NCBI RefSeq assembly: GCF_013620825.1
Contig: NZ_NJIC01000055.1
Location: 1 to 63,157, forward strand
Reading direction: 5' to 3'
Source of the DNA: Rhodanobacter sp. PCA2
GTDB taxonomy: Bacteria > Pseudomonadota > Gammaproteobacteria > Xanthomonadales > Rhodanobacteraceae
DNA length: 63,157 bases
Positions within the stretch are counted from its first letter, which is position 1. Every line of letters begins with the position of its first letter. Shown in pieces: positions 1-63,157 of the stretch. The position numbers were made by a program, and so were the translations under genes. The notes under the pieces were generated by a model. The model was not told where the DNA came from, made no database searches, and was given only the letters and a program-made list of their open reading frames with translations.

Positions 1-9
1 CTCTTTGGG

Positions 10-43
10 TTACTTTTCTCTTGGCCACGCAAGAGAAAAGTGA
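10..43. repeat. 14-bp inverted repeat, REP-like/terminator hairpin
   Basis: TTACTTTTCTCTTG at 10-23 pairs with CAAGAGAAAAGTGA at 30-43 (one G-T pair) around a 6-nt loop. I recall this TTACTTTTCTCTTG..CAAGAGAAAAGT unit as a recurrent intergenic element in Xanthomonadales genomes. It could also act as a distal terminator for the minus-strand MscS gene, whose stop is about 130 bp away. The rest of 1-170 shows nothing else I can support. Confidence 0.6.
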
Positions 44-170
44 CTCGGGCCGCGTCAGCGGCACGAAACCGCTTTGATCTGAGCACCCAACGAGAACGTA
101 GCCGCACCTGATCAGCGGGTCGGTACTTTTGACCAACACCAAAAACCAGCAACGCAGCGCGCACGCAACC

Positions 171-1016
171 TCAGCCCCCCGCGCGCCCCTGCTCCTGCGC
201 CTGCACCACCTTCACCTCGTGCGCCGTCGCCGGCAGGCTCAACTCGCCGGCGTCGATGCGCTGCTTCACCGCGCGCAGCAGCGCGGTCTGCGCGGCCCAT
301 GCGTCGTCGCTCTTCACCCATCCACGCAACACCAGGGTCACGGTCTGCTGGGCGATGCTGTCCACCCATACGCCCGGTGCGGGCTGGGCCAGCACCAGCG
401 GTTCGTCCGCCAGCACCCGCCGCATCGCGGCCATGGCCTGATCCAAGTCGTCGCGCCAGCCCACGCCGATCCTCAGGTCCAGCCGTCGCGTGCCCAGCCG
501 GTTGAAGTTGAGGATGGCGTCGCCGCCCACCTTGGCGTTCGGCACCACGGCCTCGCGATTGTCGGGCAGCACCAGCTGGGTGTACATCAGGTTGATGCTT
601 TCGACGGTGCCGTCGATACCGCCGGCGGTGATGTAATCGCCGACCCGGAACGGCCGGAACATGATCAGCAGCACGCCCCATGCCAGGTTGGACAGCGAAC
701 CCTGCAAGGCCAGGCCGATCGCCAGTCCAGCCGTGCCCAGCGCGGCCACCATGGGTGCCGCCGACACGCCCAGGGCAGCCAGCGCCAGCGCCACCAGCAG
801 CGTGATCAGCACGCCGTAGACCAGGTTGCGCAGGAAGCCGGTCAAGGTGTCGTCGACCTTGGCCCGATTCAGCGCGCGCTGGATGAAATTCGCCAGGCGC
901 GCCGCCAGCCACGCGCCGATCAGCAGGATCAGCAGCGCGCCCAGCAGGCGCAGGCCGACGGCGGTCAGGGCAGCGGAGAAATCGAGGGTGGCGAGATGGG
1001 CGCGCAGCTTGTCCAT
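171..1016 (-). CDS. mscS: Small-conductance mechanosensitive channel, MscS family
   Basis: 281 aa, close to the 286 aa of E. coli MscS. It is an inner-membrane channel that opens under membrane tension to release solutes on osmotic downshock. The protein begins MDKLRAHLATLDFS and has three hydrophobic helices in roughly residues 15-125; the last is the Gly/Ala-rich pore helix (AALGTAGLAIGLALQGSLSN). A beta domain follows (FRPFRVGDYITAGG, typical of MscS) and then an alpha/beta C-terminal domain. The reading frame extends upstream, but the added residues are low-complexity and non-homologous, so the ATG at 1016 is preferred. It is the last gene of a minus-strand run and is probably transcribed alone, since a terminator-like hairpin lies between it and the next gene. 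Confidence 0.93.
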   Translation of the reverse strand: MDKLRAHLATLDFSAALTAVGLRLLGALLILLIGAWLAARLANFIQRALNRAKVDDTLTGFLRNLVYGVLITLLVALALAALGVSAAPMVAALGTAGLAIGLALQGSLSNLAWGVLLIMFRPFRVGDYITAGGIDGTVESINLMYTQLVLPDNREAVVPNAKVGGDAILNFNRLGTRRLDLRIGVGWRDDLDQAMAAMRRVLADEPLVLAQPAPGVWVDSIAQQTVTLVLRGWVKSDDAWAAQTALLRAVKQRIDAGELSLPATAHEVKVVQAQEQGRAGG

Positions 1017-1098
1017 GGGGCGGTTGCTCGGAATGACTGCCGACGAGCCTAGCAGCAGGCGCGTTTCCGGCGCGCTTCCGACCCTGATGGCGCCGCGC

Positions 1099-1138
1099 AA
1101 AAAAAATGCCGCGGGCGGCGTCACGCCGGGCGCGGCAT
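1099..1138 (-). terminator. Rho-independent terminator of the first DUF2884 gene
   Basis: ATGCCGCG..CGGCG tca CGCCG..CGCGGCAT forms a long stem with a symmetrical GG/GG internal loop. On the minus strand it is followed by eight T residues. It lies about 35 bp past the stop at 1174. Confidence 0.8.
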
Positions 1139-1173
1139 GTACCTGTGCGGGGAGCGCACGGGCTTTGGGGAAA

Positions 1174-1998
1174 TCAGCGCCTGGCGATCTTGCCGTCGTC
1201 GGCGCTGTCCTGGCTGTCCTTGCCGTTGCCATCCCGGTTGTCCGTCATCAATTGCAGCGGCCGGCCATCGGCGAGGCGGAACCGGAATTGCTGCTGCAGC
1301 TCGCTCATCCGCGCCAGGCGCGGGCAGATCGCCTTGGCGCGCGCTTCCAGCCGGCCCGAACGCGCCTGCATTTCCTTCTCCATCGACTGGTCCATCGTGT
1401 CGGCCCGGGCTTCGAGTTCGCTGGCGCGGCCGGTGAACAGCGACCACATCACGCCGCGCGTCAGCGCACTGGCCATCTGCTCGCTGGCCTCCGACACGGT
1501 CTTCTCGATCGCATCGTCGAAATCCTGCTGGCTCCAGTGATCGGCATTGATGCTGGCCTCCAGCCCGCGCATCGCCTCCATGCGCGACTGGTTGAGCTGG
1601 TTCACCAGCGCATCGCGACGATGCTTGCTGCCGCCCAGCGTGGCGGCCACCGTGGTCAGGGCATCGAAGGCGATGCCCACGGCCTCATGCGCGATGCCCG
1701 CCATCTCGGGCAGCACGCCGCGCATGTCCGCCTCGTAGCTGCGCAGCCGCTCCGCGTCGTCCGCCGACACCGCCACCGGCCGGCCATCGACGCGCAACGC
1801 GCCGTCGTGCATGAAGACCTCGTTCGGCAGCGCGCCGCTGCGGCTGAAATCGATGCCGCCTGGTGTCACGTGCACGTCGTAGTTGCTGTCGTAGCCGCAC
1901 TGGTCGCCGTGGACGTTGACCCTGGCCGCCTGCGCCGGCAGGCCGAAGGCGAGACCGATGGCGAGGACGAGTACCGCGACTGGACCGTGTCTGGACAT
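1174..1998 (-). CDS. DUF2884 (YggN-like) exported protein, copy 1
   Basis: 274 aa. A Sec signal peptide (about 1-24, ending LPAQA) precedes a periplasmic domain. It has the DUF2884 pattern: an N-terminal C-x-Y-D segment (CGYDSNYDVHVTPGGIDF), a phrase like ALRVDGRPVAV, a long helical middle, and CPRLARMSELQQQFRFRLADGRPL near the C-terminus. The C-terminal tail is charged (NGKDSQDSADDGK). The ATG at 1998 is chosen because AGGGAG sits 6 nt upstream and the signal peptide starts there. The function of the family is unknown. A diverged paralogue lies at 3186-3938, with two short genes between them. Confidence 0.85.
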   Translation of the reverse strand: MSRHGPVAVLVLAIGLAFGLPAQAARVNVHGDQCGYDSNYDVHVTPGGIDFSRSGALPNEVFMHDGALRVDGRPVAVSADDAERLRSYEADMRGVLPEMAGIAHEAVGIAFDALTTVAATLGGSKHRRDALVNQLNQSRMEAMRGLEASINADHWSQQDFDDAIEKTVSEASEQMASALTRGVMWSLFTGRASELEARADTMDQSMEKEMQARSGRLEARAKAICPRLARMSELQQQFRFRLADGRPLQLMTDNRDGNGKDSQDSADDGKIARR

Positions 1999-2143
1999 GG
2001 AATTCTCCCTGGGCGCGGGCCCTGCAGTCCGATGCAGGTTGCGGGTTCCGGCATGCTGGAAGATTCGATCACGCAGCCGGCGACGGCATGCGCCATGCGT
2101 CATGCCCTGCCATCAGTCACGGCTGCGCGCACCGAAGACATGT

Positions 2144-2470
2144 TCAGCGGCTGCGCTCGTCGATGTCGCTGACGCGGCCATCGACCAGGGTGACCACGAC
2201 CACCCGGCCGTCGCGCCGGTACTGCCATTGCTCGCCGCGCTCCGCATCCCTGGAAACCACGCGCACGTGCTTGCCGCGACGGCTGCCGCTGCGCGCCGCG
2301 CTGCGGTGCGACTTGTGCGAAGGCTTGCCGAGCAGGTCGGCCACCGTGGCGGCGCTGTCGCCCACCACCAGCACGCGGCTGCCCACGCGCAGGCTGTCCG
2401 AAGCCGAGGCGGCGCCGGCGCCAGCCAGCAGGACGCAGGCCAGCAAGCCGGCAGGCAGGTATCGATGCAT
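2144..2470 (-). CDS. DUF2845-like small exported protein
   Basis: 108 aa. A clear signal peptide (residues 1-24, ending AASAS) precedes a basic domain. The mature part reads DSLRVGSRVLVVGDSAATVADLLGKP, resembling DUF2845/SmpA-like proteins in which a short N-terminal phrase is followed by G-x-S-x-x-x-V-x-x-x-L-G-x-P, and it continues into EQWQYRRDGRVVVVTLVDGRVSDI. Such domains occur in small periplasmic proteins with a BamE/OmlA-like fold. The start at 2470 has GGGGAGAA 5-6 nt upstream. Function unknown. Confidence 0.75.
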   Translation of the reverse strand: MHRYLPAGLLACVLLAGAGAASASDSLRVGSRVLVVGDSAATVADLLGKPSHKSHRSAARSGSRRGKHVRVVSRDAERGEQWQYRRDGRVVVVTLVDGRVSDIDERSR

Positions 2471-2605
2471 GACGTTCTCCCCGCGCAATGGGCGCGGCTG
2501 CGCCCGGTCACGCAGGCTAGTCCGCCGATGGCGACGCCGGTCACGGCCGGATGCCGGAGATCGGGTGGGTGCGATGCGCGCGCCCATGTAGTTGCGCGCT
2601 GCGGG

Positions 2606-3049
2606 TCAGGACTGCGCGGCGCCGTCCAGGTCGTGCATGTCCAGATGGATGCCGCGCAAACGCGGCAGTTGCCGGCGCAAGCCCCTGGCGGACTCGGCCG
2701 GCAGGCGGGCGATCGCATGCTCGAACGCGCGCAGCAGGGCCGCCTCGTCCTGGGCGAGGGCGTGGATCCAGGTGTGGTCGCGCCGGGTGGCGGCATGCGC
2801 CATGCCGTCCACCATCCGGCAACGCAGCGCGGCCCGCCAGCTGCCGTGCGTGCGCGGCGTGCCGCCGGCCAGCCCCACTTCGTGCTGCAGCTCGGCCACG
2901 AGGACGGCAAGCGACTGGGCATCCTCGTCCAGCACCGCCCGCAGCCCCGGCTCGCCCACCGCGCGGGCAGCGTGGCGATACAGGCGGCACAGATCGATGC
3001 CGCGGCGGATCAACGGATTGCAGATGGCGTCGGTGAGGCTCGGTGCCAC
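2606..3049 (-). CDS. PA2169-like four-helix-bundle protein (DUF2383)
   Basis: 147 aa, GTG start at 3049 with GGAGG 7 nt upstream; no ATG in frame gives a sensible product. The sequence has the DUF2383/PA2169 layout: LNDxI-like N-terminus (SLTDAICNPLIRRG), then DEDAQSLAVLVAELQHEVGLAGG with the family L-x-x-x-V-x-x-LGG-x-P spacing, GSWRAALRC, then a DEAALLRAFEHAI helix and LPRLRGIHLDMHDL at the end. Members are ferritin-like stress-associated proteins without an assigned reaction. It lies alone between two exported-protein genes on the same strand. Confidence 0.7.
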   Translation of the reverse strand: MAPSLTDAICNPLIRRGIDLCRLYRHAARAVGEPGLRAVLDEDAQSLAVLVAELQHEVGLAGGTPRTHGSWRAALRCRMVDGMAHAATRRDHTWIHALAQDEAALLRAFEHAIARLPAESARGLRRQLPRLRGIHLDMHDLDGAAQS

Positions 3050-3185
3050 GGCCGCCTCCGGACAAGCATGAGGATGATGGCGCCATCCTCGTCGACGGCC
3101 ACTTAGCCGGAGATTAATCCGCGGCAGGATCGGAGCCTGCGGTCGCCACGGCGATGGCCGCCGATTGCGGCCGGCGCGCCGGCCT

Positions 3186-3938
3186 TCAGCGGCCGACCTG
3201 CAGCAGGTCCAGCGGACGGCCACGGTTGTCGCGCAGGCCCTGCTGCAAGGCGGCCAACTGCCGGATCGCCGGGCACAGCGACTCGACCTGCGGCCGCAGC
3301 GCCTGCATGCGCTGGCGCATGCGCGGCTCCAGTTGCGTGGCCAGGTTCGACGCGCGGTCGCGCAGGGTGGCTGCCGCCTGCAGGTCGCCGCTCATCGCGG
3401 CGTCGAGCGCCTGCTGGCCGAGGTCGGCGGCGATCAGCGGCATCAGGTCGCCCTCGAGCTGGTTGATGGTCTGGTCCATCGCGCTGCCCTGCCAGTCGTG
3501 CGTGCTGTTGCTGGCCGCGATGCGCTGCTTGAGGCTGGCCGCATCCGCCTGCAGCCGCTGGTCCAGCGCGGCCCGGGTATCGGCGCCGAGGCCCATGCCC
3601 GCCGCCTCCTGGCGCAACCCCTGCACCGCGATGTCCACGCCATGCTGCGCCGCGCCGCGCACGCGCGGCGCCAGCGCGCGCAGGTCGCGCTCGAACAGGC
3701 TGAGGCGATCCTGGGCCTCGGCATTCAGCGGCACCGCCACGCCGTCGGTGCGCAGCGTGCCCTGACCCATCTCGACCCGCATCGGCGCGGGGCCGGGGCG
3801 GTCGAACAGGATGCTGTCCGGGCGCAGCGTCACGTCGTAGCTGCTGGTGGCGTGGCAGGTGGCGGCCAGATCCTGCGCGTGCAAGGGCAACACGGCGAAC
3901 AGCGGCAGCAGGAACAGGGAAAGTCGAGGGATGCGCAT
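3186..3938 (-). CDS. DUF2884 (YggN-like) exported protein, copy 2
   Basis: 250 aa. Signal peptide 1-21 (LFAVLPLHAQ). It shares with the 1174-1998 protein the N-terminal C-x-x-x-SYDVTLRPDSILFDR element, a TLRTDGVAVPL strand, a helical middle with DWQGSAMDQTINQLEGDL, and a C-terminal CPAIRQLAALQQGLRDNRGRPL. The two are therefore paralogues, diverged well beyond recent duplication. The ATG at 3938 has GGAAG 6-7 nt upstream; a TTG five codons further up is possible but less likely. No reaction is known for the family. Confidence 0.83.
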   Translation of the reverse strand: MRIPRLSLFLLPLFAVLPLHAQDLAATCHATSSYDVTLRPDSILFDRPGPAPMRVEMGQGTLRTDGVAVPLNAEAQDRLSLFERDLRALAPRVRGAAQHGVDIAVQGLRQEAAGMGLGADTRAALDQRLQADAASLKQRIAASNSTHDWQGSAMDQTINQLEGDLMPLIAADLGQQALDAAMSGDLQAAATLRDRASNLATQLEPRMRQRMQALRPQVESLCPAIRQLAALQQGLRDNRGRPLDLLQVGR

Positions 3939-4064
3939 CGGGGGCTTCCGCAAACGGGATGGCGCAGCGATACCTGCACCGGGGTCAACCCATGCTGAAC
4001 ACGCGGCGCCAACTTCGCAGCGCCCCGGGAACGGGGCGTTGCTCCCCGCAACCGACGATGGCGC

Positions 4065-4922
4065 TCAACTGCCGCCCGGCGGCGTGAGCAGGCGCAACGA
4101 ATGCTCGGCCAGCAGGATGCCACCCTCCGGAACGGCATCCGGGCTTCCCGCCAACTTGTCCTTGTCGGCCCAATCCGGTTCCTGCACCGGACCCGGCACG
4201 TAGGCCTGCCATTGGCCATAACCAGCCGGGGTCCCGCCATTCAACTGGAAAGTCACCGGCACCCTGGCCACCCAGTAAGGCTTGCCCGCCTCCGGCCCGG
4301 CCGTGGGCACATTGAACGTGTCGTGCCTGAGCCCGGTCAAGGCAGCCTCGGCCAGCACGCGTCGCCAGACCTGCAGTTGCTCGTCGCTGGCGACAACCCG
4401 CAGGTTCACCGTTTCAGCCGCGGCATCGACCACACGGCCGTCGCGCCCGATTTTCAGCAGCACATACACGATGCCCTGTACCCCGGAGTAAGCCGCATCC
4501 ATGGGATAACGGGGCATCTGCCGCTTCTTGTACGAGATGGTCTGGGCCGTGGCGTCGCTCTGGCGCGAGGCGCCTTCGCCGAACCATGCCCCCGCGACAC
4601 CGAGACTGAAGTTGTCGTTACCCAGGGGACTGGCCACCACGCGCACACTCATCGATGCCTTGGCCGCCATCGGCTTGCCGTCCACCTCGACCGGCTGGAA
4701 CCTCCACGTCGCAACGGACTTGGTCAGCAATCCCTTGACGGCTTCCGGCACTTTTTCCGGTTGATCGAGCGCGTATTGCGCCACGCTGCCGTCCGGCGTC
4801 ACCTCGATCGTACCGGTGAGCAACATGCTCGCCTGCACCCGCTTGCGCACCGCCGCCGGGCCCGCGGCCAAGGCGGCTCCCGACCACGCCAGACACAACA
4901 GTATCGCCAAGCCGCGTTTCAT
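4065..4922 (-). CDS. TonB C-terminal-domain protein with a cleavable signal peptide
   Basis: 285 aa. Begins MKRGLAILLCLAWSGAALA, a typical cleavable signal, not the uncleaved TonB anchor. The C-terminal half contains the TonB-C pattern YPMDAAYSGVQGIVYVLLKIGRDGRVVDA (about 140-168), the segment that in TonB contacts TonB boxes. The N-terminal half has another strand-rich region (TGTIEVTPDGSVAQYAL) that looks like a second, weaker TonB-C repeat. There is no Pro-rich spacer and no ExbB/ExbD nearby. It is probably a soluble periplasmic protein and not an energy transducer. It stands alone on the minus strand. Confidence 0.75.
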   Translation of the reverse strand: MKRGLAILLCLAWSGAALAAGPAAVRKRVQASMLLTGTIEVTPDGSVAQYALDQPEKVPEAVKGLLTKSVATWRFQPVEVDGKPMAAKASMSVRVVASPLGNDNFSLGVAGAWFGEGASRQSDATAQTISYKKRQMPRYPMDAAYSGVQGIVYVLLKIGRDGRVVDAAAETVNLRVVASDEQLQVWRRVLAEAALTGLRHDTFNVPTAGPEAGKPYWVARVPVTFQLNGGTPAGYGQWQAYVPGPVQEPDWADKDKLAGSPDAVPEGGILLAEHSLRLLTPPGGS

Positions 4923-4989
4923 CCTGTCCCCCCTTTCGCAACGGTTGAAAAGCCCGACACGCCTTCGCCGATCATGCCATTGCCGTCGC

Positions 4990-5535
4990 TCAACGGCGAT
5001 GGCGGAACTGCATGCGCACCGCGGGCGTACCCAGCCGCCAGGCCAGCCACAGCAGCACGGGGATCGCCGCCCCCTTCAGCGCCATCGTGATGCGGAAGAC
5101 GCGCCGGGCATGCACCACGGCCTCGCCCAGGGCGGCATCGTGGCCGAGCTGGGCCAGCGCCTCGGCACTGGCGCGGTCGAACTGCGGCCACTGCGCCACC
5201 ATCATGCCGCCGCTGACCAAGGCCCACAGCACCAGCACGCCCGCGGCCACGCGCAGCGGCGCGCGCGCCCAGGCCTGGCGCAGGATGCAGCCGGCGCACA
5301 ACACGATCAGCACCAACGCGGCGACGAGATAGCCGATGTCCCAGGCCAGCATGCGCTGCATCGCGGCGCTGTCGGCCGGCGACAGGTTCACCCGGTGCGC
5401 CCACAGCAACTGCGCATGGCTGAAGTACTGCACGCAACCGAACGCGGCGAGCAACAGCAGCAACCAGACCACCACGCGCCACAAGGCGAAACCACGCGAT
5501 GCAGGACCGGACTCGGCCCGCGCCATCACCGGCAT
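4990..5535 (-). CDS. Four-helix inner-membrane protein coupled to the exported peroxiredoxin
   Basis: 181 aa; I do not recognise the family. Hydrophobic segments lie at about 17-38, 64-86, 93-113 and 149-166, so four membrane spans are likely. The start ATG overlaps the peroxiredoxin stop by one base (TGATG at 5537-5533), which indicates translational coupling and a shared transcript. A second ATG four codons in (5526) is also possible. The coupling suggests a role alongside the peroxiredoxin, such as electron delivery or anchoring, but no Cys pair typical of a thiol-redox membrane protein (CxxC) is present, so this is only a contextual guess. Confidence 0.7.
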   Translation of the reverse strand: MPVMARAESGPASRGFALWRVVVWLLLLLAAFGCVQYFSHAQLLWAHRVNLSPADSAAMQRMLAWDIGYLVAALVLIVLCAGCILRQAWARAPLRVAAGVLVLWALVSGGMMVAQWPQFDRASAEALAQLGHDAALGEAVVHARRVFRITMALKGAAIPVLLWLAWRLGTPAVRMQFRHRR

Positions 5536-6095
5536 CAGGGTGCCGCCTTCTTCAGGCCCGCGAGATCGGTCAGCACCTGCCCGGAGTTCGCCTTGGGATC
5601 GACGTCGACATAGACCTTGGCGATCTTGCCCTCGGGGTCGATCAGGAAGGTGGTGCGCTTGGCGTAGTGCATGCCGGCCATGCTGTTGAGCACGCCGTAG
5701 CCCTTGGCCGCCTCATGCCCGGTATCCGCCAGCAGCGGGAACGGTACGTGGTACTTGGCGGCGAAGTCGGCATGCGACTTCACGTCGTCCAGGCTGACGC
5801 CCACCACCGACGCGCCGGCCTGGCGCAGCTTGGCGACGTCGTCGCGGAACGTGCACACCTCGGTGGTGCAACCGGGCGTGAAATCCTTGGGATAGAAGTA
5901 CAGCACCAGCCAGTGGCCGTGGTAGTCGGCGGGGCTGCGCCAGTGGCCGTTCTGGTCCTGCAGGCGGAACGCGGGTGCGGCCGCGCCGGCCTTGGGCATA
6001 GCATCGGCGCCGGCGCCGGCATCGGCGGCGAACACGGGCGCGGCCAGCAGGCCGCAGAGCAGGGTGAACACGAACAGCAGGGGGATGCGGCGCAT
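5535..6095 (-). CDS. Periplasmic peroxiredoxin, BCP/PrxQ type
   Basis: 186 aa. A signal peptide (1-24, ending PVFAAD) is followed by a thioredoxin-fold BCP domain. The peroxidatic motif DFTPGCTTEVCTF is intact: Cys76 in TPGCT, and Cys81 five residues later as the resolving Cys of the atypical 2-Cys PrxQ class. FLIDPEGKIAKVYVDVD is the usual C-terminal strand. It should reduce peroxides and organic hydroperoxides with thiol reductant. BCPs are normally cytoplasmic, so the signal peptide is the notable point. The frame continues about 50 codons upstream without homology; the ATG at 6095 starts the signal peptide. Confidence 0.9.
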   Translation of the reverse strand: MRRIPLLFVFTLLCGLLAAPVFAADAGAGADAMPKAGAAAPAFRLQDQNGHWRSPADYHGHWLVLYFYPKDFTPGCTTEVCTFRDDVAKLRQAGASVVGVSLDDVKSHADFAAKYHVPFPLLADTGHEAAKGYGVLNSMAGMHYAKRTTFLIDPEGKIAKVYVDVDPKANSGQVLTDLAGLKKAAP

Positions 6096-6148
6096 GGCGA
6101 TACTCCACGAGGGGCGGCGCCGCCCAGTGTACGCCTGCACCTGCGCGA

Positions 6149-6168
6149 AGGGCGCCTTGCGGCGCCCT
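6149..6168. terminator. Hairpin downstream of the 6193-6651 gene
   Basis: AGGGCGCC ttgc GGCGCCCT is a perfect 8-bp stem 25 bp past the minus-strand stop at 6193. There is no U-tract, so termination is uncertain. Confidence 0.4.
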
Positions 6169-6192
6169 CCACGGCACTCCCGGGCCGGGCGC

Positions 6193-6651
6193 TCAGCGCC
6201 GGCTGATGGTGAACTTGCCCACCGACACGCCGAGGTTGATGCCCTCGCCATGGCCGGCCAGCGCCAGCGACGTGGTGCCCTTGGTCAGCACCTGGGCGGC
6301 GCCGCTCTTCACCACGCCGGCCTCGGCGGTCGCCTCGGCATAGTCGCCGAACACGTCCTCGATGCCGCGCACATGGGTGATTTCGCCCTTGCCGTGGTCG
6401 ATGCGGTACTTGCCGGCGGTGAGGCCGCCGCCCACCACGCTGATCTTCACCTCGGCGTGCTGGCCGTTGTCGCAGCGGACGGTGCCGGTGCCTTCGGCGT
6501 GCTTGAGGATGATCGACCAGCCGGCCAGGTTGAAAGCCAGGTGGCATTTCACGTCCGCCTTGGAGGCGTGCGCAGGCGTGACCGGCAGCGCTGTCAGCGT
6601 GGCGGAACCCAGCAGCAGGGCGGCGGTCACGGCGAGTGTGTGCTTTTTCAT
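6193..6651 (-). CDS. Exported protein of unknown function
   Basis: 152 aa. Signal peptide of about 29 residues (ends PAHAS). The mature protein is strand-rich and glycine-rich: CHLAFNLAGWSIILKHAEGTGTVRCDNGQ, then GGGLTAGKYRIDHGKGEITHVRGIEDVFGDY, and a C-terminal LALAGHGEGINLGVSVGKFTISR. The two Cys of the mature part (KCHLAF and VRCDNG) could form a disulphide. I do not recognise the family; the overall look is of a small periplasmic beta protein. It is transcribed divergently from uspA across a 199-bp gap. Confidence 0.72.
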   Translation of the reverse strand: MKKHTLAVTAALLLGSATLTALPVTPAHASKADVKCHLAFNLAGWSIILKHAEGTGTVRCDNGQHAEVKISVVGGGLTAGKYRIDHGKGEITHVRGIEDVFGDYAEATAEAGVVKSGAAQVLTKGTTSLALAGHGEGINLGVSVGKFTISRR

Positions 6652-6850
6652 CGGCTACTCCTATTCGATCGAGTTCGGATGCGGAACCTGTTCCGCGGGC
6701 CATCCCGGGAAGGCGGGACGGAGGATCGGCAACCTGCCGTGATGCGCATGTGAGCCATCCGCAGCTGCATTCAGCTTGATGTTTCGCTAACGTCGCCCGT
6801 TCCAGACTTCTTCACCAAACGACGATGTTTGGCCGTCACAGGAGCAGACA

Positions 6851-7264
6851 ATGCCCAGGTATTCGCTGGTTGGCTATGACGGCTCGGACGCCGCGCGCCG
6901 AGCGTTCTCGTTCGCGACCGAACTGGCCCGCGCCTGCGGCGGACGGGTGCGCGTGGTGTCCGTGCTGCAGGTGGCCGAGGGCGGCGACACCTGCGCGCTG
7001 ATGATGACCGATTCCGGTACCCAGCGACTGCAGGAACTGCGCGAGGAACTGGCCGCGATCGAACCCGACGCCGCCAGCCTGGTCGATGTCGAACTGACCC
7101 ACGGCAGCCCCGGCGACGTGCTGCTGGGCCAGATCGACCAGCACGGCATCGACCACATCGTGATCGGCCACACCGAGCGCGGCGCGCTGGCGCGCTGGCT
7201 GCTCGGCTCGGTCTCGGCGAACGTGCTGGCGCGCGCCCACGTGCCGGTCACCGTGGTGCGTTGA
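6851..7264 (+). CDS. Universal stress protein, UspA family
   Basis: 137 aa single-domain Usp with the Rossmann-like start YSLVGYDGSDAARRAFSFATELA. Near the C-terminus is GHTERGALARWLLGSVS, corresponding to the ATP-binding signature G-x2-G-x9-G-(S/T). Gly106, Gly119 and Ser120 are present, but the second glycine is Glu109, so nucleotide binding may be weakened. AGGAG lies 6-7 nt before the ATG. Usp proteins are cytoplasmic dimers linked to stress survival; a partner cannot be inferred here. The stop is 9 bp from the stop of the convergent lipoprotein gene. Confidence 0.9.
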   Translation: MPRYSLVGYDGSDAARRAFSFATELARACGGRVRVVSVLQVAEGGDTCALMMTDSGTQRLQELREELAAIEPDAASLVDVELTHGSPGDVLLGQIDQHGIDHIVIGHTERGALARWLLGSVSANVLARAHVPVTVVR

Positions 7265-7273
7265 GCGGCGCGG

Positions 7274-7729
7274 TCAGCGACTGGTGGCAGGCGCCGGCGC
7301 CGGTTCGCGCGGCTCGGCGTCGATCTTGCGCTGGGCCTGCTGTTCCAGCTTCAGCCTGGCCACGTCGACCGGGCGGATCTTCGAGATGAAGCACGGCGGA
7401 TAGCCGCGGCCCACCAGCACCTTGTCGAAGTTCACCGACACGTCGCCCGAGAAGGAGGTGAGCCCTATCGTGTTGGCGAAGCCCAGGTACTGGCACTGGC
7501 CCACGTCCAGCAGCCAGGCGCGGTTCGCCTGGGTGTAGATGACCACCTGGCTGTCGCCCAGCGGCTCCCACGAGTACAGGTTGTAGAAATGGAAGCTGCG
7601 CACCGGCGCGCCGGCCGCCGCCTCGTATGCCGCCTGTCGCTGCGCCTCGCGCTGCGCATTTGGCACGCTGGAACACGCGCCCAGCGTCGCTGCCAGCGCC
7701 ACGACCATCCACCGGGCTTTGCGGGACAT
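7274..7729 (-). CDS. Lipoprotein, DUF6491-like
   Basis: 151 aa. The lipobox LGAC at residues 16-19 predicts acylation and outer-membrane sorting. The mature part contains FHFYNLYSWEPLGDSQVVIYTQANRAWLLDV, then C-x-Y-LGFANTIGLTSF, and a late Cys in GYPPCFISKIRPVDVARL. This pattern matches the small Xanthomonadales lipoprotein family called DUF6491 (recalled, not searched). Two conserved Cys in the mature domain could pair. The C-terminus is Pro/Ala rich. Function unknown. Confidence 0.75.
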   Translation of the reverse strand: MSRKARWMVVALAATLGACSSVPNAQREAQRQAAYEAAAGAPVRSFHFYNLYSWEPLGDSQVVIYTQANRAWLLDVGQCQYLGFANTIGLTSFSGDVSVNFDKVLVGRGYPPCFISKIRPVDVARLKLEQQAQRKIDAEPREPAPAPATSR

Positions 7730-7795
7730 GACTGATCCTCCATTCGGCTACACGCTCTGAAACGCGCGAACGCCCGGCGCGTGCACCGCGCCGCG

Positions 7796-8536
7796 CTACT
7801 TCTTCCCGCCCTTCTTCGGCAATGCCTGCCACTGGTCCGGCACGAAGCCGCCGACCTCGTAGACCAGTTCCACCTTCTTCTCGCCGTCCTGCAGCGTGAC
7901 CGGAAGACTGATCTTCTTCGACTTCTCCAGCAACGCGATGAAGCCCTTGTCGTCGCGGATCATCAGCGCCGGTTCGCCGGTGGACGGCGCGTACGCCTTG
8001 ATCGCGCGCGGCTTGTCGTCGAACTTCGCGGCGATGGTGCAGTTGCCCTTGCAGACGAAGCCGCCGTGGCCGTCGTTGAACAGGAACGCGCTCTGGCCCC
8101 AGCTCGTGTGCCGGCGCAGCACCAGCCGCACGCGCACGCCGGCCGGCTGGCTGTCGTAGGTCGCCGCGGTGGACTGGGTGCCGCCCGCCATCGGCGCCAC
8201 CTGGTACTGCCACAGCGCGGCGAGGCGCGCCTTCTCGCTGTTCTCCGTCCAGCGCTTCTCGATCTCCGGCAGGGTCTGCTGCACTTCCTTCGCCGCGGCA
8301 CTGTCGGGGAAGCGCTGCACGATGTCCTTGCCCATGGACACCGCCATCTGGTCGTTGTGGATGCGCAGCAGCTGGCGATAGGTGTCGAGGTTGCGCGCCG
8401 CCTCCGCGTCCCTGGCCTGGGCCTGCTGCTGGGCGGCGTCCGGCGCGGGCGCGCTGCCCTGCGAGCAGCCGGCGAGTACCAGGGCGCCGGCGAGGGCGGC
8501 GACGGCGAGGCGGCGGGGCGGCGGCAAGGTCATCAT
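7796..8536 (-). CDS. Lipoprotein of unknown function with a helical N-terminal region
   Basis: 246 aa from a double ATG (8536/8533). Lipobox LAGC follows a hydrophobic stretch (LAVAALAGALVLAGCSQ). After an Ala/Gln-rich linker comes a TPR-like helical part (RNLDTYRQLLRIHNDQMAVSMGKDIVQRFPDSAAAKEVQQTLPEI). Then comes a strand-rich domain with RVRLVLRRHTSWGQSAFLFNDGHGGFVCKGNCTIAAKFDD, whose CKGNC could be a disulphide or metal site. The C-terminus is Lys-rich. No strong ribosome-binding site is visible, so the start is moderately certain. I do not recognise the family. Confidence 0.75.
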   Translation of the reverse strand: MMTLPPPRRLAVAALAGALVLAGCSQGSAPAPDAAQQQAQARDAEAARNLDTYRQLLRIHNDQMAVSMGKDIVQRFPDSAAAKEVQQTLPEIEKRWTENSEKARLAALWQYQVAPMAGGTQSTAATYDSQPAGVRVRLVLRRHTSWGQSAFLFNDGHGGFVCKGNCTIAAKFDDKPRAIKAYAPSTGEPALMIRDDKGFIALLEKSKKISLPVTLQDGEKKVELVYEVGGFVPDQWQALPKKGGKK

Positions 8537-8600
8537 CGGCGGAGCATCCGTAGCGGAACCAGTCGCTAGCTTGGAACGAGCGCGCGGCACGGCGCAAGAC

Positions 8601-9476
8601 TCACTCTGCCGGGGCGGGCTGGCCATAGCGCTCGCGCAGCGCGGCGCGGTAGCGGCGACTGCAGGGGATCGTGGCGCCGTCGCGCAGGCGCAGACGTGCG
8701 TCGCCGGTCTCCAGCGGCTCGATCTCGGCGAGATAGTCGAGGTTGACGAAGTAGCCGCGGTGCACGCGCAGGAAACGCGCCGGGTCCAGCCGCGTCTCGA
8801 TGCCCGCCATGGTGCTGCGCAAGGGGTAATCGCGCCCGCGCACGTGCAGGTTCACGTAGTTGCCGGCGGCCTGCAGCCACTCGATCTCGCTGGCGTTGAC
8901 CAGGAACTCCTTGCCCAGCTTGCGTACCAGGAAACGTTCGGGCCGCTCCACCGGTTCCACCGGCGGACCATCGTCCGGCTCGTCCAGCAGCTTCGCCTCG
9001 CCCTGCTGGCGCAGCAGCCACAGTCGCGACAGGCAGATCATCGCCACGATGATGAAGTAGCTGCGAATGTCCTTCAGGTACTCATAGCCGAAGTTCGGCC
9101 ACCACGCGCCGAAATCGTAATGCTGCCCAACCATGGCGTAAGCCAGCTTGCGCAGTTCGTCCATGCCGGCCACATGCACCAGGCTGAACACCACGCTTGC
9201 CAGCAGGTGCCACGGCAGGCTGTGCCGCCAGGTATCGAAGCGGAACGGCCAACGCCGCTCCGCCGCCTTCACGAAGGGAATCAGCAGCAGGACCACCAGG
9301 CAGCTGCTCGATTCCCATACCCACGGTTCCCAGGCCGCGGTGCGGGCATGATCGATCCGCGCAACGATGCCGTTGAATATCGTGTTGAGGGTGTACAGCG
9401 TCACCCAGAAGGCAATCTCGACCGAGCGGGGCCAACGCTGAAAATCCCTGCAACCCGCCGGTGCCTGCTCGTTCAT
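8601..9476 (-). CDS. Membrane-bound LytTR-type transcriptional regulator
   Basis: 291 aa. The N-terminal half has four likely membrane spans (about 21-40, 52-72, 90-110, 140-165). The C-terminal half (about 185-287) is a LytTR DNA-binding domain: FLVRKLGKEFLVNASEIEWLQAAGNYVNLHV, then RSTMAGIETRL and FLRVHRGYFVNLDYLAEIEPL, all family hallmarks. Such one-component membrane LytTR proteins sense at the membrane and bind paired 9-bp sites. There is no receiver domain or cognate kinase next to it. The start at 9476 fits the expected N-terminus; further-upstream ATGs give non-homologous residues. It is divergent from the flavin oxidase across 159 bp, a plausible target. Confidence 0.9.
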   Translation of the reverse strand: MNEQAPAGCRDFQRWPRSVEIAFWVTLYTLNTIFNGIVARIDHARTAAWEPWVWESSSCLVVLLLIPFVKAAERRWPFRFDTWRHSLPWHLLASVVFSLVHVAGMDELRKLAYAMVGQHYDFGAWWPNFGYEYLKDIRSYFIIVAMICLSRLWLLRQQGEAKLLDEPDDGPPVEPVERPERFLVRKLGKEFLVNASEIEWLQAAGNYVNLHVRGRDYPLRSTMAGIETRLDPARFLRVHRGYFVNLDYLAEIEPLETGDARLRLRDGATIPCSRRYRAALRERYGQPAPAE

Positions 9477-9635
9477 GCCGGGGATTCTACGTGGCCGCGG
9501 CGAAATCCCCATGCGTCCCGTCCCGTCCCGAGGTCGGCTCGTCCCTGGCCGCCCGCCGTCCGTCACCTCCAGCTGGGAACGACCGTGCCGGCGGCACATG
9601 CTGGCGGCCGTCCATCCAGCCCGGAGCCACATCCG

Positions 9636-11465
9636 ATGAAACGACGCGACTTGCTGAAGGCGGCTGCCACCCTTCCCCTGCTGCCCTTGCTGCTGCGCAG
9701 CGGCACGACCCTGGCCCGCGGCGCCGGCACAGTCGCGACGAGCCTGCGCTCACGACTGCGCCCGGGCGAGCCGGGCTGGCCCGCGGCTGCGGAATGGGAG
9801 CAGTTGAAGCGGCAGGTCGGCGGCCGGCTGCTGAAACTGGCGTCGCCGTTCGCGTCCTGTGGCACGACGCCGCCGGACAGCGCCTGCACGCAGGTACTCA
9901 AGCAACTGGACAACCCCTTCGCGGTGGGCGACAACCCCGCACTGACCCAGACCAGCGGCTGGGCCGATGCCTGGGCCTCGCAACCCAGCGCCTACGCGGT
10001 GGCGGCGGAAAGCGCCGCCGACGTGGCCGCGGCCATCCATTTCGCGCGCCGGCACCACCTGCGGCTGGTGGTGAAAGGCGGTGGCCACAGCTACCAGGGC
10101 ACCTCGGACGCGCCGGATTCGCTGCTGGTGTGGACGCGCCACATGAACCAGGTGAGCCTGCACGACGCGTTCGTGCCGCAAGGCTGCAGCGGCCACGTGG
10201 CGCCGCAGGCCGCGGTGAGCGTGCAGGCGGGCGCCATGTGGATCGACGCCTACGACGCCGTGACCACCCGCGGCGGCCGCTACGTGCAGGGCGGCGGCTG
10301 CACCACGGTCGGCGTGGCCGGGCTGGTGCAGAGCGGCGGCTTCGGCAGCTTCTCCAAGCGCTGGGGCACGGCGGCGTCCAACCTGCTGGAGGCGGAGGTC
10401 GTCACCGCCGATGGCCAGGTGCGCATCGCCAACGCCCGCACGAACCCGGAACTGTTCTGGGGTCTCAAGGGCGGCGGCGGCGGCAGTCTCGGCATCGTCA
10501 CGCGACTGACCTTGCGCACCTTCGAGCTGCCCGACTTCTTCGGCGGCGTGGGCATCACCATCAAGGCCAACTCGGACGCCGCCTACCGCGCCCTGATCGC
10601 TGCGGCCGTGGATTTCTACCAGCGCGCGCTGTTCAACCCGCACTGGGGCGAGCAGATGAAGTTCCACGACGGCAACGTCCTCGAGGTCTCGATGATGTTC
10701 CAGGGCCTCACCAGGCAAGAGGCCGAGCAGGTCTGGGCGCCCTTCCTGGCCTGGGTGCAGGCGCGCCAGGACTGCCGCATCACCAAGCCGTTCGGGGCGC
10801 TGGCAGCGCCGGCACGGCATCTGTGGGACGCCGAATTCCTGCGCAAGCACGCGCCCGACATCATCGCCACGGACGACCGCCCGGGCGCGCCACGCCACCA
10901 TTTCGTATGGGCCGGCGACCGGGAGCAGGCAGGCACGTTCCTCCACGGCTACCAGTCGGCGTGGCTGCCGGCCACGTTGCTGCAACCCGCGCAGCAGTCG
11001 CGGCTCGTCGACGCGCTGTTCACCGCCGCGCAGCACTGGGGCGTCTCGCTGCACTTCAACAAAGGCCTGGCCGGGGCGGCAGCCGACGCCATCGACCGCG
11101 CACGCGACACCGCCACCCATCCCCAGGTGCTGGACGCCTTCGCGCTCGCCATCAGCGCCAACGGCGGCGCCCCTGCTTTTCCCGGCATGCCGGGCGCGCA
11201 CCCCGACCTGGCCAAGGCGCGGCGCGAGGCGACCGCCATCGAACACACGATGGCCGCGTTGCGCAGCGTGGCGCCGGATGCAGGCTCCTACGTCTCCGAA
11301 AGCGATTATTTCCTGCACGACTGGCAGCAGGGATTCTGGGGCGGAAACTATCCCCGACTCGCCGCGGCCAAGCGCCGGTACGACCCGGACGGCCTGTTCT
11401 TCGTGCACCACGGCGTCGGCAGCGAGGACTGGAGCGCGGACGGCTTCACCCGCTTGCGGACGTAG
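9636..11465 (+). CDS. Tat-exported bicovalent FAD-dependent oxidase (BBE/GOOX family)
   Basis: 609 aa. The N-terminus MKRRDLLKAAATLPLLPLLL is a twin-arginine-type signal (R-R-D-L-L). A PCMH FAD-binding domain follows (about 110-290), then a substrate domain and a C-terminal BBE segment (NYPRLAAAKRRYDPDGLFFVHHGVG). Both covalent FAD attachment residues can be assigned: His151 in KGGGHSYQG and Cys222 in GGGCTTVGVAGL. This is the 6-S-cysteinyl, 8-alpha-histidyl class that oxidises sugars, oligosaccharides or alcohols with O2. GGAG is 9-10 nt upstream of the ATG. Substrate cannot be told. A hairpin follows the gene. Confidence 0.88.
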   Translation: MKRRDLLKAAATLPLLPLLLRSGTTLARGAGTVATSLRSRLRPGEPGWPAAAEWEQLKRQVGGRLLKLASPFASCGTTPPDSACTQVLKQLDNPFAVGDNPALTQTSGWADAWASQPSAYAVAAESAADVAAAIHFARRHHLRLVVKGGGHSYQGTSDAPDSLLVWTRHMNQVSLHDAFVPQGCSGHVAPQAAVSVQAGAMWIDAYDAVTTRGGRYVQGGGCTTVGVAGLVQSGGFGSFSKRWGTAASNLLEAEVVTADGQVRIANARTNPELFWGLKGGGGGSLGIVTRLTLRTFELPDFFGGVGITIKANSDAAYRALIAAAVDFYQRALFNPHWGEQMKFHDGNVLEVSMMFQGLTRQEAEQVWAPFLAWVQARQDCRITKPFGALAAPARHLWDAEFLRKHAPDIIATDDRPGAPRHHFVWAGDREQAGTFLHGYQSAWLPATLLQPAQQSRLVDALFTAAQHWGVSLHFNKGLAGAAADAIDRARDTATHPQVLDAFALAISANGGAPAFPGMPGAHPDLAKARREATAIEHTMAALRSVAPDAGSYVSESDYFLHDWQQGFWGGNYPRLAAAKRRYDPDGLFFVHHGVGSEDWSADGFTRLRT

Positions 11466-11492
11466 CACGAGAACGCGCCCGGTTTCCGCTGC

Positions 11493-11522
11493 CCGGCGTG
11501 GAGTCCGTGTGCTCCACGCCGG
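11493..11522 (+). terminator. Probable terminator of the flavin oxidase gene
   Basis: CCGGCGTGGAG tccgtgtg CTCCACGCCGG: perfect 11-bp stem 27 bp past the stop, followed by CGATTTCG, only a weak T-run. Confidence 0.5.
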
Positions 11523-11716
11523 CGATTTCGTCCGGCCACGGGAAGCGGTGTCCGTCGGGCCGCTCCGGGCGTTCCTGCCGCCGTTCGCCGTCGATGCCCG
11601 GCATTGCCGGAAGGATCGAAACAGACCTGCACGATGACGGTGCGCGGGGAAGTCCGGATCAGATCCGCGCGACGCGGACATCGCGTCCTTCGACCGGCCG
11701 GCACTGGCGCCGCGGC

Positions 11717-11722
11717 TACAAT
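11717..11722 (+). promoter_or_regulatory. Candidate -10 (TACAAT) for the MFS gene at 11747
   Basis: GGCTACAATG lies 24 bp before the start codon; the same CTACAATG string precedes the gene at 58951. No good -35 hexamer was found at 16-18 bp, so this is only suggestive. Confidence 0.35.
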
Positions 11723-11746
11723 GCGCGCTCTCCGGCAAGGACTCCC

Positions 11747-13012
11747 ATGTCGAACCCCGCTACGGCCTCCCTGCAACTGCGGCAGCACCGCGCGTTCGTG
11801 CAGTTCTGGTGCGCGCGCGTCGCCTCCGGTTTCGGCTTCCAGATGCTGTCGGTGGCGGTGGGCTGGCAGATCTACGCGATCACCGGGCGCGCCTTCGACC
11901 TCGGCCTGATCGGCCTGGTGCAGTTCATCCCCTCGGTGCTGCTGGCGTTGCCGGCCGGTCATGTGGCGGACCAGTTCGAGCGGCGGCGCGTGGTGCTGGC
12001 CGGGCTGGTCGTGGAATGGACGGCCATCGTGCTGCTGGCGGTGCTGACCCTGCTTGGCCGCATCCACGAGACCGGCATCCTGCTGCTGGTGTTCGCGATC
12101 GGCGTGGCCAAGGCGTTCGAGTCGCCGTCGATGCAGTCGCTGCTGCCGGCGCTGGTGCCGCCGGCGATCCTGCCGCGCGCGGTGGCGGTGAGCGGCGCGG
12201 CCTTCCAGATGGCGATGATCCTCGGTCCTGCGGTGGGCGGCCTGCTCTACGTGGCGGGTCCGGGCGTGGTGTACCTGGGCGCGACCGCGCTGTACCTGGT
12301 CGCCGCAGCGATGATGGCGATGCTGCGCTACGAGCAGGCGCCGCCGAAGCGCGAGCCGGCCACGCTGAAAACGTTGTTCGCCGGGGTGCACTTCATCCGC
12401 GAGCGCAAGGACGTGCTGGGCGTGATCTCGCTGGACCTGTTCGCGGTGCTGCTGGGCGGCGTCACCTCGCTGCTGCCGATCTTCGCGCGCGACATCCTGC
12501 GCACCGGCCCGTGGGGCCTGGGCCTGTTGCGTGCGGCGCCCGCGGTGGGTGCGCTGCTGATGTCGCTGTGGCTGGCGAAACACGACCTGCAGCGACGCGT
12601 GGGCATGACGATGTTCGCGTCGGTGGCGGGCTTCGGCGTGGCGACGCTGGTGTTCGCGGTGTCCAGCTCGCTGTGGCTGTCGCTGGCGTCGCTGTTCGCG
12701 CTGGGCGCGTTCGACATGGTGAGCATGGTGATCCGCGGCTCGCTGGTGCAGCTGGACACGCCCGATGCGATGCGCGGCCGGGTGAATGCGGTGAACTCGA
12801 TCTTCATCAACACCTCGAACCAGCTTGGCGAATTCGAGTCGGGCATGCTCGCCGCGTGGCTGGGCGCGGTGGGTTCCGCGGTGGTCGGCGGCCTCGGCAC
12901 GCTGGCGGTGGTGGGCCTGTGGATGGCGATGTTCCCCGGCCTGCGCAGGCGCCAGAGCCTGCATCTGGAAGAACCCGCCAACGAGACGCTGGGCAGCGCC
13001 GAGTCGGTGTGA
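11747..13012 (+). CDS. MFS transporter, EntS/enterobactin-exporter-like (MFS_3)
   Basis: 421 aa with 11-12 membrane spans. It starts in the cytoplasm with LRQHRAFVQFWCARVASGFGFQMLSVAVGWQIY, typical of the EntS/MFS_3 branch. The loop 2-3 motif appears as LPAGHVADQFERRRVVLAG, and another hallmark is FESPSMQSLLPALVPPAILPRAVAVS. RGRVNAVNSIFINTSNQLGEFESG near the C-terminus is the usual late cytoplasmic loop. Members export siderophores or drugs by proton antiport. No siderophore gene is nearby, so the substrate is open. The ATG was chosen because it directly precedes the first conserved segment. Confidence 0.9.
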   Translation: MSNPATASLQLRQHRAFVQFWCARVASGFGFQMLSVAVGWQIYAITGRAFDLGLIGLVQFIPSVLLALPAGHVADQFERRRVVLAGLVVEWTAIVLLAVLTLLGRIHETGILLLVFAIGVAKAFESPSMQSLLPALVPPAILPRAVAVSGAAFQMAMILGPAVGGLLYVAGPGVVYLGATALYLVAAAMMAMLRYEQAPPKREPATLKTLFAGVHFIRERKDVLGVISLDLFAVLLGGVTSLLPIFARDILRTGPWGLGLLRAAPAVGALLMSLWLAKHDLQRRVGMTMFASVAGFGVATLVFAVSSSLWLSLASLFALGAFDMVSMVIRGSLVQLDTPDAMRGRVNAVNSIFINTSNQLGEFESGMLAAWLGAVGSAVVGGLGTLAVVGLWMAMFPGLRRRQSLHLEEPANETLGSAESV

Positions 13013-13095
13013 GCCGGTGGCGGCAGGCGCCGCCGTTGCCCGGGGCCCGCAAACCCGCGATGCTGGTGTCCGTCGCGTCGCCAGGGGAGTCACGC

Positions 13096-13656
13096 ATGTC
13101 CGCACCGCCGCCCTTGCGTTCCACCTTCGTCACCGTGCTGGCGTGGGTGTTCATCGGTCTCGCCGGATTCGCCACGCTGATCTCCGTGTTGCAGAACGTG
13201 ATGCTGCAGTGGCTGTTCCTGCCGGCGATGCAACACGCGCAGGCCGCGGCGCCGCTGCCACCAGGACTTCCGGTGCCGATGCAATGGCTGTTCGCGCACT
13301 TCGCGTGGTTCTTCCGGGCGTTCCTGCTGGTCTCCGCCACCACGCTGATCGCGGCCGTGGGGTTGCTGCGCCGGCACGAATGGGCGCGGCAGCTGTTCAT
13401 CGGCCTGATGGGCTTCGCGATCGTCTACCAGATCCTGGGGCTGGCGTGGCAGTGGTGGATCATGGGCTCGATGCCCGCCTTCATGCAGGCCTCCGGTGCG
13501 CCGGCCGACATGGGCGCGGCGATGCACGGCTTCATCCGCGCCATGCAGGTGTTCGGCAGCCTGACGGCGCTGGGCTTCTGCGTGCTGTTCGGCTGGATCA
13601 TCCGCCGCCTGCGCAGCGCACAGGCGCGCGACGAATTCCGATCGTGGAAACCATGA
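13096..13656 (+). CDS. Inner-membrane protein of unknown function
   Basis: 186 aa with four predicted spans (about 12-34, 62-85, 95-115, 150-172). It has a conserved-looking AWVFIGLAGFATLISVLQNVMLQ first helix and LRRHEWARQLFIGLMGFAIVYQI, a layout seen in small uncharacterised proteobacterial membrane proteins. GGGGAG sits 7-8 nt before the ATG. It follows the MFS gene by 83 bp on the same strand and could be in the same transcript. I do not recognise a named family. Confidence 0.78.
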   Translation: MSAPPPLRSTFVTVLAWVFIGLAGFATLISVLQNVMLQWLFLPAMQHAQAAAPLPPGLPVPMQWLFAHFAWFFRAFLLVSATTLIAAVGLLRRHEWARQLFIGLMGFAIVYQILGLAWQWWIMGSMPAFMQASGAPADMGAAMHGFIRAMQVFGSLTALGFCVLFGWIIRRLRSAQARDEFRSWKP

Positions 13657-13736
13657 CGCCGATTGCGTCCGCGCAGCTTTTACGCACCGCTCACGCCCAT
13701 ACTGGCAGCGTGAGGCCGTCAACAGAGGAGCACATC

Positions 13737-14060
13737 ATGAGCACTCGTCGCGATATCGAACAAGGCATGGACGATCTGGGCGAGCGCGTGCGGCGCCATG
13801 CCGGCGAGGCGGGCGACACCGCGCGCGACTGGATCTCCCGCGGCCGGCGCGCGGCGTCGCGTTTCGACGGCGATGGCTACCGCCGCCGGCTGGCGCGCGC
13901 CGCCGAGGACTTCGCCGACGAGACGAACTACCACTACCGGCGGCTGAAGCGCCAGGTGAACCGCCACCCGGTCGCCACCGCCGCGATCGTGGCCGGCACC
14001 ATCGGCGCGTTCCTGCTGCTGCGCCGAGCGTTCCGCAGCGACGGCGGCGACGAGGACTGA
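13737..14060 (+). CDS. Small DUF883/ElaB-like membrane-anchored protein
   Basis: 107 aa. A highly charged amphipathic helical part (residues 1-80, many Arg/Glu, e.g. DIEQGMDDLGERVRRHAGEAGDTARDW) is followed by one membrane helix (PVATAAIVAGTIGAFLLLRRAF) and a short acidic tail. This is the architecture of the ElaB/YqjD/DUF883 family, in which the C-terminal helix anchors the protein in the inner membrane; some members bind ribosomes in stationary phase. Sequence identity to DUF883 is not obvious by eye. AGAGGAG lies 6-7 nt upstream. Confidence 0.68.
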   Translation: MSTRRDIEQGMDDLGERVRRHAGEAGDTARDWISRGRRAASRFDGDGYRRRLARAAEDFADETNYHYRRLKRQVNRHPVATAAIVAGTIGAFLLLRRAFRSDGGDED

Positions 14061-14170
14061 GTCCCGCCCGCGCCCGCGGACGGGCACGAAGTCCGCGACG
14101 CATCCGGCGCCACCGGGCGCGCGGCGGCCGCTGCTAAGCTGGCCGCTGCGAACCCGCCGGCTGCCGCAGC

Positions 14171-15778
14171 ATGTCCACCGAACCGCGCTTCCATCACCCG
14201 CTGGCGTTCTGGCTGGGTTGCGTCGCGGTGGCCGCGGGCGTGCTGCTGCACATGCCGATGTACCTGATGGCGGCGCCCATGCACTACCAGCTGGCCGGCA
14301 TGGCGATGGACCTGCCGATGACCGTGGGCATGGTGCTGATCCCCTGCGGCGTGCTGCTGGCCGGCTATGGCCTGATGCCGCACCTGGCCCAGCTGCGGCA
14401 GAGCCTGCACGGCCACGACCTGCACCATCATTTCCACGTCGCCGACGGCGTGCCGCTGCGGCGGGAGCACTGGACGCTGGTGATCGCGCTGGCGCTGGCG
14501 CTGGCGATCGACGTGATGAAGCCCGCCTCGCTGGCCTTCGTGATGCCGGGCGTGACGGCGGAATACGGCATCGGCATGGGCACCGCGGGCTGGCTGGCGC
14601 TGTCCGCGCTGACCGGCACCGCGCTGGGCTCGCTGCTGTGGGGACGCCTGGCCGACCTGTTCGGCCGCCGTTCGGCGATCCTGCTGTCGGCGATCCTGTT
14701 CATGGGCACCGCGGTCTGCGGCACCATGCCGACGTTCGGCTGGAACCTCGCGATGTGCTTCCTGATGGGCGCGGCGGCCGGCGGCATGCTGCCGATCGCG
14801 TTCACCCTGATGGCCGAGACGATTCCCGCCGCGCATCGCGGCTGGCTGCTGGTGGCGCTGGGCGGCGTGGGCACGTCGGCCGGCTATCTCGCCGCCTCCG
14901 GCGCGGCGACGCTGCTGGAGCCGAGCTACAGCTGGCGCTCGCTGTGGCTGCTGAACCTGCCCACCGGCGCGCTGATCCTGTTCCTCAACCGCTACATCCC
15001 GGAATCGCCGCGCTTCCTCTCCAACGCCGGCCTGCACGCGCAGGCGCGCGCGGTGCTGGCGCGCTTCACCGGCGGCCGCGGCGCGGTGGTCGCCGACCCG
15101 GCCGGCGCCGATTCCGATCCGCCCGTGCTGGAAAGCCTGCACCCGGCCGCCGACCTGCGCCAGCTGCTGCGCGGCCGCCATGCGCGCATCACCGCGGGAC
15201 TGGCGACCTGCGGGCTGGCCTGGGGGCTGGTGAACTTCGGCTTCCTGCTGTGGCTGCCGGCGAACCTCGCCACGCTGGGCGTGGATGCCCGGGACGCCAG
15301 CGCGCTGCTGGCGCGTTCGGCGCTGCTCGCGGTGCCCGGCACGGCGGTGGTGGTGTGGCTGTACCAGCGCTGGAGCAGTTTCCGCAGCCTGGTGCTGCTG
15401 ATCGCGCTGACCGCGGTGGCGCTGCTGGGGTTCTGCGCGATCGCGTTCACCGGGGCGCGCAGCGGGGCGCTGACCGTGGCCGCCACGGTGGCGCTGCTGG
15501 TGAGCAGCGGCGGCGTGATCGCCACCATGCTGCCGTATTCCGCGGAGATCTATCCGGTGCACCTGCGCGGCACCGGCTCGGGGCTGATCGCCGCCAGCTC
15601 GAAGGCCGGCGGCATCCTTGGCGCGGCGCTGGGCGTGCTGGGGCTGTTCGGGCACTTCGCGCTGTCGGCGTTGCTGATCGCGCTGTCGATGGCCGCCGCC
15701 GGCTGGCTGCTGGCCCGCCACGGCGTCGAGACCCGCGGGCACGCGCTGGAGGCGATCCAGCGCACGCTGTCGGAATAG
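14171..15778 (+). CDS. MFS transporter, sugar/organic-acid porter type, with two extra N-terminal helices
   Basis: 535 aa. Two additional membrane spans (about 13-30, 48-68) and a His-rich loop (HGHDLHHHFHVADG) precede a standard 12-helix MFS unit starting at about 98. MFS signatures are clear: GRLADLFGRRSAILLSA between helices 2 and 3, AETIPAAHRGWLLVALGGVGTSAGY, and PYSAEIYPVHLRGTGSG in the second half (the sugar-porter PE-x-x-P-x-x-x-R-G motif). LLNLPTGALILFLNRYIPESPRFL marks the end of the first half. The substrate is unknown. The gene ends 115 bp before a bidirectional terminator facing aceE. Confidence 0.88.
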   Translation: MSTEPRFHHPLAFWLGCVAVAAGVLLHMPMYLMAAPMHYQLAGMAMDLPMTVGMVLIPCGVLLAGYGLMPHLAQLRQSLHGHDLHHHFHVADGVPLRREHWTLVIALALALAIDVMKPASLAFVMPGVTAEYGIGMGTAGWLALSALTGTALGSLLWGRLADLFGRRSAILLSAILFMGTAVCGTMPTFGWNLAMCFLMGAAAGGMLPIAFTLMAETIPAAHRGWLLVALGGVGTSAGYLAASGAATLLEPSYSWRSLWLLNLPTGALILFLNRYIPESPRFLSNAGLHAQARAVLARFTGGRGAVVADPAGADSDPPVLESLHPAADLRQLLRGRHARITAGLATCGLAWGLVNFGFLLWLPANLATLGVDARDASALLARSALLAVPGTAVVVWLYQRWSSFRSLVLLIALTAVALLGFCAIAFTGARSGALTVAATVALLVSSGGVIATMLPYSAEIYPVHLRGTGSGLIAASSKAGGILGAALGVLGLFGHFALSALLIALSMAAAGWLLARHGVETRGHALEAIQRTLSE

Positions 15779-15892
15779 TCCGCACGGACATTCCGTGCGT
15801 GCCGGGCGTGGCCTGCGCGCACGGGCGAAGCCGACGCACCGCCAGGAGATCGCTTCGACGTCCCCTGCCCGACCAGGCAGCGCTCCCCCCAT

Positions 15893-15924
15893 ATGGAAAA
15901 GCCGCCTCGCGGCGGCTTTTCCAT
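15893..15924. terminator. Bidirectional terminator between the MFS gene and aceE
   Basis: ATGGAAAAGCCGCC tcgc GGCGGCTTTTCCAT: perfect 14-bp stem with A4/T4 runs at the correct place in both directions. It serves the plus-strand MFS gene and the minus-strand aceE. Confidence 0.88.
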
Positions 15925-15942
15925 TGCGGCGTTGCGGCCGGC

Positions 15943-18639
15943 TCACACGGTGAGCGGGTTCGGCTTGTCCGGGTCGAGCTTGTATTCCTTGATCGCGCGC
16001 GCCACGTCCTTGGCGTTGACCTTGCCGTCCTTCGCGAGCGCGGCGAGCGCGGCGTGGGCGATCCAGTAGCGGTCCACCTCGAAGAAGTCGCGCAGGTGGG
16101 CGCGGGTGTCCGAGCGGCCGTAGCCGTCGGTGCCGAGCACGGTGTAGCGCATGCCGTCGGGCAGGAACGCGCGGATCTGGTCGGCGTACTCGCGCACGTA
16201 GTCGGTGGCGGCGACGGCCGGGCCGCTGCGCCCTTCCAGCAGGCCGGTGACGTAGGCCACGCGCTGCTTGCCTTCCGGATGCAGGCGGTTCCAGCGCTCG
16301 GCGTCGAAACCGTCGCGGCGCAGCTCGACGAAGCTGGGGCAGGACCAGATGTCGGACTTCACGCCGAAGTCCTTGTCCAGCAGCTCGGCCGCCTCGATCA
16401 CCTCGCGCAGGATGGTGCCGGAACCCAGCAGCTGCACGCGCGGCTCGCCCTTCTTCGGCTTGCCGCCGTCCCTGAACAGGTACATGCCCTTGATGATGCC
16501 CTCGGCGCTGCCCTCGGGCATGTCGGGATGGGCGTAGTTCTCGTTCATCACGGTGATGTAGTAGTAGTGGTCTTCCTGCAGCTCCAGCATGCTGCGCACG
16601 CCGTCCTGCAGGATCACCGCCACCTCGTAGGAGAACGTGGGGTCGTAGGCCTTCACGTTCGGGATCACGCCGGCCATCAGGTGCGACTGGCCGTCCTCGT
16701 GCTGCAGTCCCTCGCCGTTGAGCGTGGTGCGCCCCGAGGTGCCGCCGACGAGGAAGCCGCGCGCGCGCATGTCGCCGGCGGCCCAGGCCAGGTCGCCGAT
16801 GCGCTGGAAGCCGAACATCGAGTAGTAGATGAAGAACGGCAGCATCGCCTGGTTGCTGACGCTGTAGCTGGTGGCCGCGGCCATCCACGAGGCCATGCCG
16901 CCGGCCTCGCTGATGCCTTGCTGCAGCACCTGGCCCTTCTGGTCCTCACGGTAGTACAGCAGCTGGTCGGAGTCCTGCGGGCGGTACTTCTGGCCGAACG
17001 GCGCGTAGATGCCGATCTGGCGGAACATGCCTTCCATGCCGAACGTGCGCGCCTCGTCCGCCACGATGGGCACCACGCGCTCGCCCAGCTGCTTGTCGCG
17101 CAGCAGCAGGTTCATGCCGCGCACCAGCGCCATGGTGGTGCTGATCTCGCGCTCGCCGGTGCCCGCGGTGATCTGGGCGAAGGCGGACAGCTCGGGCGCC
17201 TTCAGCTTGGCGTCGGCCTTGCGGCGGCGCTGCGGCAGGAAGCCGCCCAGCGCGCGGCGGCGCTCCATCATGTATTCGACTTCCGGCGAGTCCTTGCCGG
17301 GGTGGTAGTACGGCACCTCGTGCAGCTTGTCGTCGGGGATCGGGATCTGGAAGCGGTCGCGGAAGTGCCGCACCGCCTCGTCGTCCAGCTTCTTCTGCTG
17401 GTGCGTGGGGTTCTGCGACTCGCCGGTGCCGATGCCCATGCCGTAGCCCTTCACCGTCTTGGCGAGGATCACCGTGGGCATGCCCCTGGTCTGCGTCGCC
17501 GCGTGGTAGGCCGCGTAGACCTTGTGCGGATCGTGGCCGCCGCGGTTGAGGCGCCAGATGTCGTCGTCGCTGAGGTTCGCGACCATCTCGCGCGTCTGCG
17601 GGTACTTGCCGAAGAAGTGCTCGCGCGTGTACGCGCCGCCGAACGCCTTGCAGGCCTGGTACTCGCCGTCCAGGGTTTCCATCATCAGCTTGCGCAGCAC
17701 GCCTTCCTTGTCGCGCGCGAGGAGCGGGTCCCAGTAGCTGCCCCAGACCACCTTGATCGCATTCCAGCCGGCGCCGCGGAACACGCCTTCCAGCTCCTGG
17801 ATGATCTTGCCGTTGCCGCGCACCGGGCCGTCCAGGCGCTGCAGGTTGCAGTTGATCACGAACACCAGGTTGTCCAGGCCTTCGCGGCCGGCCAGCGCGA
17901 TCGCGCCGAGCGACTCGGGCTCGTCGCATTCGCCGTCGCCCATGAAACACCACACCTTGCGGTCGGACGGGGGCACCAGGCCGCGGTGCTCGAGGTACTT
18001 CCAGAACTGCGCCTGGTAGATCGCCTGGATCGGGCCGAGGCCCATCGAAACGGTGGGCACCTGCCAGTAGTCCGGCATCAGCCACGGGTGCGGGTAGGAC
18101 GACAGCGCGCGGCCCTTGCCCACCACTTCCATGCGGAACAGGTCGAGCTGGTCCTCGGCGAGGCGGCCTTCCAGGAAGGAGCGCGCGTAGATGCCGGGGC
18201 TGGAATGGCCCTGGTGGAACACCAGGTCGCCCGGATGGTCGGCGCCGGGCGCGCGCCAGAAGTGGTTGAAGCCCACGTCGTACAGCGTGGCGGAGGAAGC
18301 GAAGCTCGCGATGTGCCCGCCCAGCTCGCCCGGCTTGCGGTTCGCGCGCACCACCATCGCCATCGCGTTCCAGCGGACCAGCGAACGGATGCGCCATTCC
18401 ATCGCCGCGTCGCCCGGCATCCTGGCCTCGCTGGCCGGCGCGATGGTGTTGACGTAGGCGGTGGTGGGATCGAACGGCAGGTAGCCGCCGGCCCGGCGCG
18501 TCGAATCGACCATCTGCTCAAGCAGGTAATGCGCGCGCTCGGTGCCGTCATGGTTGATGACCGCATTGAGCGAGTCGATCCACTCGCGGGTTTCGGTGGG
18601 ATCGAGATCCTGGTTGAGGATGTCGTCGAGCTGGTCCAT
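15943..18639 (-). CDS. aceE: Pyruvate dehydrogenase E1 component, homodimeric type
   Basis: 898 aa (E. coli 887). Thiamine-diphosphate enzyme that decarboxylates pyruvate and acetylates the lipoyl domain of E2. Visible hallmarks are HxGHASP-like HQGHSSPGIYARSF, the ThDP site GDGECDEPESLGAIALAGREGLDNLVFVINCNLQRLDGPV, and the AceE-type DDEAVRHFRDRFQIP and YVTGLLEGRSGPAVAATDY segments. The ATG at 18639 has GGAGAA upstream and matches the family N-terminus; residues read further upstream come from the REP region. aceF and lpd are not adjacent. The malic enzyme gene lies upstream on the same strand, with a REP pair between them. Confidence 0.97.
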   Translation of the reverse strand: MDQLDDILNQDLDPTETREWIDSLNAVINHDGTERAHYLLEQMVDSTRRAGGYLPFDPTTAYVNTIAPASEARMPGDAAMEWRIRSLVRWNAMAMVVRANRKPGELGGHIASFASSATLYDVGFNHFWRAPGADHPGDLVFHQGHSSPGIYARSFLEGRLAEDQLDLFRMEVVGKGRALSSYPHPWLMPDYWQVPTVSMGLGPIQAIYQAQFWKYLEHRGLVPPSDRKVWCFMGDGECDEPESLGAIALAGREGLDNLVFVINCNLQRLDGPVRGNGKIIQELEGVFRGAGWNAIKVVWGSYWDPLLARDKEGVLRKLMMETLDGEYQACKAFGGAYTREHFFGKYPQTREMVANLSDDDIWRLNRGGHDPHKVYAAYHAATQTRGMPTVILAKTVKGYGMGIGTGESQNPTHQQKKLDDEAVRHFRDRFQIPIPDDKLHEVPYYHPGKDSPEVEYMMERRRALGGFLPQRRRKADAKLKAPELSAFAQITAGTGEREISTTMALVRGMNLLLRDKQLGERVVPIVADEARTFGMEGMFRQIGIYAPFGQKYRPQDSDQLLYYREDQKGQVLQQGISEAGGMASWMAAATSYSVSNQAMLPFFIYYSMFGFQRIGDLAWAAGDMRARGFLVGGTSGRTTLNGEGLQHEDGQSHLMAGVIPNVKAYDPTFSYEVAVILQDGVRSMLELQEDHYYYITVMNENYAHPDMPEGSAEGIIKGMYLFRDGGKPKKGEPRVQLLGSGTILREVIEAAELLDKDFGVKSDIWSCPSFVELRRDGFDAERWNRLHPEGKQRVAYVTGLLEGRSGPAVAATDYVREYADQIRAFLPDGMRYTVLGTDGYGRSDTRAHLRDFFEVDRYWIAHAALAALAKDGKVNAKDVARAIKEYKLDPDKPNPLTV

Positions 18640-18799
18640 GGGAGATTCTCCGCGGCGCCGTGCGGCGCGATGCCTGTAGGGGGAAGACGCCGCCGGGGGA
18701 AGCGGCAGACCGAGGCCAAGTCTAGCTTTCGCGCCCCATCGCTGCCAGTTGGACGTCTGCCGATGGACGTCCATGCGGGGGCGCATGGGATGGCCTTTC

Positions 18800-18931
18800 C
18801 CCCTCCCCTCGGGGGAGAGGGTCGGGGTGAGGGGCGGTTCTTGCCAGTACCCCACATCAGGCACAGCGGATTCGATCAAGGCGAGGCAAGTCCCGGCCCC
18901 TCACCTCAGTCCTCTCCCCGGAGGGGAGAGG
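18800..18931. repeat. REP-like inverted pair (BIME-like) upstream of aceE
   Basis: Two copies in opposite orientation. Left, 18800-18834: CTCCCC tc GGGGGAG followed by AGGGTCGGGGTGAGGGG. Right, 18897-18931: CCCCTCACCTCAGTC, then CCTCTCCCC gga GGGGAGAGG. The copies are tail to tail with about 62 bp between. A third single copy is at 25207. They lie in the 355-bp gap 18640-18994; apart from them and the aceE leader I see nothing in that gap. Confidence 0.75.
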
Positions 18932-18994
18932 AGATGAAGGCAGCCTGGCTCGGGCGGGCGCCGTTTCTTCGGTGCGCGGTTTCCTCAGCGCGTG

Positions 18995-21274
<2,280 letters not shown>

Positions 21275-21352
21275 GGAGGGGGCGTTTCCTGGGATTCGGG
21301 GGACGCGAAGCAACTCGCGACATGGTAGCACCGGGCCGGGGGAGAACCGCCG

Positions 21353-22621
21353 CTACACGCTCAGCGACAGCTCGTCGGCATGCACCTTGCCCATGCGGAT
21401 GCCGTTGACGAACACCGAGAACGCGAGCTTGCCGGCCAGGCCGTGCACGTGCTGCATCCAGGGCGGCAGCCAGCGCGGCGGCGCGATCGCGCCGGAGGCG
21501 AAATGCGGCTGCAGCGCCACCACGTCGTGCAGCGTGAGCTTGCCGGCGAACAGGTGGCGTAGCATCTCCAGGCGCCGCTCCTTCAACGCCCAGCGGAAGA
21601 ACGTGTGCACGGTGAGCAGGCCCGAGAGGTACACGTTGTCCTTGGCGAACGCCGCGCCGCCGCGCGGCGGCACGCCGCGGAACACGCGCTGGGCGGAGTG
21701 GAAGCTGTCCGCGGCGTTCTGGCCGCGCTCGGCGAAGAACCTGTACACCTCGACGAAGTCGGCGCCGGACAGCGCCATGTCGATCGCCAGGATGCGCAGG
21801 CTGATGCGCTTCAGCCGCGCGATGTCGATCGCGCCGGACATCAGCTCGGCGAACACCGCCAGGCCTTCCTGGGTGGCGGTGACGCGCGGCGAGGTGCGCC
21901 CCAGCGAGGCCAGCAGCGGCTGCGCGCGGCCGTTCAGCGCGGTGAGCGAATGCACCAGCGCCTCGTGCGCCAGCAACTGGTGGCGGTCGTAGTCGCTGAA
22001 CATGGCGCCGCCGCGCAGGCGGATGCGGGTGGCGCCCGCGGCCGCCTTGGCGGTGAGCTCGGGATCGACTTCCACCTTCACCGTGTCCGCACCGAAGAAG
22101 CGGTCCAGCGTGTGCGCCATCTCGTCGCGCAGCACCTCGGCGCTGATGCCTTCGCGCGCGTCGTCGGCCAGCAGGTCGGCGCCCAGCTCGTCCGACAGCT
22201 CCACGAAATAGCGCGCCGCATCGAGGTTGCTGCGCTGGCTGCCGGGGATCGCCTCGCCAGGGCGGCCGTACAGCGCGATCGACGGCGCGCTCACCCCGTC
22301 GGTGCCCACCGCCTCCAGCATCTCCGCCGCGATGCGCCAGGACTCGGCGGTGCTCGCCAGGTAGTCGCCCAGCGGATCGCCGCCCAGCGCCGCGGTCTCG
22401 CGCTCGATCGCGGCCAGCTCGGCGCGCGCGGCCGACAGGTCGGGCCGCTGGTAGCCCACCTCGGGCAAGGCGAACCGGCCCGCGGCGTAGTCCGCGATCA
22501 TGCGGTTCTCCAGCGAGGCCGGCCACGACACCGTGGGCAGGATGCGGATGCCCTTCACCGCGGTCAGCAGGCGCTGGTCCAGCGCGGCGACATGCTGCAG
22601 GTCGGGGCTTGGCGCGTTCAT
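21353..22621 (-). CDS. DUF1704/MATCAP-type metallopeptidase-like protein (QEGLA protein)
   Basis: 422 aa. Carries the family metal motif HEALVH (His219, Glu220, His224; HExxxH) and the diagnostic TQEGLA at 250-255. These are the core residues of DUF1704, also named flavohemoglobin-expression-modulating QEGLA proteins and related to the eukaryotic MATCAP tyrosine carboxypeptidases. The bacterial role and substrate are unknown; other genomes often place it with glutathione-synthesis-like ligases, which are absent here. Its ATG overlaps the TGA of a 31-codon upstream ORF by 4 nt (ATGA), pointing to coupled translation. It sits between maeB and rsgA on the same strand. Confidence 0.88.
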   Translation of the reverse strand: MNAPSPDLQHVAALDQRLLTAVKGIRILPTVSWPASLENRMIADYAAGRFALPEVGYQRPDLSAARAELAAIERETAALGGDPLGDYLASTAESWRIAAEMLEAVGTDGVSAPSIALYGRPGEAIPGSQRSNLDAARYFVELSDELGADLLADDAREGISAEVLRDEMAHTLDRFFGADTVKVEVDPELTAKAAAGATRIRLRGGAMFSDYDRHQLLAHEALVHSLTALNGRAQPLLASLGRTSPRVTATQEGLAVFAELMSGAIDIARLKRISLRILAIDMALSGADFVEVYRFFAERGQNAADSFHSAQRVFRGVPPRGGAAFAKDNVYLSGLLTVHTFFRWALKERRLEMLRHLFAGKLTLHDVVALQPHFASGAIAPPRWLPPWMQHVHGLAGKLAFSVFVNGIRMGKVHADELSLSV

Positions 22622-22713
22622 GCGTGCCGCCGTGCGGCCGCCGTCGTCGCCCCGTCGGCCTGCGTGGCGGCGCGCTCGTGGCGTGGCTCGATCATCGGGG
22701 GAAGCTGTCGCAT
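22618..22713 (-). CDS. Candidate 31-aa small ORF coupled to the DUF1704 gene
   Basis: Begins MRQLPPMIEPRHERAATQ and ends AAARRHA; basic, Ala/Arg rich, no membrane segment. AAGGAG lies 9 nt before its ATG, a better ribosome site than is visible for the following gene, and its stop overlaps the DUF1704 start (ATGA). It may be a leader peptide that delivers ribosomes to the DUF1704 gene, or simply an alternative reading of the leader. No similarity recognised. Confidence 0.45.
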   Translation of the reverse strand: MRQLPPMIEPRHERAATQADGATTAAARRHA

Positions 22714-22751
22714 GTGAGGTGCTCCTTGCCGGCGGTTCATCGCGCCCCGGT

Positions 22752-23807
22752 TCAATCCCGCTCCCGTCTTCCGCGCGGCGCGTGCGGTCGTTCCGCGGGC
22801 CGGCCGCCGCGCTGGCGGCGCAGCTTCGCTTCCAGCGTGGACGCCTGTTCCTCGCGCTCGTCGCGCAGCTTGAGGTAGTTGCGCCAGCGCTCGGGCGCGA
22901 GTTCGCCGCTGTCCAGCGCGGCCTGCACCGCGCAGCCGGGTTCGCTGCCGTGGCCGCAGTCGGCGAAGCGGCAGCTCTCCGCCAGTTCCTCGATGTCGGC
23001 GAACAGGTCCAGGTTTTCCTCGCCGGTGAGCTTGAGCTCGCGCATGCCGGGGGTGTCGATCAGGCAGCCGCCGGTGGGCAACTGCAGCAGGGCGCGATGC
23101 GTGGTGGTGTGGCGGCCGCGGCTGTCGTGGTGGCGCACCGCGCTGGTGGCCATGCGGTCGACGCCGAGCAGGGTGTTGGTGAGCGTGGACTTGCCGGCGC
23201 CGGAGGAACCCACCAGCACCGCGCTGTCGCCCGGCTGCAGGTAGGGCGCGAGCTGCGCCGCGCTGGCCGCATCCTTGCCGTTGATCGCATGGATGGCCGT
23301 GCCGGGCGCGAGCCGGGCGCGCAGCTCGTCCACGCGCGCCTGGACGTCCTCGTGCAGGTCCGGCTTGCTCAGCAGCACCACCGGGCGCGCGCCGGAATCC
23401 TCGATCAGCGAGAGGTAGCGCTCGATGCGCGCCGGGTTGTAGTCGCCGTCCAGCCCGGTGAGCACCAGCACATGGTCGATGTTGGTGGCGATGATCTGCC
23501 GCGCATAGCGCTCGCCCGCTGCGGCGCGCGACAGCACGGTGCGCCGCGGCAGCACGGCCACGATGTGCGGCGGCTGGCCGGGCTCGATCTCCACGAAATC
23601 GCCCACCGCCGGGCGCTCGCCCGGATCGATGCCGCGCTTCAGGAACTGGCCTGCCGGCTGCGCGCCGAAGCTGCGCTCGCCGTCGTGCAGCTCGTAGCCG
23701 GTGCGGTGCTGGGCCACCACCCGCGCCAGCTGGCGCCCGGCTGCCGGCACGGCTACGCCACGCCAGCCGATGCGTCGCAGCCGTTCTGTCGTTTCGGCAT
23801 CGCTCAT
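22752..23807 (-). CDS. rsgA: Ribosome small-subunit-dependent GTPase A
   Basis: 351 aa. Circularly permuted GTPase acting late in 30S maturation. N-terminal OB fold (about 30-88), then the G domain in permuted order: G4 as LLSKPDL (147-150, SKPD in place of NKxD), G1 GSSGAGKST (200-208), the switch region HHDSRGRHTTTHRALLQLP, and G3 DTPGMRE. The zinc-binding C-terminal domain is CRFADCGHGSEPGCAVQ. The C-terminal tail is Arg/Pro rich. It is transcribed divergently from the aminotransferase at 23956. Confidence 0.95.
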   Translation of the reverse strand: MSDAETTERLRRIGWRGVAVPAAGRQLARVVAQHRTGYELHDGERSFGAQPAGQFLKRGIDPGERPAVGDFVEIEPGQPPHIVAVLPRRTVLSRAAAGERYARQIIATNIDHVLVLTGLDGDYNPARIERYLSLIEDSGARPVVLLSKPDLHEDVQARVDELRARLAPGTAIHAINGKDAASAAQLAPYLQPGDSAVLVGSSGAGKSTLTNTLLGVDRMATSAVRHHDSRGRHTTTHRALLQLPTGGCLIDTPGMRELKLTGEENLDLFADIEELAESCRFADCGHGSEPGCAVQAALDSGELAPERWRNYLKLRDEREEQASTLEAKLRRQRGGRPAERPHAPRGRRERD

Positions 23808-23955
23808 GAGTCTGGGGGACTTCGGCAGGTGGGCCGATTATGCCCTGCCCCGGAAATGCCCGCCCAGCGTCCGCAAAGCGACTCGCGCTGCGCCGCACCA
23901 TGCTGCTAGCATCGACGCAAAACCGGCACGGTCGCCGGTCCCGAGGGTTCCGGCG

Positions 23956-25197
23956 TTGGCTTCGATCAAACCCAGCACGCACCTGGCAGACGTACGTTAC
24001 GAGATCCGTGGCGCGCTCACCCGCCGCGCCCGCGAACTGGAAGCTGCCGGCCACGACATCATCAAGCTGAACATCGGCAATCCGGGCCGCTACGGTTTCG
24101 AGACGCCCGCGCACCTGCGCGAAGCCATTGCCGCCCACCTGCGCGACAGCGAGGCCTATGGTCACGAGCAAGGCCTGGAAGCGGCCCGCGAGGCGATCGC
24201 CGCCCAGCAGCGCGCCCGCGGCGCACGCGGCGTGGAAGTGGAGCGCATCTTCATCGGCAACGGCGTCAGCGAGCTGATCGACCTCAGCCTGCGCGCCCTG
24301 CTGCAGCCGGGCGACGAGGTGCTGCTGCCCAGCCCCGACTACCCGCTGTGGAGCGCCGCCACCATCCTCAACGGCGGCAAGCCGCGCTATTACCGCTGCC
24401 TCGCCGAGAACGGCCACCTGCCCGACCCGGACGAGATCGAGGCGCTGGTCACCCCGCGCACGCGGGCGCTGGTGCTGATCAACCCGAACAATCCCACCGG
24501 CGCGGTCTACCCGCGCGCGCTGCTGGAGCGCATCGTGGCGGTGGCCGCGCGGCACCGGCTGCTGCTGCTCACCGACGAGATCTACGACCAGATCCTCTAC
24601 GACGACGCCCCGTTCCAGCCGCTGGCCGCGCTGGCCGGCGAGCTGCCCTGCGTGAGCTTCGGCGGCCTCAGCAAGGTGCACCGCGCCTGCGGCTACCGGG
24701 TGGGCTGGCTTTCGCTGTCCGGCGACCCCGCGCGCAGCGCCGACTATCGCGACGCGCTGCAGCTCCTTGCCGCGCTGCGCCTGTGCCCGAACGCGACCGC
24801 GCAGTGGGCGGTGATCCCCGCCCTGCAGGACGACCCCACCATCACCGCGCTCACTGCGGCGGGCGGCCGCCTGCACGAGGCGCGCCGGGCCGTGCTGGAC
24901 GGCGTGGCGGCCAGCGCCTGCCTGGACGTGGTGTCGCCGGCCGGGGCGCTGTATGCCTTCCCGCAGATCCGCGCCGACGTCATCCCGGTGTTCGACGACA
25001 ACGCCTTCGCGCTGCGCCTGCTGGAAGAGGAATCGGTGCTGGTGGTGCCGGGCACCAGCTTCAACGTGGCCGCCAGCCGCCACCTGCGCCTGACCCTGCT
25101 GCCGCAGCCGGCGCAGCTGCGCGAGGTGTTCGCCCGCATCGAGCGGGTGCTTGCGCGCATGGCGGCGGAACAGCCGCGCCGCGCCGCCGTGGCGTGA
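23956..25197 (+). CDS. alaA: Class I/II aminotransferase, AlaA-like (glutamate-pyruvate transaminase)
   Basis: 413 aa. PLP enzyme of the AlaA/YfbQ type: STHLADVRYEIRG at the N-terminus, LNIGNPGRYGFETP, GVSELIDLSLRALL, INPNNPTGAVY, TDEIYDQILYD, and SFGGLSKVHRACGYRVGW with Lys240 as the Schiff-base lysine. AlaA makes alanine from pyruvate and glutamate. The start is TTG at 23956: no ATG or GTG in frame lies near the conserved N-terminus, and GAGGG sits 8 nt upstream. The symbol is given by family resemblance; substrate specificity is not proven. Confidence 0.88.
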   Translation: MASIKPSTHLADVRYEIRGALTRRARELEAAGHDIIKLNIGNPGRYGFETPAHLREAIAAHLRDSEAYGHEQGLEAAREAIAAQQRARGARGVEVERIFIGNGVSELIDLSLRALLQPGDEVLLPSPDYPLWSAATILNGGKPRYYRCLAENGHLPDPDEIEALVTPRTRALVLINPNNPTGAVYPRALLERIVAVAARHRLLLLTDEIYDQILYDDAPFQPLAALAGELPCVSFGGLSKVHRACGYRVGWLSLSGDPARSADYRDALQLLAALRLCPNATAQWAVIPALQDDPTITALTAAGGRLHEARRAVLDGVAASACLDVVSPAGALYAFPQIRADVIPVFDDNAFALRLLEEESVLVVPGTSFNVAASRHLRLTLLPQPAQLREVFARIERVLARMAAEQPRRAAVA

Positions 25198-25206
25198 TGT
25201 TCACGG

Positions 25207-25241
25207 CCCCTCTCCCGTCGGGAGAGGGGTAGGGGCGAGGG
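25207..25241. repeat. Single REP-like hairpin
   Basis: CCCCTCTCCC gtc GGGAGAGGGG, perfect 10-bp stem, followed by TAGGGGCGAGGG. Same family as the pair at 18800-18931. It lies just past the aminotransferase stop and could stabilise the mRNA 3' end. Confidence 0.7.
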
Positions 25242-25337
25242 TCCGATTGCTCGCTCGCCGCCATGCTCCGCCCGCACTTTCATCCGGCCTTCCGGGCCAC
25301 CTTTCCGCCAAAGGCGAAGGAAGCGCAGGAGATCCGC

Positions 25338-25952
25338 ATGCCGATGACCTATCTCGCCCTGGGCGACTCCTACACCATCGGCGAAGGCGTGCCGGCCGAG
25401 GGTCGCTGGCCCGTGCAACTGGCCGCCGCGCTCCGGGCCACGGGCGTGCCGCTGGCCGATCCGGCGATCCTTGCCACCACCGGCTGGACCACCGACGAGC
25501 TTTCCGCCGCGATGGACGCGGCCGCCCACCTGCCCCCCTGGGACCTGGTCAGCCTGTTGATCGGGGTCAACAACCAGTACCGCGGCCGCGACGTGGAGGA
25601 GTATCGCCACGAATTCCGCCGCCTGCTGGAACGGGCGATCGCGCTCGCCGCCGGGCGCGCCGGGCGGGTGCTGGTGCTGTCCATTCCCGACTGGGGCGCG
25701 ACCCCGTTCGCGCGGGACAGCGGCCGCGATACCGCACGCATCGCCGCCGAGCTGGACGCGTACAACGCCGCCGCCCGCGAGGAAACCCTGCGCCTGGGCG
25801 CATCCTGGGTCGACATCACCCCGATCTCGCGCCGACATGCCACCCTGCTCGCCGACGACGGCCTGCACCCGTCCGCTGCGCAGTACGCGCTGTGGACCGA
25901 AACCGCCGTTCCCGGCGCCCGCGCCATGCTGGCCGCCCCGCCTGCGGCTTGA
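25338..25952 (+). CDS. SGNH/GDSL-type hydrolase
   Basis: 204 aa cytoplasmic esterase-like protein. Block I is LALGDSYTIGEG (Ser11 as nucleophile). Block III is LIGVNNQYRG (Asn of the oxyanion hole). Block V is LADDGLHPSAAQY, giving the Asp-x-x-His pair. The Gly block II lies near ILATTGWTTDEL. No signal peptide is present, unlike TesA. The ATG at 25338 has AGGAG 6 nt upstream; upstream in-frame residues are REP-derived. Substrate unknown. Confidence 0.88.
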   Translation: MPMTYLALGDSYTIGEGVPAEGRWPVQLAAALRATGVPLADPAILATTGWTTDELSAAMDAAAHLPPWDLVSLLIGVNNQYRGRDVEEYRHEFRRLLERAIALAAGRAGRVLVLSIPDWGATPFARDSGRDTARIAAELDAYNAAAREETLRLGASWVDITPISRRHATLLADDGLHPSAAQYALWTETAVPGARAMLAAPPAA

Positions 25953-26011
25953 AGCCACGACGCGGCAGCGGCATATCGGGCGTATCATCGACTTCTTTCT
26001 GGAGCCTCCCC

Positions 26012-26935
26012 ATGTCACTCGACAGCGCCACCCGCGAACGCATCGAAACCCTGCTCAAGAGCCACCGCGTGGTGCTGTTCATGAAGGGCAACCGCCACGC
26101 GCCGGCCTGCGGCTTCTCCGCCGCCGCCACCAACACGCTCAACGAACTGCTGCCCGACTACCACACGGTGAACGTGCTGGAAGACCCGGAGATCCGCGAA
26201 GGCATCAAGGCCTACGGCGACTGGCCCACGATCCCGCAGCTCTACGTGGGCGGCGACTTGGTCGGCGGCGCCGACATCATCCGCCAGATGTACGGCAGCG
26301 GCGAGCTGCATGCATTGTTCGGCCTCGCCGCGCCCGATCGCACGCCGCCCGGGATCACCATCACCGACGCCGCCGCCAAGGCCATCCGCGAAGGCACCGC
26401 GAACGCGCAGGGCCTGGCGCTGCACCTGGAGATCGGCCCCGACCACAGCGCCGGCTTCCAGCTCGCCCCCGGCAGCGAACACGACATCGTGGCCCACGCC
26501 AACGGCCTCGAAGTGCACTTCGACCCCGCCAGCGCCCAGCGCGCCAGGGGCATCGTGATCGACTGGGTCTCCACCGTGCAGGGCGAGGGCCTGAGCCTGA
26601 AATTTCCCGGCGCGCATGAAGTGAAATCGATCACCGTGCAGGAACTGCGGCAGCGCCTCGCCGACGGCAGCATCACCCTGATCGACGTGCGCCCCGCCGC
26701 CTCCCGCGCCCAGCTCCCCGCGCCGTCGCAGGCACGCATCCTGGAAGACGAAGGCTACGACGCGCTGGCCGCTCTGCCCAGGGACACCGCCCTCGCCTTC
26801 ATCTGCCAGCACGGCGTCTCCAGCCAGGGCGTGGCCGAACGCTTCGCCGCCCACGGGTTCGGCAACGTGCACAACGTCGAGGGCGGGATGGAGGCGTGGG
26901 CGAGCGAGGCTGGCACGCAGCCTTCGCACCACTGA
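26012..26935 (+). CDS. Three-domain protein: monothiol glutaredoxin (CGFS), A-type-carrier-like domain, rhodanese
   Basis: 307 aa. Residues 1-105 form a Grx4-type glutaredoxin with the active site CGFS (33-36), WPTIPQLYVGGDLVGGADI and the expected GSH-binding TIP motif. Residues about 114-200 follow the HesB/IscA A-type carrier pattern (ITITDAAAKAIREG, GFQLAP, then IDWVSTVQGEGLSLKFPGA), but all three cluster-ligand cysteines are gone. Residues about 206-300 form a rhodanese domain with Cys265 in FICQHGVSSQGVAERF. The protein has only those two Cys. CGFS glutaredoxins carry [2Fe-2S] clusters; the rhodanese suggests sulfur handling. GGAG is 8 nt upstream of the ATG. Xanthomonadales commonly encode this fusion (recalled). 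Confidence 0.9.
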   Translation: MSLDSATRERIETLLKSHRVVLFMKGNRHAPACGFSAAATNTLNELLPDYHTVNVLEDPEIREGIKAYGDWPTIPQLYVGGDLVGGADIIRQMYGSGELHALFGLAAPDRTPPGITITDAAAKAIREGTANAQGLALHLEIGPDHSAGFQLAPGSEHDIVAHANGLEVHFDPASAQRARGIVIDWVSTVQGEGLSLKFPGAHEVKSITVQELRQRLADGSITLIDVRPAASRAQLPAPSQARILEDEGYDALAALPRDTALAFICQHGVSSQGVAERFAAHGFGNVHNVEGGMEAWASEAGTQPSHH

Positions 26936-26999
26936 AGCGGTCGGCTTCGGAGGCGCCGAACGGTGCCTCCGTCCAACCAGGCCAGCACGGATTCGCATC

Positions 27000-27028
27000 A
27001 CGACGCCCCGCAAGGGGCGTCGTTTTTT
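27000..27028 (+). terminator. Rho-independent terminator of the Grx4 fusion gene
   Basis: ACGACGCCCC gcaa GGGGCGTCGT followed by TTTTT: perfect 10-bp stem, 65 bp past the stop at 26935. Confidence 0.92.
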
Positions 27029-27484
27029 GTGCCGCACGGCCCCCGCGCTGGTTGCTGCAGGTGCTGCGGCCACCTGTGCGAATCCAACTGTTGCGACGGC
27101 AACGCACCCTGGGACGATCCGGCTGCCGACGACCTGCGGCTCCCGTGCCAGGCACGGAGGGGCGGGCTTGCGAATTGCCCATTCACCCAAGAGTTACCTT
27201 TGAAACCATCCATCCCGGCAGAACCTGCCCAGTCCACCCTGTTGCAGCATGCGCCATCGCGGATGTTCGCAATATCCTGCAGGCCGTGTCGGATGGCAGT
27301 TGTCATTCCGCGGACAAATTGCATCGCAAGTCATTTGATGCAAATCGAGAATTCGTCTTTCGCAAAATCATTCGGCACAGTTCCGAAATATATTTCGAAT
27401 ATCTCAAAGAAAATCGTATTAACCTTCAGATCGCGCATTAACTTTCATACCCGGAAGCGGTGTTCGCAAGTTGCTAAAAAAGCG

Positions 27485-27514
27485 TTGACAGATATCAGGC
27501 CCGCGAACTAGTTT
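27485..27514 (+). promoter_or_regulatory. Sigma-70-like promoter of the Oar-type receptor gene
   Basis: TTGACA at 27485-27490, 17-18 bp spacer, CTAGTT/TAGTTT at 27508-27514, in the only AT-rich stretch of this region (27300-27500). Transcription would start near 27521, giving a leader of about 200 nt. The receptor at 39322-42300 has a similar CGTTGACA core. The gap 26936-27725 otherwise holds a terminator and a leader hairpin; I see no gene in it. Confidence 0.65.
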
Positions 27515-27567
27515 CTGCCGCGCAAGGGGAATTGAGCGGCTGTCACCGTGAAGAAAGGTCAATGGCG

Positions 27568-27601
27568 GAATCGGGCGCGTGCTTCACACGAGGCCTGATT
27601 C
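27568..27601 (+). promoter_or_regulatory. Strong hairpin in the receptor mRNA leader
   Basis: GAATCGGGC (27568-27576) pairs with GCCTGATTC (27593-27601), with one G-U. An inner CGTG cttca CACG stem lies inside. It lies about 45 nt past the predicted transcription start and 125 nt before the ATG, without a U-tract. It may be a protective 5' structure or regulatory leader. Confidence 0.5.
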
Positions 27602-27725
27602 GACTACCCATCATTCTGCCTATGGCAACGCATGGCGTGCGGCCATTTCAAGCCACTGTTCCGCAGTGACTTGGGTGAACTATTTCTAATCATCCCCTTC
27701 GGGATGTGTTTGGGGAGTAAAGCGA

Positions 27726-30700
27726 ATGAACAAGCGTGTGATGCGAGAGAAGCTGTACCGTCGCAACGCCCTGGCCACTGCCTTGGCAGTGGGACTGGGC
27801 ATCAGCGGTATCGCCTATGGCCAGGCCACCACCGGCTCGGTTTTCGGCACCGCGCCGGCGGCGGCGGGCGAGACGGTGCGCATCGTCAACAACCAGACCG
27901 GCCTGACCCGCGAAGTGCCCGTCAGCAGCGACGGCCGCTTTGGCGCCAACCAGCTGCCGGTCGGCGAATACACCGTATCGCTGATGCACGGCGGTAATGT
28001 CGTTGCCACGCACAACCACGTGTCCGTGAGCGTGAGCGGTGGCGCCCAGGTGCCGTTCTCGGCCGCGGAAGCCGGCAAGAACGTCCAGAATCTCTCCAGC
28101 GTCACGGTCACGGCCAACTCGCTTCCCGCGATCGACGTGTCCTCCACTCGCCAGTCCTCGGTGATCACCGCCCAGCAGCTGAAGCAGCTGCCGCTCGCGC
28201 GCAACGCCGAGTCCATCGCCGTGCTCGCGCCCGGCGTCGCCGGCGGCAACGCCAGCCTGGGCACCGGCCCGGCCGGCACCCCGCTGATCTCCTTCGGCGG
28301 CGACTCGACGGCGGAGAACGCGTACTACATCAACGGCTTCAACACCACCGACCCGGTGGGCAACGCTGGCGGCATCGCCCTGCCGTACTTCGCCATCGCC
28401 GAACAGCAGACCATCACCTCCGGCTACGGCGCGGAATACGGCCGCTCCACCGGCGGCGTGATCAGCCAGATCGGCCATCGCGGCGGCAACGATTTCCACG
28501 CCGGCGTCTATGTCACCTGGGCGCCGACCTGGGCGCAAAGCGGCTACGACAACATCCACTATGCGAACCCGGCGTCGACCACGGCGGGTCAGCAGGCAGG
28601 CGACATCTACGCCAACCGCCGCAGGAACGAAGACTGGAGCACGGTTTACGACGCCTACATTTCGGGTCCGCTGATCAAGGACAAGCTGTTCTTCTACATC
28701 ACGGCCGAGGCCCAGCACGACAGCAGCAAGGCCACTGGTTCGGTCGATTCGCCGTACTACAACTCGCACAGCAGCACTTCGCCCAAGTTCTACGGCAAGC
28801 TGGACTGGAACATCAACGACAGCAATGTTCTTGAAGCCACCTATGCCTCGAGCAAGGAAGAAGACCTCTCGAACAACGCCTACAACTACGACTACGGCAC
28901 GAATACCCTCGGCAGCTACAAAGGCGTCAACAATCCGCTGTACTCGAGCAAGTTCGACATCGGCATCCTGAAGTACACCTCGTACATCACCGACAACCTC
29001 ACGCTGAGCGTGCTGGCCGGCAAGATGAAGAGCACGTACTACAGCCAGCAAGTGGCCTATCCGGGCTTCGATGTGCTGCTGGCGGGCATATCGGGCGTCG
29101 CGAGCCAGAACCCGACCGTTCCGGGCACCGGCAACACGAACAACAACGCGCTCACCATCCCCTCTCCGGACCACAAGTCCACCGAGAACAACTTCCGTCT
29201 TGATCTCGACTGGAAGCTGGGCGATCACGACGTGAAGTTCGGTATCGACAACATGCGCAGCACGGACTTGAGCGACGGCAGCCAGAGTGCCGGTCCGGGG
29301 TATTACTGGATCTACGGCAGGGAAGGGTATAAGGGCTTCTCCAAGCCCACTCTGTCCTGCAATGCGTTGGGTCAGTGCGTTGACAACCCCATCAACTACC
29401 CCAACGGCGGCGCAGTGGGCACCGGCACCGATGCCTACAGCTACTATGTCGTGAAGCGGACGTATGGCGGCGTGGCCTCGTTCACGGTGGAGCAGAAGGC
29501 ACAATACGTCGAGGACAACTGGCAGCTCACCCCGAACCTGCTGCTGAATCTCGGCCTGCGCAACGACCAGTTCACCAACTACAGCGCCGGCAACCAGCCC
29601 TACATTCGCCAGACCAAGCCGCAGTGGCAGCCGCGTCTGGGCTTCAGCTGGGACATCTTCGGCGACAGCAGCGCCAAGCTGTACGGCAACGCGGGGCGCT
29701 ACTACCTCGCCCTGCCCACAGGCCTCGGCGTGCGCATGGCAGGCGCGAATGCCTACCTCAACGAGTACTACACCTATGCGTCGATCGACGGGAACGGCAT
29801 TCCGCAGGGCCTGACCCAGGTGCACACGAGTGCGACGCCCTACTCGCCCGACGGCGAGTACGGCACGCCGAAGGATCCGAAGACGATTGCCGCCTCGGAC
29901 CTGAAGCCGATGTACCAGGACGAGTACGTGCTGGGCTTCCAGAAGTCGCTCAACGCGTTCGGCCAGGCGCTGGTCTGGACCTCGCAGGCGACCTACTCGA
30001 GGATGAACAACATCATCGACGACACCGGCACGGTCACCGAGCCTGCCGACGCGGATCCGGTTGCGTTCCAGACGGACATCCTGGTCAACCCCGGGCGCAG
30101 CAACCAGGTGCGCTACCTGGCGACCGACGGCACCTACAAGACCTACACCTGGAACCCGCACACGGTGACAGGTGGATACGTCACGGGCTTCCCCGCGGCG
30201 TTCCGCAAGTACTACAGCCTGGAAGAGGCCCTCGAGCATCCGTGGGACGGCAAGTGGATGGGCAAGATCGACTACGTGTTCGCCAAGAGCTACGGCACCA
30301 CGGAAGGCCCGACCTACTCGCCGCTCGGCCAGATCTCCAATGCCTCGGCTGCTGCGGGCGGCGGCCAGTCCTCCTCGATCAGCGAGGCGTGGGACTTCCC
30401 CGAGCTGATGCAGTACTCGAATGGCGAGCTGCCGAATTCGCATCGTCATACGCTGAAGGCCTACGGCACCTATGCGATCACCCCCGAGTGGCTGGTCAGT
30501 GGCCTGTACATCGTCCAGTCGGGCGCACCCATCACCTGCCTGGGTTCCTGGGGTCCCGACCAGATCGATGCGGAGGGTTATGGCGAGGCTTATCACTGGT
30601 GCAACGGCATGCCGTCGCCTCCGGGCAAGGCCGGTCGTACCCCATGGACCCACAAGCTCGACCTGTCCGTCAGCTACATCCCGGAATGGGCCGGCAAGCA

Positions 30701-30887
30701 CCTGACCCTGCAGGTGCAGGTCCAGAACGTGTTCAACGAGCAGCACGACACGGCTTACGTCGTTACCCACGATGGTGCGGGTGGTGCGCCGGACACCATG
30801 TACAAGCTGCCGTATCCAGGTACGAATGGGCTTTTCGCCGTGGAGCAGCCGCGGTTCGCGGAGTTCAGCGTCAAGTACGACTGGTAA
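27726..30887 (+). CDS. Oar-like TonB-dependent receptor with carboxypeptidase-regulatory-like N-terminal domain
   Basis: 1053 aa. Signal peptide about 1-36 (ISGIAYGQA). Then an Ig-like carboxypeptidase-regulatory-type domain, about 40-115 (VRIVNNQTGLTREVPVSSDGRF, LPVGEYTVSL). The plug domain spans about 125-245 (TARNAESIAVLAPGV-like segment, then YYINGFNTTDPVG and SGYGAEYGRSTGGVISQ). A long 22-strand-type barrel ends with the aromatic C-terminus FSVKYDW. Oar-type receptors import or interact with large ligands through TonB/ExbBD. GGGGAG lies 8 nt before the ATG. Two hairpins follow. The convergent neighbour is a TPR-sulfotransferase, the first gene of the island. Confidence 0.93.
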   Translation: MNKRVMREKLYRRNALATALAVGLGISGIAYGQATTGSVFGTAPAAAGETVRIVNNQTGLTREVPVSSDGRFGANQLPVGEYTVSLMHGGNVVATHNHVSVSVSGGAQVPFSAAEAGKNVQNLSSVTVTANSLPAIDVSSTRQSSVITAQQLKQLPLARNAESIAVLAPGVAGGNASLGTGPAGTPLISFGGDSTAENAYYINGFNTTDPVGNAGGIALPYFAIAEQQTITSGYGAEYGRSTGGVISQIGHRGGNDFHAGVYVTWAPTWAQSGYDNIHYANPASTTAGQQAGDIYANRRRNEDWSTVYDAYISGPLIKDKLFFYITAEAQHDSSKATGSVDSPYYNSHSSTSPKFYGKLDWNINDSNVLEATYASSKEEDLSNNAYNYDYGTNTLGSYKGVNNPLYSSKFDIGILKYTSYITDNLTLSVLAGKMKSTYYSQQVAYPGFDVLLAGISGVASQNPTVPGTGNTNNNALTIPSPDHKSTENNFRLDLDWKLGDHDVKFGIDNMRSTDLSDGSQSAGPGYYWIYGREGYKGFSKPTLSCNALGQCVDNPINYPNGGAVGTGTDAYSYYVVKRTYGGVASFTVEQKAQYVEDNWQLTPNLLLNLGLRNDQFTNYSAGNQPYIRQTKPQWQPRLGFSWDIFGDSSAKLYGNAGRYYLALPTGLGVRMAGANAYLNEYYTYASIDGNGIPQGLTQVHTSATPYSPDGEYGTPKDPKTIAASDLKPMYQDEYVLGFQKSLNAFGQALVWTSQATYSRMNNIIDDTGTVTEPADADPVAFQTDILVNPGRSNQVRYLATDGTYKTYTWNPHTVTGGYVTGFPAAFRKYYSLEEALEHPWDGKWMGKIDYVFAKSYGTTEGPTYSPLGQISNASAAAGGGQSSSISEAWDFPELMQYSNGELPNSHRHTLKAYGTYAITPEWLVSGLYIVQSGAPITCLGSWGPDQIDAEGYGEAYHWCNGMPSPPGKAGRTPWTHKLDLSVSYIPEWAGKHLTLQVQVQNVFNEQHDTAYVVTHDGAGGAPDTMYKLPYPGTNGLFAVEQPRFAEFSVKYDW

Positions 30888-30894
30888 GCGACAA

Positions 30895-30937
30895 CCGCTG
30901 CGCGATGCCGCCGCAAGCCGGCGGCGTCGCGCAGCGG
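30895..30937 (+). terminator. Very stable hairpin after the Oar-like receptor gene
   Basis: 19-bp stem (one G-T) CCGCTGCGCGATGCCGCCG / CGGCGGCGTCGCGCAGCGG with a 5-nt loop, starting 8 bp after the stop. It has no T-tract, so it may terminate weakly or protect the mRNA 3' end. Confidence 0.6.
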
Positions 30938-30951
30938 AATGCAAGAGAACA

Positions 30952-30983
30952 AACACGGCCGCCGGGCAACCGGCGGCCGTGTT
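30952..30983. terminator. Terminator of the convergent sulfotransferase gene
   Basis: AACACGGCCGCCGG gcaa CCGGCGGCCGTGTT, perfect 14-bp stem. On the minus strand it is followed by TGTTCTCTT, a U-rich tail, 5 bp past the stop at 30988. Confidence 0.75.
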
Positions 30984-30987
30984 CGCT

Positions 30988-32553
30988 TCAGTACGACAAC
31001 CGCTCCCGCAGCGGCTGCAACCATGCCATATATGGCGCGCTGTGCGCCGTATCGGCGCGGATGGGTTCGCGCACCTGCGCCGCGCTCGCCGTGCTGAGCA
31101 CTTCACGCCGGGTCTGGTGGGGCGTGAGGCAGGCGGGATCGAACGGCAGCCCGCAGAAGGCGAGCAATCGGCGGATCTGCGCTTCGGGCTGCTGCACCAG
31201 GGCTTCGTAGGGGTAGTCGAGCATGTGCTGCGGATACCGCGCCAGCCAGAACGCGCTGAGGCGTTCGTAGTCGCGGTAATGCTCGGCCATCTCGGCCAGG
31301 TCGTAGCTGTAATGCACGCCATGCCGGAACAGATGGCGGTAGCAGGAGAAGCAGGTTTCCAGCGGGTCGCGGTGGCAGTGGATGATCCTCGCGCCGGGCA
31401 GCATCAGGCGGGCGGCGCCCAGCAGCGGCCAGTTGGTGACGTTCTTGTCGGTGAAGCGCAGACGTCGCTCGCGCCAGTGCGCGGTACGGGCGAGGTAGTC
31501 GCGACCCAGCCGGTGCCAGTCGGCCGCGGTGGCAGCGTTTGCCCACGCCGGGAAGGACTGGCCACGGCGACGCGATTCGTCCTCGATGACCTGGGGCAGG
31601 TCGGGAATTTCGTTGGCGCCCTCGACGTCGGGATGCGTGGCGAGAATATGCTCGATCAGGGTGGAACCCGAGCGCGGCATGCTGGCGATGAAGATGACTT
31701 CCCGACCCAACGCGGGATCCACCGGAGCAGGCAGAGCGGCGCTGAATACTTCCATGATGCTATCGATACACGCTCGCTCGGCAGCAGCATCCCATGCCAC
31801 CTGGCGCCGCTTGGCCGCGTTTGCCTGGCACAGTGCTTCGAAGGCACGGGCGTAGTCGTGCTGGTCTTCCAGCGCACGGAACAGGCTGAAGCCGAGTATC
31901 ACCTGCGTGTCGGGTGACAGGCCCGGTTGACGCAGGGCGCGGCGGATCAGGTCGATATCGGCAGGCCCCAGCGACTCTGTCTTGAGATTGGCCAGGCCGT
32001 GCCATGCTTCGGCGCACCCGGGTTGCTGGCGCAGCACGTGCCGGTACTCGGCCGAGGCGCGCGAAATGTCGCCCTGCATGGTGGCGATGTCGGCCACGCT
32101 GATGCGCGCGAGGATGTGGCCGCCGTCCAGCACCAGCGCACGATGCAACGCCCCGGCGGCATCTTCCAGCCTTGCCTGCTGCTTCAGCGCCTTGCCGAGG
32201 TTGTACCAGGACGCGGCCTGGCCTGGCGCCAGTTCGCAGGCACGGCGCAGATGCGCCAGCGCCTCATCCAACTTGCCTGCATCCTGCAGGGCGCAACCGA
32301 GGTACATCTGGATGCCTGCGTCGCCCGGACGCTGGGCGACCGCCTGGCGCAGCAAGCCGACGGCCTTGGCGCTGTCGCCGCGCATGAGGCAGGCGATGCC
32401 GTACAGGAATCGCGCATCGGCCGAATCCGGTTCGACGGCGAGCACCCGCGCGAGCACATCCTCGGCGAGATCAGGGCGTCTTTGGTTGAGCGCCCGTCCG
32501 GCGTCCGCGAGGAGTCGGCGTATCTCTGGCGAAGGCGGGAGCGGTGGAGGCAT
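30988..32553 (-). CDS. TPR-containing sulfotransferase 1
   Basis: 521 aa. Residues about 10-250 form a TPR superhelix (repeats such as AGIQMYLGCALQDAGKLDEALAHL and ASWYNLGKALKQQARLEDAAGAL). Residues about 285-515 form a PAPS-dependent sulfotransferase domain. The 5'-phosphosulfate loop is SMPRSGSTLIEHIL (292-300 core) and the 3'-phosphate site lies around CHRDPLETCFSCYR. TPR-sulfotransferases are thought to sulfate protein tyrosines or other macromolecules, with the TPR holding the substrate; the acceptor here is unknown. Closest in the window is the gene at 34233. No signal peptide, so it acts in the cytoplasm. The start is uncertain (ATG at 32553 or 32592; neither has a good ribosome site). 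The gap to the next gene, 32593-32765, shows nothing. Confidence 0.87.
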   Translation of the reverse strand: MPPPLPPSPEIRRLLADAGRALNQRRPDLAEDVLARVLAVEPDSADARFLYGIACLMRGDSAKAVGLLRQAVAQRPGDAGIQMYLGCALQDAGKLDEALAHLRRACELAPGQAASWYNLGKALKQQARLEDAAGALHRALVLDGGHILARISVADIATMQGDISRASAEYRHVLRQQPGCAEAWHGLANLKTESLGPADIDLIRRALRQPGLSPDTQVILGFSLFRALEDQHDYARAFEALCQANAAKRRQVAWDAAAERACIDSIMEVFSAALPAPVDPALGREVIFIASMPRSGSTLIEHILATHPDVEGANEIPDLPQVIEDESRRRGQSFPAWANAATAADWHRLGRDYLARTAHWRERRLRFTDKNVTNWPLLGAARLMLPGARIIHCHRDPLETCFSCYRHLFRHGVHYSYDLAEMAEHYRDYERLSAFWLARYPQHMLDYPYEALVQQPEAQIRRLLAFCGLPFDPACLTPHQTRREVLSTASAAQVREPIRADTAHSAPYMAWLQPLRERLSY

Positions 32554-32765
32554 GGACCGGATCGATTGGGTGGCCGTGGCACTGCCCCGCATGCGGATAC
32601 ATGGGCCTGGTGCCGCTCAGTTCGGTGGCCGCATACCGGCCGAAACCCTGCCGATTGTCGCACGGGATGCTTCCTCGATCGGCCGCCCGTACCCGTGCGC
32701 GTACGTCGCAGGGTCTTTCGCCCCGTATCGCCGTTCCGGCTCCGCCAGCACATCCAGCGCGGAAC

Positions 32766-34082
32766 TCACTCCCCCGGCAACTCGCAGCTCCGGTTGAAGT
32801 CCCCTATGCCGGCAACCAGCACCGCGACGGCCTCGCGCTCGGCCTCGGTGAGGTCCGGATTCCAGCAATCCATGATCAGCACCACGCGGGTGCTGTCGCT
32901 GCGGTTCCAGGCCTCGTGCTCGAAGGTGTCGTCGAACGTGACGCAGCGGCCTTCCTGCCATTCGTGGATCTCGCCGCCCACGTTCAACGCGCAGTCCGCG
33001 GGCACGATCAGCGGCAGATGGGTGACCAGCCGGGTATTGGTGACGCCGCGGTGCGGCAGGATGTGCGTGCCGGGCCTGAGCACGGAGAACAGCGTCTCCG
33101 GCCCGTGGTCGCGGATGCGCGACAGCGGCATGCGCTCGATCATGGCCGTGGTGCGGGGACAGGCTTCGCAATGCGCGTCGTAGCGCTGGCCGTGGCGATA
33201 GAAGAAATAGGCGTCCCACGCGGCACGCTGCGCCCCGGCCCCGTGCAGCATGCTGTCCAGTTGCTCCTGGGTATCCGCCCTGAGAAAAGCTTCCAGGCCT
33301 TCGGGCCTGTCGAGCACCGCGCACAGCTCGTCGCGAATCGCCGCGGTAGCCGCCTCCAGGGCTTCGAATTCCGGAAAACGCTGGCGCGGATAGTAGGTGC
33401 GGCTGGGGATGCCCGGGAAATACAGGAATTTCGGCTGCTGGCGCGGATCGGGCAGGTTTGCCGGCCGCTCGTGCAGGTAGATCGCCAGGCATTCCTCCAC
33501 GCGGCGCATTTCCCCGCGGCCGTAGCGTTCGCGCAGCGGTTCCAGCAGGCCGTCGAACAACGCGTGCCGCCCGGCATCCACGTGGCGCATGGCGTGCTGT
33601 ACCGCTACGCGGATGCCGGGTGCGGTGGTCGCGTCGCTGAGCCAGCGACCCTGCGCCTGCGCCGTGTTGATCGCGGCGAAATACGCCACCAGGGCCTCGT
33701 GCGACCGCCCGAGCTGCTCCATCGCCAGGCCCAGGCGCAGGCGGGCCAGGAAGTGCCCGGGCTGCAGTTCCAGGCAACGCCCCAGGCTGGATGCCGCGCC
33801 CTGCAGGTCGCCATTGGCCATCTGCACGGTGCCGAGCTGATGCATGATGTCGGCGTTGCCTGGTGCGGTCAGGGCCGCATGCTGCAACAGCGCCACAGCG
33901 CGCACCCCGTCGCCACGCTGGAAATGCCGTCCGGCGACGAACTGCAGCGCATCCACGTCATCGGGCATGGTTTCCAGCAACTGCACGAAGCACTGTTCGG
34001 CCAGGGACGCATCGCCCTGCCGCAGGCCGGCAAGGGCTTTTTCGCGCAGCGCCACGACGTGGCCTTGAGATTCGGTGTCCAT
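32766..34082 (-). CDS. TPR-aspartyl/asparaginyl beta-hydroxylase fusion
   Basis: 438 aa. The N-terminal part (about 10-140) is TPR (DVDALQFVAGRHFQRGDGVRAVALLQHA, IMHQLGTVQMANGDLQGAASSL). The C-terminal part (about 215-415) is an Asp_Arg_Hydrox domain. It has the two-His iron site of that family, His344 in LPHRGVTNTRLVTHLPL and His389 in FDDTFEHEAWN, and Arg399 (STRVVLIMDCWNP) for 2-oxoglutarate. The DxxH facial-triad Asp is absent, as is normal in this family. It should hydroxylate a peptide Asp/Asn or a related acceptor. The ATG at 34082 has GGAAG 6 nt upstream. It lies inside the sulfotransferase cluster, divergent from the gene at 34233. Confidence 0.88.
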   Translation of the reverse strand: MDTESQGHVVALREKALAGLRQGDASLAEQCFVQLLETMPDDVDALQFVAGRHFQRGDGVRAVALLQHAALTAPGNADIMHQLGTVQMANGDLQGAASSLGRCLELQPGHFLARLRLGLAMEQLGRSHEALVAYFAAINTAQAQGRWLSDATTAPGIRVAVQHAMRHVDAGRHALFDGLLEPLRERYGRGEMRRVEECLAIYLHERPANLPDPRQQPKFLYFPGIPSRTYYPRQRFPEFEALEAATAAIRDELCAVLDRPEGLEAFLRADTQEQLDSMLHGAGAQRAAWDAYFFYRHGQRYDAHCEACPRTTAMIERMPLSRIRDHGPETLFSVLRPGTHILPHRGVTNTRLVTHLPLIVPADCALNVGGEIHEWQEGRCVTFDDTFEHEAWNRSDSTRVVLIMDCWNPDLTEAEREAVAVLVAGIGDFNRSCELPGE

Positions 34083-34158
34083 GTTTCTTCCGCGATCGCT
34101 TGCCGTTGTGCGCTCGATACAGCGTTGAGGCTCCGCCGGTCCATGCAGATGCCGCAGG

Positions 34159-34164
34159 TATAAT
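34159..34164 (+). promoter_or_regulatory. Consensus -10 (TATAAT) in the divergent control region
   Basis: TATAAT, perfect consensus, stands out in this GC-rich DNA. It lies 74 bp before the start at 34233, in the 150-bp gap between the hydroxylase and the second sulfotransferase. No matching -35 hexamer at 16-18 bp, which suggests activator dependence or chance. Confidence 0.4.
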
Positions 34165-34195
34165 AAAGACGTTGCCGTCCATTTGACCCGCATCT

Positions 34196-34209
34196 TGCAT
34201 GTACATGCA
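34196..34209. promoter_or_regulatory. 14-nt perfect palindrome, possible operator
   Basis: TGCATGTACATGCA lies between the TATAAT at 34159 and the start at 34233, close to or downstream of the predicted transcription start. Symmetry and position suit a dimeric regulator's binding site. Confidence 0.4.
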
Positions 34210-34232
34210 GGTGCACCGCGACCTGTCGTCCG

Positions 34233-35825
34233 ATGCTGGATATCCCGATGAACCCGCGTTGGCAAGGCCTGACTCCCGCTACCGCCCAATGCGTCATGGC
34301 CGCCGGACAGGCACTGGATGCGGGACGGGCGGACGAGGCGGATCGTCACCTGGCCAAGGCGCTGGCGGCCCATCCCGACCATCCCGAAGTGCTGCGCATG
34401 AAAGCCGGCATCCTGAGCCTGCGCGGCCAGCATCCGGATGCCATCCGCGCCATGCAGCGCGCGCTGGACCAGCGCCCGCAGGATGCGCCGTCCTGGAACA
34501 CGATGGGCTCGCTGCTGGGCGCCGCCGGCGATTACGAGGCGGCCGCCCGCATGCTGCGTCGCGCCTGCGAGCTGCGCCCGGACCTGGCGCTGGCCTGGTA
34601 CAACCTCGGCGTGATGCTCACCAAATGCGTGCGCAACGACGAAGCGATCGGGGTTCTCCAGCGTGCGGTCGCGCTGTCGCCGGCCCATGTCGACGCACGC
34701 GCCCTGCTGGCCGACCTGCTGCGCACGCAGGGCAAGGTCGGGGAAGCCGTCGCCGAATACCGGCGGCTGCTCGCGGAGCAGCCGGCCGCGGGCATCGCAT
34801 GGTGGGGCCTGGCCGACCTCAAGACGCACCAGCTGGACGAAAGCGACATCGCCCGCATGCGCGCCGCGCTGCAGCTCGGCGGAGTCAGCGAAAACGATCG
34901 CGTGAACATCGGCTTCGCCCTTGCGAAAGCCCTCGACGACGCCGGCCGCTACGCCGAGTCGCTGGACGCGCTGGCCGGCGCGAACGCCATCGTGCGGCGC
35001 TATCTTGCCTGGAGCGCGCCGGCCTTTTCGGCCAGCGTGGCGGCCATCTCCGACGCCTTCGACCCGCCACCCGCAGGCGCGCCCGGAGCACTCGGTCGCG
35101 AGGCGATCTTTGTCGTCAGCCTGCCGCGCTCCGGCTCCACCCTGATCGAACAGATCCTTGCCGCGCATTCCTCGGTGGAAGGCGCCGGCGAGCTGCCGGA
35201 CCTGCCGCAGGTGATCGCCGAGGAATCGCGCCGGCGCGGCAAGCCGTTCCCGCAATGGGTGGGCGAGATGCAGCCGGCGGACTGGGCGGCCCTGGGAGAA
35301 CGCTATCTCGAACGCACCGCGCGCTGGCGCCGCGAGCGCCCCCGCTTCATCGACAAGTTGCCCAACAACTGGATGTACATCGGCGCGATCCTCGCCATGC
35401 TGCCGGGCGCGCGCATCGTGGTGTGCCGGCGCGACCCGTTGGAGACCTGCTTCTCCTGTTACCGCCAGAAGCTGGATGCCAACAACGGCTACGCCCGCAA
35501 CTTCGAGGATCTCGCCGCGTTCTGGCGCGACTTCGATCGCAGCGTGACGCGCAGCGCCGCCCTGCATCCCGAGTCCGTGCGCGAAAACGGCTACGAGGCG
35601 CTGGTGGCGGACCCGCAGGCGCAGATCCGCGAATTGCTGGCGTTCTGCCAGCTCCCGTTCGAGGAAGCCTGCCTGCACTTCCACGAGAACAAGCGCGAAG
35701 TGCGCTCGCCCAGCGCCACCCAGGTACGCCAGCCGTTGCGGCGCGACACCGCGCGCTCGTCGCGCTACGGCTCCCTGCTCGATCCGCTGCGCAAGGCGCT
35801 CGGTCTTCCCGCCTACGCCCCATGA
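34233..35825 (+). CDS. TPR-containing sulfotransferase 2
   Basis: 530 aa. A TPR array fills about 15-260 (VLRMKAGILSLRGQHPDAIRAMQRAL, SWNTMGSLLGAAGDYEAAARML, LAWYNLGVMLTKCVRNDEAIGVL). The sulfotransferase domain begins near 290 with the PAPS loop SLPRSGSTLIEQIL (296-304 core), and has FIDKLPNNWMYIGAI and CRRDPLETCFSCYRQKL. The C-terminal half shares many phrases with the 30988-32553 protein (ELPDLPQVIAEESRRRGK, QVRQPLRRDTARSS), so they are close paralogues. The start may instead be the ATG at 34248. Its stop overlaps the next start by 4 nt (ATGA). Confidence 0.88.
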   Translation: MLDIPMNPRWQGLTPATAQCVMAAGQALDAGRADEADRHLAKALAAHPDHPEVLRMKAGILSLRGQHPDAIRAMQRALDQRPQDAPSWNTMGSLLGAAGDYEAAARMLRRACELRPDLALAWYNLGVMLTKCVRNDEAIGVLQRAVALSPAHVDARALLADLLRTQGKVGEAVAEYRRLLAEQPAAGIAWWGLADLKTHQLDESDIARMRAALQLGGVSENDRVNIGFALAKALDDAGRYAESLDALAGANAIVRRYLAWSAPAFSASVAAISDAFDPPPAGAPGALGREAIFVVSLPRSGSTLIEQILAAHSSVEGAGELPDLPQVIAEESRRRGKPFPQWVGEMQPADWAALGERYLERTARWRRERPRFIDKLPNNWMYIGAILAMLPGARIVVCRRDPLETCFSCYRQKLDANNGYARNFEDLAAFWRDFDRSVTRSAALHPESVRENGYEALVADPQAQIRELLAFCQLPFEEACLHFHENKREVRSPSATQVRQPLRRDTARSSRYGSLLDPLRKALGLPAYAP

Positions 35826-37396
35826 CGCCTGCCGCCGCCCACCCCTGGCAACGCGAATTCGACGCGCTGGCGCACGCTCCGGAGGCGGACTGGCTGCAAC
35901 AGGCACGCTCCTGGATGTTGCAGGGCGAACTCGATGCCGCGCTGGCGGCATTTTCCGAGGCATCCCGCCGTTTCCCGGACTCGGTGGATGCCTGCCTGGG
36001 CGTGGCCGGCGTGCGCTGGCAACGAGGCGAACGGCAGGATGCCGAGGCCGTTTTGCGCAGCCGCCTGGCCACGTACCCCGGCGACAGCGCCGCCACCTTC
36101 CTGCTGGTGCAGTTCCTGCGCGAGCAGGGGCGCCTCCACGCGGCGGCCGAGGCCATGCGCCGCCTGTTCGAGCACGGCTCGCAGGATGCGGAGACAACGA
36201 TCCGCGCGGTGGAGATGCTCGACGACTACGCGCTGCCGCAAGCCGCCTTCGCCATCTGCGAGACGGCCATCGCCGCCGGAACGGACGATGCGCGGCTGCA
36301 CGCATATGCCGGCATGTTCGCCACCCAGCTCGGCCGGTTCGACCACGCGCGCGAGCGCTACCGCCACGCTCTTGACCATCACCCCGACGCGGTGAACTGG
36401 AACATCCCGCTCGGCCTCGCCGGCCTGCAGCGTTATGCCGACGCGCAGCATCCGGACCTGACCTTGTTCCGGGAGATACTGCAGCGTCCGGCACTGGACC
36501 AGCACACGCGCGTCAGCACCTTGTTCGCCCTGGGCAAGGCCCATGACGACCTAGGCCAGTACGCCGAGGCTGCAGCGACACTGCGGCAAGCGAATGCCGG
36601 CGCACATGCCTCGAGCCAGTGGTCGCGCAAACGCTGGAAACGCAGCATCGACGGCAGGCTCGCCGCACCGGCCAGCGCAATGTCCTTGCCGGGCCCGACA
36701 GACTGGACGCCGATCTTCATCGTCGGCGTGCCGCGTTCCGGCACCACGCTGCTGGCGGAACGGCTGGCGGCGCATGCCGGCGTCTGCAATCGCGGCGAAC
36801 TGGGCTGGCTGGAGGTGGCGGCACTGCGGCTGGAACGCACGCCGCATCCGCCCCGGGCCGCGCTGGAAGAGTGTGCGGCATTCTATGCGGCCCAGCTCCG
36901 CCAGGACGACGAGACGGGAGCACGCTGCTTCATCGACAAGCAGCCGATGAACCTGTTGCGCGTCGACCTGATCATGCAGTTGTGGGCGAACGCACGCGTG
37001 CTGCTGTGCACGCGCGATGCGCGCGACACCGCGCTGTCGCTGTGGTCGCAGTCATTCCGCGATGCGGCGCACGACTACGCCTGCGACTTCGCGGATATCG
37101 CGGCCGTGATCCACGGCTGCAGGCGCCTGGGCGCGCACTGGCTGGCGCGTTACCCGCAATCGGTGCGCACTGTCCGCTACGAGGAGCTGGTCAGCGATCC
37201 CGCCGCCACCATCGCCGCGTTGCTGCCATGGCTCGGCCTTTCGCCCTCGCCCGCCCCTGCAACCACCCGGGTGGGCGGCGACATCCGCACGGCCAGTGCA
37301 TGGCAGGCGCGGCAACCCGTGCATGCGCGCTCGGTCGGCCGGTGGCGCCACTACGCACCCTACGTGCCGGAACTGCTGCAGCTGCCGGAACACTGA
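35822..37396 (+). CDS. TPR-containing sulfotransferase 3
   Basis: 524 aa. The TPR region (about 20-275) is more diverged than in the other copies (SWMLQGELDAALAAFSEASRRFPDS, RLHAAAEAMRRLFEHG). The sulfotransferase domain starts near 295 with IVGVPRSGTTLLAERLAAH. It has FIDKQPMNLLRVDLIMQL and a 3'-phosphate region CTRDARDTALSLWSQSF, in which the usual R-x-P/N-x-D is altered. An ATGA overlap with the preceding sulfotransferase shows coupled translation and a two-gene operon. It belongs to a different branch from copies 1 and 2, so the acceptor may differ. Confidence 0.86.
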   Translation: MTPAAAHPWQREFDALAHAPEADWLQQARSWMLQGELDAALAAFSEASRRFPDSVDACLGVAGVRWQRGERQDAEAVLRSRLATYPGDSAATFLLVQFLREQGRLHAAAEAMRRLFEHGSQDAETTIRAVEMLDDYALPQAAFAICETAIAAGTDDARLHAYAGMFATQLGRFDHARERYRHALDHHPDAVNWNIPLGLAGLQRYADAQHPDLTLFREILQRPALDQHTRVSTLFALGKAHDDLGQYAEAAATLRQANAGAHASSQWSRKRWKRSIDGRLAAPASAMSLPGPTDWTPIFIVGVPRSGTTLLAERLAAHAGVCNRGELGWLEVAALRLERTPHPPRAALEECAAFYAAQLRQDDETGARCFIDKQPMNLLRVDLIMQLWANARVLLCTRDARDTALSLWSQSFRDAAHDYACDFADIAAVIHGCRRLGAHWLARYPQSVRTVRYEELVSDPAATIAALLPWLGLSPSPAPATTRVGGDIRTASAWQARQPVHARSVGRWRHYAPYVPELLQLPEH

Positions 37397-37420
37397 CGGC
37401 GCAGCAAGGGTGGCGCGTCT

Positions 37421-39253
37421 TCAAGCGGGCGCGTCGGCCGAATAGCCCCAGTGCCTCAGCATGGGCTCCAGTATGGGCAGCACCGGCTCGAAATGGCTGC
37501 GGTACTTGTGCCAGCGAGCCATGCCGCGGCGGTTCACCGGTTCGATCACCTGGGAGTAGCTCGGCGTGGCGATGTAGGCCTTGCCGCGCGCGTGGCTATC
37601 GAAATGTAGCATCGGCGAAGCGTCCGCCAGGTCCAGGAACCGGCCGATGCGCCCGGTCTGCAGCGCCACGTCCGCCACCAGGTCCTCGTAACGCGAGATC
37701 ATCACCGACGGCTGCAGCAGGGCCGCCTCGTCGATCCACTTGGCCATGGTCTCCACGTAAGCGTGCGCCAGCCGCTCCAGCGTGCTGCAGGCCGCCGCCA
37801 GGCTGCTCGAGCGAAAGCTCTGCATGTAGCAGCTCAGGACCACGTCGCAGGGGTGGCGCAGCGCAAGGATGATCTTCGCCTCGGGAAACAGGCGGTGGAT
37901 CATCGGCAACCAGTGCATGTTCAGCGGATTCTTGTCGACCACCCGGACGCCCGGCTGCCGCGAAACACGCTCATCCACCATCGCGTAGTAGCGCTTGCGC
38001 AGTTCGTCGCAATCGAACTGCCGCAACACGCCGAGATCTTCGAGGATGCGCGAATCATGCTTGCGCAGGATGTCGGCGAGGCGATTGAAGAACGGATTCT
38101 CGTCCATCGACTGCAGGTCCGGATGGGCGTCCAGCATCTGCTCCAGCAGCGTGGTGCCCGAGCGCGGGAAGCCCACCACGAAGACCGGCGAGTCGCGCCC
38201 CTCCGGGGCGATCAACCGCGGCCAGCGCGCGTATTGTTCGGCCGAAACTCCCAGCGTCTGCAGCGGCAACGCCTTCGCATCCGGTGCGAAATATTCCGGC
38301 GAATCGAACTGCCGCTCCTTGGCCTCCAGACGATGGGCCACATGCAGGGCGTACATGGCCGCGTCGGTTTCACCCAGCTTGTCGTGGACCGCGGCGAGCT
38401 GGAAGTAGTGGGCATAATCGTCCTCGCCCTGCGGCCCGCAACGCTCCAGCATCTGCTTCGCCGCGGCCGCATCCCTTTTCCGAAGTGCCAACGCGGCCAA
38501 CAGATGCGTCGCTTCGTTGCGTTGGGCCTCCGTCGATTCCGCCATCGCGCGCAGCACCGGTTCCGCCATGGCCTCGGCGTCCGCCAATCGATTGAATCGC
38601 TCGTACTGGGTCGCCAGCAGCAGCCTGGCTTCGAGGTTTTCCGGCTGCCGCGACAGCAGGTCCTCCAGCAGTTCCGCGGCATCGAGCACATCGTTCCGCA
38701 GCGTCAGCACTTGGGCGAGGCTCAACTGCAACCCGTCGTCATCCAGCGGCGTCCAGGACCGCCACGGTGCGAGCAGTTCCCTGGCGCCCTCGAGATCCTG
38801 GCTCAGGCAGCAGGCCCGTGCGGCGTGGATCCGCGTCTCCGGGATATCGTGCCCCAGCACGAGGGCGTCCAGCAGCATCTCGCGCGCCGCCAGCGGTTCG
38901 CGCAACTCGATCAACAGCTGCCCGAACTGGCTTTTGGCCTGCGCATTCGCGGGATCCAGCGCGACCGCCTTCGAATAGGCCGCACGGGCGTCCTGCATCG
39001 CTCCCGTTTCGCCCAGCGCCGTGGCGTAGTTGTTCCAGTGCACGCTGTTCGCGGGAAACAGCCTGACCAGTTCGGCATGGATGGATACCGCTTCCGGCAG
39101 GCGCCGCTGGGTCTGCAGACTCATGGCCAGCAGCAGCAGCAGATCCTCGTTCCCCGGAAGCTCCAGCAGGGCGGCGCGCGACCATTGCTCCGCCTGCGCC
39201 GCCCGGCCCGTCTTCAGCGCGACCACGATCTGGGAAATGACGTCGGTATTCAT
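37421..39253 (-). CDS. TPR-containing sulfotransferase 4
   Basis: 610 aa, the longest of the four because of a larger TPR part (about 5-330; repeats such as HWNNYATALGETGAMQDARAAYSKAVALDP). The sulfotransferase domain starts near 355: PAPS loop VVGFPRSGTTLLEQMLDAHPDL, VVDKNPLNMHWLPMIHRLF, LALRHPCDVVLSCYMQSF. These are classic TPR-sulfotransferase motifs. It lies 68 bp downstream of the second TonB-dependent receptor on the same strand, separated by a hairpin terminator, so it may be expressed by read-through. The start is ATG 39253; a TTG three codons upstream is possible. Confidence 0.9.
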   Translation of the reverse strand: MNTDVISQIVVALKTGRAAQAEQWSRAALLELPGNEDLLLLLAMSLQTQRRLPEAVSIHAELVRLFPANSVHWNNYATALGETGAMQDARAAYSKAVALDPANAQAKSQFGQLLIELREPLAAREMLLDALVLGHDIPETRIHAARACCLSQDLEGARELLAPWRSWTPLDDDGLQLSLAQVLTLRNDVLDAAELLEDLLSRQPENLEARLLLATQYERFNRLADAEAMAEPVLRAMAESTEAQRNEATHLLAALALRKRDAAAAKQMLERCGPQGEDDYAHYFQLAAVHDKLGETDAAMYALHVAHRLEAKERQFDSPEYFAPDAKALPLQTLGVSAEQYARWPRLIAPEGRDSPVFVVGFPRSGTTLLEQMLDAHPDLQSMDENPFFNRLADILRKHDSRILEDLGVLRQFDCDELRKRYYAMVDERVSRQPGVRVVDKNPLNMHWLPMIHRLFPEAKIILALRHPCDVVLSCYMQSFRSSSLAAACSTLERLAHAYVETMAKWIDEAALLQPSVMISRYEDLVADVALQTGRIGRFLDLADASPMLHFDSHARGKAYIATPSYSQVIEPVNRRGMARWHKYRSHFEPVLPILEPMLRHWGYSADAPA

Positions 39254-39259
39254 CGCGTC

Positions 39260-39297
39260 CAATAGAAAATGGGCCGCGTGATTTCCACGCGGCCCAT
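39260..39297 (-). terminator. Terminator/attenuator between receptor 2 and sulfotransferase 4
   Basis: ATGGGCCGCGTG .. CACGCGGCCCAT, perfect 12-bp stem with a 5-nt loop, followed on the minus strand by TTTCTATT. It starts about 25 bp past the receptor stop. Confidence 0.78.
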
Positions 39298-39321
39298 CAA
39301 GACTAGCATCTGAACCAACGA

Positions 39322-42300
39322 TCAGAACTTGACCGTCACGCGGGCCCAGAAGTAACGGCCCATCAGGTCGAACGTGCTGGGATCGGTGTTGGCGTTGAGC
39401 GTATTGTTCGCATACAACATCGGCGGGGCACGGTCGAACAGGTTGTTCACGCCAAAGTCCACGCGGGTCTTCAACGGCTCGATGTTGTAGCCCAGCGACA
39501 CATCGTTGTAGATGGTCGAACCGTAGTGCAGGATCGTGGTCGCCGGCGCCCCCTGAACCGGGCTGGTCGCCTCATCCGGATTGGCGGAGCCGTTCCGGAA
39601 CGCACCGATGTAGCGCATGCGCCACTCGGCACTCCAGTTGCCGAACTGCCAGTCCACGAAGCCCTGCGCGCGCCAGCGCGGGAACGTGCAAACGCCCACG
39701 TTGTCCGGACAGGCGGCCGCCTGCGCGGAGCCGTAGGGCAGCAGATGCCCCGCATTGTTGTAGGTGATGTTGCCGCCGATGCCGGGCGCCGTCTGCTGGG
39801 TGTAGTACTTCAGATAGGTGGCGTTGACGCCGACGACGAACTGGCCGAAGGAGAACTGCGGCAGTTTGTAGTTGGCGGACCAGTCGATGCCGCCGGTGCT
39901 CAGGCTGCCCAGGTTGCCCACCGGCTCGACCGTGGACTGCAGCAACTGACCCTGGTTGGGACCGGGATTCGGATTGCGGTGGATGTACTGGCAGTACAGG
40001 GTCGAGCCGCCGGCGCACAGGTTGAGCAGGCTCTGCAGGCCCACCGCCGTGATGGTGTCGTTCAGGTACAGATGCCAGACGTCGAGCGTGGTGGACAAGC
40101 CCGGCACATACGACGGGCTGTAGACCAGGCCCACGTCGAAGGTCTTGCCATGCTCAGGCTTGACGTCGAACCCGGCCACCCGCGAACCCTGCGTGATCGT
40201 GGACGCCTGCTGCCCCGATTGCACGTAGGTGTTCACGAACGAGCCGTCGGTGGGTACGTTCTGGCAGGCCAGGGCCATCGGCGAACCGGCGGGCGCACCG
40301 GTATAGCCGGTACACGGGTCGGTATGGATCAGCGGCGCATCGGAACCCGAGTTGTACAGTTCGCCCAGCGTGGGTGCACGGAACACCTGCTCCATCGTGC
40401 CGCGCAGCAGCAGGTCGTCGATCGGCTTGTACTCAAGCGCGAACTTGAAGTTGTTCGTGCTGCCGAAATTGCCGATACGCGAATAGCGGTCGCCAACGAT
40501 GAGGTTCAGCGACTTCACGCCCGGCAGGTTGGCCAGCACCGGGATGAAGCTCTCGGCATAGACTTCCTTGGTGGTGTAGCCGCCTTGCACCGCGCTGAGG
40601 CACTGGCTTCCAAGGATGCAGCTGCCGGTCGTGGGATCGACCACCAGCTGTGGCGCCGGGACGTTGTGCTGGTAGTCCTTGCGGTACTCCGCCCCCACCG
40701 CCAACTGCACGGCGCCGGCAGGCAGGTCGAACAGCTCACCGTTCATGCCGGCGTGCCAGGTCCGCTCGAGCTGGTAGACATTGCTGGGGGCCGAAGCCGC
40801 CGCAGCCTTGAGCGCCGCGATGCTGCCCGGTGCATTGATGTCGAACGGATTGAACTGGCAGGCGACCGCGCTGACGCCGCTGGGGCAGATCGCCACGCCA
40901 TCGGGACCCATCGTGGAGGAGCCCGTATAAAGCTCGTTCTGGTTGGCCAGGCCACCGGTCGTGGTGACGACGCTCTCGTGGCCGAAGTTGAAGCCCACGT
41001 CCCAATTCCAGTTACGGTCGAAGACCGTGAAGTCGCCCTTGAAGCCGGTATTGATTTGCGCATCCGTACGGCCGACTGCCGCCGTGCGGAAACCGGCCGA
41101 GGTCAGGCGCGTGCGAAAGCTGTTGCCGGTGGAGCCGAAGCTGGTGCCGAACGGGCCGACGCCGAACTGGTTGAACGCGTTGTCCTTCGCAATCGTGGCG
41201 CCCGTCGTATCGGTGCCGAACAAGGCAGATGCCAGCTGGAAGTTGGACGAAGTCTTCTGGTAGATCGCGTCCACATAGGCCGTCACGTGATCGCCGAGGC
41301 GATACTCGCCCCGCAGAAAGCCGCCGGTGCGTTCCTGGGGCGTCATGTCCAGATTGACGCCCGCGTAGTTGTACTTGTCCGAGTTGGTGTAGCAATGGTA
41401 ATTCGCGGGGGTAACGACCTGGCTGTTGCCGCCCGGATTCAGCGTAATGGCTTTATTGGCGCAGTTGCTGAAAGCGTCGGTAATAGGCCCGGACTTCGGC
41501 AGTTGGATGCGACCGTACGGGCCGGACGACGAACCGCCGATATAGGCGTTGCGGGCGCCGTTCGTGGTCTGGGAAAGGCTGAGGGCACTCCTGGAGAACG
41601 AGCGGTTGGACGCCAGTACGCCGTCCTGCTTGCTGTACGAGATGCCGGCCATGATGCTGCCCTTGTCGGACGTCTGGCCGAACGTGAACGAGTAACCCTG
41701 CTGGCCGCCGTCGTTCTGGTCGGACTCGCCGACGTTGGCGGTGAACGTTGCGCCTTGATAGTCCTTGCGCAGGATGAAGTTCACCACGCCGCCGATGGCA
41801 TCGGAGCCATAGGTAGCCGAAGCACCGGAAGGCAGCACTTCGATGCGCTCGATCGCATCGGCCGGAATGGCGTTGGGATCCTTGCTCAGCAGGCGCTGGC
41901 CATCGACCAGGATCAGGGTGCGCTTGGAGCCGAGACCGCGCAGGTTGATGCTGGACTGGCCGGTGCCGCCGCCGTTGTTGACCTGCGGATTGACGTTGCC
42001 GCCGGTCATCGCCGGCAGCTGCTGCACCAGATCGCCCAAGGTCAGTTTGCCGGTGGCCTGGATCTGCGCGCGGTCGATGGTGACGACCGGATTGGACGTT
42101 TCGACGTCGACGCGGCGAATCAGCGAACCGGTAACCACCACGGTCTGCAGCTGCTTGGCCTTCTGTTCAGTGGGCTGGCCGCCCTGCTGGCTGTTGGCGT
42201 CTTGCGCGAACGCCATGGTGCTGGTGCCCATGGCGACGACGGCACCCAGCGAAAGCGCCAGGCGGACGGATGAGGAAAGCTTCGAAACCCCGAGTTTCAT
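39322..42300 (-). CDS. TonB-dependent receptor, plug-and-barrel type
   Basis: 992 aa. Signal peptide about 1-33 (STMAFAQDA). A Gln-rich stretch precedes the TonB-box/plug region TVVVTGSLIRRVDVETSNPVV. The plug runs to about 190 (LTLGDLVQQLPAMTGGNVNPQVNNGG, SSINLRGLGSKRTLILVDGQRL, AIERIEVLPSGASATYGSDAIGGVVNFILR). The barrel ends with RVTVKF, the usual terminal Phe signal. Extracellular loops hold many Cys pairs. The ATG at 42300 has GGAGGG 8 nt upstream. This SusC-unrelated TonB_dep_Rec class is used for glycans, peptides or siderophores; the ligand is unknown. It is the outer border of the sulfotransferase island. Confidence 0.94.
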   Translation of the reverse strand: MKLGVSKLSSSVRLALSLGAVVAMGTSTMAFAQDANSQQGGQPTEQKAKQLQTVVVTGSLIRRVDVETSNPVVTIDRAQIQATGKLTLGDLVQQLPAMTGGNVNPQVNNGGGTGQSSINLRGLGSKRTLILVDGQRLLSKDPNAIPADAIERIEVLPSGASATYGSDAIGGVVNFILRKDYQGATFTANVGESDQNDGGQQGYSFTFGQTSDKGSIMAGISYSKQDGVLASNRSFSRSALSLSQTTNGARNAYIGGSSSGPYGRIQLPKSGPITDAFSNCANKAITLNPGGNSQVVTPANYHCYTNSDKYNYAGVNLDMTPQERTGGFLRGEYRLGDHVTAYVDAIYQKTSSNFQLASALFGTDTTGATIAKDNAFNQFGVGPFGTSFGSTGNSFRTRLTSAGFRTAAVGRTDAQINTGFKGDFTVFDRNWNWDVGFNFGHESVVTTTGGLANQNELYTGSSTMGPDGVAICPSGVSAVACQFNPFDINAPGSIAALKAAAASAPSNVYQLERTWHAGMNGELFDLPAGAVQLAVGAEYRKDYQHNVPAPQLVVDPTTGSCILGSQCLSAVQGGYTTKEVYAESFIPVLANLPGVKSLNLIVGDRYSRIGNFGSTNNFKFALEYKPIDDLLLRGTMEQVFRAPTLGELYNSGSDAPLIHTDPCTGYTGAPAGSPMALACQNVPTDGSFVNTYVQSGQQASTITQGSRVAGFDVKPEHGKTFDVGLVYSPSYVPGLSTTLDVWHLYLNDTITAVGLQSLLNLCAGGSTLYCQYIHRNPNPGPNQGQLLQSTVEPVGNLGSLSTGGIDWSANYKLPQFSFGQFVVGVNATYLKYYTQQTAPGIGGNITYNNAGHLLPYGSAQAAACPDNVGVCTFPRWRAQGFVDWQFGNWSAEWRMRYIGAFRNGSANPDEATSPVQGAPATTILHYGSTIYNDVSLGYNIEPLKTRVDFGVNNLFDRAPPMLYANNTLNANTDPSTFDLMGRYFWARVTVKF

Positions 42301-42536
42301 GAGTGACACCCTCCGAATAGATTCTTGATCTGGCCGGTGGCAGCAGCCCCGGCCTTCTGATTTGCCCACCGCATCGCGGCGCTCCGTCACTGGCCGCGAT
42401 CATCCATGGGTAAAGGTGCGTCAACGCAAACGGCTGGGAACGCCAACCTGGCAGTGGGCCGTGGATCCGGGACGGTAGATCCGGTTGGTCGAACGATTAA
42501 CCATCGACATCAGGTTTCACATTGAGGCATGCGGAT

Positions 42537-42564
42537 TTGATACGCCCGCTTTACATTTTGTCAA
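42537..42564 (-). promoter_or_regulatory. Sigma-70-like promoter of the second receptor gene
   Basis: On the minus strand: TTGACA (42564-42559), 16-bp spacer, TATCAA (42542-42537). Upstream is AT-rich. The leader would be about 230 nt, with a weak GGCCGG/CCGGCC stem at 42332-42354. The rest of the 681-bp gap 42301-42981 shows no gene I can support. Confidence 0.65.
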
Positions 42565-42981
42565 CGAACTCATATTCGCAATTAATTACGACAAGGCAGC
42601 AATAAAAAACGAATTGCAGTCATTGAAAACGGGAAAATCCACATAAATCAGCAATCAGGACTTGCGCAATATTTTTCGTTTCCGAATGTTGGCGTATCGG
42701 CGAGCCTGAACGCCACCCGTCTTGCCCAAGGCACCGGTAAGGGATCGCCTTGAGTTTCACGCGTGATCGACGCTCAAGCCGGAGTGCTGCATCGCAGCAC
42801 GCGCGGCTGCTGGCCGCCATCGCAGCCGGAAGTTGCCCTGGCATGCCGGTAGCGGGGTTTCGAATCCCGGGCCTTGATGCGGGGGCGGACGCCAGCGGTC
42901 GCCCCGCCCGCAGCACGCAGGGGCATGCATTCCGCCCCGTGATGGCTGCAGCAGAGACGACCGCGTCGAGTTTCTTCGCCC

Positions 42982-43767
42982 TCAGTCCCCGTCTTCGTCG
43001 AACCGCAGGTGCTTCACGCTCCTGCCGTTGCGACGGACCAGCTTGAGCGCCTCGATGCCCACGCGGATGTGCGCCTCCACGTAGGTCTCGGTGACCGTGC
43101 GGTCGCTGGCTTCGGTCTTCACGCCCTCGGGGATCATCGGCTGGTCGGAGACCAGCAGCAGGGCGCCGCAGGGGATCTCGTTGGCGAAGCCGGCGGCGAA
43201 GATGGTGGCGGTCTCCATGTCCACCGCCATGCAGCGGGTGCGCCGGAGGTAGGACTTGAACTGGTCGTCGTGTTCCCAGACGCGGCGGTTGGTGGTGTAG
43301 ACGGTGCCGGTCCAGTAGTCGTGGCCGAGGTCGCGGATCATGGTGGAGACGGCGCGCTGCAACTGGAATGCCGGCAGCGCCGGCACTTCGGGCGGCAGGT
43401 AGTCGCCGCTGGTGCCCTCGCCGCGGATCGCGGCGATCGGCAGGATCAGGTCGCCGATCCGGTTTTTCCTCTTGACCCCGCCGCACTTGCCCAGGAACAG
43501 CGCCGCCCTGGGCGCGATCGCGCCGAGCAGGTCCATCACGGTGGCGGCGTTGGGGCTGCCCATGCCGAAGTTGATCAAGGTGATGCCGTCCGCCGTGGCA
43601 TTCGGCATGGGCCGGTCGCGCCCTCGCACTTCCACGCCATGCCATTCGGCGAACAAGTCCACATAGTGGCCGAAGTTCGTCAGCAGGATGTGCTGACCGA
43701 ACTGCTCCAGCGGCGTGCCGGTGTAGCGCGGCAACCAGTTGGCGACGATTTCCTGTTTTTCTTTCAT
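42982..43767 (-). CDS. amn: AMP nucleosidase, short form
   Basis: 261 aa, nucleoside-phosphorylase fold. It cleaves AMP to adenine and ribose-5-phosphate. Hallmarks are INFGMGSPNAATVMDLLGAI, LFLGKCGGVKRKNRIGDLILPIAAIRGEGTS, the catalytic-region DMETATIFAAGFANEIPCGALLLVSDQPM, and ETYVEAHIRVGIEAL. It corresponds to the catalytic C-terminal half of E. coli Amn (484 aa) and lacks the N-terminal regulatory domain, which is usual for this shorter bacterial form. The acidic C-terminus ends RFDEDGD. It is divergent from the degV gene. Confidence 0.92.
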   Translation of the reverse strand: MKEKQEIVANWLPRYTGTPLEQFGQHILLTNFGHYVDLFAEWHGVEVRGRDRPMPNATADGITLINFGMGSPNAATVMDLLGAIAPRAALFLGKCGGVKRKNRIGDLILPIAAIRGEGTSGDYLPPEVPALPAFQLQRAVSTMIRDLGHDYWTGTVYTTNRRVWEHDDQFKSYLRRTRCMAVDMETATIFAAGFANEIPCGALLLVSDQPMIPEGVKTEASDRTVTETYVEAHIRVGIEALKLVRRNGRSVKHLRFDEDGD

Positions 43768-43940
43768 GTGTTGCTGCCTTGTCCGTTGCTGCCTCCGCCT
43801 GCGCGGAGGATGCCGGCGACGCCACGCCGGCGGGGTCCTCGGGGTCGGGCGCCATTATGAATGCATGGGACGGCGACTCGCTGCCCGGCATCGGGGCCCG
43901 GCGCATGCTATGTTCTGGGCGTCATTTGAGGGGGTGACAC

Positions 43941-44885
43941 ATGCGCATGGGGCTGACCATGGATGCGGCCTGCGACCTGCCGCAGGCGTTCGTGGAGGAA
44001 CACCGCATCTCGGTGCTTCCGATCACCGTGAAGGTGGACGGCGAGACGTTCCTGGACGACCGCGACCCGGCGGAGATCCGGCGCTTCATCGACCGCCGCC
44101 TCGGCAACCGCAGCCACTCGGCGGAAACCGAGCCCACCTCGGTGGAGGAGGTGCAGCGGATGTTCCTGCAGCACCAGGCGCTGGAACAGGACTGCGCGTT
44201 CTGCCTCACCATCACCGCCACCCGCAGCCCGATCCACGACAACGTGGTGCGCGCCAGCTTCGCGATACTGCGCGGCTACCGCGAGGTGCGCGAGCCGGCC
44301 GGCATTCCCGGGCCGTTCCTGATGCGGGTGATCGACACGCGCAACATCTTCGCGGGCGCGGCGCCGGTGGTGTTCGAGGCGGCCCGGCTGATCGCGGCGA
44401 ACGAGGCGCCCGCCACGATCCGCGAACGGCTCAACCACATCGCCCACAACAGCTACGGCTACATGCTGCCGCGCGACCTGTACTACCTGCGCGCCCGCGC
44501 CAAGAAGAAGAACGACCGCAGCGTGGGGCTGTTCAGCGCCATGCTGGGCTCGGCGCTGGACATCAAGCCCATCCTGCGCTGCTTCCGCGGCGAGACCGGC
44601 CCGGTGGGCAAGGCGCGCGGCTTCGAGCAGGGCGCGCAGCAGCTGTTCGACTACGCCGCCGCCCGCGTGCGCGCCGGCCTGCTGGTGCCGGTGGTATGCC
44701 TGAGCTACGGCGGCGACGTCGACGTGCTTTCGCACCTGCCCGGCCATGCCGGCCTGCGCGTGGCCTGCGAGGAATGCGGCGTCGCGCTGCTGGAGGCGCC
44801 GATGAGCATCACCGGCATGGTCAACGTGGGCGAAGGCGCGGTGACCCTGGGCTTTGCCGCCGAGGAACACGAGGCCGTATTCTGA
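43941..44885 (+). CDS. DegV family fatty-acid-binding protein
   Basis: 314 aa. DegV fold: N-terminal TMDAACDLPQAFVEEHRISVLPITVKVDGETFLD, then SHSAETEPTSVEEVQRMF, ITATRSPIHDNVVRAS, RVIDTRNIFAGAAPVVFEAARLI, and a late SALDIKPILRCFRGETGPVGKARG. DegV/FakB proteins bind a fatty acid in a deep tunnel. FakB partners a FakA kinase in Firmicutes, but no FakA is seen here, so the proteobacterial role is open. GAGGGGG lies 6-7 nt before the ATG. The DUF4124 gene follows by 32 bp. Confidence 0.9.
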   Translation: MRMGLTMDAACDLPQAFVEEHRISVLPITVKVDGETFLDDRDPAEIRRFIDRRLGNRSHSAETEPTSVEEVQRMFLQHQALEQDCAFCLTITATRSPIHDNVVRASFAILRGYREVREPAGIPGPFLMRVIDTRNIFAGAAPVVFEAARLIAANEAPATIRERLNHIAHNSYGYMLPRDLYYLRARAKKKNDRSVGLFSAMLGSALDIKPILRCFRGETGPVGKARGFEQGAQQLFDYAAARVRAGLLVPVVCLSYGGDVDVLSHLPGHAGLRVACEECGVALLEAPMSITGMVNVGEGAVTLGFAAEEHEAVF

Positions 44886-44917
44886 GCCTTGCTCCCCGCG
44901 TGGTCGTGGAACGAACG

Positions 44918-45556
44918 ATGCCGCGTCTGCCCGCCCTGTCCTTCCTGCTCGCCTTGGCGGGCGCAGGCCTGTGCGCGCCGGCGCACGCGCAGACGGTGTA
45001 CAAGTGCGCGGGAGCGCACGGCGAGGCCAGCTACCAGTCCACGCCCTGCCCCGGCGCGCAGGGCCAGCGGCCAATCGCCCTGGACGTGGCGCCGCCGTCG
45101 TCCCCGCCCTACCTCCCGCCCGCGCCCGGCAGCAGCGCGCCACCTGTCGTCGCGGCCGCAACGCCGCCACCTCCACCGCCGGCCGCCCCGGTGCCCGTGC
45201 TGTACCAGTGCGTGCGCGCCACCGACGGCAAGACCTATACCAGCGCCACCGGCGACCCGCCCGGCTATTACGCGCCGCTGGGCATCGTCGGCGTGCCGAC
45301 TTCGCTGGCGCAGCAGTACAACGCGGCGAACCGCATGGGCCGCGAGCCGCCCAACGCCGCGATGGTCTCCAGCTATTACACCTGGGTGCGGGACCGCTGC
45401 CGCGCCATGAGCCCGCAGGAAGTGTGCGAGGCGCTGCGCAAGGACTGGACCGAGAACGAGCACAAGCTGGGTCGCGCGTTCAAGAGCGACCAGCCCCCGC
45501 TGCTGCGGCGCGAAGCCGAGCTGCGTGCGCAGCTGCAGGGTTGCGGCGGCCCGTGA
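44918..45556 (+). CDS. DUF4124-domain exported protein
   Basis: 212 aa. Signal peptide of about 22 residues (LCAPAHAQ). Then a DUF4124 unit, TVYKCAGAHGEASYQSTPCPG, with the two-Cys pattern typical of the family. A Pro/Ala-rich spacer (about 65-95) leads to a second such element, LYQCVRATDGKTYTSATGDPPGYYAPLG. The C-terminal part is helical and has three further Cys (DRCRAM, EVCEAL, QGCGGP). It is probably a periplasmic or envelope protein; function unknown. It lies 32 bp after degV and may be co-transcribed with it. Confidence 0.83.
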   Translation: MPRLPALSFLLALAGAGLCAPAHAQTVYKCAGAHGEASYQSTPCPGAQGQRPIALDVAPPSSPPYLPPAPGSSAPPVVAAATPPPPPPAAPVPVLYQCVRATDGKTYTSATGDPPGYYAPLGIVGVPTSLAQQYNAANRMGREPPNAAMVSSYYTWVRDRCRAMSPQEVCEALRKDWTENEHKLGRAFKSDQPPLLRREAELRAQLQGCGGP

Positions 45557-45563
45557 ACGGGGA

Positions 45564-46343
45564 TCAGAACCCGTAGTTGAGGAAGCCGCCGTCCACGCCC
45601 AGCACCTGGCCGGTGATGTAGCTGGCGGCGGGCAGGCACAGGAAGGCGATCGCCGCGGCCACTTCCTCCGGCTCGCCGATGCGGCGCAGCGGCGTGCGCT
45701 CCAGCACTTCCTCCAGGTAATCCTCGTCGGCCAGCGCCGTATCGGTGCGCTGGGTGCGGATGTACCACGGCGCCACCGCGTTGACGCGGATGCCGTCCAC
45801 TGCCCACTCCGCGGCGAGGTTGCGGGTGAGCTGGTGCAACGCGGCCTTGCTCATGCCGTAGGGCGCGCCGGTGCGCACATGGGTGATGCCGGACACCGAG
45901 CCCACGTTGACGATGGCCGCGTTCGCGTGCTGCACCAGCTGCGGATGCGCCAGCCGGCACATCTCGAACGCCGCGAACAGGTTCAGCTCGAAGATTTCCC
46001 GGTAGTCGTCGCCGTACTCCAGCACCGGCCTGGGTACGTTGCCGCCGGCATTGTTGACCAGCAGCGACAGCGGCAGGCCCAGGTCGGCCACCCAGTCGAA
46101 CACCGCGAGCCGGTCCTCCGCGTCGGCGAGGTCGGCGCCGAAGGCGAACACTTCGATGCCTTCGTGGTCGTCGGCCAGCTCCACCCGCACCTGTTCGAGG
46201 TAATCCTCGTCGCGCGCCACCAGCAGCACGTTCGCGCCCCGCCCGGCCAGCTCGCGCGCGGCGGCGTAGCCGATGCCCTTGCTGGCGCCGGTGATCAGGG
46301 CGGTATGGCCGTGCAGCTGCCAGGCGTCGATGCGGCTGTTCAT
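45564..46343 (-). CDS. Short-chain dehydrogenase/reductase, tropinone-reductase-like
   Basis: 259 aa classical SDR. Cofactor motif TGASKGIG (19-26), NNAG (NNAGGNVP), catalytic Ser in VGSVSG, and YGMSK with Tyr/Lys in the active site. The C-terminus ends with ITGQVLGVDGGFLNYGF. Wording such as HGHTALITGASKGIGYAAARELAGRGANVLLVARD resembles tropinone-reductase-like SDRs of plants and bacteria. It reduces a carbonyl with NAD(P)H; the substrate is unknown. It is convergent with the DUF4124 gene (7 bp between stops). Confidence 0.92.
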   Translation of the reverse strand: MNSRIDAWQLHGHTALITGASKGIGYAAARELAGRGANVLLVARDEDYLEQVRVELADDHEGIEVFAFGADLADAEDRLAVFDWVADLGLPLSLLVNNAGGNVPRPVLEYGDDYREIFELNLFAAFEMCRLAHPQLVQHANAAIVNVGSVSGITHVRTGAPYGMSKAALHQLTRNLAAEWAVDGIRVNAVAPWYIRTQRTDTALADEDYLEEVLERTPLRRIGEPEEVAAAIAFLCLPAASYITGQVLGVDGGFLNYGF

Positions 46344-46424
46344 GGGCTGAGCTTACACGATGGCCTTGCCGCCGGGCCCGTGCGGCGGGACACTCGGCGC
46401 CGGCATTCCCGCGAGGTCCGCACG

Positions 46425-46649
46425 ATGAAAGCACCCCTGCCGCTGCTGTGCCTGCTGGCCCTCGCCGGCTGCTCCGGGAAGTCGCCCACGCCGACCGCGG
46501 TCGCGCAGCCGGCGGCCGCGGCCAGCAGCCGCGTCGCCACGCCGTGGGATGCGATGAAGGCGGACGAGCAGCGGGCGAAGGACGTGCAGAAGATCGCGGA
46601 CAAGCAGGCCGAGGAACAGCGCAGGCAGATCGAGGCGCAGACCCAGTAA
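46425..46649 (+). CDS. Small lipoprotein
   Basis: 74 aa. Lipobox LAGC at residues 13-16 after a short hydrophobic stretch. The mature part is Ala/Pro/Ser rich and then forms a charged helix (WDAMKADEQRAKDVQKIADKQAEEQRRQIEAQTQ) that could be a coiled coil. GAGG lies 10 nt upstream of the ATG. The function is unknown; short helical lipoproteins like this often act as envelope spacers. The ABC ATPase gene follows by 72 bp. Confidence 0.75.
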   Translation: MKAPLPLLCLLALAGCSGKSPTPTAVAQPAAAASSRVATPWDAMKADEQRAKDVQKIADKQAEEQRRQIEAQTQ

Positions 46650-46721
46650 CCCTGCCCGCGTTTGGACGTCTCGACGTCCACATGGCTTGCCAGCCGCCGG
46701 GTTTGCCGGCATCTTTCCGGC

Positions 46722-47543
46722 ATGCCCGCCGACGCCAACCCACTCCCCGTACCGCCGCTGCTGGAGATAACCGCCGCCACCGTGCTGCGCGGCGGCCAGC
46801 CGGTGCTGGACCGTTTCAGCCTGCGCCTGGACGCCGGCTGCCACACCGCCATCCTCGGCGCGAATGGCGCGGGCAAGTCCACGCTGGTGCAACTGATCGC
46901 GCGCCAGGTCTACCCGCTGGCGCCGGACGACGGCCGCAGCCCGGTGCGCGTGTTCGGCCGCGCGCACTGGAACGTGGCGGAGCTGCGCGGCTTGCTGGGC
47001 ATCGTCTCGCCGGCCGTGCAGAGCGACTACACCAGCGAGGAGCCGCTGGAGGTGTTCGATGCGGTGGTCTCCGGCTTCTTCGCCGCGCGCGGGCTGTGGC
47101 GGGACCACGCGGTCAGCGACGAGATGCGCGCACGCGCGCACGCGGCGCTGGAGCAGCTGGGCGCCAGCCATCTGGTCGGCCGCGCGATGGCCAGCCTGTC
47201 CACCGGCGAGGCGCGCCGCGTGCTGATCGCGCGCGCCCTGGTGCACCGCCCGCGCGCACTGCTGCTGGACGAACCCTGCGCGGGACTGGATCTCGCCAGC
47301 CGTCGCCGCTTCCTGGAAAGCCTGCGCACGCTGGCGCGCGGCGGCACCACGCTGCTGCTGGTGACCCATCACGTGGAGGAAATCATCCCCGAGATCGGCC
47401 AGGTGCTGCTGCTCAAGGACGGCCGCGTGCTGCGCCAGGGCGACAAGGCCGCCACGCTCACCGACGAGGCGCTGGGCGTAGCGTTCGGCATGCCGATACG
47501 CGTGTCGCGGCAGGGCGAGTGGTACCACGCCGCGATCGACTGA
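46722..47543 (+). CDS. Soluble ABC transporter-type ATPase without visible partner
   Basis: 273 aa. Walker A GANGAGKST, signature LSTGEARRVLIARAL (in place of LSGGQ), Walker B ALLLDEPCAGLD, and H-loop LVTHHVEEI. LGIVSPAVQSDYTSEEPLEVFDAVVSGFFAA resembles the YlmA/ModF-like single ATPases that lack a permease. No membrane or substrate-binding component is near, so it either pairs with an unlinked permease or works alone. The ATG at 46722 is chosen for the fit with the ATPase N-terminus; the ribosome site is weak. It is convergent with sppA (15 bp between stops). Confidence 0.88.
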   Translation: MPADANPLPVPPLLEITAATVLRGGQPVLDRFSLRLDAGCHTAILGANGAGKSTLVQLIARQVYPLAPDDGRSPVRVFGRAHWNVAELRGLLGIVSPAVQSDYTSEEPLEVFDAVVSGFFAARGLWRDHAVSDEMRARAHAALEQLGASHLVGRAMASLSTGEARRVLIARALVHRPRALLLDEPCAGLDLASRRRFLESLRTLARGGTTLLLVTHHVEEIIPEIGQVLLLKDGRVLRQGDKAATLTDEALGVAFGMPIRVSRQGEWYHAAID

Positions 47544-47558
47544 ACTCCGGCGCGCCGC

Positions 47559-49463
47559 TCAGTGCGGCGAGCAGAAACAATACGCGTAGACGTTCGGCGT
47601 GCCGGCCCTGGCGTCCCGCAGCAGCGACAGCTCCGGCGCCAGCGCATGGATCTGCGCGAACCACGGCGGCAGCCGCACGCCCCAGGCCTGCAGCAGTTCC
47701 ACGCCGGCGCTCTGGCTGAAGCCGACCATGAAGCGCTCGAACGCGCCCAGCGCCGCCTGCTGGTAGCGCACCGGGTACTTCCCGCCCAGCTTGGCGAGGC
47801 CGGCGGCCTCGGTCACCGCATCGCCCAGGCCGCCGAGCTGGTCGACCAGGCCGCGTTCGCGCGCCTGGCTGCCGGTCCACACGCGGCCCTGGGCGATCGC
47901 GTCGATGTCGGCGTAGCTCTTGCCGCGCGCCTTGGCCACGCCGCCCACGAAGTCGCGGTAGCCCTTGTCGATGATCGCCTGGATCACCGCGCCGACCTTG
48001 GGGTCCAGCGGACGGCTGATGTCGAACGCGCCGGCCATCGGCCCGGTGGCCACGCCGTCGCTGGTGATGCCCAGCTTGGCCAGCGTGTTCGGCACCGTGT
48101 AGTACATGCCGAAGATGCCGATCGAGCCGGTGATGGTGTTCGGCTCCGCAAAGATGCGGTTCGCGTTCATCGAGATCCAGTAGCCGCCGCTGGCGGCCAC
48201 GTCGCCCATCGAGACCACCACCGGAATGCCGGCCTCGCGGGTGAGTTCCACCTCGCGGCGGATCTGCTCGGCGGCATACACCTCGCCGCCGGGCGAATCC
48301 ACGCGCAGCACCAGCGCCTTGGTGCGCTTGTCCTCGCGCGCGGCGCGGACCAGCGCGGCGGTGGACTCGCCGCCGATCGAACCCGGCGGCCGCTTGCCCC
48401 CGGCGATCTCGCCCTCGGCCACCACCACGGTCACGCCCGGCGTGAGCAGATCGCCGCCCGTCGGCAGGTCGGCGACGTAATGCTGCAGGTCCACCGAGCG
48501 GAAGCCGTGGCCGTTCTTCGCGGCGGGCACGCCCTGCTTGCGCAGCATCGCGATCAGCTCGGCGCGGGTGGCGGTGCCGTCGATCAGGTGTTCGTCCAGC
48601 GCCAGCCTGGCGAGGTCGCCCTGGGTGCCGGCGATGGCCTGCGGCAGGTTGTCGATGTCGGCGCGCAGCTTCGCCGGATCGAGCTTGCGCAGCTTCGCCG
48701 CCTCGGCCAGGTATTCGTCCCACAGGCCGCCCATCCAGTAGCCGTCCGCTTCCTTCGAGGCGGGCGAGGCGTGGTCGAGGATGTACGGTTCGGCCGCGCT
48801 CTTGAACTGGCCGACGCGGAACAGGTGCACGTCCACGCCCAGCTTGTCCAGCAGGCCCTTGTAGAACAGCCGGTAGTTCGCGAGGCCGGTCAGCATCAGG
48901 CTGCCCTGCGGATCGAGCAGCACGCTGTCGGCGTGGGCGGCGAGGTAGTACTGGCCCTGGTCCAGGTTCGCCGCCCAGGCGATCACCGGCTTGCCGGTGG
49001 CGCGGAAGCGGTCCAGCGCCGCGCCCACCTCGCGCAACGCGGCGAAACCGCCGGCGTGCAGTTCGTCGGGCAGCAGCAGGATGCGGGTGATGCGCTTGTC
49101 GCGCGCGGCGCCGTCGATCGCGCCCACCAGGTCGCGCAGCTGCACCTGTTCGCTCTTGCCGCCGGACAGGCGCGCCAGCGCGCGCTGCAGCGGATCGATG
49201 CTGTACTGCTCGACCAGTTGCCCCTGCGGCTGCAGCACCAGCACGCTGTCGTCCGCCACGGTGCGCGACGCGCGGCTGGCGGCGATGCCGCCCGCGATCA
49301 GCACCAGCACGATCAGCAACACGAAGAAGAACGCCGCGTTGATGATGACCAGCCGCACCACGTTGATGCCGCGGCCGATGCCGCACAGCACCGCCCAGAA
49401 ACCGTTCCGGCGCGGCGGCGTGGGCGAAGGCGAAGGACGGGACGGCATGGGCGGAGGCGACAT
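47559..49463 (-). CDS. sppA: Signal peptide peptidase SppA, 67-kDa type
   Basis: 634 aa, two-repeat SppA like the 618-aa E. coli enzyme. A Pro-rich cytoplasmic N-terminus is followed by one membrane helix (about 37-60). The N-terminal repeat supplies the general-base Lys221 (VGQFKSAAEPY), and the C-terminal repeat supplies the nucleophile Ser425 (DVAASGGYW). This is the Ser/Lys dyad that degrades cleaved signal peptides in the inner membrane. It ends with a Cys pair in YAYCFCSPH. The MATE gene lies 50 bp upstream on the same strand, so the two may share a transcript. Confidence 0.95.
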   Translation of the reverse strand: MSPPPMPSRPSPSPTPPRRNGFWAVLCGIGRGINVVRLVIINAAFFFVLLIVLVLIAGGIAASRASRTVADDSVLVLQPQGQLVEQYSIDPLQRALARLSGGKSEQVQLRDLVGAIDGAARDKRITRILLLPDELHAGGFAALREVGAALDRFRATGKPVIAWAANLDQGQYYLAAHADSVLLDPQGSLMLTGLANYRLFYKGLLDKLGVDVHLFRVGQFKSAAEPYILDHASPASKEADGYWMGGLWDEYLAEAAKLRKLDPAKLRADIDNLPQAIAGTQGDLARLALDEHLIDGTATRAELIAMLRKQGVPAAKNGHGFRSVDLQHYVADLPTGGDLLTPGVTVVVAEGEIAGGKRPPGSIGGESTAALVRAAREDKRTKALVLRVDSPGGEVYAAEQIRREVELTREAGIPVVVSMGDVAASGGYWISMNANRIFAEPNTITGSIGIFGMYYTVPNTLAKLGITSDGVATGPMAGAFDISRPLDPKVGAVIQAIIDKGYRDFVGGVAKARGKSYADIDAIAQGRVWTGSQARERGLVDQLGGLGDAVTEAAGLAKLGGKYPVRYQQAALGAFERFMVGFSQSAGVELLQAWGVRLPPWFAQIHALAPELSLLRDARAGTPNVYAYCFCSPH

Positions 49464-49513
49464 CGACGGGTTTTCCGGGAGGGATTCGCGCTAGCGTAGC
49501 CGTTCGGGCGGCA

Positions 49514-50926
49514 TCACGTCATGCCGGGAGCGACCGGCACCGGCGCCTCCGGCGCGACGTCGGCATGCCGCCGCCAGCGCTCGCGCCAGGCGCTGCGCCA
49601 GAAGCGCACGAACAGCATCAGCGCCGCCACGCTGAGGCCCGCGATCAGGCCCATCCACATGCCGCGCGCGCCGAGACCATGGTGGAATGCCAGCCACCAG
49701 CCCACCGGCATGCCCACGCCCCAGTAGGCGAACAGGGTGATCGCCATCGGTGCACGGGTGTCCTTGAGTCCGCGCAACGCGCCGTTCGCAGCCACCTGGA
49801 TGCCGTCGGAAAACTGGAACAGCCCGGCCAGCACGATCAACTGCGACGCCAGCGCGATCACCGTGGCGTCGTGCGTGTAAAGCATCGCGATGTAGTGCGG
49901 CAGCGCCAGCATCACCGAGGCCGACACCAGCTGGGTCGCCAGGGTGAGGCCGATGCCGCAGAAGCCGGCGTAGCGCACGCCGCGCGCGTCGCCGCGCCCC
50001 ACCGCGTTGCCCACCCGCACGGTGATCGCCATCGCCAGTCCCAGCGGCACCATGAAGAACAGCGTGGCCACGTTCAGCGCCACCTGGTGGCTGGCGATCA
50101 CGTCCTCGCCCAGCGTGCTGATGATCAGCGCGGTGGCCACGAACAGCCCGCCCTCGGCCAGCAGGGTCACCGCCATCGGCCCGCCCACGTACAGCAAGGC
50201 GCCGATGCGCCGCCAGTCCGGCCACTCGAAACGCTCGAACAGGTTCAGGCCGCGGTAGTTGCGGTGCTTCGTCACGTACACCGCGAAGCCCAGCATCTCC
50301 AGCCACAGCACCGTGGCGGTGGCGACGCCGCAACCGTGCGCGCCCTGCGGCGGGATGCCCAGCTTGCCGAACATCAGCACGTAGCCCAGCGGAATCAGCA
50401 GCAACAGGCCGCCGAAGCCGAAGTACATCGACGGCCGCGTCAGCGACAGCCCCTCGGAAAGCCCGCGCAGCGCGAAATAGCAGGTCAGCGCGGGCGCGCC
50501 CCAGCTGATCGCGTACAGGAAGCGCTCCACGTCGTGGCGCAGGCTGGGCGCCACCCCGATCAGGTCGATCAGCGGCCCCGCGTGGCGCACCGCGAACCAC
50601 AGCAGCACCCCCATGCCCAGCGCCAGCCACAGCGCCTGGCGGAACACGCCGCCCACCTCGCCGCGCCGCCGGGCGCCATCCAGCTGCGCCACCGACGGCG
50701 GCACCGCCATCATCACGCCGATGCCGCTGACGATCGCCAGCGACCACAGGCTGGCGCCCACCGCCACCGCGCCCAGCACATGCGCGCTCACGTGGCCGGC
50801 CAGCACCGCGTCGATCACGTTGCTGCCGACCGCGGCCAGCTGCGCCAGGATCAGCGGAAGGGCGAGGCGCACGGTGGCGCCGATCTCGTGCCGCACGCGG
50901 GCACGTTCGGGGCGGAACGGGTTCAT
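49514..50926 (-). CDS. MATE family multidrug efflux pump, NorM-like
   Basis: 470 aa, 12 membrane spans in two six-helix bundles. Typical phrases are RLALPLILAQLAAVGSNVIDAVLAGHVSA and GLLLLIPLGYVLMFGKLGIPPQGAHGCGVAT. ISTLGEDVIASHQVALNVATLFFMVPLGLAMAITVRVGNAVGRGD is the strongest NorM signature. It exports cationic drugs against Na+ or H+. The ATG at 50926 has GGAG 7-8 nt upstream; the frame's earlier ATG adds eight non-conserved residues. It is divergent from the DUF3667 gene (95 bp). Confidence 0.94.
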   Translation of the reverse strand: MNPFRPERARVRHEIGATVRLALPLILAQLAAVGSNVIDAVLAGHVSAHVLGAVAVGASLWSLAIVSGIGVMMAVPPSVAQLDGARRRGEVGGVFRQALWLALGMGVLLWFAVRHAGPLIDLIGVAPSLRHDVERFLYAISWGAPALTCYFALRGLSEGLSLTRPSMYFGFGGLLLLIPLGYVLMFGKLGIPPQGAHGCGVATATVLWLEMLGFAVYVTKHRNYRGLNLFERFEWPDWRRIGALLYVGGPMAVTLLAEGGLFVATALIISTLGEDVIASHQVALNVATLFFMVPLGLAMAITVRVGNAVGRGDARGVRYAGFCGIGLTLATQLVSASVMLALPHYIAMLYTHDATVIALASQLIVLAGLFQFSDGIQVAANGALRGLKDTRAPMAITLFAYWGVGMPVGWWLAFHHGLGARGMWMGLIAGLSVAALMLFVRFWRSAWRERWRRHADVAPEAPVPVAPGMT

Positions 50927-51021
50927 CGAAAGACTCCGGGGGGCGGCCATTCTAGCGGACCGGGCTGCCGGCCATCGCCTGCTGTGCCAAGATCGCCCGC
51001 TGCGACGCCGAGAGCCTGTCC

Positions 51022-52197
51022 ATGACCGCCAAGGGACCCGCGATGAAATCCCTGTCCAGCCACGAAGGGCTGCACTGCGCCAACTGCGGCACGCCGCTGG
51101 CCGGCGAGTACTGCCACGAGTGCGGGCAATCCATGCACAGCGTGCTCAAGCCGATGCACCACATGACCGAGGAGGCGGTGGAGACGCTGCTGCACATCGA
51201 CAGCCGCATCCTGCGCACGCTGCCGGCGCTGTTCCTCAAGCCCGGCTTCCTCACCCTGGAGTACTTCGCCGGCCGGCGCATGCGCTACATCGCGCCGTTC
51301 CGGCTGATGTTCGTGCTGTGCCTGCTGAACTTCTTCGTGCTGCACCTGATCACCTCGCGGGCGATCGACCAGAATGTCGACCGGCATCAGCAGACGGTGC
51401 TGCTGGACCGCGGCGCCGACTTCGCGCAGGCCGCGGACGCCGAGGACGTGCGCGACCTGTTCGACAGCAAGATCAACGCGCTGAACGCGGTGCAGACCTT
51501 CGGCAGCGACACGATGGCGGCGCAGGCGGCCAGCGGGAAGCAGCAGCTGCGCGAGGCCGCGAACCGGCGGCTGGCCGAGCTGCATGCCCAGCCGTTGCCC
51601 GCCGCCAGCGGCACGGTCGCCGCCGTGGCGCGCAGCGACGATCGCACGCCGATCAAGCCCGTGCAGATCGGCTGGCTGCCGGCCTTCGCCAACGCGGAAC
51701 TGACCGCGACCCTCCAGCACATGCAGGACAACTGGCACGACTACAAGCACGGCGACCCGGCCAGCCGCGAAGCCGCCAGGGAGCGCATGCTCACCGGCTT
51801 CTTCGGCAAGCTGCCGGGCGCCATGCTGGTGCTGGTGCCGGTGTTCGCGCTGCTGCTCAAGCTGTTCTACGTGTTCCGGCGGCGCATCTACATGGAGCAT
51901 CTGATCGTGGCGCTGCACAGCCACGCCTTCCTGTTCCTGTGGTTGCTGCTGCTCATGCTGCTGGGCACCCTGATCGGCTGGGTGGTGCCGCATGCCGCCT
52001 GGGTCGGCTATCCGCTGCGCTGGCTGCGCATCGCCCTGGTGTGGTGGGCGCCGATCTACCTGCTGGTGATGCAGAAGCAGATCTACCGGCAGGGCTGGGC
52101 CATGACGCTGCTGAAGTACTGGTGCGTGGGCTGGTGCTACGTCTGGCTGCTCGGTCTCGTGTTGCTGGGCGCGGCGGTGCTTGGGCTGGCGCACTAG
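51022..52197 (+). CDS. DUF3667 membrane protein with N-terminal zinc ribbon
   Basis: 391 aa. An N-terminal zinc ribbon, CANCGTPLAGEYCHECGQ (two CxxC pairs), is followed by the DUF3667-type membrane part. This has the segment LKPGFLTLEYFAGRRMRYIAPFRLMFVLCLLNFF, a large helical loop (about 115-270), and three to four C-terminal spans. Function unknown; the family is common in Xanthomonadales and Bacteroidota. The start is ATG 51022 or the ATG seven codons later (51043), which has a GGGA 6-7 nt upstream. Confidence 0.82.
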   Translation: MTAKGPAMKSLSSHEGLHCANCGTPLAGEYCHECGQSMHSVLKPMHHMTEEAVETLLHIDSRILRTLPALFLKPGFLTLEYFAGRRMRYIAPFRLMFVLCLLNFFVLHLITSRAIDQNVDRHQQTVLLDRGADFAQAADAEDVRDLFDSKINALNAVQTFGSDTMAAQAASGKQQLREAANRRLAELHAQPLPAASGTVAAVARSDDRTPIKPVQIGWLPAFANAELTATLQHMQDNWHDYKHGDPASREAARERMLTGFFGKLPGAMLVLVPVFALLLKLFYVFRRRIYMEHLIVALHSHAFLFLWLLLLMLLGTLIGWVVPHAAWVGYPLRWLRIALVWWAPIYLLVMQKQIYRQGWAMTLLKYWCVGWCYVWLLGLVLLGAAVLGLAH

Positions 52198-52344
52198 CAC
52201 AAAGCCCCTGGCGCAGGGGCTGGCGGCGCCACCTCCCGGGGAGCACCCGGTCGCGGTTTTGCACAGCGTCACCGGGCTGTCAAGCCAGCGCGTCCTTGTT
52301 GGCCGTTCGATGAACGGCTGCCCACCGTGAAACACAACACACTG

Positions 52345-52360
52345 AAAAACATATGTTTTT
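52345..52360. promoter_or_regulatory. 16-nt AT-rich perfect palindrome
   Basis: AAAAACATATGTTTTT, in an AT-rich island (52328-52380) unlike the surrounding DNA. It could be an operator or a duplex-unwinding site. The 404-bp gap 52198-52601 also holds a short hairpin (52203-52221, AGCCCCTG gcg CAGGGGCT) and the DnaA boxes; no gene is seen. Confidence 0.45.
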
Positions 52361-52432
52361 ATGCATGACCAAAACATGTCCAGAGTGTAGGGAAGGGCGC
52401 CACGATGCGCTCCGGGGGCCCTCGTCCCCGTA

Positions 52433-52467
52433 CCGTCCACAGACTTGTCCACAGGCTTTGTGGATAA
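52433..52467. promoter_or_regulatory. Cluster of DnaA-box-like sequences upstream of priA
   Basis: Perfect box TTATCCACA on the minus strand at 52459-52467. TTGTCCACA on the plus strand at 52445-52453 has one mismatch, and CCGTCCACA at 52433-52441 is weaker. The first two face each other with a 5-bp gap. They lie 135-170 bp before priA. Confidence 0.65.
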
Positions 52468-52601
52468 GCGGAAAAACCTGCGCGGCTGAGTGACTTGCGC
52501 CCGACTCCTCGACCCGCGGGCAGCATGTATGCGCAAGTCCCGCCAAGCCTGCCCCTTGCGCCGGGAATGCGGCCCCGGCGCCCCCGCTAGACTCGACCGT
52601 C

Positions 52602-54794
52602 ATGATTCCCGCCACCTTGCGCGTCGCCCTGCCGGTGCCGCTGCCCACCTTGTTCGACTACCTGCCGCCCGCGGCCGGCGGCGAGATCAGGCCAGGCAGC
52701 CGGTTGCTGGTACCGTTCGGCCGCGGCAAGGCAGTGGGCGTAGTGGTCGCCACGGGCGTGGAAACCGCGGTGGGTGCAGGCAAGCTGAAACGCGCGCTGC
52801 GCGTACTCGACGACGAACCGCTGCTCGATGCCGAACTGATGCAGACCCTGGCCTGGGCGGCCGACTACTGGCTGGGCGCTCCTGGCGAGGCTTATGCGAA
52901 CGCGCTGCCGCTGGCCCTGCGCGAACCGAAACCGCTGCCGACGCTGGGCGAGGAATGCTGGTCGCTCACCGTGACCGGACGCGGCGCACTGGACGCCGGC
53001 AGCCGGCGCGGTGGCAGCCGTGCCCTGCTCGCCGAACTGGCCGCCGGCCCGCTGGGCGCCACCGAACTGGAGGCCTGCCTGCCCGGCTGGCGTGCCGCGG
53101 CGCGGCGCCTGCTCGCCGCCGGGCTGGTCGAGCGCGGCGAACGCAGCCCCGACCGCGCCATCGCCGTACGCCCCGCGCACCCGCTCAGCACGGAACAGCA
53201 GCAGGCCGTGGATGCGGTGGCCGACGATCTCGGCCGCTACCAGCCCTTCCTGCTCGACGGCGTCACCGGCAGCGGCAAGACCGAGGTGTACCTCGCCCTG
53301 ATCGAACGTGTGCTGGCGCAAGGCAAGCAGGCGCTGCTGCTGGTGCCGGAGATCGGCCTCGCCCCGCAGACCCTGCGCCGCCTGCGCGAGCGCCTGGGCG
53401 TGGCGGTGGAGGTGATCCATTCCAACCTCGCCGAAGGCGAACGCGCGCGGGCGTGGCTGCGCGCGCGTTCGGGCGAGGCGAAGGTGATCCTGGGCACGCG
53501 CTCGGCGGTGTTCACCCCGCTGCCGCGCGCCGGCCTGGTCATCGTCGACGAGGAACACGACGGCGCCTACAAGCAGCAGGAAGGCTTCCGCTACCACGCC
53601 CGCGACCTTGCCGTGGTGCGCGCCCGCGCGCTGGACGTGCCGGTGCTGCTGGGCTCGGGCACGCCGTCGCTGGAATCGCTGGCGAACGTGGAAGCCGGCC
53701 GCTACCGCGCGCTGCACCTGCGCGCACGGCCCGGCGCGGTGCGGCCGCCCACGGTACAGATCGTGGACATGCGCGCGCAGCGGCTGGAGCACGGCCTCTC
53801 GCCCACCCTGCTCGCCGCGGTGGCCGAGACGGTGGCGCGCGGCGAACAGGCGCTGGTGTTCCGCAACCGCCGCGGCTATGCGCCGGTGCTGCTGTGCCAC
53901 GCCTGCGGCTGGCATGCCGACTGCCCGCGCTGCGAACACCCGATGACCCTGCACGCCGGCCGCCGCGTACTGATCTGCCACCACTGCGACCACCACAGCC
54001 GCATTCCGGCGGCCTGCCCGGCCTGCGGCGCCACCGAGCTGAAGCCGCAGGGCCAGGGCACCGAGCGGCTGGAGGAAGCGCTGGCCGCGCGCTTCCCCGA
54101 CGTGCCGGTGCTGCGCATCGACCGCGAGACCACCCGCCGCCGCGACGCGTTCGAACAGTTGCTCGACGGCCTGCGCGACGCGGCGGACCAGCCCGCCAAA
54201 CCCGCGATCCTGGTCGGCACCCAGATGCTGGCCAAGGGCCACGACCTGCCCAACCTCACCCTGGTCGCCATCGTGGGCGTGGACGAAGGCCTGCTCAGCG
54301 TGGACTTCCGCGCCAGCGAGCGACTGGCGCAGCAACTGGTGCAGGTGGCCGGACGCGCCGGACGCGCCGCCAAGCCGGGCCGCGTGCTGCTGCAGACCCA
54401 TCACCCGGACCACCCGCTGCTGCGCCAGTTGCTGGCGCAGGGCTACGCCGCCGCGGCGCAGACCCTGCTGGCCGAACGGCGACTGGGCGCGTTGCCGCCC
54501 TATGCACACCAGGTGCTGCTGCGCGCCGAGGCCACCCAGCGCGCGGCGGTCGACGCTTTCCTCGCCGCAGCCTGCGCCGCGCTGCCGCCGGAGCACGGCC
54601 TGCAGGTCGCCGGCCCGATGCCCGCGCCGATGCCGCTGCGCGCCGGCCGTCAGCGCGGCCAGCTGCTGCTGGAAGCGGCGAACCGCCGCGAGCTGCACGC
54701 CGCGCTGCGCCCCTGGGCCGCGCAGCTCGCGCGCCTGCCGGCGGCGCGCAAGGTACGCTGGTCGCTGGACGTGGACCCGATCGACCTCTACTGA
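52602..54794 (+). CDS. priA: Primosomal replication restart helicase PriA
   Basis: 730 aa (E. coli 732). 3'-5' DNA helicase that reloads the replisome at stalled forks. N-terminal 3'-DNA-binding domain (LRVALPVPLPTLFDYLPP), a winged-helix region, Walker A DGVTGSGKTEVYL, the DEEHDGAYKQQEGFRYHARDLA motif II region, and GSGTPSLES. A Cys-rich zinc insert is CHACGWHADCPRCEHPMTLH with CHHCDHH and CPACG, followed by VGTQMLAKGHDLPNLTLV and QVAGRAGRA. All helicase and zinc motifs look intact. NDH-2 follows by 26 bp. Confidence 0.96.
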   Translation: MIPATLRVALPVPLPTLFDYLPPAAGGEIRPGSRLLVPFGRGKAVGVVVATGVETAVGAGKLKRALRVLDDEPLLDAELMQTLAWAADYWLGAPGEAYANALPLALREPKPLPTLGEECWSLTVTGRGALDAGSRRGGSRALLAELAAGPLGATELEACLPGWRAAARRLLAAGLVERGERSPDRAIAVRPAHPLSTEQQQAVDAVADDLGRYQPFLLDGVTGSGKTEVYLALIERVLAQGKQALLLVPEIGLAPQTLRRLRERLGVAVEVIHSNLAEGERARAWLRARSGEAKVILGTRSAVFTPLPRAGLVIVDEEHDGAYKQQEGFRYHARDLAVVRARALDVPVLLGSGTPSLESLANVEAGRYRALHLRARPGAVRPPTVQIVDMRAQRLEHGLSPTLLAAVAETVARGEQALVFRNRRGYAPVLLCHACGWHADCPRCEHPMTLHAGRRVLICHHCDHHSRIPAACPACGATELKPQGQGTERLEEALAARFPDVPVLRIDRETTRRRDAFEQLLDGLRDAADQPAKPAILVGTQMLAKGHDLPNLTLVAIVGVDEGLLSVDFRASERLAQQLVQVAGRAGRAAKPGRVLLQTHHPDHPLLRQLLAQGYAAAAQTLLAERRLGALPPYAHQVLLRAEATQRAAVDAFLAAACAALPPEHGLQVAGPMPAPMPLRAGRQRGQLLLEAANRRELHAALRPWAAQLARLPAARKVRWSLDVDPIDLY

Positions 54795-54820
54795 ACAACC
54801 CGTTTGCGAGGAACCACTGC

Positions 54821-56086
54821 ATGCCCGCTGCACTGCCTCACATCGTGATACTCGGCGGCGGTTTCGGCGGACTCTCCGCCGCCCGTGCGCTGGCCGGCGC
54901 GCCGGCGCGCATCACCCTGGTCGACCGGCACAACCACCACCTGTTCCAGCCGCTGCTGTACCAGGTCGCCACCGCGGGCCTGTCGGCGCCGTCGATCGCC
55001 GCGCCGCTGCGGCAGATCCTGCGCCACCAGCGCAACGTCACCGTGCTGATGGACGAGGTCACCGGCATCGACCTCGCGCAGCGCCGCGTGCAGCTCACCC
55101 GCGAGCGGCTGGACTACGACTGGCTGCTGGTCGCCACCGGCGCCGCGCACGCCTATTTCGGCCACGACGACTGGGCCGGCAACGCCCCGGGCCTGAAATC
55201 GCTGGACGACGCGCTGGCGATCCGCCGCCGCGTGCTCACCGCGTTCGAGCGCGCCGAGCAGGAGGACGATCCCGCGCGCCGCCAGGCCTGGCTCAACCTC
55301 GTCGTGGTGGGCGGCGGCGCCACCGGCGTGGAACTGGCCGGCACGCTCGCCGAGATCGCCCGCCACACGCTGACCGGCGAGTTCCGCCGCGCCCAGCCGC
55401 GGGACGCCAACATCCTGCTGGTCGAGGCGGGCCCGCGCGTGCTGCCAGCGTTCGATCCGGTGCTGTCGGCCAAGGCGCAGCGGCAGCTGGAACACCTGGG
55501 CGTGCAGGTGCGCCTGGGCCACGCGGTGACCGCAGTGGACGACGACGGCGTGACGCTGGGCGGCGAGCGCATCGCCGCGCGCACCGTGCTGTGGGCCGCG
55601 GGCGTGGCCGCCTCGCCACTGGGCCGCCAGCTGGACGCACCGCTGGACCGCGCGGGCCGCGTGCTGGTGCAGCCCGACCTCGGCCTGCCCGGCCATTCCG
55701 AGGTGTTCGTGCTGGGCGACCTCGCCAGCGTGCAGCAGGACGGCAGCCCGGTGCCGGGCGTGGCGCCGGCCGCCAAGCAGATGGGCGAGCACGTGGGACG
55801 TCTCATCGCCGCCCGCCTGCGCGGCGACACGCGCGTGCTGCCGTTCCGCTATCGCGACGCGGGTTCGCTGGCCACGATAGGACGCATGGCCGCAGTAGCC
55901 CAGTTCGGTCGGCTGCGATTCTCCGGCCTGCTCGCCTGGTGGGTGTGGCTGGGCGCGCACATCTGGTTCCTGATCGGCTTCCGCAACCGGCTGGTGGTGC
56001 TGCTGGACTGGGCGATGGCGTACTGGACCCAGGCGCGGCACGCGCGAATCATCACCGGCGCGGACCGGCACGGACGCGAACGCTGA
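54821..56086 (+). CDS. ndh: Type II NADH dehydrogenase (NDH-2)
   Basis: 421 aa. Single-subunit, non-pumping NADH:quinone oxidoreductase. FAD motif ILGGGFGGLSAARAL (9-23), then LFQPLLYQVATAGLS (typical of NDH-2). The NADH motif is VVGGGATGVELAGTLAEI. Later segments are VFVLGDLASVQQDG and APAAKQMGEHVGRL. A hydrophobic C-terminal region (LLAWWVWLGAHIWFLIGFRNRLVVLLDWAMAYW) anchors it at the inner membrane. GAGGAA lies 7-9 nt before the ATG. It follows priA closely and may be co-transcribed. It is convergent with rpoH. Confidence 0.93.
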   Translation: MPAALPHIVILGGGFGGLSAARALAGAPARITLVDRHNHHLFQPLLYQVATAGLSAPSIAAPLRQILRHQRNVTVLMDEVTGIDLAQRRVQLTRERLDYDWLLVATGAAHAYFGHDDWAGNAPGLKSLDDALAIRRRVLTAFERAEQEDDPARRQAWLNLVVVGGGATGVELAGTLAEIARHTLTGEFRRAQPRDANILLVEAGPRVLPAFDPVLSAKAQRQLEHLGVQVRLGHAVTAVDDDGVTLGGERIAARTVLWAAGVAASPLGRQLDAPLDRAGRVLVQPDLGLPGHSEVFVLGDLASVQQDGSPVPGVAPAAKQMGEHVGRLIAARLRGDTRVLPFRYRDAGSLATIGRMAAVAQFGRLRFSGLLAWWVWLGAHIWFLIGFRNRLVVLLDWAMAYWTQARHARIITGADRHGRER

Positions 56087-56117
56087 AAAGCCCACGGCCC
56101 GCGGAAGCGGGCCGTGG
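56086..56117 (-). terminator. Terminator of rpoH
   Basis: CCACGGCCCGC ggaa GCGGGCCGTGG, perfect 11-bp stem at 56092-56117. On the minus strand it is followed by GCTTTT. It starts 50 bp past the rpoH stop and abuts the ndh stop, so it may serve both. Confidence 0.78.
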
Positions 56118-56167
56118 CAACTCAGCTGCGTCGCTTGTCGGGATCGCGGCCGGACGGGGCCGCCCGG

Positions 56168-57025
<858 letters not shown>

Positions 57026-57053
57026 GTGAAACCTCCAGTACCAGGGCTTCAGG

Positions 57054-57080
57054 TTAGCACTCCGGTAGTTGGAGTGCTAA
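57054..57080. promoter_or_regulatory. CIRCE operator (HrcA-binding site) upstream of rpoH
   Basis: TTAGCACTC (57054-57062), 9-bp spacer CGGTAGTTG, GAGTGCTAA (57072-57080): an exact match to the consensus 9-9-9 CIRCE. It lies 28 bp before the rpoH ATG and 23 bp after the ABC-F stop, so rpoH is the only gene it can plausibly control. Confidence 0.92.
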
Positions 57081-57103
57081 AGCCGCAGATAGTTCGCGGC
57101 TTT
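57079..57103 (-). terminator. Hairpin between the ABC-F stop and CIRCE
   Basis: AAAGCCGC (57079-57086) pairs with GCGGCTTT (57096-57103), 8 bp, loop 9 nt. It starts in the ABC-F stop codon and shares two bases with CIRCE. The U-tract is only TTT, so termination is probably partial. Confidence 0.5.
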
Positions 57104-58752
57104 TAGTAAACCGAATCGTACAGAAATTTGTGCTGGCTGTCCATTCCCCGCACGGCAAATCCCTCTCCGGACAGCTCGATCCGGCCGTCGAGCCGCAGGC
57201 GGTGCAGGAACACCTCGTCGTGCGAAACCAGCACCAGCGCGCCCCGATACTGCAGCAGCATCTGTTCCAGCGCCTGGAGGGAGCGCAGGTCGAGGTGGTT
57301 GGTGGGTTCGTCGAGCAGCAGCAGCTCGGCGGGATGTTCGGCATACAGGACGCACGCCAGCGCGGCCTTGAGGCGCTCCCCGCCGCTCAGGCGGGAGCAG
57401 GGTTCCAGCGCGGCGTCGCCGGAAAGCCCCAGCAAGGCAAGCCGTGTCCGCATTTCGGCCTGCCCGGCGGAAGGATTCGCGGCCAGCAACTGGTCCAGCG
57501 CAGACCGGGCCGGATCGAGCATGGCCAGTTGCTGGTCCAGCCAAGCGTACGGAACATGGACCTCGCACCGCCCCGCAGCGGGCGGAACGGCCCCGGCAAG
57601 TATTTTCAGCAGGGTGGATTTGCCGCTGCCGTTCGCTCCCGTCACCGCCATGCGCTGACGGCCCCGGATCGTCAGGTCGATGCGGCCGCCGGCTGCGCTG
57701 CCAAACGGCAACCGCACACCCTCGAGCGTCGCTGCCTTGCGCCGCGCTGCGGCCAGGGCGGCCGGCGCCAGCAAGCTTACGTCCACGTCCTCACGTACCC
57801 GGGAAGCCGCTTCGCGGACGCGCCGGGCCTGTTCGTCGCCGGCGGCCTCCAGGTCGCGCTGACGTTTGCCCATGCTCACCTGGCTGTCCTGTCTGCGGCG
57901 ACCCAGCAGGATCGGGGCCTGGTTCGCCTTGCGGCCCTCCCGCGTGGCGCGCGCCTGGCGGCGCTCGAGGCCCTCCTGCCTGGCACGCCGCTCCTCTTCG
58001 CCACGGCGCTGTTCCGCCTTGCGGTGCTCCAGTTCCTGCAAGGCGAGTTCCTGCTCCCTGGCTCGGGCCTGTTCGTACCAGGCAAACCCGCCGCCATAGT
58101 CGCCCAGGCCCGAGGGCGAAAGCTCGAGAATGCGTTGCATGCCGTCCAGCAATTCGCGGTCGTGGCTCGCGACCAGCAGCCCTTTCGGCCATGCACGCAG
58201 CTTGTCCAGCAGCAGCTCGCGTTGCGGGCGATCCAGGTGATTGGTCGGTTCGTCGAGTATCAGCATGTCGGGATCGCCGAGCCATGCCCCGAGCAAGGCA
58301 AGGCGGGTCAGCTCGCCGCCGCTGAGGACGGCGGCGGACTGCTCCGGCGCGAGATGGCCCAGCCCATGCGCCTCGAGCTGGCGCGTCAGGCCCTCGCGGA
58401 TATCCCAGCGATCGCCCACCTTCTCGAAATCGGCGGGGTCCACGCTGCCGGCCTCGATGCGCGACAGCGCACGGAGCAGCTCCTGCACTCCAGCGATGCT
58501 GGCGACCGTGGCGCCGGGCGGACAAAGCACCTGCTGCGGCACGTAATGGACCGTGCCCGTACGCAGGACCCGCCCGCGGGTGGGCTCCAACTGCCCGGCC
58601 AGCAGGCGTGCCAGCACGCTTTTGCCCGCGCCGTTGCGCCCCACCAGCCCGGCGTGGCGCTGGTCGAGCTGCAGGTCGATGTCCGAAAGAACGCGATGGC
58701 CGTCGGGCCATGCAAACGCGACGCCTTGCAGCGTCAACAAGGATTCCGTCAT
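57103..58752 (-). CDS. ABC-F family ATPase (duplicated ATPase, no membrane domain)
   Basis: 549 aa. Two ATPase domains: first Walker A GRNGAGKS, signature LSGGELTRLALLGAWL, Walker B DMLILDEPTNHLD. Second Walker A GANGSGKST, signature LSGGERLKAALACVL, Walker B LLLLDEPTNHLD. Between them (about 225-330) is a charged helical linker very rich in Arg, Glu and Gln (EQARAREQELALQELEHRKAEQRRGEEERRARQ), the P-site tRNA-interaction motif of ABC-F proteins. It probably acts on ribosomes in translation or antibiotic protection; the subfamily is not clear. GGAG is 5-6 nt before the ATG. Confidence 0.93.
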   Translation of the reverse strand: MTESLLTLQGVAFAWPDGHRVLSDIDLQLDQRHAGLVGRNGAGKSVLARLLAGQLEPTRGRVLRTGTVHYVPQQVLCPPGATVASIAGVQELLRALSRIEAGSVDPADFEKVGDRWDIREGLTRQLEAHGLGHLAPEQSAAVLSGGELTRLALLGAWLGDPDMLILDEPTNHLDRPQRELLLDKLRAWPKGLLVASHDRELLDGMQRILELSPSGLGDYGGGFAWYEQARAREQELALQELEHRKAEQRRGEEERRARQEGLERRQARATREGRKANQAPILLGRRRQDSQVSMGKRQRDLEAAGDEQARRVREAASRVREDVDVSLLAPAALAAARRKAATLEGVRLPFGSAAGGRIDLTIRGRQRMAVTGANGSGKSTLLKILAGAVPPAAGRCEVHVPYAWLDQQLAMLDPARSALDQLLAANPSAGQAEMRTRLALLGLSGDAALEPCSRLSGGERLKAALACVLYAEHPAELLLLDEPTNHLDLRSLQALEQMLLQYRGALVLVSHDEVFLHRLRLDGRIELSGEGFAVRGMDSQHKFLYDSVY

Positions 58753-58911
58753 GGAGGCTCCGGTGATGTCAGGTATCACCCCATCGCGATGGATGGAGGC
58801 GAATGACCGTCGTGAAGACGGCTGCATCACTGGCGCATCGGACGATTCCCCGGCGTGTGCTGAAAGGGCGGCCATGATAGCAAACCATCGCCGCGTGCCT
58901 GCGCCGCTCAC

Positions 58912-58917
58912 TACAAT
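58912..58917 (+). promoter_or_regulatory. Candidate -10 (TACAAT) for the PKHD hydroxylase gene
   Basis: CACTACAATGCC lies 33 bp before the TTG start. As at 11717, no convincing -35 hexamer. It sits in the 198-bp divergent gap 58753-58950. Confidence 0.35.
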
Positions 58918-58950
58918 GCCGGGATACGCCACGCCGCAAGGGGAAGCCAC

Positions 58951-59634
58951 TTGATCGTCTGTGTACCCGATGTGTTGACCGCCCAGGAACTCGGCGCGAT
59001 CCGGGCGGAACTGCAGAACTCCCCCTACGTGGACGGTTCGGTCACGGCCGGCTGGTCGGCGCGCATGGTGAAGAAGAACCAGCAGATGGACACCGGCAGC
59101 GCGCAGTACACGCGGGCTTCCGACATCGTGCGCGCCGCGTTCCAGCGCAACGCGCTGCTGCAGGCGGCGCTGCTGCCGGCGGCGAACACCCAGCCGCTGT
59201 TCAACCGCTATGCGGGCGGCATGGAGTACGGCGCGCACGTCGATGCGCCGGTGATGGGCGGGCTGGGCAACGCCTTGCGCACCGACATCGCGATCACCGT
59301 CTTCCTCTCCGATCCGCGCAGCTACGACGGCGGCGAGCTGGTGACGCACGCGAACGGCGGCATGGAATACAGCTTCAAGCTGGAGGCCGGCGCCGCGATC
59401 GCCTACCCGGCGAACACCTTGCACCACGTCAACGCGGTGACGCGCGGCGTGCGCGACGCCGCCATCATCTGGGTGCAGAGCATGGTGCGCGATGCGGCCC
59501 GGCGCGAACTGCTGTGGGACCTGGAAAGCGCGAAGCGCGACATCTTCGGCCGCGAGGGCAAGACCCAGGTGTTCGACGCGGTGAGCCGCTCGCACGCGAA
59601 CCTGCTGCGCATGTGGGCCGAAGTGACCGGCTGA
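58951..59634 (+). CDS. PKHD-type Fe(II)/2-oxoglutarate hydroxylase (PiuC/YbiX-like)
   Basis: 227 aa, usual length 225-228. Start codon is TTG with GGGGAAG 6 nt upstream; the family N-terminus MIVCVPDVLTAQEL begins exactly there. The iron site is His-x-Asp in YGAHVDAPVMG, with the distal His in NTLHHVNAVTRGVRDAAIIWVQSMVRD; the following Arg is placed to bind 2-oxoglutarate. Family members are often iron-regulated and next to siderophore receptors, but none is adjacent here. The stop shares the palindrome TGATCA with the stop of convergent ung. Confidence 0.92.
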   Translation: MIVCVPDVLTAQELGAIRAELQNSPYVDGSVTAGWSARMVKKNQQMDTGSAQYTRASDIVRAAFQRNALLQAALLPAANTQPLFNRYAGGMEYGAHVDAPVMGGLGNALRTDIAITVFLSDPRSYDGGELVTHANGGMEYSFKLEAGAAIAYPANTLHHVNAVTRGVRDAAIIWVQSMVRDAARRELLWDLESAKRDIFGREGKTQVFDAVSRSHANLLRMWAEVTG

Positions 59635-60333
59635 TCAATCCTTCAACGCGGCGCGCGGCGGCAACGACCAGTCGATCGGCGCCTGCCCGTGCGCTTCGAG
59701 ATAGCGGTTGGCGGCAGAGAAATGCCCGCAGCCGAGGAAGCCGCGATGGGCGGACAGCGGCGAGGGGTGCACGCTCTTCAGCACGCAGTGCCGGCGGCTG
59801 TCGATCAGCTGGCCCTTGCGCTGGGCGTAGCTGCCCCACAGCAGGAACACGATGCCTTCGCGCTCGCGGTTGAGCGCGTCGATGGCCGCGTCGGTGAAGC
59901 CTTCCCAGCCCTTGCCCTGGTGCGCGGCGGCGAGGCCGCGCTCCACGGTGAGCACCGCGTTGAGCAGCAGCACGCCGCGGTCGGCCCAGGGCGTGAGGCA
60001 GCCGTGGTCGGGCGGCGCGATGCCGAGGTCGCGCTGGATCTCCTTGAAGATGTTCACCAGCGAAGGCGGCGGCGGCACGCCGGGGCGCACCGAGAAGCAC
60101 AGGCCGTGCGCCTGGCCGGGGCCGTGGTACGGGTCCTGGCCAAGGATCACCACGCGCACCGCGTCGAACGGGGTGTGCGCGAACGCGGCGAAGATCTCCG
60201 CGCCCGGCGGGTAGATCGCCTTGCCCGCCTGCTTTTCCGCGCGCAGGAACGCGGCCAGCGCCTGCATCTCGGGACGCTCCAGCCACGCGCCGAGGCGCGC
60301 CTTCCACGAGGCTTCCAGCCGCACTTCGCTCAC
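59635..60333 (-). CDS. ung: Uracil-DNA glycosylase, family 1
   Basis: 232 aa (E. coli 229). Removes uracil from DNA. Active-site motifs: [22 protein letters not shown] (water-activating Asp and Pro-rich loop), [12 protein letters not shown], and the minor-groove loop [15 protein letters not shown] with the catalytic His. The start is GTG at 60333: it overlaps the TGA of the upstream response-regulator gene by 4 nt (GTGA), and the N-terminus [14 protein letters not shown] fits. Translational coupling with a response regulator is unusual for ung. Confidence 0.95.
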
Positions 60334-61172
60334 GGCGTGGCGCCGCGCTGGCGCAGGTGCCGCGCCACGCGCAGCTGGAACAGCAGCTTGGTGACCAGCA
60401 GCCGCTCCTCGACCGGTTTCTCCACCAGGTCGTTCGCGCCGGCCTGGATCAGCGCGGCCTGGTTCGCGGGATTCTCGTCGCCGGTCATCACCAGCACCGG
60501 CAGCCGGCCCTTGCCGTAGCCGAAGTCCTTGCGGACGCGTTCGAGCAGGTCGCCGCCGGTGAGCTCGCCCTTCAGGCTGACGTCGGTGAGCACCACGTCG
60601 GCGCCGAGCTCGCCGCGCACCTTCGCGGTTTCGAGCAGCGCCAGCGCATCCTCCACGCTGATCACGTGGCGCACGGTGAGGCCGTACTTCTCCAGCATGC
60701 GGCGCGTGGCAAGCGCCACCACGCGGCTGTCCTCCACGTACAGCACCTCGCCCTCGGTGCTGCCTTCGGGGTGCACGTAGCCGCGGATGAACTCGGCCAG
60801 CGCCTGGAAGCCCAGCGACTTGTCGAAGTAGTCGGTGACGTCCTCGCCCAGGGTGCGCCGATGCAGGCGTTCGTCCACGTCGCCGGAAACCACCACGATG
60901 GGCACGTAGGTCTGCGGCGCGGATTCGCGCACGAAGCGCGCCAGTTCCAGCCCGTCCATGTCGGGCAGGCGCAGCGCGATGGTGATGAAGTCGAAGACGC
61001 CCTCGTCCAGCAGCTTCTGCGCCTCGCCGCCGCTGCCGCAGCCGACCAGTTCCACGTTCGGCAGCTCGGTCTGCAGCACGCGGCCGATCAACTGCCGCAC
61101 CACCCGGGAACCGTCGACCACCAGCACGCGTGGCGCCGTGCTGACCAGCCGGTTGCTGATGCTCGTACTCAT
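60330..61172 (-). CDS. Tandem-receiver response regulator with degenerate first receiver
   Basis: 280 aa: two REC domains (about 15-132 and 142-270) and no output domain. REC1 has Lys118 and a switch Ser, but the phospho-acceptor Asp is Ala66 in [12 protein letters not shown], and the acidic pocket is D20-G21. REC2 keeps E147-D148, the acceptor Asp197 (LTDVSL), Thr230 and Lys252, and should be phosphorylatable. It resembles stand-alone chemotaxis or phosphorelay regulators. No histidine kinase is in the window. It is coupled to ung downstream; ftsX ends 27 bp upstream. Confidence 0.85.
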
Positions 61173-61198
61173 GTCGCCTGTTCGCCTGTTCGCTACGG

Positions 61199-62179
61199 TC
61201 AGACGGCCTTGCGCAACTGCCAGGCGCTGACCAGCCGCGCGCCCAGCCAGCCCAGCGCCGCCGCCGCCAGCGGGACCGCCAGCAGCAGCCACACCGGCAG
61301 GCCGCCCATGTGCAGCTTGCCATCATAGGCCTGGCTCAACCGTGCCACCGGTCCGCTCAGCGCGAACTCGATCGCCAGCGCCAGCAAGGCGGCGAGGATG
61401 CCGCTGAACAGGCCGTACCAGATGCCCGCGTACAGATAGGGCCGGCGCACGAACGCGCCGCTGGCGCCCACCAGCAGCAGCACGCCGATTTCCTCGCTGC
61501 GGCTGGCGATGTCCACGCGCACCGTGTTGCCCACCACCAGCAGGGCGGCCAGCGCCAGCATCAGCGCCAGCGCGGCCACCACCCGGTCGCCCACGCCCAG
61601 CAGCGCGTCCAGCCGCTGCCGCCAGGTGCCGCTGTCCTGCACCTGGGCCACGCTGCGCATCTCGCGCATGTCGCTGACCAGGCGTTCCACCGCCGGCGCG
61701 TCCAGCCCAGCCCTGGGCTGCACCATCAGCACCCAGGGCAACGGATTCTGGTCCAGCGCGTCCAGCGCGCCGGAGAAGCCCTGCAGCTTCGCCAACTCGT
61801 CCAGGCCTTGCTGCGGGCTCTTCACCGTCACCGTGGCCACGTCGGAACGGTCGCCCAGTTGCTTCGCCAGCAGCCGCGCCTGGGACTCGGCCTGGTCCGC
61901 CTGCAGGAACACGTTGACCGCCTGGTCCCGGCCCAGCACCTGGCCCAGCTGCTGCACGTTGCCGAGCAGCAGGTAGAACGCCAGCGGCAATGCCAGCGCC
62001 AGGCCCATCACCGCGATGGTCAGCAGGCTGCCCAGCGGGCGGGCGGCGAGCCGGCTCAGGCTGGCCGCGGCGCTCCAGCCGTGGTGCTCGCGCCAGCTGC
62101 CCACGCGGCGCGTGCGGCTGTGTTCGCTGCGCGGGGCCGGTTCGGTTTCGCGCTGGACGGTTTCGGGCGTGGTGTTCAC
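61199..62179 (-). CDS. ftsX: Cell-division ABC transporter-like permease FtsX
   Basis: 326 aa. Four spans (about 52-73, 205-225, 246-270, 298-318) with a large periplasmic loop between spans 1 and 2 (about 75-200), the FtsX topology. With FtsE it links the divisome to periplasmic amidase activation (via EnvC in E. coli). The cytoplasmic N-terminus is charged. It starts with GTG at 62179, overlapping the ftsE TGA by 4 nt (GTGA). [29 protein letters not shown] is the conserved cytoplasmic loop. Confidence 0.95.
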
Positions 62180-62853
62180 AGCACCTCCTCGGCGGCGAGG
62201 TCCGCCACCAGCCGGCCGTGGTCCAGCACCACCACGCGCTTGCGCATGCGCTTGATCAGCGGCAGGTCGTGGCTGGCGATCAGCACGGTGGTGCCGACCT
62301 GCTGGAATTCGGCGAACAGGCCCATGATCTCCACCGCCAGTTGCGGGTCGAGGTTGCCGGTGGGTTCATCGGCGATCAGCAGCGAAGGCCGCCCCACGAT
62401 CGCCCGGGCGATGCCCACGCGCTGCTGCTCGCCGGTGGACAGCGTGGCGGGCAGCTGGCGTTCGTACGAGAGCAGCCCGACCTTTTCGAGCGCCGCGCGC
62501 ACGCGCCGGCCGCGTTCCTGGCGGGCGATGCCGGCGATGGTCAGCGGCAGCTCGACGTTCGCGAACACCGTGCGGTCCATCAGCAGTCGATGGTCCTGGA
62601 ACACCATGCCGATGCGCTGGCGCAGCTTGGGGATGCCGCGGCCGCGCACCTTGGCCAGGTTCTGGCCATCCACCGTGATGAGGCCGTGGCTGGGCCGCTC
62701 GATCACGCCCAGCAGCTTGAGCAGGGTGCTCTTGCCGGCGCCGGAGTGCCCGGTGACGAACGCCATCTCGCCGGTGTCTATGGTGAAGGACAGCTGCGAG
62801 AGCGCCTCGTGGCCGCCCTCGTAATGCTTGCTCACCTGATCGAACTGGATCAC
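62176..62853 (-). CDS. ftsE: Cell-division ATPase FtsE
   Basis: 225 aa (E. coli 222). Walker A GHSGAGKST, Q-loop MVFQDHRLLMDRTV, signature LSTGEQQRVGIARAI, Walker B LLIADEPTGNLD, and H-loop LIASHDLPLI. The start is GTG at 62853 giving (V)IQFDQVSKHYEGG, which fits the family; GGGGA lies about 6-7 nt upstream. The frame can be read 12 codons further up to 62889, but these residues are not family-like. It forms an operon with ftsX. Confidence 0.95.
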   Translation of the reverse strand: MIQFDQVSKHYEGGHEALSQLSFTIDTGEMAFVTGHSGAGKSTLLKLLGVIERPSHGLITVDGQNLAKVRGRGIPKLRQRIGMVFQDHRLLMDRTVFANVELPLTIAGIARQERGRRVRAALEKVGLLSYERQLPATLSTGEQQRVGIARAIVGRPSLLIADEPTGNLDPQLAVEIMGLFAEFQQVGTTVLIASHDLPLIKRMRKRVVVLDHGRLVADLAAEEVL

Positions 62854-62969
62854 CGTGCGTCCCCGCCGCTGCCTGCCGTATTCGCGCAAGGATAAGGGAT
62901 GCGGGCGCCGAGGTCGCCCCGCCGCCGGCGGCGGCAGGGCGACGGTTCAGTCGCGCGGCGGCCGCCGGG

Positions 62970-63157
62970 TCAGCGGCCGGTGAACAGCCGGGTCAGGCGG
63001 CGGAACAGGCCGGGCTTGCCGGCGTGCGAATGCTCGCCCGTGGTGGCTGCCACCTGCCGCGACGGACGCGCCGCGGCGGCCGCGGCTTCGGCGGGTGCGC
63101 GTTCGCGCGGAGGACGGCGCTCGCCGCGTGGCGGTCGGCCGGCATCGGCGGCCGACC
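62970..63157 (-). CDS. 3' end of a gene cut by the window edge; possibly the RhlB C-terminal tail
   Basis: The last 62 codons of a minus-strand frame that stays open to the window end. The protein is basic and low-complexity (GRPPRGERRPPRERAPAE, Ala run), then ends HAGKPGLFRRLTRLFTGR. Such a basic tail ending in FRRL-x-RLF is what I would expect for an RNA helicase RhlB-type C-terminus in Xanthomonadales, but no helicase motif is inside the window. The name is therefore a guess; the coding frame itself is likely. Confidence 0.5.
   Translation of the reverse strand, partial: SAADAGRPPRGERRPPRERAPAEAAAAAARPSRQVAATTGEHSHAGKPGLFRRLTRLFTGR

Follow-up and report, generated by a model that had tools for sequence, protein, structure and literature searches.

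What does the operator of the heat-shock repressor HrcA do in front of rpoH, the gene for the heat-shock activator sigma-32? The HrcA/CIRCE repressor system and the sigma-32 activator system are usually described as alternative heat-shock strategies, with sigma-E constituting a third, envelope circuit. Classical HrcA/CIRCE control acts on groESL and hrcA-dnaK, in Bacillus and many other bacteria. In the window analysed here, a stretch of 63,157 bases from Rhodanobacter sp. PCA2, the operator lies upstream of rpoH.

A perfect CIRCE upstream of rpoH

The element TTAGCACTC-CGGTAGTTG-GAGTGCTAA is a 9-bp inverted repeat with an N9 spacer that matches CIRCE with 0 mismatches, separated from the rpoH ATG by 28 nt (bases 57026-57053), exactly as the first-pass annotation had described it (Table 1). 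No further CIRCE with up to 3 mismatches is present elsewhere in the window, and 100 dinucleotide shuffles of it all yield 0, giving a chance expectation of 0. The whole 3.9-Mb genome contains two CIRCE-like sites with at most 2 mismatches, the one at rpoH and a second, with 1 mismatch, immediately upstream of groES-groEL, whose products Pfam identifies as Cpn10 and Cpn60. The reversed pattern, used as a control, has 0 matches in the same genome. The repressor itself, presupposed by the first-pass annotation, is encoded (G000:C55; 306.6 bits against a cut-off of 197.2), its gene adjoining grpE and dnaK.

Table 1 Features of the rpoH upstream region in the window
Feature	Position	Strand	Basis or remark
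CIRCE, perfect HrcA operator	57054..57080	.	motif search of window and genome
rpoH, sigma-32, 285 aa	56168..57025	-	TIGR02392, 412 bits, cut-off 323; ORF
Shine-Dalgarno GGAGG of rpoH	57032..57036	-	sequence; G/A-rich columns at the same place in 66 family loci
Predicted sigma-E -10, TCCAA (TCnnA)	57069..57073	-	last TC of left CIRCE arm and first three spacer bases
Predicted sigma-E -35, GAACTA, 16-bp spacer to -10	57090..57095	-	conserved -35 motif window
Predicted sigma-70 promoter, TGGACA-N17-TACGAT	57115..57143	-	inside last codons of upstream ABC-F gene
Inverted repeat AAAGCCGC...GCGGCTTT around sigma-E -35	57079..57103	-	folds; arm-swap test

The window belongs to a GTDB family of 197 genomes, which we take to be Rhodanobacteraceae of the order Xanthomonadales; the closest named relative by RpoH among the matches listed is Dyella flagellata (86%; genus g18, the window being in g1). 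Within the family, rpoH is found in 197/197 genomes and hrcA in 193/197 (166/166 among those of good quality), and a CIRCE with no more than 2 mismatches occurs at least once in 196/197, as against 2/197 for the reversed control. By hand count, about 150 of the 197 hold exactly two. Seventy family loci, a non-random sample, were compared at rpoH, comprising the 30 nearest (window included) and 40 hand-picked for spread over genera and partly for low CIRCE count. An upstream CIRCE with up to 3 mismatches is present in 66 of the 70, exact in 50 of these 66, the 18 arm bases being kept and the spacer mostly variable; the conservation expected by the first-pass annotation is thus found. The four loci lacking a CIRCE within 3 mismatches at rpoH are L094, L138, L141 and L142, and in the first of them (genome G006) hrcA and the groES CIRCE are kept.

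The wider set consists of 80 RpoH loci among the matches listed, selected for their resemblance to the RpoH of the window and drawn mostly from beta- and gammaproteobacteria, with L019, L079, L081, L082 and L083 titled outside the class (Gammaproteobacteria in the GTDB sense, betaproteobacteria included). Exclusion of L060 and L069, where rpoH lies at a contig end, leaves 78 loci. Among the matches listed, CIRCE with up to 3 mismatches stands at rpoH in 42 of the 78, exactly in 24 of the 42, its bearers including Dyella, Rhodanobacter, Luteimonas, Methylocaldum, Pseudoalteromonas, Nitrosomonas, Burkholderiales, Rhodocyclaceae and others. HrcA is encoded in 40 of the 42 CIRCE-bearing genomes as against 6 of the 36 CIRCE-less ones, again among the matches listed (Fisher test, 4e-13, the species being non-independent). 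The two CIRCE-bearing genomes lacking an HrcA match (L012, L053) are both MAGs, and three HrcA matches fall under the family cut-off (L031, L062, L067), the last two being fragments. The enterobacteria, vibrios, Shewanella and Haemophilus of the wider set have neither CIRCE at rpoH nor hrcA. CIRCE at rpoH is presumably lost when hrcA is lost. In Xanthomonas pisi, the rpoH site is degenerate, with 5 mismatches; together with the loss of CIRCE in L094/G006, where hrcA is kept, this site indicates that the link between HrcA, CIRCE and rpoH is dispensable. The motif is kept at rpoH in relatives but is not a speciality of the Xanthomonadales, the spread being much wider.

Variants of the operator changed in both arms occur in 9 of 108 rpoH loci (the wider part among the matches listed). 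The form TTAGCAGTC...GACTGCTAA, altered at arm position 7, is seen at rpoH in L006, L008 and L121 and at groES in L181; the form TTGGCACTC...GAGTGCCAA, altered at arm position 3, is seen at rpoH in L132 and L149. An altered HrcA specificity accompanying the position 7 form at rpoH was considered and finds no support: a Leucothrix MAG carries this variant at groES (L181) and the classic operator at rpoH (L080), so that one HrcA seems to accept both forms. At a limit of 2 mismatches, genomes of genus g11 show a single CIRCE, which in G010, G033 and G143 is the rpoH site. An HrcA regulon reduced to rpoH alone was nevertheless rejected for this genus, as a groES CIRCE with 3 mismatches, CTGGCACTC...AAGTGCTAA, weaker than the rpoH one, is kept in the seven g11 genomes examined (L206, L209, L210, L211, L213, L215, L216). 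In 28 groES loci among L163-L191, CIRCE comes directly after a C..TAT.A block that is itself conserved, and CTTGAA-like bases stand 24-29 nt upstream, an arrangement that fits the sigma-32 promoter consensus.

A predicted sigma-E promoter beneath the operator

Sigma-E promoters consist of a GAACTT-type -35, a spacer of 16-17 bp and a TCnnA -10. The window carries GAACTA-N16-TCCAA, a sigma-E-type promoter whose -35 differs from the best GAACTT. A CIRCE-anchored alignment shows a second conserved block at rpoH, with GAAC starting 15 or 16 nt ahead of the operator and an A at spacer position 3. Combined with the last TC of the left arm, this A gives a TCnnA -10, which the GAAC-type -35 precedes by 16-17 bp. 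The -35 motif, scored wherever GGAAC, GAACT, GAACC or GAAACT falls within a single fixed 9-nt window, is present in 65/66 family loci, in 23/42 wider loci among the matches listed and in 0/28 groES CIRCEs, against a background of 0.001-0.014 per window in other upstream 9-nt windows. The corresponding counts are 64/66, 26/42 (among the matches listed) and 2/28 for the -10, and 63/66, 21/42 (among the matches listed) and 0/28 for the full composite of both. Relative to the groES control, the composite is enriched in the family (Fisher test, 7e-21) and in the wider set (2e-6), the sequences in both comparisons being non-independent. For this control, 40 genomes were queried, 36 matched, 30 loci were taken and 28 used, L172 being dropped for unassignable orientation and L192 for having no CIRCE within 3 mismatches. 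Within the family, the sigma-E -35 and -10 rank among the best-conserved bases outside CIRCE. The genome encodes RpoE (315.9 bits against a cut-off of 236.15), and GAACTT-N16-TCTGA lies upstream of its own rpoE.

An independent search with a 42-bp composite pattern, allowing up to 3 mismatches, covered 369 genomes spread over the class and matched in 190 of them, the reversed control matching in 0; by hand count, at least 71 genomes hold the composite with 0 or 1 mismatch. Thirty matching loci were retrieved. The 21 that depart from the pattern at no more than 1 position are all on the rpoH strand, 15-72 nt ahead of the gene, and so are 3 of the 4 with 2 mismatches; the five with 3 mismatches are located at groES (2) and at rpoH (3, two of them the palindrome read from the opposite strand). 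Since 3 mismatches admit bare CIRCEs, the stricter matches carry the weight.

The promoter is also seen where the operator is absent. A sigma-E-like promoter lies within 300 nt at 22 of the 36 CIRCE-less wider rpoH loci among the matches listed, with 0.3 expected, the enterobacterial ones being among them, and in X. pisi GAACTT-N16-TCCAA is retained over the decayed palindrome, so the promoter is more widely distributed than the operator. Conversely, the full composite is missing in 21 of the 42 CIRCE-bearing wider loci among the matches listed, 13 of these 21 being betaproteobacteria by title. One of the 21, L076, comes from a MAG titled Rhodanobacter and thus from close kin of the window; its CIRCE is exact but the composite is missing, which counts against the sigma-E reading.

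Taken together, these sequence comparisons make it probable that the 27-bp palindrome is a true operator of HrcA placed over a sigma-E-dependent rpoH promoter, with HrcA gating the sigma-E-driven transcription. HrcA would accordingly be expected to bind the CIRCE at rpoH and to repress the gene.

Sigma-70 promoters and RNA hairpins as alternatives

HrcA might instead repress rpoH mainly at a sigma-70 promoter, a reading that we consider plausible but somewhat less probable than not. Repression could take place at the upstream TGGACA-N17-TACGAT, with bound HrcA forming a roadblock in the leader, or at a promoter formed by CIRCE itself (TTAGCA...TAAWAT). The upstream promoter is the sole sigma-70-like site found in 56900-57400, and 43 of 66 family loci show a TGTAC-type -10 preceded, at a distance of 16-18 bp, by a -35 that matches in 4 or more of its 6 bases. 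TTRGCA at the left end of CIRCE combined with TAAWAT at its right end would make the operator itself a sigma-70 promoter, and TAAWAT is found at the right end in 27 of 42 wider loci among the matches listed and in 0 of 28 groES CIRCEs; the final T of such a -10 is present in 60 of 66 family loci. In the window, however, the right-end hexamer is TAACCT, a weak one, TAAWAT is present in just 2 of 66 family loci, and the family-wide conservation of the sigma-E -35 and -10 described above also speaks against a mainly sigma-70-dependent control. The two readings are compatible, and both promoters may be used. Of the 21 wider loci without the composite, 12 (out of the 27 with TAAWAT) have this sigma-70 -10 where CIRCE ends on the right, and neither element is seen in 9 of the 42. 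In some members of the class, betaproteobacteria in particular, HrcA may therefore gate a sigma-70 promoter instead of, or in addition to, the sigma-E promoter.

The conserved sigma-70 promoter of rpoH falls on the last codons (MDSQHKFLYDSVY) of an ABC-F ATPase gene (57103-58731, minus strand). This gene is located between a uracil-DNA glycosylase gene and rpoH, and its best NCBIfam match is the ribosomal protection-like ABC-F family (319 bits, under the cut-off of 380). Among the 30 nearest family loci, each with about 1.5 kb of flank, the window alone has an ABC-F gene at rpoH. In many relatives the upstream -10 region (57104-57122) reads TGTACNATTNNGTWCA, a partial palindrome and possible operator of another regulator.

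The inverted repeat around the sigma-E -35 would fold as a hairpin in the leader transcribed from the upstream sigma-70 promoter. A stem score of at least 7 is reached in 30/66 family loci, 5/42 wider loci among the matches listed and 2/28 groES loci. In an arm-swap comparison of 38 non-redundant loci, taken from the 45 of 66 with an upstream anchor (21 dropped), own arms out-pair swapped arms (3.42 vs 2.86 of 6), a result equalled in 7 of 2000 shuffles; pairing extends to no more than 2 of 6 inner positions in 16 of the 38, so that the support for the hairpin is partial. A terminator for the ABC-F gene was rejected, no terminator-like site being found and the hairpin being present in relatives without that gene. 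The consensus fold of 14 leaders was likewise set aside as RNA evidence, as it contains only the invariant CIRCE stem, with the upstream hairpin out of register.

An action of the palindrome as an RNA hairpin in the rpoH leader, affecting mRNA stability or sensing temperature, is quite improbable. The leader is predicted to fold into two adjacent hairpins (z = -3.9), the upstream of which covaries in part of the family, and changes on both sides at arm position 3 or 7 keep the palindrome in 7/66 family loci and in 2/42 wider loci among the matches listed. A dimeric repressor would demand the same arm symmetry, however, and the arm letters are otherwise fixed, exact in 50/66 family loci and in 24/42 wider loci among the matches listed, and unchanged across the 14 aligned leaders. 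Identical letters form the arms at groES, and the presence of CIRCE follows that of hrcA. A transcript from the predicted sigma-E promoter would start inside the palindrome, thereby preventing the stem from forming, and an Rfam search of 56100-57300 finds nothing at E = 1 or below. Least probable is a non-functional relic retained by chance, to which the loss of CIRCE despite hrcA in single relatives (L094, L005) would correspond by marking the site as dispensable, and against which the 18 arm bases kept in 66/70 family loci (50 exact) beside a mostly variable spacer speak.

Known systems and the proposed circuit

The preferred arrangement, an HrcA operator over a sigma-E promoter, shares with classical HrcA/CIRCE control the operator letters and the repressor family, including the second CIRCE at this genome's groES; it differs in its target, the sigma-32 gene, and in the overlap of the operator with a predicted sigma-E -10. 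In E. coli, rpoH is also controlled at the level of transcription, including from a sigma-E promoter, so that the contrast drawn by the first-pass annotation, in which E. coli relies on mRNA structure and protein stability, is too strong. The enterobacterial GAACTTGTGGATAAAATCACGGTCTGA upstream of rpoH is presumably this sigma-E promoter, P3 of E. coli. A matching GAACTT-N16-TCTGA is located upstream of rpoH in Lelliottia (L051), where it stands some 160 nt ahead of the start codon compared with about 70 nt here. Unlike the window, the enterobacterial genomes searched have neither a CIRCE at rpoH nor an HrcA match.

In Geobacter sulfurreducens, an exact CIRCE is listed at position -51 of rpoH (Table 8 of a 2004 study, PMC545781), and hrcA is present. 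This Deltaproteobacterium differs in that the accessible part of the study mentions neither a sigma-E promoter at rpoH nor a test of repression (PMC545781). In the portions available of PMC3135505, PMC3989490, PMC11764788 and PMC10696704, CIRCE at rpoH does not appear. The published Geobacter case means that CIRCE at rpoH as such is not new, and the site described here is a further case of something already reported. The new part would be the predicted overlap of CIRCE with the sigma-E promoter of rpoH: no joining of the two is found in the partly accessible literature searched on HrcA, CIRCE, rpoH and rpoE/sigmaE, which is weak evidence of novelty, as subscription journals lie mostly outside it. 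A 2003 study by Permina and Gelfand, whose title covers beta- and gamma-proteobacteria, may already list rpoH of such species as an HrcA target.

In the resting state, HrcA, held active by free GroEL, would occupy the -10 and the start region of the rpoH promoter, with the sigma-E start expected at about 57062-57064 from the usual distance of 5-7 nt. Because HrcA would cover both the -10 and this start, repressor and polymerase should be mutually exclusive: bound HrcA would shut out RNA polymerase-sigma-E and would also impede polymerase arriving from the upstream sigma-70 promoter. In Bacillus the activity of HrcA is established to depend on GroEL, and GroEL probably controls HrcA in Rhodanobacter sp. 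PCA2 as well. Given this dependence, titration of GroEL would open the promoter: misfolded proteins would fill GroEL, HrcA would release the operator, and with HrcA off and sigma-E active, rpoH would be transcribed and the sigma-32 regulon would rise. We infer AND logic at rpoH, combining envelope stress with GroEL titration. The serial connection from HrcA to sigma-32 that had been proposed retains its basis in the presence of hrcA and the conserved motif, but the placement of CIRCE on a sigma-E promoter points to a gate on the sigma-E-to-sigma-32 link rather than a simple series.

For the class as a whole, we lean towards the view that the sigma-E/HrcA composite is a widespread and probably old wiring of rpoH in Gammaproteobacteria, in which HrcA gates the step from sigma-E to sigma-32 and both stresses are needed. 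The E. coli types would then be stripped-down versions that lost hrcA and CIRCE and kept the sigma-E promoter, and the absence of the gate's repressor half in the enterobacterial genomes searched is a possible reason for the post-transcriptional emphasis in E. coli. The arrangement also predicts a feedback, in which sigma-32 raises GroEL, HrcA is re-activated and the sigma-E promoter of rpoH is shut. In conclusion, one 42-bp element, found in many families of the class, would unite the HrcA/CIRCE, sigma-32 and sigma-E circuits at rpoH.
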